DNA of 21,749 bases from a virus, in the IMG/VR virus record IMGVR_UViG_3300013233_000563, positions 1-21,749 of that record. One strand, written 5' to 3'. The translations under genes and the position numbers were made by a program. The stretch's first letter is position 1. Every line of letters begins with the position of its first letter. Positions 1 through 21,749 of this stretch are shown one piece after another. Below the pieces are notes generated by a model, which was not told the origin of the DNA, did not search any database, and saw only the letters and a program-made list of their open reading frames with translations.

Positions 1-140
1 CACAAAACGCGCCTCGAAGTACCCGCGTGGGGTAAAGTGTCAGAAGGACCCGCAACCTTGGTGAATGGGACTATCATCTTGATGATTGCTGTGATGTGTT
101 CACGGGCTTGTGAACAAACGCGGGCGCAAACCTCCCTCAT
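1..140 (-). CDS. Partial small ORF running off the left edge (doubtful)
   Basis: An ATG at 138-140 opens a frame that stays open to the window edge (46 codons seen, beginning MREVCARVCSQAREH). It follows the gene ending at 155 by 14 bp, on the same strand as the early operon, so a further small gene here is expected. I see no convincing SD upstream of the ATG (the bases before it are C-rich) and recognise no family. A perfect 7-bp inverted repeat (97-103 / 110-116) lies inside it and could instead be an operator or a hairpin in non-coding DNA. Confidence 0.25.
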   Translation of the reverse strand, partial: MREVCARVCSQAREHITAIIKMIVPFTKVAGPSDTLPHAGTSRRVL

Positions 141-154
141 GGGGGACGGGGCTA

Positions 155-349
155 TCACTTGATGGTATCCGGAATGAATGCGAAGGCTTGAACGGTGCAA
201 TAGTTGCCGTGCATGTACACATGCCGCTCCCTGATCATCTGGTTGCGCGACTCGCAATCATGCATCGCGTCATCATGATGCTCGAACACTGGCCCGATCA
301 CCCGCCCTCGCGGATCGGCAATCGCCCACACCACGGGTGCATCGCTCAT
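155..349 (-). CDS. Small early phage protein, unknown function
   Basis: A 64-residue protein starting MSDAPVVWAIADPRG. Its ATG overlaps the stop codon of the upstream gene in an ATGA arrangement (346-349), which implies translational coupling and supports the start. The composition is mixed and soluble; I see no membrane segment, zinc ligand set or HTH. It is one of a chain of small overlapping genes at the distal end of the minus-strand early operon, the usual site for accessory host-takeover or counter-defence genes. I do not recognise a family. Confidence 0.6.
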   Translation of the reverse strand: MSDAPVVWAIADPRGRVIGPVFEHHDDAMHDCESRNQMIRERHVYMHGNYCTVQAFAFIPDTIK

Positions 350-552
350 ATACCCAGCCCCGTGCCAGCTTCGGCCAATTCATCATCCAACGGCATCTCA
401 TAGTCATTAGCCTGCCGATATAGCGCCTCACCATGCTGCACCGGATAGCGGCGCGCGCACTCCTGGCATTGACCATCGTCATTCAGTCCGCCGGCGGTCA
501 CTGTCCAATAGTTGCCGCAATCCTCACAAATCCCCGCCTTAATGTTCGGCAT
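346..552 (-). CDS. Small zinc-ribbon-like phage protein
   Basis: A 68-residue protein starting MPNIKAGICEDCGNYW. Two CxxC pairs (residues 9-12 and 29-32, CEDC and CQEC) are spaced as in small zinc ribbons, so it probably binds one Zn2+. I chose the ATG at 552 rather than the longer ORF from 615 because GGGAG lies 7 nt upstream and this start overlaps the previous gene's stop by only 14 nt; the longer form would overlap it by 77 nt. Its stop overlaps the next start (ATGA). It belongs to the early minus-strand operon. Function unknown; nucleic-acid or protein binding is a guess from the ribbon only. Confidence 0.6.
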   Translation of the reverse strand: MPNIKAGICEDCGNYWTVTAGGLNDDGQCQECARRYPVQHGEALYRQANDYEMPLDDELAEAGTGLGI

Positions 553-742
553 TGGGCAGCTCCCATTGATAATCGGGGGACATGCACCAGCACACTTCGA
601 TTCCATCATCCACAATCTTCATACCGCGCAGGCCGCCGAGCCGAGCCATGAACTGCGCGGCATCTTCCACTTGCCTCTGATCACGGGCAGGGAACTCGAT
701 AACATCAGCCCATGCCCCCCGTCTGTTCATTTTCAATTTCAT
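539..742 (-). CDS. Small phage protein, unknown function
   Basis: A 67-residue protein starting MKLKMNRRGAWADVIEFP. The ATG at 742 is preceded by AGGGGGATGAT, a good SD at normal spacing; the longer ORF from 823 would overlap the small membrane protein upstream. The middle (DQRQVEDAAQFMARLGG) looks helical and the end (KIVDDGIEVCWCM) looks like beta strands, an alpha/beta miniprotein. No family recognised. It overlaps the start of the zinc-ribbon gene downstream. Confidence 0.55.
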   Translation of the reverse strand: MKLKMNRRGAWADVIEFPARDQRQVEDAAQFMARLGGLRGMKIVDDGIEVCWCMSPDYQWELPNAEH

Positions 743-752
743 ATCATCCCCC

Positions 753-860
753 TCATGAGAAAACCACACACCACAGCCCCATCCAGAATCCAACCAATGC
801 CAGGAACAACAGCAGCCAGACAAATCCAGCCGAATGAACGAACACCCTCCCGATCATCAT
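753..860 (-). CDS. 35-residue single-pass membrane peptide
   Basis: A short ORF starting MMIGRVFVHSAGF with one hydrophobic segment at about residues 10-34 (VWLLLFLALVGFWMGLWCVVF), long enough to span the inner membrane. Its ATG lies 1 nt after the TAG of the upstream gene, which favours coupled translation. The SD is weak (AGG directly before the tandem ATGs). Such peptides are common among early-region accessory genes. No function can be assigned. The existence of the gene rests on position and hydrophobicity only. Confidence 0.4.
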   Translation of the reverse strand: MMIGRVFVHSAGFVWLLLFLALVGFWMGLWCVVFS

Positions 861-861
861 C

Positions 862-1116
862 CTATGCCGCCCGCTGTTTGGCTGTGGAGATATGGAAGCG
901 GCGCGGGTCATGCAGGTGTTCGGGCCGGTCGTGGAATACACGCCAACGCCAGGACTCCGGCAACTCATGCCGGAAGGCGAACACCGTGCGGATCTCACCG
1001 CCCGGCAATCGCGCCACCACCACCCGCAGCATGCGATGCTCTTTGGCATCACGATCGTGGATCACCAGATCACCGATCTGCCACGATTTGCGGTTGCTGT
1101 GATGAATAGAGCGCAT
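862..1116 (-). CDS. Small basic phage protein, unknown function
   Basis: An 84-residue protein starting MRSIHHSNRKSWQIGD, rich in Arg and His, with a likely beta-rich middle (LVIHDRDAKEHRMLRVVVARL). The ATG lies 2 nt from the edge of the GCCGNN hexamer array, so the whole upstream region is repeat and no SD is visible. Two readings are possible. First, the start ATG overlaps the TGA of a Gly-rich frame that crosses the array (TGATG), which would allow coupling. Second, the gene's own frame stays open through the entire array, giving an Arg/Leu-rich extension from a TTG at 1404. I prefer the short form. No family recognised. Confidence 0.5.
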   Translation of the reverse strand: MRSIHHSNRKSWQIGDLVIHDRDAKEHRMLRVVVARLPGGEIRTVFAFRHELPESWRWRVFHDRPEHLHDPRRFHISTAKQRAA

Positions 1117-1118
1117 CA

Positions 1119-1394
1119 GCCGGAGCCGTCGCCGGAGCCGTCGCCGGAGCCGTCGCCGGAGCCGTCGCCGGAGCCGTCGCCGTAGCCGTAGCCGTAGCCG
1201 TCGCCGGAGCCGTAGCCGGAGCCGTCGCCGTAGCCGTAGCCGGAGCCGTAGCCGGAGCCGTCGCCGTAGCCGTCGCCGTAGCCGTCGCCGTCGCCGTAGC
1301 CGGAGCCGTCGCCGGAGCCGTAGCCGGAGCCGTCGCCGTAGCCGGAGCCGGAGCCGTCGCCGGAGCCGGAGCCGTCGCCGTCGCCGGAGCCGGA
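1119..1394. repeat. GCCGNN hexanucleotide array, 46 units
   Basis: Forty-six perfect tandem 6-mers of the form GCCGNN, where NN is only GA (18 units), TC (16) or TA (12). The right end is ragged (GCTGCG). The first ten units on the plus strand strictly alternate GA/TC; the order is irregular after that. The array fills the 307-bp gap between the genes at 862-1116 and 1424-1777. On the minus strand all three frames lack stops. One frame encodes SG/DG/YG dipeptides (an ORF from about 1433 or 1457 to 1116), and another encodes RL/RR dipeptides in frame with the gene at 862-1116. On the plus strand the TA units put TAG stops into one frame. The GA and TC units would let each strand fold on itself. 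Confidence 0.97.
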
Positions 1395-1423
1395 GCTGCG
1401 ACAAAACCGCATACTTGGTGGTG

Positions 1424-1777
1424 TTAGCATTTCCATTCTGGAATCTTTTCCAGGCATTTCACGGCAGTATCAGAGCATGGGATAACTTCAATCACATCAG
1501 TCAATCTGATAACCGGCAACACCACGGCGAACTTCTCTGATTGACAACCTTCCATGGCCACCTGCGACAATGACGCCGCACCGCTCCATGACCATAACCG
1601 GCGTGAATTGACCAGCACGGCATTCTGGCCTTCATGCGACTTCACATAGCCGATATGCACGCCTGCTGAATATGTCCGCACCACACAATATTCCATACCA
1701 TCAACCGACTGCGCCTGAGTTTTGACTGCATCTGCGCGTATATATTCCACGCCATTGATCTCGATTTTATCCTTCAT
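1424..1777 (-). CDS. DUF6948-like phage protein
   Basis: A 117-residue protein with the typical architecture of DUF6948 phage proteins. It has an N-terminal 'INGVEYIRADAVK' strand segment, then 'CVVRTYSAGVHIGYVKSHEG', 'RRLWSWSGAASLSQVAMEG', and a C-terminal 'IEVIPCSDTAVKCL'. The start at 1777 has GGAGG 6 nt upstream; the longer ORF from 1831 would swallow the small CxxC gene before it. It overlaps that gene by 11 nt. The family is common in phage early regions, but its biochemical role is unknown to me. Family assignment is from remembered motif resemblance. Confidence 0.75.
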   Translation of the reverse strand: MKDKIEINGVEYIRADAVKTQAQSVDGMEYCVVRTYSAGVHIGYVKSHEGQNAVLVNSRRLWSWSGAASLSQVAMEGCQSEKFAVVLPVIRLTDVIEVIPCSDTAVKCLEKIPEWKC

Positions 1778-1907
1778 GCCTTTCCTCCGTTTTTCTTTCG
1801 ATAAGCTTCTCCAGCTTTCCGCAGCTTTCACAGACCTTGCCGGAATTGAAATGATACCAGTCGTGCCAGCCGATCATGCAGCGGAAGCGCCACCACAAAT
1901 CCATCAT
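1767..1907 (-). CDS. 46-residue CxxC miniprotein downstream of the sponge gene
   Basis: Starts MMDLWWRFRCMIGWHDWY and ends in a charged helix (LEKLIERKTEERHEG). A CESC pair (residues 26-29) and an upstream C/H pair (C10, H15) could bind zinc. The ATG at 1907 overlaps the TGA of the Acb2-like gene (ATGA), and its 3' end overlaps the DUF6948 start by 11 nt, so it is packed tightly between two recognisable genes. It carries the SD for the next gene inside its coding region. Short phage proteins of the 'aromatic GHD...CxxCG' type are frequent, but no function is established here. Confidence 0.6.
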   Translation of the reverse strand: MMDLWWRFRCMIGWHDWYHFNSGKVCESCGKLEKLIERKTEERHEG

Positions 1908-2098
1908 TTTAACATTGCACGAACTGCGCAATCTTTGGCTTCAAGCAACTTACGCAGACCAGCTTCTGTCTCCTGACACTCCGGCAATGAACACGCCATC
2001 TGCAATGCCAATTCACCAAAAGGCTTTGATATTGATTGCAGATGTTCAGGCAGATGCTCGAACTTAAAATATTGTAGAATTGGATAATCATGTATCAT
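1904..2098 (-). CDS. acb2: Acb2/Tad1-family cyclic-oligonucleotide sponge (anti-CBASS/anti-Thoeris candidate)
   Basis: A 64-residue all-helical protein starting MIHDYPILQYFKFEHLPE. It carries the Acb2/Tad1 hairpin signature: a short aromatic N-terminus, then 'SKPFGELAL' and 'SLPE', and near the C-terminus LRKLLEAKDCAVRA (residues 48-61). The last is the most conserved block I know for this family. Known members form oligomers that bind and sequester immune signal molecules, cyclic di- and trinucleotides for CBASS and gcADPR for Thoeris, without degrading them, and so block effector activation. It would act in the cytoplasm early in infection. SD AGGAG lies 8 nt before the ATG; the stop overlaps the next start (ATGA). 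Family membership is well supported; which ligand it binds cannot be told from the sequence. Confidence 0.85.
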   Translation of the reverse strand: MIHDYPILQYFKFEHLPEHLQSISKPFGELALQMACSLPECQETEAGLRKLLEAKDCAVRAMLK

Positions 2099-2102
2099 AC
2101 CG

Positions 2103-2243
2103 CTATCTCCTGTTTCTCTTCCGTGATTGCCGGGCTACTTTGTTTTTTGCCCTGCGACGTTTTACATTGTTTATAAACCAAGGCGCAGCGACATCTTTAT
2201 CGCGCCCCGTCCTGTTCGTTCGGTTCGATCCTTCATGGGCCAT
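2103..2243 (-). CDS. 46-residue basic miniprotein upstream of the sponge gene
   Basis: Starts MAHEGSNRTNRTGRDKDV and ends in a strongly basic stretch (VKRRRAKNKVARQSRKRNRR). A near-perfect SD (AAAAGGAGG) lies 6-7 nt before the ATG at 2243, which makes it a likely real gene despite its length. The stop lies 4 nt upstream of the Acb2-like start, whose SD sits inside this gene, so the two are almost certainly co-translated. The charge suggests nucleic-acid binding, but that is inference. No family recognised. Confidence 0.6.
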   Translation of the reverse strand: MAHEGSNRTNRTGRDKDVAAPWFINNVKRRRAKNKVARQSRKRNRR

Positions 2244-2263
2244 AAATAACCTCCTTTTGATTT

Positions 2264-2299
2264 TCCTCTGCGTTCCTCCGCAGTGAAAAGGTTTTGACT
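2264..2299. repeat. Copy of a dispersed 'CTCTGCG...GTGAAAAGG' repeat
   Basis: Between the CII-like gene and the basic miniprotein lies CCTCTGCGTTCCTCCGCAG followed by GTGAAAAGGTTTT. The first part forms a 5-bp hairpin (2268-2272 / 2279-2283). The second part matches the end of the CACAAAG palindrome at 18042-18055. It looks like a member of the widespread bacterial 'CTCTGCG / CTCCGCAG' dispersed repeat family, lying in the early operon without disrupting a gene. Confidence 0.55.
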
Positions 2300-2303
2300 G
2301 TGC

Positions 2304-2828
2304 TCATTGCACCATCCCCTCCGCAGCTTCGAGCAGTGCTTCCAGGGCCGCCTCGGCTTCGCGGGTTTCGCGTTTCAGACGCTCGAATTCGCGCCTGGTC
2401 AATCGCGTGCCGCCATCGGAATCTGGGCTGAAAACGTCCTGCAATACGGCAAACACATCGCCGAACTCCTTCGATGCATGCACAGCCTCATTAGATAGAT
2501 CGCCGTGGCCACACGGCTCCGGCAGTTTGATAGCGATGCGCCCGATCGCCGCCTCCAGCTCATCCAGCGGCGCGGTATCCATGCCGCCCAACAGCCAGCC
2601 GACAATATGCTGCAGATTGACCTGGTGCTTTTCGCATGCCGGTGATAACAGCTTGCGCACATAGCCTTCGGATTGCCCGACCAGCGCGCCGGCGTATTTG
2701 GAACCCAGCGGCTTGCACTTGCGGTCGCGTGTGTTGAACCTCGCGCCGCCCGGCCGATAGATCACGGCATCGTGCAGCGCATCGATTACGCGCTCGTATA
2801 TAATCTCTGCATCACGCGTTTGCAGCAT
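2304..2828 (-). CDS. Phage regulatory protein CII/CP76-like
   Basis: A 174-residue protein. The N-terminal half (about residues 10-85, ERVIDALHDAVIYRPGG ... SEGYVRKLLSPACEKHQVNL) reads as the DNA-binding part of the CP76/CII-type family, whose members begin with a 'PGG..lA..lG.s...lrnkl.p...h.l' pattern. The C-terminal part is a long charged helix (TRREFERLKRETREAEAALEALLEA), also typical of the family and probably a multimerisation helix. Known members activate lysogeny or early promoters. SD AGGTGA is well placed; the gene overlaps the AlpA-like gene's end by 17 nt. The tR1-like terminator upstream resembles the lambda cro-tR1-cII order. Family call moderate. Confidence 0.6.
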   Translation of the reverse strand: MLQTRDAEIIYERVIDALHDAVIYRPGGARFNTRDRKCKPLGSKYAGALVGQSEGYVRKLLSPACEKHQVNLQHIVGWLLGGMDTAPLDELEAAIGRIAIKLPEPCGHGDLSNEAVHASKEFGDVFAVLQDVFSPDSDGGTRLTRREFERLKRETREAEAALEALLEAAEGMVQ

Positions 2829-3093
2829 GGCTCACCTCATCAATAAACCGCCTCAGATCGCGGCAGCGCCAGAATGTATTGCAACCGATCTTCACCGGCT
2901 GCGGTGCGAATCCTGATTTGACCCACTCGTGCCATGTCGTCCGGCCAACACGGATATATTGCATCACATCCTTGACCCGCATCAGCCCGTCTTCAGGCAA
3001 CGGCAGGATCGGGGCGTCCACATCAACAACGCCCGACGACGGTTTTGTTCCATGCGGCAAGGATTGGCGCATGGGCACAGCACTACACGTCAC
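2812..3093 (-). CDS. AlpA/excisionase-like HTH DNA-binding protein
   Basis: A 93-residue protein with a C-terminal MerR/AlpA-type winged-HTH: 'GLMRVKDVMQYIRVGRTTWH' then 'EWVKSGFAPQPVKIG' (wing) and 'FWRCRDLRRFIDE'. AlpA-like proteins regulate prophage promoters or act as excisionases (directionality factors), so it could also assist the integrase at 6134-7312. The start is uncertain. A GTG at 3093 overlaps the previous stop (GTGA), which I favour because of coupling. An ATG at 3072 would remove 7 residues and has no visible SD. The first 35 residues are low-complexity and outside the domain. Confidence 0.7.
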   Translation of the reverse strand: MTCSAVPMRQSLPHGTKPSSGVVDVDAPILPLPEDGLMRVKDVMQYIRVGRTTWHEWVKSGFAPQPVKIGCNTFWRCRDLRRFIDEVSHAANA

Positions 3094-3317
3094 GCGACAT
3101 CATCCATCTGGACCAGCATCCAGGCTTTCTCCAGGGCGGAAAGCGAGCGGATGCGCTCTGTGGCGTATTTCACACCAGCCATGGATATAACATTGCGCGA
3201 CAGCGCATCGTCCATGGCCTCGAATACCGCCTGTTTGTCGCGGCGGATGCGCTCCAGCACCGCACGACGATCTGCCGCCGGAACGGCTTCGGGAATAATT
3301 AAACGTATGGATTGCAT
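3090..3317 (-). CDS. Small phage protein after the terminator, unknown function
   Basis: A 75-residue, mainly helical protein starting MQSIRLIIPEAVPAADRR. The SD is excellent (AAGGAGG, 6-7 nt before the ATG). It is the first gene after the strong intrinsic terminator at 3341-3402, so its expression should depend on read-through or antitermination. The stop overlaps the GTG start of the AlpA-like gene. No domain recognised; the charged helices would suit a protein-protein adaptor. Confidence 0.6.
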   Translation of the reverse strand: MQSIRLIIPEAVPAADRRAVLERIRRDKQAVFEAMDDALSRNVISMAGVKYATERIRSLSALEKAWMLVQMDDVA

Positions 3318-3340
3318 ATCAGACCTCCTTCCAGGGATTC

Positions 3341-3402
3341 AAAAAAAGAAGGGCGCGGACGGCAGGCAGGAAGGGTTTGCCCGCCGTTCGAGTTCCGCGC
3401 CC
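3341..3402 (-). terminator. Intrinsic terminator in the early operon (tR1-like)
   Basis: On the minus strand a 9-bp perfect GC stem (3394-3402 pairing with 3351-3359, GGGCGCGGA/TCCGCGCCC) encloses a second stem (3379-3387 with 3360-3368, 8 of 9 pairs). It is followed by a T tract read as TTCTTTTTTT (3350-3341). This is a textbook Rho-independent terminator. It lies after the second gene of the operon and just before the SD of the next, so it is likely an attenuator controlling the rest of the early operon. Confidence 0.85.
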
Positions 3403-3403
3403 C

Positions 3404-3452
3404 GACCGCAGCGGCATCATGGGTACTAGGGAGGGAAACCCGCCGCGCGGTC
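3404..3452 (-). other. Second hairpin abutting the terminator
   Basis: GACCGC (3404-3409) pairs with GCGGTC (3447-3452), and inside it GCGG (3411-3414) pairs with CCGC (3440-3443). It begins at the stop codon of the gene at 3451-3774 and ends one base before the terminator stem. It may protect the mRNA end, act as a termination-control element or form part of a larger RNA fold. Confidence 0.5.
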
Positions 3453-3774
3453 ATAAACGTATTCCTGTGGGTAAAGACGAAAGAAATGATTTCAACTTCT
3501 TGCGGTCACAGGAACGGATGTCAGATGATAATCCATCAGAGACAAGCATCTCGAATGCCTCGACTACACAAATTGCGCTCGAAAACATATGAACTGGCAT
3601 AGCGGACAGCACAAAACCAGAGTTCTCTCTGATTTTTGCATAAATAATATGTCGAGCAGACTCCTGATGATTGAAATGACGGCAAACCGCATCAACACGG
3701 TCTCTGATTTCCTTCCTCTGCGCCCTGGAAATAACATCATGCATTGCATGCTTGCAATGAGGGCAGAATCTCAT
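3451..3774 (-). CDS. CPHC-motif early phage protein, unknown function
   Basis: A 107-residue protein starting MRFCPHCKHAMHDVIS. The N-terminal CPHC looks like half of a zinc knuckle, with possible partners H9 and H12. The remainder is helical (VCRHFNHQESARHIIYAKIREN ... AICVVEAFEML) and faintly recalls helical C-terminal domains of phage antirepressors, but I would not assign it. The ATG at 3774 has GGAGG 4-5 nt upstream and overlaps the Cro-like stop (ATGA). As the second gene of the lytic operon, before the terminator, it occupies the place of an antiterminator or antirepressor (inference). Confidence 0.6.
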   Translation of the reverse strand: MRFCPHCKHAMHDVISRAQRKEIRDRVDAVCRHFNHQESARHIIYAKIRENSGFVLSAMPVHMFSSAICVVEAFEMLVSDGLSSDIRSCDRKKLKSFLSSLPTGIRL

Positions 3775-4043
3775 GCTGCCTCCGAATCTGATTGGGTCAT
3801 GTATTGGCCTGCGCCTGGACAAATATCAAGCGGGCTTATGTGATGCCCAAAAGCATTGGCCAGTCCAGACATAACAAGTGCATATTGAGTGTCACCAGTC
3901 CACTCTGTCCTGGGCATCGTTCCGCGCGATCTCCAGTTCACAATCGCCTGTGCCGTCACAGCCTGATCAGGGAATCTGCCTGCTATCGCCTTGGTTATCG
4001 CGCCAACGCCACCTGCAAGTTCAATTGCTTTTTTAACGTCCAT
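3771..4043 (-). CDS. YdaS/Cro-like repressor
   Basis: A 90-residue protein starting MDVKKAIELAGGVGAITKAI, followed by 'TAQAIVNWRSRGTMPRTEW'. This is the YdaS_antitoxin/Cro-like HTH pattern, in which the recognition helix carries the 'vsqWrrrG.iP' motif. Encoded divergently from the CI-type repressor across about 80 bp, it is in the position of Cro and likely represses the cI promoter and its own, tipping the switch to lytic growth. It is the first gene of the minus-strand early operon. There is no clear SD; the candidate promoter would give a nearly leaderless mRNA. Confidence 0.8.
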   Translation of the reverse strand: MDVKKAIELAGGVGAITKAIAGRFPDQAVTAQAIVNWRSRGTMPRTEWTGDTQYALVMSGLANAFGHHISPLDICPGAGQYMTQSDSEAA

Positions 4044-4126
4044 GCCGCAACACTACATATTTCGTTTAGTATGGTCAACACGTTTTGTTTAGTTTATAAA
4101 AAACACGAATATATAGAGTGGTGCAT
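4044..4126. promoter_or_regulatory. Divergent cI/cro control region with direct-repeat operators
   Basis: Two direct repeats, TTTCGTTTAGTAT (4060-4072) and TTTTGTTTAGTTT (4083-4095), lie 23 bp apart, about two helical turns. A minus-strand promoter for the Cro-like gene fits TTGACC (4073-4078), a 17-bp spacer and TAGTGT (4050-4055). A plus-strand promoter for cI fits TGGTCA (4072-4077), a 17-bp spacer and TATAAA (4095-4100). The -35 boxes thus overlap, and each spacer contains one repeat, so protein bound at one repeat would block one promoter selectively. The -10 of the Cro side is weak. Confidence 0.55.
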
Positions 4127-5047
4127 ATGAACGCATTTGATCGAATGATGCAGGCTATGTCGCAAAATGAGCCAGTAATAACGGAAGCCGAAATGGCCAG
4201 AAAGCTGGGAGTTACTGACCAGCGTTTTCATAATTGGAAAGGCCGTGGCTCCATACCGAAGAACATGCTTGAGCCAATCGCTGATATTTTGGGCATTAAC
4301 CTTAAATGGTTGATCTCCGGCCGTGGAGACAAACGCCCCCCACAATCATATGTTGATGCAAAAGAAAAACTTGAGAAACAGGGCTATGTCAAAGGTCAGG
4401 ACACGATAGACTTGCTGCAACCCATGCTCGGCAGCTTATCAGAATCTCTTGAAACGACTGTGCGTGAAATACTTAAAAAAATACCAACCATGCCGGAAAA
4501 AGAACAACGGGAAGCACTCGACATGGTGAATGCTGCTATTGCACGAACCAAGCATGCTGCCGGCCCTGCTATTTCCGCGATGACCGGAACCAACCCTTTC
4601 GGTCAAGGCAACACAACCGAGAACCCAAGCAAAACCCTCATCAACATTTATGAGAACATCGAAGCATCTGCGGGTGATGGATCTGTCGTAAATAGTGAGG
4701 AGCCGACCGACCACCTGTGGGTGGAAAACAAATGGCTTCAGGAAATCGTGCACTACGTCCCGAGTGACATGGCCATTATCAAGGTCAAGGGCGATTCAAT
4801 GGAGCCAACGCTGTCACCTGGCGACATGATCCTGATTGATCGCCAACCGATTGAGCGAGACCAGCTCAATGACGGCATCTATGTCATCAACAGAAACGGA
4901 ACAACACACGTCAAACGACTCCAGAGCACCGAGGAAGGCATCCGTATCATAAGCGATAACAAAACACTATATGAAGCGGAAACCGTAACCGACAACCTGA
5001 TCGTTTGCGGGCGCGTAATATGGGCATGGCGAGGCAAGCGGTTTTGA
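4127..5047 (+). CDS. cI: CI-type prophage repressor with S24 (LexA-like) peptidase domain
   Basis: A 306-residue protein. Residues about 1-65 are a phage CI HTH domain (ITEAEMARKLGVTDQRFHNW ... ISGRG). A helical linker follows, and the C-terminal S24 domain contains the nucleophile in GDSMEP (Ser224) and the general-base Lys in THVKRL (Lys263). An Ala182-Gly183 pair in SAGDG fits the RecA-stimulated self-cleavage site. It should bind the operators at 4044-4126, keep the lytic operon off, and be inactivated by DNA damage. The ATG at 4127 (MNAFDRMM) is preferred over GTG codons at 4118 and 4121; GAG at 4116-4118 is the only SD-like sequence. It leads a four-gene operon with overlapping starts. 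Confidence 0.93.
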   Translation: MNAFDRMMQAMSQNEPVITEAEMARKLGVTDQRFHNWKGRGSIPKNMLEPIADILGINLKWLISGRGDKRPPQSYVDAKEKLEKQGYVKGQDTIDLLQPMLGSLSESLETTVREILKKIPTMPEKEQREALDMVNAAIARTKHAAGPAISAMTGTNPFGQGNTTENPSKTLINIYENIEASAGDGSVVNSEEPTDHLWVENKWLQEIVHYVPSDMAIIKVKGDSMEPTLSPGDMILIDRQPIERDQLNDGIYVINRNGTTHVKRLQSTEEGIRIISDNKTLYEAETVTDNLIVCGRVIWAWRGKRF

Positions 5048-5229
5048 TGCCATGGCCAGAAACTCCGGAGCAAATCAGCCAGGGCATGCTGGATGATATC
5101 GCCGGGCGGGTGTCAGCTGCGATGCCGGTGGACAAAAAACGGGATAAAGTTCACATTCTCGACATGATCAATAAAATTATAAAAGAACACTATGAACAGC
5201 ATATGCATCCACACGGGAGAGAACAATGA
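5047..5229 (+). CDS. Small protein of the repressor operon
   Basis: A 60-residue protein starting MPWPETPEQISQGMLDD. Its ATG overlaps the cI stop (TGATG) and its stop overlaps the lipoprotein start (ATGA), so it is translated with cI in the lysogen. The middle is an amphipathic helix (VHILDMINKIIKEHYEQH). No signal peptide or domain is recognised. The longer reading frame from 5005 lies inside cI and is unlikely. Confidence 0.55.
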   Translation: MPWPETPEQISQGMLDDIAGRVSAAMPVDKKRDKVHILDMINKIIKEHYEQHMHPHGREQ

Positions 5230-5633
5230 AATACAAATATACCATAGCCACAACCATCATTCTGGCGGCACTCGTTTCCGGGTGCGCCACTCACAACTCG
5301 CCAGAAGCCATGGCAAAAAAAGCTGAACTACAAAAAACAATCCCGGTCTGCAGCGGAGAGGCCGACTGCAAAGCCAAATGGGAAGCGGCACAGCTATGGG
5401 TCGTTCACAACGCAGCTTATAAAATACAGATCATGTCCGATGTGTTGATTGAAACATATAATGCAACAAATTCCGAGCCGTCCATCGCGGCCAGGGTTAC
5501 AAAAGAGCCTCTCGGCGGAGGTAAATACCGGCTGCTTGTTTCAGTGTGGTGCGACAACGTATTCGGATGCGTTCCTGATTCAATGGACGCAGCTCTAGAT
5601 TTCAACAAAACCGTTTCAGCAGCACGGCCATGA
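5226..5633 (+). CDS. Lipoprotein co-expressed with the repressor
   Basis: A 135-residue protein with a type II signal peptide: charged MKYKYT, a hydrophobic core and lipobox LVSGC with Cys20 as the lipidation site. Ala at +2 predicts outer-membrane sorting. The mature part has two cysteine pairs (C42/C48 and CDNVFGC) that could form periplasmic disulfides, and a likely beta-rich C-terminal domain. A lipoprotein made in the lysogen next to cI suggests superinfection exclusion or lysogenic conversion, as known for other prophage lipoproteins; this role is inferred. SD GGGAGAG lies before the ATG. Confidence 0.75.
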   Translation: MKYKYTIATTIILAALVSGCATHNSPEAMAKKAELQKTIPVCSGEADCKAKWEAAQLWVVHNAAYKIQIMSDVLIETYNATNSEPSIAARVTKEPLGGGKYRLLVSVWCDNVFGCVPDSMDAALDFNKTVSAARP

Positions 5634-5854
5634 GCGGAATCATGGGAGGCATGGGCATCATCGGATCGTTGATCTTTTTATTCCTGATCATTGTTATACC
5701 GATCTCAATATACTCGGCTCAGAAGTGGGCATATAAATGCTACCGCGAACTGCAGAAAACCAACCGCATTCTGGAGTCGATTGCCGCACAGAGAGGGATA
5801 TTAAACACATCACAAAAGCAGTATGAACCGGGCGTCGAAATCATCGAAAAATAG
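5630..5854 (+). CDS. Single-pass inner-membrane protein of the repressor operon
   Basis: A 74-residue protein starting MSGIMGGMGIIGS. A strong transmembrane segment (about residues 9-30) is followed by a cytoplasmic or periplasmic helix (QKWAYKCYRELQKTNRILES) with coiled-coil character. The ATG overlaps the lipoprotein stop (ATGA). Together with the lipoprotein it makes an envelope pair expressed with the repressor, plausibly a superinfection-exclusion module. No family recognised. Confidence 0.6.
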   Translation: MSGIMGGMGIIGSLIFLFLIIVIPISIYSAQKWAYKCYRELQKTNRILESIAAQRGILNTSQKQYEPGVEIIEK

Positions 5855-6133
5855 CAAAAAATGGTACGGTTGTTGGTACATGCTTTTTAACAATTCGCAC
5901 AAGTGATTGATTTATAACAATAAAACAAAAATGTTTCACTCCCGCCCCTGCCTCCAACCGTGTGTTCTATGGTGTTCGGTGTTGCTGGAAATCCCAGTGT
6001 TTTCAATGAATTCTTTCTTTTGTTTTGCTTGTGTTGTTCTATGTTGTGCTATGTAATCCGGAACGAATGATGGTACAAATAGTGGTGCATGCCGTTTCGA
6101 GGCGGCGATGTACCAACAAACGGGAGGCGATGC
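5855..6133 (+). other. Candidate attP region: Int arm-type repeats and tRNA/tmRNA-like core
   Basis: This non-coding stretch before the integrase contains four copies of TGGTAC-type motifs (5862, 5874, 6070, and inverted at 6110). Two form a perfect 12-bp inverted repeat, TTGTTGGTACAT (5870-5881) and ATGTACCAACAA (6108-6119). Between them, GTTTCACTCCCGCC followed by TCCA (about 5934-5961) resembles the T-arm and 3' end of a tRNA or tmRNA, the usual integration target of P4-type integrases. Repeated TGTTCTATG motifs follow at about 5961-6050. Flanking arm sites around a core are the expected attP layout. The exact core is unproven. Confidence 0.4.
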
Positions 6134-7312
6134 ATGGCACTATCTGACGTGAAATGCAGGAAAACGCGGTGTCCTGATGATAAAAAACAAATCAAAATTA
6201 CCGATGCGCACGGGCTGTATCTGCTGATCACCGACCGGGGCGGCAGGTACTGGCGGTGGAACTATCGCTGGCAGGGAAAACAGCGGACGCTGGCCATCGG
6301 AGTTTATCCGGATGTGACACTGGCTGAGGCCAGAGAGGCGCGGGATCAGGCCAGGGCCATGCTGCGGGACGGGCGCGATCCGGGGCGGGAAAGAGGGCGG
6401 AAGCGCGGTAACCGGTTCCGCGATGTTGCCGGGGAATGGATGGATATGCGCCGACATGATCTGGCGGACAGCACCGTGCGGCTGATCGAAATGCGGCTGG
6501 TCAATGATATTTTGCCGCATATCGGAGACATCCCGGTGGCCGATGTGCGGGCATCCGATGTGCTGGCTATGCTGCAGGCTGTCTGCGAGCGCGGCGCGGT
6601 GGAGACGGCACACCGGTGCCGGTCGATTGTCGGGCAGGTGCTCAGATATGCCATTGTCACCGGCCGGGCTGAATCAGATCCGACGCCGGCACTTAAAGGC
6701 GCGATCCGGCGTCCGGACACGAAATCGATGGCGACAATGCTGGAACCGGACGCGATCGGAGCCATGTTGCGCGGCATCGATGCCTATGGCGGCAGCATGG
6801 TGGTACGCTGTGCGCTGATGCTCAATATCCTGACCTTTGTGCGGCCATCGGAACTGCGTCTGGCACGGTGGGATGAATTCGATCTGGATGCGGCGGAATG
6901 GCGGGTGCCGGCGGCGCGCATGAAGATGAAAAACCGGGGTGATCATATTGTGCCTCTGGCCGATCAGGCCGTGGATCTGCTGCGGGAATTGCAGGCCGTG
7001 ACAGGATATTCCGATCTGGTGTTTCCCAGCCCGTGGGGGACTAATAAACCGATCTCAACCAACACGCTGAATCATGCACTCAGGCGCATGGGCATCAGCA
7101 AAAACAGGCAGGTGGTGCATGGCTTCCGGGCCATGGCCAGGACATTGCTGGCCGAACAGGGCTGGAATCCGGAGTTTATCGAGCGGCAACTGGCGCATGT
7201 GGAACAGAGCCGCGTGGTGGCTGCCTATAACCGCGCCGAACACCTGCCCGAGCGGCGGCGGATGATGCAGGCTTGGGCGGATTATTTAGATGCGGTGAAA
7301 AGTGGAAAGTGA
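6134..7312 (+). CDS. int: P4-type tyrosine integrase
   Basis: A 392-residue protein starting MALSDVKCRKTRCPDDK. The N-terminal arm-binding domain (DUF4102-like: ITDAHGLYLLI, WRWNYRWQGKQRTLAIGVYP, LAEAREARDQARAML) is followed by a SAM-like core-binding domain and the catalytic domain. Visible catalytic residues are Arg237 (RPSELR), His329 and Arg332 (HGFRAMAR), His355 (AHVEQ) and Tyr365 (AAYNRAEH). All are present, so the enzyme is probably active. The start at 6134 has GGGAGG at good spacing; the ORF from 6089 would extend over the att-like repeats. The last residues (about AVKSGK) read into repeat-like DNA, so the natural end may have been slightly altered. Confidence 0.95.
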   Translation: MALSDVKCRKTRCPDDKKQIKITDAHGLYLLITDRGGRYWRWNYRWQGKQRTLAIGVYPDVTLAEAREARDQARAMLRDGRDPGRERGRKRGNRFRDVAGEWMDMRRHDLADSTVRLIEMRLVNDILPHIGDIPVADVRASDVLAMLQAVCERGAVETAHRCRSIVGQVLRYAIVTGRAESDPTPALKGAIRRPDTKSMATMLEPDAIGAMLRGIDAYGGSMVVRCALMLNILTFVRPSELRLARWDEFDLDAAEWRVPAARMKMKNRGDHIVPLADQAVDLLRELQAVTGYSDLVFPSPWGTNKPISTNTLNHALRRMGISKNRQVVHGFRAMARTLLAEQGWNPEFIERQLAHVEQSRVVAAYNRAEHLPERRRMMQAWADYLDAVKSGK

Positions 7313-7336
7313 CAAGCGAAAATCAAAAGCTGTTCA

Positions 7337-7360
7337 CCACAAAGGCACAAAGACACAAAG
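7337..7360. repeat. CACAAAG-family repeat arm
   Basis: A 24-bp block (CCACAAAGGCACAAAGACAC...) just after the integrase, closely related to the left arm of the palindrome at 17971-18042. It is followed by GAAAAGGCTTTCACTC, which resembles the GTGAAAAGG tail of the other copies. A degenerate opposite arm may survive in TTCTGTGTTTAG (7377-7388). It lies between convergent genes. Confidence 0.7.
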
Positions 7361-7370
7361 GAAAAGGCTT

Positions 7371-7571
7371 TCACTCTTCTGTGTTTAGGGTTCTATATTT
7401 CTCGTCGTGTTCTCGCAGCAGGCGTTTGAGGTGGCGGAGTTTGTTGGCGCGCATAGTCATGGTGCGCCGGGTTTGTGGCGTGGTGGGTTCCGGGGTGGAT
7501 GCCAGCAGCAGAGCCTGCTTGTCGATCTTTTTTTGCAGGCTCAGCTGCCGGCGTTCCGGGGTGTATCTCAT
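7371..7571 (-). CDS. Small basic protein, last gene of the moron cassette
   Basis: A 66-residue protein starting MRYTPERRQLSLQKK, highly basic and helical (RANKLRHLKRLLREHDEK). Its ATG overlaps the stop of the RHH protein (ATGA), so it is coupled to it. The 3' end touches the CACAAAG repeat, so the last residues (TLNTEE) may come from repeat sequence. No family recognised; nucleic-acid binding is possible from charge. Confidence 0.55.
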   Translation of the reverse strand: MRYTPERRQLSLQKKIDKQALLLASTPEPTTPQTRRTMTMRANKLRHLKRLLREHDEKYRTLNTEE

Positions 7572-7987
7572 GATTCAGAAATGCGCCGGATAATTTCGCT
7601 GAAATCTTTGGCATCGCTCCAGTCGTTGCTCCAGAAAATCTGCACGAAGGTCAGAATGGCGAATTGTTCGGCCTGGGTCATGCCGTGGATGCGCTTGACC
7701 AGATCGGCGTTGGGGTGATCGTTCACATCGAGCAGGCCGAGATCATCCATCAGATCAGATGCAACGCGATATGGCTGCACCTGCAATGAATCGCAGGTGC
7801 CTGCGTAGGTGTTGAGAATCACCTGCCACTCTGCCGGGGTGAATTCCGGCAGGGATTGGCGGAACACCCAATCAGCGGCGGACAGCGTCTGGTTGATGAT
7901 GCGTGACCATTCCGGATCATCACGCGACATTTTGCGAATGATGGCCTCGGTCTGGTCGGACAGGAATACTGATTTTTTGATACCCAT
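7568..7987 (-). CDS. Ribbon-helix-helix-type protein of the moron cassette
   Basis: A 139-residue protein. Residues about 1-45 (KKSVFLSDQTEAIIRKM ... PEWSRIINQTLSAADWV) fit a ribbon-helix-helix fold: a short strand, then two helices with the 'S..In..L' pattern. The rest (FTPAEWQVILNTYAGTCDS, VASDLMDDLGLLD, MTQAEQFAILTFVQIFW) is a helical domain that I recall next to such N-termini in other proteobacterial mobile elements. RHH proteins are dimeric DNA-binding regulators. A palindrome over the cassette's own promoter makes autoregulation plausible. SD GGGGAGG is well placed; the start overlaps the previous stop by one base. Confidence 0.65.
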   Translation of the reverse strand: MGIKKSVFLSDQTEAIIRKMSRDDPEWSRIINQTLSAADWVFRQSLPEFTPAEWQVILNTYAGTCDSLQVQPYRVASDLMDDLGLLDVNDHPNADLVKRIHGMTQAEQFAILTFVQIFWSNDWSDAKDFSEIIRRISES

Positions 7988-8385
7988 TATGCAGCCTCCC
8001 CGGGTTCGTTGGTGATTTCCATGCCTGATATTCTGACGATATAGGATGCCAGTCGGTGTGCCTGCTCTGAAACGTAAGCATCCGCTACTGATTCGGCCAG
8101 ATCATCTAACAGGTCTTTTTCACACTCATCGGTGGCATAATTAACCTGACGATCCGCGAAGTTTATCCGGCGGAACACAAACCTGTTGAAGTCATCTTTT
8201 CCATCACTACCGCAACGCATATCATGGGTGTGTTCGCAATGCTTGCAAAACACCATCTCGCCTTCCTCAGTCGTTGCTGTAAAAAAACGGTAAGCCAGAT
8301 TCAACCGCGTGAACCCCGTTGTCTTTCCTACCTCAGTCCATCGCCTCCATATTTCAGCTTCAATTTTTTTGATTCTCTGCTGCAT
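7987..8385 (-). CDS. Moron-cassette protein with CxxC/HxxxxxC cluster, unknown function
   Basis: A 132-residue protein starting MQQRIKKIEAEIWRRW. I chose the ATG at 8385 because AGGAG lies 6 nt upstream; the ATG at 8391 is too close to it, and the long ORF from 8556 is a shadow of the gene before it. The middle has FCKHCEHTHDMRC, three cysteines and histidines spaced as a small zinc site. The C-terminal half is acidic and helical (EKDLLDDLAESVADAYVSEQAHRLASYIV). No family recognised. Expression from the cassette promoter suggests activity in the lysogen. Confidence 0.6.
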   Translation of the reverse strand: MQQRIKKIEAEIWRRWTEVGKTTGFTRLNLAYRFFTATTEEGEMVFCKHCEHTHDMRCGSDGKDDFNRFVFRRINFADRQVNYATDECEKDLLDDLAESVADAYVSEQAHRLASYIVRISGMEITNEPGEAA

Positions 8386-8395
8386 GATCATCTCC

Positions 8396-8614
8396 TTAGT
8401 TATATCCGTAATGATCTGGCAGGCAATTTTCCCAAACGCCGCCGATTTTGTGAGCAAGAACCAACCCGGTATCGTCTTCAATCGTAAGACATGTTCCACG
8501 GAATACCTGCATGCGTGTTGCCGCTCTCTTTGCAGCAGTAAGATTCGCTGCCTCAATTTCTGTGCCTTTTCTGTAGCTGTTTGGGTTCTGTTTTTCAGAG
8601 ATTATGTATTTCAT
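8396..8614 (-). CDS. First gene of the moron cassette, unknown function
   Basis: A 72-residue protein starting MKYIISEKQNPNSYRKG, with a helix (ANLTAAKRAATRMQ) and a beta-hairpin-like end (CLTIEDDTGLVLAHKIGGVWENC). The size and strand-helix-strand layout suit a small single-domain protein. SD AAGGAG lies 6 nt before the ATG. It sits about 57 nt after the predicted transcription start. The first gene behind a private promoter in a late-region cassette is where anti-CRISPR or other host-interaction genes often occur; that is a positional inference only. Confidence 0.6.
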   Translation of the reverse strand: MKYIISEKQNPNSYRKGTEIEAANLTAAKRAATRMQVFRGTCLTIEDDTGLVLAHKIGGVWENCLPDHYGYN

Positions 8615-8677
8615 TTTGGACTCCTTCGGTCAGCCCTGTGGCTGTTCCGTGGTTTATTTCCCTCTCGGGGTAGGTGT

Positions 8678-8706
8678 ATTATCGCACATTGGTACGATAA
8701 TGTCAA
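8678..8706 (-). promoter_or_regulatory. Near-consensus sigma70 promoter with overlapping palindromic operator
   Basis: On the minus strand TTGACA (8701-8706), a 17-bp spacer and GATAAT (8678-8683) give a perfect -35, a five-of-six -10 and ideal spacing. ATTATCG (8678-8684) and CGATAAT (8695-8701) form a perfect inverted repeat with a 10-bp centre, which covers the -10 and the edge of the -35. Any dimer bound there would block RNA polymerase. The promoter drives the four genes at 8614 to 7371 independently of the late operon. Confidence 0.85.
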
Positions 8707-8721
8707 ATAGTTTATGCAGAT

Positions 8722-9081
8722 TTATTTCGGGACAGCCCCTAAAGCACTGCCAATGCCAGCGGCGGGATTGATGATGGCGGCGGCTGTGGCTGCGCCGGCG
8801 CGGATGCCGGTTTTGCCGACATCAGCGCCAATACGCTGGCCCTCGAAGGCCTTAACGCTCAATTCATGCAGGTGTCCTTTGAATGAACCATCCGGCTTTA
8901 TTTCAACATCGGCTGTGACTTCGCCAATTTCTTTGCCTCCCGTATAGTCCCACTCACAACATGCCTTGTTGCCATTGCTGTCCAGATAGGGCTTCACTTT
9001 CATTGAAGATATGCCTGCATTGTTCAGGGATGCGCAACCGCTCAGGGCTGCCAGTGTTAATATCAGGATCAATCGTTTCAT
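8722..9081 (-). CDS. Lipoprotein of the lysis region
   Basis: A 119-residue protein with lipobox ALSGC (Cys16; Ala at +2 predicts the outer membrane). The mature part has a beta-rich stretch (VKPYLDSNGNKACCEWDYTGGK, VTADVEIKPDGSF) and a Gly/Ala-rich helical tail (IRAGAATAAAIINPAAGIG) that could insert in or associate with membrane. The start overlaps the DUF1353 stop (ATGA). It ends the lysis cluster, where a spanin o-subunit would be expected, but it is much longer than Rz1 and not proline-rich, so a spanin role is only possible. Confidence 0.7.
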   Translation of the reverse strand: MKRLILILTLAALSGCASLNNAGISSMKVKPYLDSNGNKACCEWDYTGGKEIGEVTADVEIKPDGSFKGHLHELSVKAFEGQRIGADVGKTGIRAGAATAAAIINPAAGIGSALGAVPK

Positions 9082-9476
9082 GTTGTGATCACCTCCGGCT
9101 CTGTTTGCTGTACTTTTGCCGAGTATTTGCCGAAAAAGCGCACGCCGTTGTAATAATACCAGGCACGGAATGCGCCCATGCCGTCCTTACGGATCAGGCG
9201 GCGGAATGTCTGGTCGGCCAGCGGTTTGTTTTCCTGTCCAATCAGGCCCATGCGCATGAGCTGATACAGCGCGTCGTGTACGAGTGAGCCGCGCATGGTT
9301 GATTTGGTGTCAATCGTCGGGCCGCTGGCTCCGTCCCAGCAATAGCCCTCGCGAATAGTCAGGAAACCATTTCCCAGCTCGATGAACTCTGTCAGCACGT
9401 CGGCGTCAATCGGGACGCGTGTTGTCAGCGTCTCCATCAGTTCGTATTTATAGCGGTCAATTTTTCTGTATTTCAT
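9078..9476 (-). CDS. DUF1353 family protein
   Basis: A 132-residue protein. The centre holds the DUF1353 signature, a 'DGASGPTIDTKSTMRGSLVHD' like block followed by ALYQLMR and a late 'FRRLIRKDGMGAFRAWYYYNGVRFFG' helix-rich end. DUF1353 proteins are widespread in phages, often near lysis or tail genes; their activity is unknown to me, though the conserved D, H and D residues suggest a catalytic or metal site. Both ends overlap neighbours by ATGA. Confidence 0.8.
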   Translation of the reverse strand: MKYRKIDRYKYELMETLTTRVPIDADVLTEFIELGNGFLTIREGYCWDGASGPTIDTKSTMRGSLVHDALYQLMRMGLIGQENKPLADQTFRRLIRKDGMGAFRAWYYYNGVRFFGKYSAKVQQTEPEVITT

Positions 9477-9634
9477 TTCATGTCCCTCAATGCCAGAGCT
9501 GCTACAGCAGTTACTATGCTGACGTTAAACGTCACAAATGCTTCCATGGGTGCGTCACCAGACTTCACCAGACATGCCCATACGATGTATGCAGATGCAC
9601 CCATGATGCATTGTATCCATTGCTTACTTGTCAT
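9473..9634 (-). CDS. Two-TM holin candidate
   Basis: A 53-residue protein starting MTSKQWIQCIMGASAY. Two hydrophobic helices (about residues 6-22 and 33-49) are joined by a short polar turn (KSGDAPME), with a charged end (LRDMK). The SD is strong (AGGAGGG, 8 nt upstream), the start overlaps the nuclease stop (ATGA), and the end overlaps the DUF1353 start (ATGA). A two-helix hydrophobic protein in a cluster with an endolysin fits a class II holin, which would permeabilise the inner membrane to release the GH108 enzyme. Topology and role are inferred. Confidence 0.6.
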   Translation of the reverse strand: MTSKQWIQCIMGASAYIVWACLVKSGDAPMEAFVTFNVSIVTAVAALALRDMK

Positions 9635-10278
9635 CCGCCCAGCCCTCCTATTTTATCTCGGATGAGGTAGTTTCCGCACACCCGCAGGCCGGTTTGGATG
9701 GCGTCCCGTTCGGAAGCATCCATGGATAGACTCCATTTCACCTTCACCGCCACCCAGTCGTTCAGGTACTGGCACCAATAGCTGCGGTTCGGCGGCATCC
9801 ATGATGCCGGATCCTGCGCCCCCTTCGATCGGTTGGCGCTGGCATACACAGCAATCAGCGTGCGCGGATCCGCGAGATCGTTGGCATAGGCTTTTCTTTT
9901 CGCTGCACTCCATGCCCATCCGCCGGAGCGGTGGACTTCCTTGAGCGGTACCAGGTGATCAATGTCGATTTGTTTCGGGTTGGTGGTTACAAAGCCTGTG
10001 TATTTCCCCACCCACAGGCCGCTTGTCACATGGCGTTTCCCCCGGCTGTTTTCTGTGATTTCAGGCAAGATCAGGCTTTCAGCAATCAACACTTCGACCC
10101 GCGTATCTTCGCTGTCGGCGTCCGCATCAACCCAGTGCCGGTACAGCGACCTTTTATATACCGGGGATCCGGTATGCTCGGGCGCAACCGTGACGCCCAT
10201 AAATTCCGCAGCGCGCACGGGTGAGCACTGGAACAAAAACAATGGAAACAGGATGATGAACAGAATCGTTTTACGCAT
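9631..10278 (-). CDS. Secreted HNH (DUF1524/GmrSD C-terminal-like) nuclease
   Basis: A 215-residue protein starting MRKTILFIILFPLFLF, a clear Sec signal sequence with probable cleavage around VRAA. The mature part has the DUF1524/HNH layout: 'RHWVDADADSEDTRVEVLI', then IDIDHLVPLKE (D107-H108 as the core), WSAAKRKAYANDL, 'NRSKG' (149-153) and WMPPN. Secreted homologues are annotated as HNH endonucleases. C169 and C201 could form a disulfide. I prefer the ATG at 10278 over 10296 because it starts the signal peptide and lies 2 nt after the small membrane peptide's stop. A periplasmic or released nuclease in a lysis cassette is unusual. Confidence 0.8.
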   Translation of the reverse strand: MRKTILFIILFPLFLFQCSPVRAAEFMGVTVAPEHTGSPVYKRSLYRHWVDADADSEDTRVEVLIAESLILPEITENSRGKRHVTSGLWVGKYTGFVTTNPKQIDIDHLVPLKEVHRSGGWAWSAAKRKAYANDLADPRTLIAVYASANRSKGAQDPASWMPPNRSYWCQYLNDWVAVKVKWSLSMDASERDAIQTGLRVCGNYLIRDKIGGLGG

Positions 10279-10280
10279 AA

Positions 10281-10388
10281 TCAGTACCCCAGCCATTTTA
10301 TGAAGGCGACCACATCGCCGCCGTTAATCAGCACCGCTGCGACGGTCATGGCGATCATCGCCAGGATGATGCCGGTGGCGAGCCGCAT
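10281..10388 (-). CDS. 35-residue membrane peptide of the lysis cassette
   Basis: Starts MRLATGIILAMIAMTVAAVL, one hydrophobic helix (residues 6-21), followed by NGGDVVAFIKWLGY. Its ATG overlaps the endolysin stop (TGATG) and its stop lies 2 nt before the nuclease start, so it is tightly embedded. It could be an accessory holin or antiholin. No SD is needed if it is coupled to the endolysin gene. Confidence 0.55.
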   Translation of the reverse strand: MRLATGIILAMIAMTVAAVLINGGDVVAFIKWLGY

Positions 10389-10900
10389 CAGTTGTCCTCC
10401 GCAGCATACAGCAGATTGGTGCCGATGCGTCGTGCCCAGCCGCGCCCGTATGTTGTCCAGATCGTGATGTCTGTCATAAATATCAGCCTGTGGCCCAGGA
10501 ATCGCAACAGAATATCGTTATTGTCCGTTGCCGCTGCCGCACGTTCTGAGGCAGGCCCCCATGCGCCATCTGCTTTGGCTCCGACGGCTTTCTGTAAAAA
10601 CTTGATGGCGCGATGTGTGCCGTGATTCACACCGGCATCGAGCATTTGAAAACGCACAGCGTCGGACACCTCAGTGACGGCTTCCCAGTATTCACGACGA
10701 TAAATATCCTTCGCTTCGCCGCGTGTCAGATTGCGTATATCAACATGCGGAAATGTTGCCGCTGAAATACCGAACTTGGTGCCTTTGAGCTTCCCCTTGC
10801 CGACCTTGCCTCCCGTCCAGTTGCCCGGATCGCGGGCATCCAGTGTGAACCCGCCCTCATAGGCCAGCAGCCGATCGATAGCGATGTCGAAATCAATCAC
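10388..10900 (-). CDS. GH108 endolysin (muramidase) with peptidoglycan-binding domain
   Basis: A 170-residue protein. The N-terminal glycosyl hydrolase 108 domain has the catalytic Glu in AYEGGF (Glu15), followed by KFGISAATFP and LTRGEAKDIYRREYWE. The C-terminal part, from about residue 85, is PG_binding_3-like (VNHGTHRAIKFLQKAVGAK.DGAWGP). It cleaves peptidoglycan glycan strands at lysis. I favour the GTG at 10900 (VIDFDIAIDRLL) because GGAG lies 7 nt upstream and GH108 proteins start with this 'IDFD' block; the ATG at 10936 would add 12 residues inside the preceding gene. No signal peptide, so it needs a holin. Confidence 0.92.
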   Translation of the reverse strand: MIDFDIAIDRLLAYEGGFTLDARDPGNWTGGKVGKGKLKGTKFGISAATFPHVDIRNLTRGEAKDIYRREYWEAVTEVSDAVRFQMLDAGVNHGTHRAIKFLQKAVGAKADGAWGPASERAAAATDNNDILLRFLGHRLIFMTDITIWTTYGRGWARRIGTNLLYAAEDN

Positions 10901-11222
10901 CGGTATGCTCCAGCCGTTCCCTGGCATCTTCCTCATCCTGTCTGTGCTCCATTTTGTCCATGCGCACAGAGATGGCCTGATAATCTGATCGTATTTCGAT
11001 CTGATCGCGTTGCAGTGCGGATATCATCGCCTGCATGGGCAGCGCCGCTTCCATTTTCGATTTGATCGTGGCGATATCCTTGCCCATTTCAATCGTGCTC
11101 GACCCCATCCACACCAGCAATGCAATCACGATGGCACTGGCGACCGTTGAGATATGCCGCTCCCATGATTTAACCACCTCAGCCGTGCGGCGCTCATCGT
11201 CGCCAGGGTGCCAGTCCGTCAT
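10893..11222 (-). CDS. TM plus coiled-coil protein (holin-like or lysis accessory)
   Basis: A 109-residue protein starting MTDWHPGDDERRTAEV. One transmembrane helix (about residues 25-42, TVASAIVIALLVWMGSS) is followed by a long charged coiled coil (IATIKSKMEAAL ... DYQAISVRMDKMEHRQDEED). SD GAGGAGG is well placed. It lies between the last tail gene and the endolysin, whose start it overlaps. Possible roles are a one-TM holin, an Rz-like inner-membrane spanin, or an XhlA-type anchor; the sequence does not decide. Confidence 0.6.
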   Translation of the reverse strand: MTDWHPGDDERRTAEVVKSWERHISTVASAIVIALLVWMGSSTIEMGKDIATIKSKMEAALPMQAMISALQRDQIEIRSDYQAISVRMDKMEHRQDEEDARERLEHTGD

Positions 11223-11235
11223 GTTTTCATCCTCC

Positions 11236-13743
11236 TCATAGTGTCACCTGCGTTTGTTCGGCGGAATAAATCAGCGTGGCAGCGCCCCACTGGTCGCGGG
11301 CGGCTACGAGCAGGTAATAGGTCGTGCCGGTGGTCAGGCCGGTGATTGTCGCGCTCAGCGCCGTGCCGGTGTAGGCCAGCGTGGTGGCATCCGGGGTGAA
11401 TCCGGATGCGGTGCTGATCCATACCTGATAATCCTGCAAATCGACATCGGCCACAGCGTTCCAGTTGATGTCGATGGTCGTGGTGCTGTTGCTGGCGGTG
11501 GCGATGCCGGTCGGTGCTGCCGGGGTCGGGTTGCTGACATTGAGCTGCGAGAATGTGGATGTTGTCGTGCCGGTCACCGCGCGCACTTTGACCGTATAAT
11601 CCCGCCACGGGCCGCCATCTGCCACCGAATCGGTCAGCGAATAGGTGAATGTCGTGGATGTGGTGGATGCACTGCGGCGCAATACGCCGCCGCTCCAGAT
11701 TTCCACGTCATACGATGTCGCGCCGGGCACGGCAGTCCACTGCGTTTTGAATGTCAGGCCGGTGAACGGCGTTTGCAGGGCCAGATTGGCGGGGCCGGTC
11801 AGGCTGCCTCCGGTCAGGGTGCGATTGTAGGCGGTGACACTGGCCAGCGATTCTTCGGCCTGGCCGAAGGCGTTGAACGATGTGAACTTGAAATAGATCG
11901 TCTGACCGACCAGCGAGGCATTGTATGCATGTTTGAAGATGGCCTGATCGAGCCGGGCAAACTGCACGCCGGCATTGTGCACAGCGGCGGTAGTGCCGAA
12001 CAGTCCGCGATGCAGATATGAGAGCGCATAGCGGCGATTGGTGACCAGCGTTGCATCGCGATATGCCAGCAGCTCACCGCCGGCATAGCACAACGATACA
12101 AACGCATCCACGGCAGCCTGCGAGGCGGGCAATATCTGTCCATCGGTGTTCAGATCAGCTGTCAGCGTGTTGGTGATATCCGGATCGGCTGTCGGGGCAA
12201 GCAGCGATGTGTTGAGCGTGCCGTAGCGTGCTGCGCCGAATATCGTGCCGACCTGCTCGAATGTGGCATTGTCCAGGCTCACCCAGACATTGCAGCCGCC
12301 CCAGTCCGCACCACCGGACACGGCCACCCATAGTTCGTTGGCTCCGCCGGTCAGCTCCAGCGGCGGCTCCATCAGCAGCGGCGCATTGACTGCGCCCGGT
12401 GGCGTGTTCCAGCCGGTCGCAAAGCCGCCGCCGGCAGGCGAGGCATAGATAGCCGGATCGGCCACGCCGATGGGGAATTCGCGGGCGATGATATGGATGT
12501 CGCCCTGATCGTTTTCCTCCGCGCTGAAGATGCGCACCGGGAACCGGTCCAGGCCCAGCTCGGCATCGGTGATGGTGACGATATCCATTGGCTCCAGCCG
12601 GGCATAGTTCCAGCCCAGATCGAATTCGTATTCGTTGCGGATATACAAGACCTGCTGCAGCCGCGCCTGTGCCACCTGCTGTGCCACGGCGGCGGTGGTG
12701 ATCCAGTGCATTTTCTGTACATCTTCCTGCCGCAGTCCGTAGCCCTCGATATTGGCCTGATCCTTGGCCTCGGCGATGGCGATATTGTAATCGTTGGCAC
12801 GATCGACATATTCGATCTGCACGGCGTTGAAGGCATCGGCCGTCGGTGTGCGGCGGCACAGAACGGGATTGTCTTGCGTATCCAGAAAATCATCATCGGT
12901 GAGATCATATAGCGGCGTATTGTCCGGCGTGAAGGTGTGGCCGTTGCCGGTCACTGCTGTATCGGCGCGCGGGATAATCTTGAGCAGCCCCTCGGAATAG
13001 ACGAACTCGCAGTTGACCGAGTTGACCAGGGCCAGCAGATGTTCCTGTGCGGCTTTCTGCTCCACGAAGGCCGGCGATATAAACAGCCCGGCGGCAATGC
13101 AATAGTCGGAAAAATCGGTCAGATCGCCGATGGACGAGGCCGGGAATCCGGCACCGTGCGTGGCATGGGTCAGGAAATCAACCAGCACATCTTTCGGGGA
13201 CACATCGACAATGCCAGTGCCGACGGAAAACTGCAGCGGCCCCAGAATCTCGAAACTGTGATTGCCGAGATTGGCGCTGCCACCCAGATCATACGATGCA
13301 TGTGCGACATAGGCTGTTTCTGAATAGCCGATGGCCTCGGCAGGATGATTCGTGGTCAGATGTCCCCACACAGCCTGCGCCAGCGTGCCGTAAAATTCGG
13401 TCATGCCGCCGGCTTTGGCCAGATTCGCATATTTTGTTTTGTTTTTCCACACGGCACCGATGCCGTTGGTCGGGCCTTCGCACAGGCCGATGGCCAACGC
13501 GGTCTGGTAGGTGTAGGTCGTGTTGGTCTGTGTCACCCCGCCGCCGCCCTTGCCTCCGGATGTCGTAGTGGTGGTATGCGCGATCGATTTGAAATCACCG
13601 TACCAGATCAGGTTGCCGGGTATGCGCTGGCGGCCATAAAGCAATACGATGACCTTGCCGTAACTCGATGTCTGGATATTCAGCGCACCGATTTTGGGCA
13701 CTGACGTGGCGATGGTCCCGCCGCTACCGAACAGGCCGCCCAT
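11236..13743 (-). CDS. Tail hub/host-specificity protein (J-like, GTA TIM-barrel/Phage-tail_3 type) with FN3 domains
   Basis: An 835-residue protein starting MGGLFGSGGTIATSVPKIG, the usual opening of baseplate hub proteins of this tail type. The middle contains FLISPAFVEQ-like and GWNYARLEPMDIVTITD blocks of the phage-tail_3 region and TADAFNAVQIEYVDRANDYN. The last ~190 residues are two fibronectin III repeats (from about 645 and 745; GPANLALQTPFTGLTFKTQW and PAAPTGIATASNSTTTIDI). It forms the tail tip and, by its FN3 domains, may contact the host surface or glycans. The last and largest tail gene before lysis, as in lambda J. A Gly-rich loop (SGGKGGGG) lies near residue 65. Confidence 0.9.
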   Translation of the reverse strand: MGGLFGSGGTIATSVPKIGALNIQTSSYGKVIVLLYGRQRIPGNLIWYGDFKSIAHTTTTTSGGKGGGGVTQTNTTYTYQTALAIGLCEGPTNGIGAVWKNKTKYANLAKAGGMTEFYGTLAQAVWGHLTTNHPAEAIGYSETAYVAHASYDLGGSANLGNHSFEILGPLQFSVGTGIVDVSPKDVLVDFLTHATHGAGFPASSIGDLTDFSDYCIAAGLFISPAFVEQKAAQEHLLALVNSVNCEFVYSEGLLKIIPRADTAVTGNGHTFTPDNTPLYDLTDDDFLDTQDNPVLCRRTPTADAFNAVQIEYVDRANDYNIAIAEAKDQANIEGYGLRQEDVQKMHWITTAAVAQQVAQARLQQVLYIRNEYEFDLGWNYARLEPMDIVTITDAELGLDRFPVRIFSAEENDQGDIHIIAREFPIGVADPAIYASPAGGGFATGWNTPPGAVNAPLLMEPPLELTGGANELWVAVSGGADWGGCNVWVSLDNATFEQVGTIFGAARYGTLNTSLLAPTADPDITNTLTADLNTDGQILPASQAAVDAFVSLCYAGGELLAYRDATLVTNRRYALSYLHRGLFGTTAAVHNAGVQFARLDQAIFKHAYNASLVGQTIYFKFTSFNAFGQAEESLASVTAYNRTLTGGSLTGPANLALQTPFTGLTFKTQWTAVPGATSYDVEIWSGGVLRRSASTTSTTFTYSLTDSVADGGPWRDYTVKVRAVTGTTTSTFSQLNVSNPTPAAPTGIATASNSTTTIDINWNAVADVDLQDYQVWISTASGFTPDATTLAYTGTALSATITGLTTGTTYYLLVAARDQWGAATLIYSAEQTQVTL

Positions 13744-13762
13744 TAGGCGGCACCTTCGGTGC

Positions 13763-13832
13763 GGTTGAAGGTTGAAGGTTGAAAGTTGAAAGTGATCACT
13801 TTTTATTTTCCTTGCGACTTGCCACTTTCAAC
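13763..13832. repeat. GGTTGAA tandem and inverted repeat
   Basis: Four 7-bp units (GGTTGAA three times, then AGTTGAA; 13763-13790) run into a perfect 14-bp palindrome AAAGTGATCACTTT (13789-13802). An opposite arm follows: GTTGAAAGT at 13785-13793 and ACTTTCAAC at 13824-13832. The style matches dispersed bacterial repeats. It forms the 3' end of the NlpC/P60 gene. A short GCACC-TTC-GGTGC hairpin is adjacent (13751-13763). Confidence 0.75.
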
Positions 13833-14269
13833 TTGTTACCTGCCACCTGCAAACTGGTTCTGAGCCTGTAAAAACCTGCAATGCGGCCGCCGAGTTCGCC
13901 GCGATCGCCCTCAGACATTACACAGCCCTGGCCGCGATAGGCATGGATGATCATCGGCCAGTCAATGACGATGCCGGCATGCGAGATCGTGCGCCCGAAT
14001 TTATACAGTACCACGTCTCCGGGCTGCGGATTCTCGCCATCGGGGATTCGATCGGCGTATTTTTTGACCCAGCCCAGATATTTTTCTTCCGAGCGATGCA
14101 GATGCCAGTCCGGCGGATACGGGCGCGGATCGATATGCGGAATCATGCCGCATGCCTCGAACACCTCGCACAGCAGCATGGCGCAATCCACCCCCACTCC
14201 GCACACACGCGCCTGGTGATGGTATGGCGTGCCGAGCCATGCATTGGCAACAGTTAAAACATCAGTCAC
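13796..14269 (-). CDS. NlpC/P60 phage tail peptidase
   Basis: A 157-residue protein of the phage cell-wall peptidase NlpC/P60 type (GTA gp14-like). The catalytic triad is visible: Cys29 in GVDCAML, His97 in ISHAGIVID and His109 in IIHAYRG. It probably cuts stem peptides of peptidoglycan to let the tail tip pass during DNA entry and is usually partnered with DUF2163 and the hub protein. The start is a GTG at 14269 (no in-frame ATG fits the family start TVANAWLGTPY). The conserved domain ends at about FYRLRTS; the last 18 residues, ending ASRKENKK, are encoded by the repeat and look added. Confidence 0.88.
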   Translation of the reverse strand: MTDVLTVANAWLGTPYHHQARVCGVGVDCAMLLCEVFEACGMIPHIDPRPYPPDWHLHRSEEKYLGWVKKYADRIPDGENPQPGDVVLYKFGRTISHAGIVIDWPMIIHAYRGQGCVMSEGDRGELGGRIAGFYRLRTSLQVAGNKLKVASRKENKK

Positions 14270-14276
14270 GGAATAA

Positions 14277-16286
14277 TCACTTGGGCGCCCACCCAGTATT
14301 CCCTGTTCCAGCCTCTTTTACATACATTGACGTTCCCGTACCGCCGTCTGTACGCATAAAAACCGAACCAACAACGGCAGCAACTACGCCTTCTGGTGAT
14401 CCTGCCCCTGATGTCATGGTTGGTGCTGTACTGTCTCCAATATGCAAACCAGATGCATTTGCAACAAACCGATACCCCCCGTCTACATACACATCTAACG
14501 ACCCCCCCGCGCCGAGGACTTGAGCTACAATTTTCTTTGCTGTGGATGTCTGTACCAAGTTCAGGTTGTCTGATGAATCGAGGTTCAAAAACGCAGGGTC
14601 AGACGAATCTGCTGCATTCCGAAAATTCAGCTTCTTGTTGTTAGGGAGTTTTAATCCGCTGAACTTAAATTCACCGGCCAGATTATCTATTGTCATAACA
14701 GCAGTCGCGGAATCGTCACCGTATTTTATCTTATTTGTGCTGCCTGCTGAAACTTCACGGATGATTAGATTATTTGCATTTCCGTTATTTGTAAACACCC
14801 CTCCGCCATCGATATTAGAACTGCCGTACACACAACCAGATGTTCCATATGCGAATGTGAATGATCCCGTTGAGAGCTGATTTCCGGAAAACGTAGCGTT
14901 GGATGACTCAACAAGAACATCTCCAAGTATTCTGGCCCCCATAGTTGACCCGCCAGACACTCCGGCTGGGGCGGAGCCCTTTGAGATCGTGAGTTTTCCG
15001 AATTGTCCGCCGAATATAACATGCGTTCCAGTGTCCACCAATTTTATGCCACCAGTTGCCTGTGATGTAGAAATACCGATCAGCTGATGATAAAGCGTGG
15101 CTGTACCAGACACCCCAATTTCAATGTCGTAACCTGTTGCTGTTGTATCAACAGTTTGATATACACCATTAGTCCCGATAATTTGTACGTGGCTGCCTGT
15201 TGCCAACACGGCCCTTCCAGCAGCCCATTGCGACCCACAATTCATCATCGTAAAATTATCCCCCGATGAAACAACATTATGCCCGGTAAATATTGGGGTG
15301 GCTGAATCCCCGCTAAATACAATCCCAATACACTGTTGGTCCCGGGCAGAGAATGTAACAATAGGCCCATTTGCATTTTTTCTTATCCTGACAGATCCTC
15401 CATCAGCAAAAAATATCTGCTCCGCTGTTGTGGCTATTAAATTAGCGGCTCGGTAATCACCTTCTGGAAAATATACGTGCTTGCCTGTATCAATAGCGGA
15501 CTGGATCGCGGCAGAATCATCAGTTACCCCATCGCCTGTCGCTCCGAACCAGCGCACGCTGATATAACCAACCTGATCGCGCAGCCAGGCTGCCGATCCA
15601 TCGCCGCCGGTCGGCACAATGATGGTGCCGCCATTATCCACATAGGTGCCGGGAGCCGCGCCTGTGACACCGTGGAAAACACCCTGGCCGCCATCTCCGG
15701 AAAAAGTATGGTATCCCAGCCATATCTTTCTGGATGCCGTTGGCGTGACGGTACGCAACGCTGCAACACCATTGATCACCTGCATGCCGGACACATTGGT
15801 CAGACCCTGTTGCACCACCCATTTTCCGGCTGCCTCATCAACAGCAAATACACCGGAGGTATGTGCGACCACACATAAATATGCGATACCGCCCTGCGTT
15901 ACCTGGTCGTCAATAGCGTAAGCGGTAGCGGTTAACCATGCGCCGCGATCAACATAATCCAGCGTTAGAGAGGCCAGCCCAAGATGTTGCCTCGCGGTTG
16001 CAGCTGTGCCGTCGGTGCCTACCACGGTCTCGATATTGGCCAGGCGGCCTGTGGCATTCGGAATTCCCAAATAGGATTGAGCTGTGGCCGCAGTTCCATC
16101 CTCACCAAGCAGGTTGGCATTATAATCGCGCCACTGGTTCAGTTTCGATTTGAACTGGCCCTGCGTGACCGTGGGGCCGGTCAGCTCGGCTGCGGTCGGT
16201 AATGTTGTCGCCTGCGCCGATATCGGCAGCAGAAACAGAACCGTTACAAGTAGCCGCTTGAATGTTGTACGTAGTGATTTGCGCAT
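14277..16286 (-). CDS. Tail spike/fiber with pectate-lyase-type beta-helix and a Sec signal peptide
   Basis: A 669-residue protein starting MRKSLRTTFKRLLVTVLFLL, with an SPase I motif ISAQA (cut after residue 26). Next come two short 'EDGTAATAQSYLG' repeats and a chitin-binding-like module (about 115-157, AWLTATAYAIDDQVTQGG). From about residue 242 follows a Pectate_lyase_3-type beta-helix (VRWFGATGDGVTDD, VYFPEGDYR). The C-terminus (SPEGVVAAVVGS, MYVKEAGTGNTGW) is a common fiber tip. It likely binds or degrades a surface polysaccharide. It is inserted between DUF2163 and NlpC/P60, which are adjacent in the standard module. The ATG at 16286 has GAGGAG 7 nt upstream. A secretion signal on a virion spike is odd. 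Confidence 0.85.
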   Translation of the reverse strand: MRKSLRTTFKRLLVTVLFLLPISAQATTLPTAAELTGPTVTQGQFKSKLNQWRDYNANLLGEDGTAATAQSYLGIPNATGRLANIETVVGTDGTAATARQHLGLASLTLDYVDRGAWLTATAYAIDDQVTQGGIAYLCVVAHTSGVFAVDEAAGKWVVQQGLTNVSGMQVINGVAALRTVTPTASRKIWLGYHTFSGDGGQGVFHGVTGAAPGTYVDNGGTIIVPTGGDGSAAWLRDQVGYISVRWFGATGDGVTDDSAAIQSAIDTGKHVYFPEGDYRAANLIATTAEQIFFADGGSVRIRKNANGPIVTFSARDQQCIGIVFSGDSATPIFTGHNVVSSGDNFTMMNCGSQWAAGRAVLATGSHVQIIGTNGVYQTVDTTATGYDIEIGVSGTATLYHQLIGISTSQATGGIKLVDTGTHVIFGGQFGKLTISKGSAPAGVSGGSTMGARILGDVLVESSNATFSGNQLSTGSFTFAYGTSGCVYGSSNIDGGGVFTNNGNANNLIIREVSAGSTNKIKYGDDSATAVMTIDNLAGEFKFSGLKLPNNKKLNFRNAADSSDPAFLNLDSSDNLNLVQTSTAKKIVAQVLGAGGSLDVYVDGGYRFVANASGLHIGDSTAPTMTSGAGSPEGVVAAVVGSVFMRTDGGTGTSMYVKEAGTGNTGWAPK

Positions 16287-16296
16287 GTGGAACTCC

Positions 16297-17154
16297 TCAG
16301 ATGGCTGTTTCCGGAATCGGGATATACGGGAATCCGCGAAACCGGGGCAGGTTGTTGAATTTGTTGGTGCAGGTTGATTGTTGTTTGTCGCAGCCGGGGT
16401 ATGCGGTGAACGCATCGCCGGTGATCGGGCTGGCCTTCAGCGGCAGGCTCAGGGTGATCACGCCGGGTGCGTAGGCTTTGACCGTGCGCGAAACGCCGGC
16501 ATTGGGGCCGGAGGAAAAGGTGATGGTTCCAAGGGCGAAATAGTCCGCCGCCTGCGATAGCCCGCAGTTGATTTGTGTCTGCGAGCTGCCGGCCGCTACC
16601 GTGGACGCTGCTGCGAAGCTGGCTTTTGTCAGGCCGCAGCCGGCATCGAACAGCGAATGCAGGCAGCCGGCCTGATAGAGATTGCGCGGCATCTGCACAT
16701 TGAGCAGTGCCACATCGGATAGCACGGACAGCCGCGCCAGGCCGCGATCGATCTCATCGACATTGATCTCGCCATTGAACAGCAGCATCGTGCCGGCGCT
16801 GGTGTCGGTCGGATTATCCAGCGGCATAAATACGCGATCAATCTGCATGCGCGCACCGTCCAGGCCGCCATTGTGCGCCATTTGTAAAAACGGAATGCCG
16901 AGCAGCGTGTGGCTCGAATCAGCGGCGATCTCGACACTGAGCGTGTCGACCTCGATACCGGCCACGGTGCGGATGCCGGAGCGCGAGATTTGCAGATTGT
17001 TGGACAGATACACATCGCCGGCATAGATCAGATCGGCATCATAATCGGCATAATGGAACACATCGCCGGTGGCCAGGGTGATCGTGTACAGATCGGCCAT
17101 GACGAACTGATTGTCATTCAGCAGCGCGATCATGGCAGCAGAAGCAGCGCGCAT
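16297..17154 (-). CDS. DUF2163 (BR0599-type) tail protein
   Basis: A 285-residue protein equivalent to GTA gp13, part of the baseplate/hub. Features include the N-terminal 'ADLYTITLATGDVFHYADYD' and LQISRSGIRTVAGIEVDTL. A central AGCLHSLFDAGCGL and a C-terminal GCDKQQSTCTNKFNN...FRGFPYIP carry the conserved cysteine set of the family; in homologues these cysteines bind an iron-sulfur cluster or zinc. GAGGGG lies 8 nt before the ATG. Between it and DUF2460 sits a 94-bp palindromic repeat. Confidence 0.9.
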   Translation of the reverse strand: MRAASAAMIALLNDNQFVMADLYTITLATGDVFHYADYDADLIYAGDVYLSNNLQISRSGIRTVAGIEVDTLSVEIAADSSHTLLGIPFLQMAHNGGLDGARMQIDRVFMPLDNPTDTSAGTMLLFNGEINVDEIDRGLARLSVLSDVALLNVQMPRNLYQAGCLHSLFDAGCGLTKASFAAASTVAAGSSQTQINCGLSQAADYFALGTITFSSGPNAGVSRTVKAYAPGVITLSLPLKASPITGDAFTAYPGCDKQQSTCTNKFNNLPRFRGFPYIPIPETAI

Positions 17155-17174
17155 CAGGCAAACCCCTCAATCGA

Positions 17175-17268
17175 CTCTCGCAAAGGCGCAAAGAACGCAA
17201 AGAGAACCGGGCAAAACAATTCTGTGGCTACCCTGATCTTCTTGGCGTTCTTTGCGGCTTGGCGAGAG
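17175..17268. repeat. 94-bp palindromic CGCAAAG-family element
   Basis: The 28-bp left arm (17175-17202, starting CTCTCGCAAAGGCGC) and right arm (17241-17268, ending GGCGAGAG) match at 25 of 28 positions when inverted, around a 38-bp centre. This is the structure of small non-autonomous palindromic repeats. It sits exactly in the gap between the DUF2460 and DUF2163 genes in an otherwise compact tail operon and could fold into a long RNA hairpin. Confidence 0.88.
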
Positions 17269-17278
17269 ATGGTTCTTG

Positions 17279-17992
17279 TCATATCCTATCCCCCAGGGTG
17301 CCCCAGAGATCGCAGGTTTTGAGGTTCCAGAGCTGCTCCATGAACTTTGTGAAATCGTTGGCATCATCATTGAACCGGGCGCGGTAGTAATAGTTGCCGT
17401 TCCACAGCAGCGGTTCACCGGCGGCGGGCGGCGTGTTGAATGTGATCAGGCCGGAAGCGGACACAGTGTAATCTGTTGTGATCGTGTAGGACTTGGCTGC
17501 CGACCACATTGGCGTGCCATCCGCATTCCACATCGATTGCAGGCCATCCGGCGACCACATCAGCGGCCCGATCACCAATGTGGATGCATCGATATTATTC
17601 ACCGGCTCGGATGCAACGCCGAAATCGCGATCCAGCTGAAACTGCGTGGTGACGCCATCGCCGGTGCCGAACTGGCGATTGAACACCCAGCAGTCATCGG
17701 GATCGGTAAACAGGAACGAATCGAAGCTGCCCTGCCGCTGCATGTAGAAGCCGGCCAGTGTTTTCAGCTCGTTAAACGCCAATTCATCACGCAGGAACTC
17801 GAATGTCAGCCCGATTTTATACAGCGGATGCGCCCAGTTGCGCCGGCGCAGCTCGCGGCCAGAGCGGGCGGACTGGATGGACGTGGAAAACGTGGGTGTT
17901 TTGACCACATCAAATCCCAGACCGGGCAGCGTCGGAAAAACAGCGTTGCTCAAAACGGCGAAACCATGAACCACAAAGACACAAAGGCACAA
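17279..17992 (-). CDS. DUF2460 distal tail protein, start displaced by a repeat
   Basis: A protein of up to 237 residues equivalent to GTA gp12 (distal tail). Family features: VFPTLPGLGFDVVKTPTF, RRRNWAHPLYKIGLTFEFL, FYMQRQGSFDSFLFTDPDD, FNRQFGTGDGVTTQFQL and the end 'FWNLKTCDLWGTLG' type. Homologues start immediately before AVLSNAVFPTL. Here no ATG exists in frame: the first codons are a CACAAAG repeat, and only TTG (17992), GTG (17974) or TTG (17953) are available. The last would start LSNAVFP and may be the best preserved. Expression level may be reduced. Confidence 0.85.
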   Translation of the reverse strand: MCLCVFVVHGFAVLSNAVFPTLPGLGFDVVKTPTFSTSIQSARSGRELRRRNWAHPLYKIGLTFEFLRDELAFNELKTLAGFYMQRQGSFDSFLFTDPDDCWVFNRQFGTGDGVTTQFQLDRDFGVASEPVNNIDASTLVIGPLMWSPDGLQSMWNADGTPMWSAAKSYTITTDYTVSASGLITFNTPPAAGEPLLWNGNYYYRARFNDDANDFTKFMEQLWNLKTCDLWGTLGDRI

Positions 17993-18042
17993 AGTAAAAC
18001 CATAAAGATTTTGACTCTCTTTGTGTCTTTGTGTCTTTGTGG
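17971..18042. repeat. 72-bp palindromic CACAAAG element
   Basis: The 24-bp arms (17971-17994, beginning CCACAAAGACACAAAGG, and 18019-18042) pair at 23 of 24 positions around a 24-bp loop. GTGAAAAGGTTTT follows, as in the copy near 2284. It fills the gap between the tape-measure gene and DUF2460 and overlaps the latter's 5' end. In RNA it would be a very stable hairpin right before the DUF2460 start. Confidence 0.92.
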
Positions 18043-18059
18043 TGAAAAGGTTTTTACGT

Positions 18060-20309
18060 TCATGCTGAAAAATTCCGTTTCAGTTTTTTCAAGGCTGGCG
18101 GCAGGCTGGAGGCGTTGCGGGTCAGGTACTGCTTGAACGACCGCGCATCCATGGCCTGCACGACGATTGTTGTATTGCCGCCGGCGGCCTGTCCGCCACC
18201 GGCGATCATGTCACGCAGCGGATTGGCGATATGGGCGGGTAGCACCATCTCCTGCTGGTGTAACTGGGTCATCGGATTGACACCGGCAGGGATATCGTAA
18301 CCACCGGAGGCCGATGCGATGTTGCTGGCATAGCCAGCCACCACCGCGAATGCACCGGCAGCGGCAGCCGGCGCGATAAACGGGCCGATCACCGGAATCG
18401 ATGCCAGGGCGGAATAAACACCGGCCATGACATCCCAGGCTTTCATCATGATCTGCTTGACGGCCGTGCCGGCGGAAATCAACAGCGAAGCCGCTGCGCC
18501 GCCTTCCTCGAACCCGAGCCGGGCCAGAATACCGCCCTCGGTGGCCGCTGTTTTCAGCGCCTCGGTTTTGACCCAGTCCACCAGCATCTTGACACCCATA
18601 TTGGCAAATTCGAGCACGATCGATTGCCCCATCTGCTTCATGGCTTTGCGGAATGAGAGCGTGCCCTGGATCATGCCGTTGATCGATTTCTGAAACGCAT
18701 TGGTGACCGGGGCGAACATTTTGTCGTAAAACTTCTTCTGCTCCAGCGCGGTTTTGGTCTGCATCTTTTTCATGGTCAGATCGTGCTTGCGCTGGATGGA
18801 CTCGATTTTGTCCATGGCCTTCTGATATTCGACCGGCTTATCCTTGACCAGTCTGGCATGATCTTTGGCAGCCTTGATTTCGATCTGCATGATCTGATCG
18901 GCCAGGCGTTTTTCCTGCTCAATCGCATCCTGCCCGGATATCTGACCGAGCTGACGCAAACGATCCAGCTCTTCACGCTTGATGGCTATGCGCCCCAGCG
19001 ACTCGGCGCGAGCGCGCTCAATGGCCAGTGCAGCCAGCTGCTGTTGTTGCTTGTCTGCCGCCACCGTCGTGCCAGGCGTACCGGTTCCGGCGCTTTGATC
19101 CGGTGCTTTGATGCGCGCCACCTCGGCAGCCAGCTTCTGGGCTCGCTTCTGGGCATCATCAAAAAAGGCCGTAATTTTATCGGACGGCAAACCCGCTTTG
19201 ATTTTATCGTCCATCTCGGCAAAGGTCTGCGCCACATCGGCCCAGGCATCGTTTGATTTTTTCGCCAGATCAACGTTCTTCACGCCCATCTCGGACTCAA
19301 ACGCATCGCCTACAATCGGCAACGACTTCAGCAGGTTGTTGAAGACATCACCAAAGAACGAACCGGATTCCGGCTTGATATCCAGCGTTTCCTGAATCTT
19401 TTTATCCAGCTCTCCGAAACCGTCCAGAATATTCGCCTTGGCAATATTGAAGGCCAGCTCCAGCTTCTTCCAGCCGAATGATGTCACCACTATCACGTCG
19501 GCCACATACCCCAGCTCCTTCACAATATCACCCAGCCCGGAGATAATGCTTTCACTGGACACATTGGCCGACTTGGCAAAGGCGACGAACTGCTCGGATA
19601 CCGCAGTAATCCACGGGGCCAGCGCGATGGTGAGTTTGTTCACCACCCCCTGAATAGCTGACTGCATGGCCAGCATGGCGTTTTTGGCCTGCTCCATTTT
19701 GGCTGTATCGGTACGATCCAGGGCCAGCCCCAGATCACGCGCCTCCTGCGCTGCAGCGGCCATACCATCTTTGCCGAGCGCCAGTGTATTGACCAGTGCC
19801 ACGCCTTCGGAGTCGAACAGTTTGAATGACAGGCGAACCCTGTCGGATTGAGATTTGACCTGAGCCATCGCACCGGCCACTTCGGCCATGGCCTGATCGA
19901 CAGGCATGGCAGCCAGTTTCTGCGCATCCAGACCCAGTTCCTTGATCGCAGACTTCGCTTCACCTGTCCCCTGAGCTGCTTCCGCCAGGCGACGCACGAA
20001 ACGCTGGGTCGCCATGTCCATGGTGTTGACTGCCACGCCAGTCTGTTCGCCGGCATAACGCAGTCCGGCCAGTGCTTCGGTGGTCAGCCCGAGCTTGTCA
20101 GCGGTTTTGGCCAGAGCGTCGCCTGCATCCAGAGAACGACTAACCAGAAGAGACAATCCGCCGCCCGCCACGGCTGTGAATACCGCCCCCATCTTTGAGG
20201 CCATCCCCATCATTTTTCCTGCACTGTCATCGAATCGCGATGTAGCGTTCCTGAGCCCGGACACAAAGGCAGCGTCGTTCAGGCTTAATTTGATTGCCGC
20301 ACTACCCAT
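18060..20309 (-). CDS. Tail tape-measure protein
   Basis: A 749-residue protein starting MGSAAIKLSLNDAAFVSG. The N-terminal region has a hydrophobic segment (about 41-57, GAVFTAVAGGGLSLLVS) and the DAGDALAKTADKLGLTTEAL block typical of tape measures. There is a long coiled-coil middle (KQQQQLAALAIERARAESLG, LVKDKPVEYQKAMDKIES) and a C-terminal Gly/Ala-rich hydrophobic region (IPVIGPFIAPAAAAGAF). It sets tail length; with about 1.5 angstrom per residue as known for siphophages the tail would be roughly 110 nm. It follows the chaperone pair as expected. SD AGGAGG lies 11 nt before the ATG. Confidence 0.93.
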   Translation of the reverse strand: MGSAAIKLSLNDAAFVSGLRNATSRFDDSAGKMMGMASKMGAVFTAVAGGGLSLLVSRSLDAGDALAKTADKLGLTTEALAGLRYAGEQTGVAVNTMDMATQRFVRRLAEAAQGTGEAKSAIKELGLDAQKLAAMPVDQAMAEVAGAMAQVKSQSDRVRLSFKLFDSEGVALVNTLALGKDGMAAAAQEARDLGLALDRTDTAKMEQAKNAMLAMQSAIQGVVNKLTIALAPWITAVSEQFVAFAKSANVSSESIISGLGDIVKELGYVADVIVVTSFGWKKLELAFNIAKANILDGFGELDKKIQETLDIKPESGSFFGDVFNNLLKSLPIVGDAFESEMGVKNVDLAKKSNDAWADVAQTFAEMDDKIKAGLPSDKITAFFDDAQKRAQKLAAEVARIKAPDQSAGTGTPGTTVAADKQQQQLAALAIERARAESLGRIAIKREELDRLRQLGQISGQDAIEQEKRLADQIMQIEIKAAKDHARLVKDKPVEYQKAMDKIESIQRKHDLTMKKMQTKTALEQKKFYDKMFAPVTNAFQKSINGMIQGTLSFRKAMKQMGQSIVLEFANMGVKMLVDWVKTEALKTAATEGGILARLGFEEGGAAASLLISAGTAVKQIMMKAWDVMAGVYSALASIPVIGPFIAPAAAAGAFAVVAGYASNIASASGGYDIPAGVNPMTQLHQQEMVLPAHIANPLRDMIAGGGQAAGGNTTIVVQAMDARSFKQYLTRNASSLPPALKKLKRNFSA

Positions 20310-20338
20310 GTAAAACCATGCCTCCTGTATTTATCTCA

Positions 20339-20704
20339 TCAGTGCGTGGTGCCGCCGGCACCGGAAAACATCTGCATGAATTCTTCCAAATCCGCACTGG
20401 AGTTGACCGCCGCCGAGTCGCTGGACGGAGACCTGGCCGCCCCCGTAGCATCACCCTCAATACCCAGAAACTTCTGGATCATCTGGTGCAGCGCCGGGTG
20501 CTGCGTCCAGTAGCGGGTCAACGCCGAGAGCCGGATCAGATCCATGTTCCATTCCATATATTCCCATGTCCAACCTGTGATGGTGATGACATGGGCATAG
20601 ATATAATCCCAGTCCAGAGCGTCCCCGCTCAGGCTTCCCCCGGCTGCGCTTCCTGCAGGCCGCTGGCGTGACCAATCGCAGCAAAGACTTCCACCATGTT
20701 TTTT
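20339..20704 (-). CDS. Tail assembly chaperone, -1 frameshift extension (gpGT-like T part)
   Basis: This -1 frame, relative to the 97-residue chaperone, is open from 20704 to the stop at 20339. The conserved-looking part GDALDWDYIYAHVITITGWT then WEYMEWNMDLIRLSALTRYW begins right at the end of the first chaperone and has no ATG, GTG or TTG before the internal ATG at 20557, which would cut it in half. It must therefore be made by -1 frameshifting, yielding a 194-residue fusion, as for lambda gpG/gpGT and similar phages. The T part recruits tail tube protein to the tape measure. The C-terminal 40 residues are low complexity (GAARSPSSDSAAVNSSAD). Confidence 0.75.
   Translation of the reverse strand, partial: KKHGGSLCCDWSRQRPAGSAAGGSLSGDALDWDYIYAHVITITGWTWEYMEWNMDLIRLSALTRYWTQHPALHQMIQKFLGIEGDATGAARSPSSDSAAVNSSADLEEFMQMFSGAGGTTH
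20617..20641 (-). promoter_or_regulatory. Candidate -1 frameshift site with 3' hairpin
   Basis: In the chaperone frame, codons GGG GAA (20640-20635) preceded by G give G GGG GAA. A 5-bp hairpin GAGCG-GGGA-CGCTC (20630-20617) begins 4 nt downstream and includes part of the stop codon. Slippage keeps Gly pairing and needs one G-U pair at the second position of the Glu codon. A second candidate, a canonical A AAA AAC in the right phase, lies at 20704-20698. Confidence 0.5.
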
Positions 20705-20922
20705 GCATCCAGCAATTCATCCATCTCATCCTGAGTCAGATCCGGGTAATTACGGCGCAGGGTCATAAAAATCACATCACCCATCACCAATGGCGACGGA
20801 TCAGCCTTGCCGTTGAACACATCCTCATATTTGCGCATACAACCGAGCGGAATCGGTGGCGCAACAAATGTTCGCCCCGCCAGGGTGATTTTTTCACCCG
20901 GTATTTTGACTTGGCCGCCCAT
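20629..20922 (-). CDS. Tail assembly chaperone (gpG-like)
   Basis: A 97-residue protein starting MGGQVKIPGEKITLAGRTF. It matches the GTA-type and siphophage chaperone pattern: 'ITLAGRTFVAPPIPLGCMRKYEDV', then a helix ending LTQDEMDELLDAKNMVEVFAAI. Its place between tail tube and tape measure is diagnostic. The ATG overlaps the tail-tube stop (TGATG). The 3' end carries the two candidate slippery sites that fuse it to the following frame. Confidence 0.85.
   Translation of the reverse strand: MGGQVKIPGEKITLAGRTFVAPPIPLGCMRKYEDVFNGKADPSPLVMGDVIFMTLRRNYPDLTQDEMDELLDAKNMVEVFAAIGHASGLQEAQPGEA
20698..20704 (-). promoter_or_regulatory. Canonical A AAA AAC slippery heptamer
   Basis: Reading GCA AAA AAC in the chaperone frame gives the X XXY YYZ motif exactly in phase. 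A stop (TGA) in the -1 frame lies just upstream and the -1 frame is then open to 20339, so slippage here is compatible with the fusion. It is an alternative to the site at 20635-20641; using it would replace the last 22 residues of the chaperone by an unrelated stretch. Confidence 0.45.
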
Positions 20923-21641
20923 CAGTCAGGCACTGACAGTTCGCCGACAGAGCCGGCAGCATCCAGCATGACCTCAAAGTCAAATTCCGGAATGGCGTAA
21001 TCTTCCAGCTTGGTGGCGAATGCCAGTTTGTTCGACACGCAGGCGTTGAGTACCAGGGTGATCGTTTTGCCGTCGATGGTAGTGCTGAAAATACCCTTGA
21101 ACTTCGGCGTCTGGCCGATGGATTTACCACCCAGCGAAATACGGCTGCCGCCGGTGGCGGAGGTGTAGAGATAATCGATCAGCATGGCGGTGGCATTATC
21201 CGCCGCGTTGAAGGTGTACACACCGGACGCTTCGGAATACTCGCCGGCGGCGGGCGCACTGGCCACGCGGGTCAGCGCGATACCTGATGCCGCATAACGC
21301 ACGCCCAGGTCCTGGGAGAAGTTGGCCGCGTTGGCCACAGTGATGGTGTTGGTGGCTACGGTGCCGGCCTCATCGATGGCCGACAACACCTGGCCGGTGG
21401 TGACCGATTCGCCGAAAAACAGCTCATTGAGCATCTTGCCGTTAATGCGGGCAGCCTTGGCCTTGCCGGTCAGCTTGCCGGTGCCGCGCTTGATATCGAC
21501 CGCAAACTGTTTCTGGCCGTGCAGTGATTTTGTCGTGAACGAGAAATCGAACGCCACATCCTGCAATTCACCGAATTTGCGCGGGGTGGAATTGGCGGCG
21601 TCACTCACGCCGTAGAGATTACCTGATCCGAATACCAGCAT
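20922..21641 (-). CDS. Major tail tube protein
   Basis: A 239-residue protein starting MLVFGSGNLYGVSDAANS. It has FGELQDVAFDFSFTTKSLHG and QKQFAVDIKRGTGKLTGKAK at the N-terminus, then a beta-rich body (NTITVANAANFSQDLGVRYA, GVYTFNAADNATAML) and a C-terminal GKTITLVLNACVSNKLAFAT...PEFDFEVM. This composition and the position upstream of the chaperone pair identify the tail tube subunit, which polymerises around the tape measure. SD AAGGAGG lies 8-9 nt before the ATG. Confidence 0.88.
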   Translation of the reverse strand: MLVFGSGNLYGVSDAANSTPRKFGELQDVAFDFSFTTKSLHGQKQFAVDIKRGTGKLTGKAKAARINGKMLNELFFGESVTTGQVLSAIDEAGTVATNTITVANAANFSQDLGVRYAASGIALTRVASAPAAGEYSEASGVYTFNAADNATAMLIDYLYTSATGGSRISLGGKSIGQTPKFKGIFSTTIDGKTITLVLNACVSNKLAFATKLEDYAIPEFDFEVMLDAAGSVGELSVPD

Positions 21642-21644
21642 GAT

Positions 21645-21749
21645 TTATGCCTCCTTTTTTGTTGTGTCGGTTGGGTTTGGTTTAGCCACCAGCGCGGCTT
21701 TCAGCGATTCGCGCGCCTTGATGGTTGCGTTGTGGTTGTCCGTCTGCCG
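21645..21749 (-). CDS. C-terminal end of an upstream tail/structural gene (partial)
   Basis: The last 34 codons of a gene that enters from the right edge, ending KPNPTDTTKKEA before TAA. The stop is 3 nt upstream of the tail-tube start, and the tail tube's SD lies within its end, so it belongs to the same operon. By position it could be a tail terminator or tail-completion protein, but the tail end shows no recognisable domain. Confidence 0.65.
   Translation of the reverse strand, partial: RQTDNHNATIKARESLKAALVAKPNPTDTTKKEA

Follow-up and report, generated by a model that had tools for sequence, protein, structure and literature searches.

A Predicted acr-aca Operon of a Temperate Phage with an AcrIF9 Homologue and an RHH-Like Candidate Autorepressor

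Introduction

A cassette of four small genes between the lysis side and the integrase of a phage-type contig raises two questions: is it directed against CRISPR, and which protein controls its promoter? The window (the whole stretch of DNA analysed, 21,749 bases) is an entire viral contig record with tail, lysis, CI-like repressor and integrase genes of phage type. An initial annotation likened the layout of the cassette to that of acr-aca loci. With a probability of about three in four, we consider the locus to be an acr-aca operon of a temperate phage, which codes for an AcrIF9-family product and an autorepressing RHH-like Aca.

Gene Content of the Operon

The operon is on the minus strand, with its promoter 5' of four ORFs: 8614-8396 (72 aa), 8385-7987 (132 aa), 7987-7568 (139 aa) and 7571-7371 (66 aa). 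Gaps or overlaps at the junctions do not exceed about 10 bp; the second and third ORFs have 1 base in common, and the third and fourth have 4. The set of four small genes behind a near-consensus promoter is thus as originally described.

The first gene (8396-8614) was initially taken to have no recognised relatives. This was wrong. A phmmer search of the 72-aa protein against PDB returned AcrIF9 (7chr_A, E 3.5e-14; 6vqv, 7.4e-13; 6w1x, 4.9e-12), with a match that covers residues 2-70 of 72 at about 51% identity. The structure 7CHR has Photobacterium damselae as its source (PMC9478129), and the best plasmid relatives of the 72-aa protein are also from this species (L013/L014, 48.6% identity). 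The residues of AcrIF9 that contact Cas7f or form the DNA patch are R17, K31, R32, K36, Q38, F39-H41, K58 and R63 (Csy-AcrIF9 structure, PMC7264359). In the alignment, R17 (R15 in the phage protein), L27 (L25), K31 (K29), R32 (R30), Q38 (Q36), F40 (F38) and K58 (K56) are kept, and K36 is conservatively replaced by R34. F39 is changed to V37 and H41 to R39, while R63 falls into a gap. As judged from this alignment, the protein is an AcrIF9 homologue with most Cas7f-contact residues retained, and it is predicted to inhibit CRISPR.

The second gene (7987-8385) codes for an orphan. No match above noise was obtained for the 132-aa protein in Pfam, NCBIfam, PADLOC or PDB, PHROGs returned sub-threshold matches only, and there are no relatives among viral contigs or phages. 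The earlier statement that this protein lacks relatives still holds for viral contigs, phages, family libraries and PDB. Its AlphaFold model (pLDDT 42.3) is too poor to use. Its position in the operon makes it a candidate anti-defence gene, and it probably acts as such. The third gene (7568-7987) codes for the 139-aa RHH-like protein, our candidate Aca, which is treated below. The last ORF (7371-7571) codes for a very basic protein of 66 aa (pI 10.7) without relatives in the family libraries (including Pfam) or PDB. Its start overlaps the stop of the RHH-like gene by 4 bases, and it may or may not be a member of the operon.

Elsewhere in the window, a 12-nt tandem repeat (GCCGGAGCCGTC, 22.8 copies, 1119-1392) is located within overlapping low-complexity ORFs. 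A 135-aa ORF with a lipoprotein-like N-terminus (5226-5633, plus strand) is encoded near the integrase and matches phrog_16082 (function unknown; E 9e-27).

Promoter, Operator and Leader

The minus-strand promoter TTGACA-N17-GATAAT (8706-8678; -35 at 8706-8701, 17-nt spacer, -10 at 8683-8678) matches the consensus at 11 of 12 positions, which bears out its initial description as near-consensus. It is the only promoter of this quality in the window, against an expectation of 0.16 for a sequence of this length and dinucleotide composition. The interval between -35 and -10 is filled by an inverted repeat, ATTATCGTAC-CAAT-GTGCGATAAT (8678-8701), which we consider a putative operator. Nine of its ten base pairs match, and the outer seven are perfect, so that the ATTATCG...CGATAAT palindrome reported earlier is confirmed. 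When ATTATCG-N10-CGATAAT was searched for with fewer than three mismatches, this palindrome was the single match in the window. Palindromes of such quality are not rare on their own (7.5 expected per window, about six distinct ones seen), and the idea that the palindrome is significant in itself was rejected for this reason. Because it could be common by chance, the weight rests on its place in the sole strong promoter and on its recurrence at this position in two other phages.

These are represented by two other viral contigs, L002 and L003. The counterpart in L002 (TTATCGCACCTATGTGCGACAA) has the same place in the promoter, and the counterpart in L003 (TATCACACCATGGTGCTATA) is degenerate. 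The shared operator sequence was found at these three loci only. Between the window and L002, the DNA of promoter and leader is 81% identical. An inverted repeat inside the core promoter is also a feature of described acr-aca promoters (PMC9410906).

The 5' leader (8615-8672, minus strand) contains a hairpin at about 8652-8623, with the inner stem CAGCC/GGCUG, immediately 5' of the Shine-Dalgarno sequence GGAG. In RNAalifold counts, this hairpin is conserved across the three loci, and two of its pairs show compensatory changes in L003. Folding z-scores are -2.8 for the window, -4.8 for L002 and -2.7 for L003. Each of the three leaders (8608-8672, minus strand, in the window; 5329-5390 in L002; 3506-3565 in L003) has a second hairpin at its 5' terminus, the sequence of which differs by locus. 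A pattern search for the leader in viral contigs yielded no more than two loci, both already known, and the promoter-leader region of L002 had no match among plasmids. For a phage anti-CRISPR, control by an HTH protein that recognises RNA as well as DNA has been described (Birkholz et al. 2024, as cited in PMC12456014). The leader hairpin described here may stabilise the mRNA or may be a second control point. The regulator in that report is said to be Aca2.

The RHH-Like Gene and Its Changing Neighbours

Close relatives of the RHH-like protein are encoded on L002 and L003 (76-78% identity). More distant ones are found on a further viral contig (L006, 38%), on Aggregatibacter conjugative plasmids (L007/L008, 31%) and on a Shewanella plasmid (L009, 25%), while scans of genome contigs returned no relative. 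Promoter, operator and leader of the window recur in L002 and L003, where the genes that come next are cargo without homology to that of the window, ahead of the RHH-like gene. Operator, leader and RHH-like gene are thus inherited together while the cargo is swapped. In tblastx comparisons, some early genes are also common to the window and L002, whereas the RHH-like gene is the sole protein similarity between the window and L003. It follows that no other gene common to the three elements is a candidate for reading the operator. From these comparisons, the RHH-like gene is best described as the invariant component of a mobile module with exchangeable cargo.

The assignment to the RHH type, proposed in the initial annotation, is plausible but weakly supported. 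The N-terminus has a conserved IKKSVxLS strand followed by two predicted helices, and this pattern fits the proposed fold. Statistically, however, the assignment is unproven: there is no RHH match in Pfam, and the one PDB match of an N-terminal profile, to ParD2, which is an RHH antitoxin, is weak (E 0.015). No HTH match was found in Pfam or NCBIfam. AlphaFold yielded only a poor model (pLDDT 54.5), and a fold search with it gave noise only.

The genes next to the RHH-like family point to counter-defence. In the window, the RHH-like gene is two genes after the AcrIF9 homologue. In L002, it directly follows a gene for a very acidic protein of 183 aa (5389-5940), which contains an AcrIC8-like stretch of 34 residues (E 0.001 with the full-length sequence and 2.6e-4 with the N-terminal part). 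Homologues thus do adjoin counter-defence genes, and the acr-aca layout proposed earlier is supported. A very acidic protein (pI 4.05-4.12, charge -23 to -33) is encoded directly before the RHH-like gene at four of the six loci (L002, as given above; L006, 5265-5960; L007, 4565-4954; L009, 5436-5945). No homology was detected among these four proteins, which are candidates for DNA mimics or other anti-defence proteins.

The operator motif is absent from L006 and from the Aggregatibacter plasmids. The Shewanella aestuarii plasmid L009 has two near-duplicate promoters (4440-5440) beside the RHH-like homologue, with genes for a cytosine methyltransferase and DndB close by. Both contain the operator half-site of the window, GTGCGAYAA, as a direct repeat, GTGCGACAAGRGTGCGATA, and these are its sole exact copies in the 212 kb of the plasmid. 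The two promoters are probably duplicates of each other and count as one event. This half-site match was spotted by eye and is suggestive only.

Proposed Mode of Action

We propose that the strong constitutive promoter would be on from the moment when phage DNA enters the cell. The AcrIF9-family product would attach to the thumb of Cas7f in the type I-F surveillance complex and keep the complex from binding its target DNA. The next products would be the 132-aa protein, probably another anti-defence protein, and then the RHH-like protein. Upon accumulation, the latter would occupy the inverted repeat in the -35/-10 interval and switch the promoter off, so that the burst of Acr would be short and its level in the lysogen would be kept low. 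DNA binding and autorepression are proposed for the RHH-like protein by guilt-by-association, a logic that has already been applied to Aca proteins.

Alternative Explanations

The RHH-like protein might do more than repress. A profile of the six-member family finds structures of AcrIE10 (hmmsearch E 5e-5; hhalign 91%; about 90 residues), with a score of 26.4 bits on AcrIE10, whereas shuffled copies do not exceed 8.0. AcrIE10 is a Cas7e-binding protein that keeps Cascade from assembling (PMC13131331), and it is a dimer (PMC12740422). Klebsiella plasmids carry its gene, with matches in 2,413 plasmid records. On the Klebsiella pneumoniae plasmid L015, a perfect 18-bp palindrome (GTATGACATCTGTCATAC, 3555-3572) in a promoter-like -35/-10 context stands before the small ORF that precedes acrIE10; AcrIE10 may be autoregulated on these plasmids. 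A bifunctional protein would repress the operon with an N-terminal RHH part and bind a Cas7 subunit with a C-terminal AcrIE10-like part, similar to AcrIF24 and AcrIIA1, which join an HTH to Acr function. This would be a stronger form of the acr-aca explanation and not an alternative to it. The profile match, the dimeric state of AcrIE10 and the perfect palindrome of the Klebsiella operon speak for it. However, the match leans on distant family members. Its E value rises to 2.8 when the Aggregatibacter protein is left out and to 0.044 without the Shewanella protein, and a profile from the three close sequences alone is at noise level (0.2 bits). We consider it possible but doubtful that an RHH-type family on phages and conjugative plasmids, with AcrIE10 among its members, joins N-terminal operon autorepression to C-terminal binding of Cas7 subunits.

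The likeness to AcrIE10 can also be turned against an Aca function. The RHH-like protein could be cargo, e.g., an AcrIE10-related Acr, in an acr operon that is controlled by the CI-like repressor of the phage (S24, 4118-5047) or by a host factor. A CI-type repressor is indeed encoded in the window, the family match is to a Cas7e-binding inhibitor, and the RHH motif is not significant. Nevertheless, the palindrome occurs nowhere else in the window, and the cI/cro interval (4044-4117) shows different motifs by eye, which is why control by CI was judged less likely. Moreover, L003 has the same operator and leader, yet tblastx revealed no CI-like gene in common. Overall, we regard control by another repressor as unlikely. 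RHH proteins are common antitoxins, and the weak ParD2 match could fit an operon that resembles toxin-antitoxin systems or is of general moron type, in which the RHH protein is an antitoxin or regulator and there is no link to CRISPR. None of the operon proteins matches a toxin family, though, and this reading, to which we assign very little probability, was rejected in view of the AcrIF9 homology of the first gene and the lack of a partner gene that is conserved across the loci. Autorepression of an acr operon by the RHH-like protein is the reading that we prefer.

Significance

Aca genes are the main bait in anti-CRISPR discovery, and a current Aca-finding tool seeks HTH regulators only (PMC9765179). 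If the RHH-like protein is a non-HTH Aca, it would open up operons that are missed by HTH-based searches and would provide a new bait for blockers of bacterial immunity. The missed set would include the acidic orphans beside four of the six homologues, the AcrIC8-like protein, and the 132-aa protein of the window. Should the more far-reaching family reading apply, then AcrIE10 would control its own operon on Klebsiella plasmids, a role so far unrecognised, and the neighbours of any family member would be new anti-defence genes.

Comparison with Known Systems

The closest known arrangement is that of the acrIF9-aca2 operons on the Photobacterium damselae plasmids L013/L014. There, too, the AcrIF9-family gene comes first, and a regulator is encoded downstream on the same strand. 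The acrIF9-like gene is directly followed by a gene with an Aca2_YdiL domain (PF08965, E 7e-18). The regulator is thus Aca2/YdiL, an HTH protein, while the window has an unrelated RHH-like protein and an additional 132-aa gene in between.

The locus resembles those of Aca1-Aca12 in that the last or nearly the last gene of an acr operon codes for a small regulator, the core promoter contains an inverted repeat, and the regulator recurs with different acr genes. The 12 Aca families of AcaFinder, however, all have an HTH domain (PMC9765179), whereas the RHH-like family of the window is without an HTH match. It appears to have an Aca-like role while being outside every described Aca family. Phage Acr repressors are also described as HTH proteins in a paper on RHH repressors of plasmid establishment genes (PMC8708921). 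We therefore file the locus as an acr-aca operon whose candidate Aca is new and of a non-HTH kind.

The Cas7e binder AcrIE10 of Klebsiella plasmids (published structures 8ji9 and 9m71) is remotely similar to the C-terminal part of the RHH-like protein over about 90 residues. In both cases, the gene comes after an ORF that is small and unrelated, with a promoter-like palindrome ahead of that ORF. AcrIE10 is, however, known as an inhibitor and not as a repressor, and the likeness is visible only via distant family members.

Among the searchable papers on anti-CRISPR and RHH proteins, mostly from outside subscription journals, the closest findings were RHH domains in predicted archaeal-virus anti-defence genes and plasmid repressors. 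Among the latter, Reg p576 of the pLS20 clade II plasmids is an RHH-type repressor that confines establishment genes to a transient burst on entry (PMC8708921). Both systems would combine an RHH-type protein with a transient burst; the pLS20 clade II plasmids are conjugative and belong to a different host group, and the two are likened by description only. If the reading as an acr-aca operon is true, then the phage locus would parallel these RHH-controlled establishment genes (PMC8708921), and it is tempting to speculate that the same timing logic is achieved via two DNA-binding folds.
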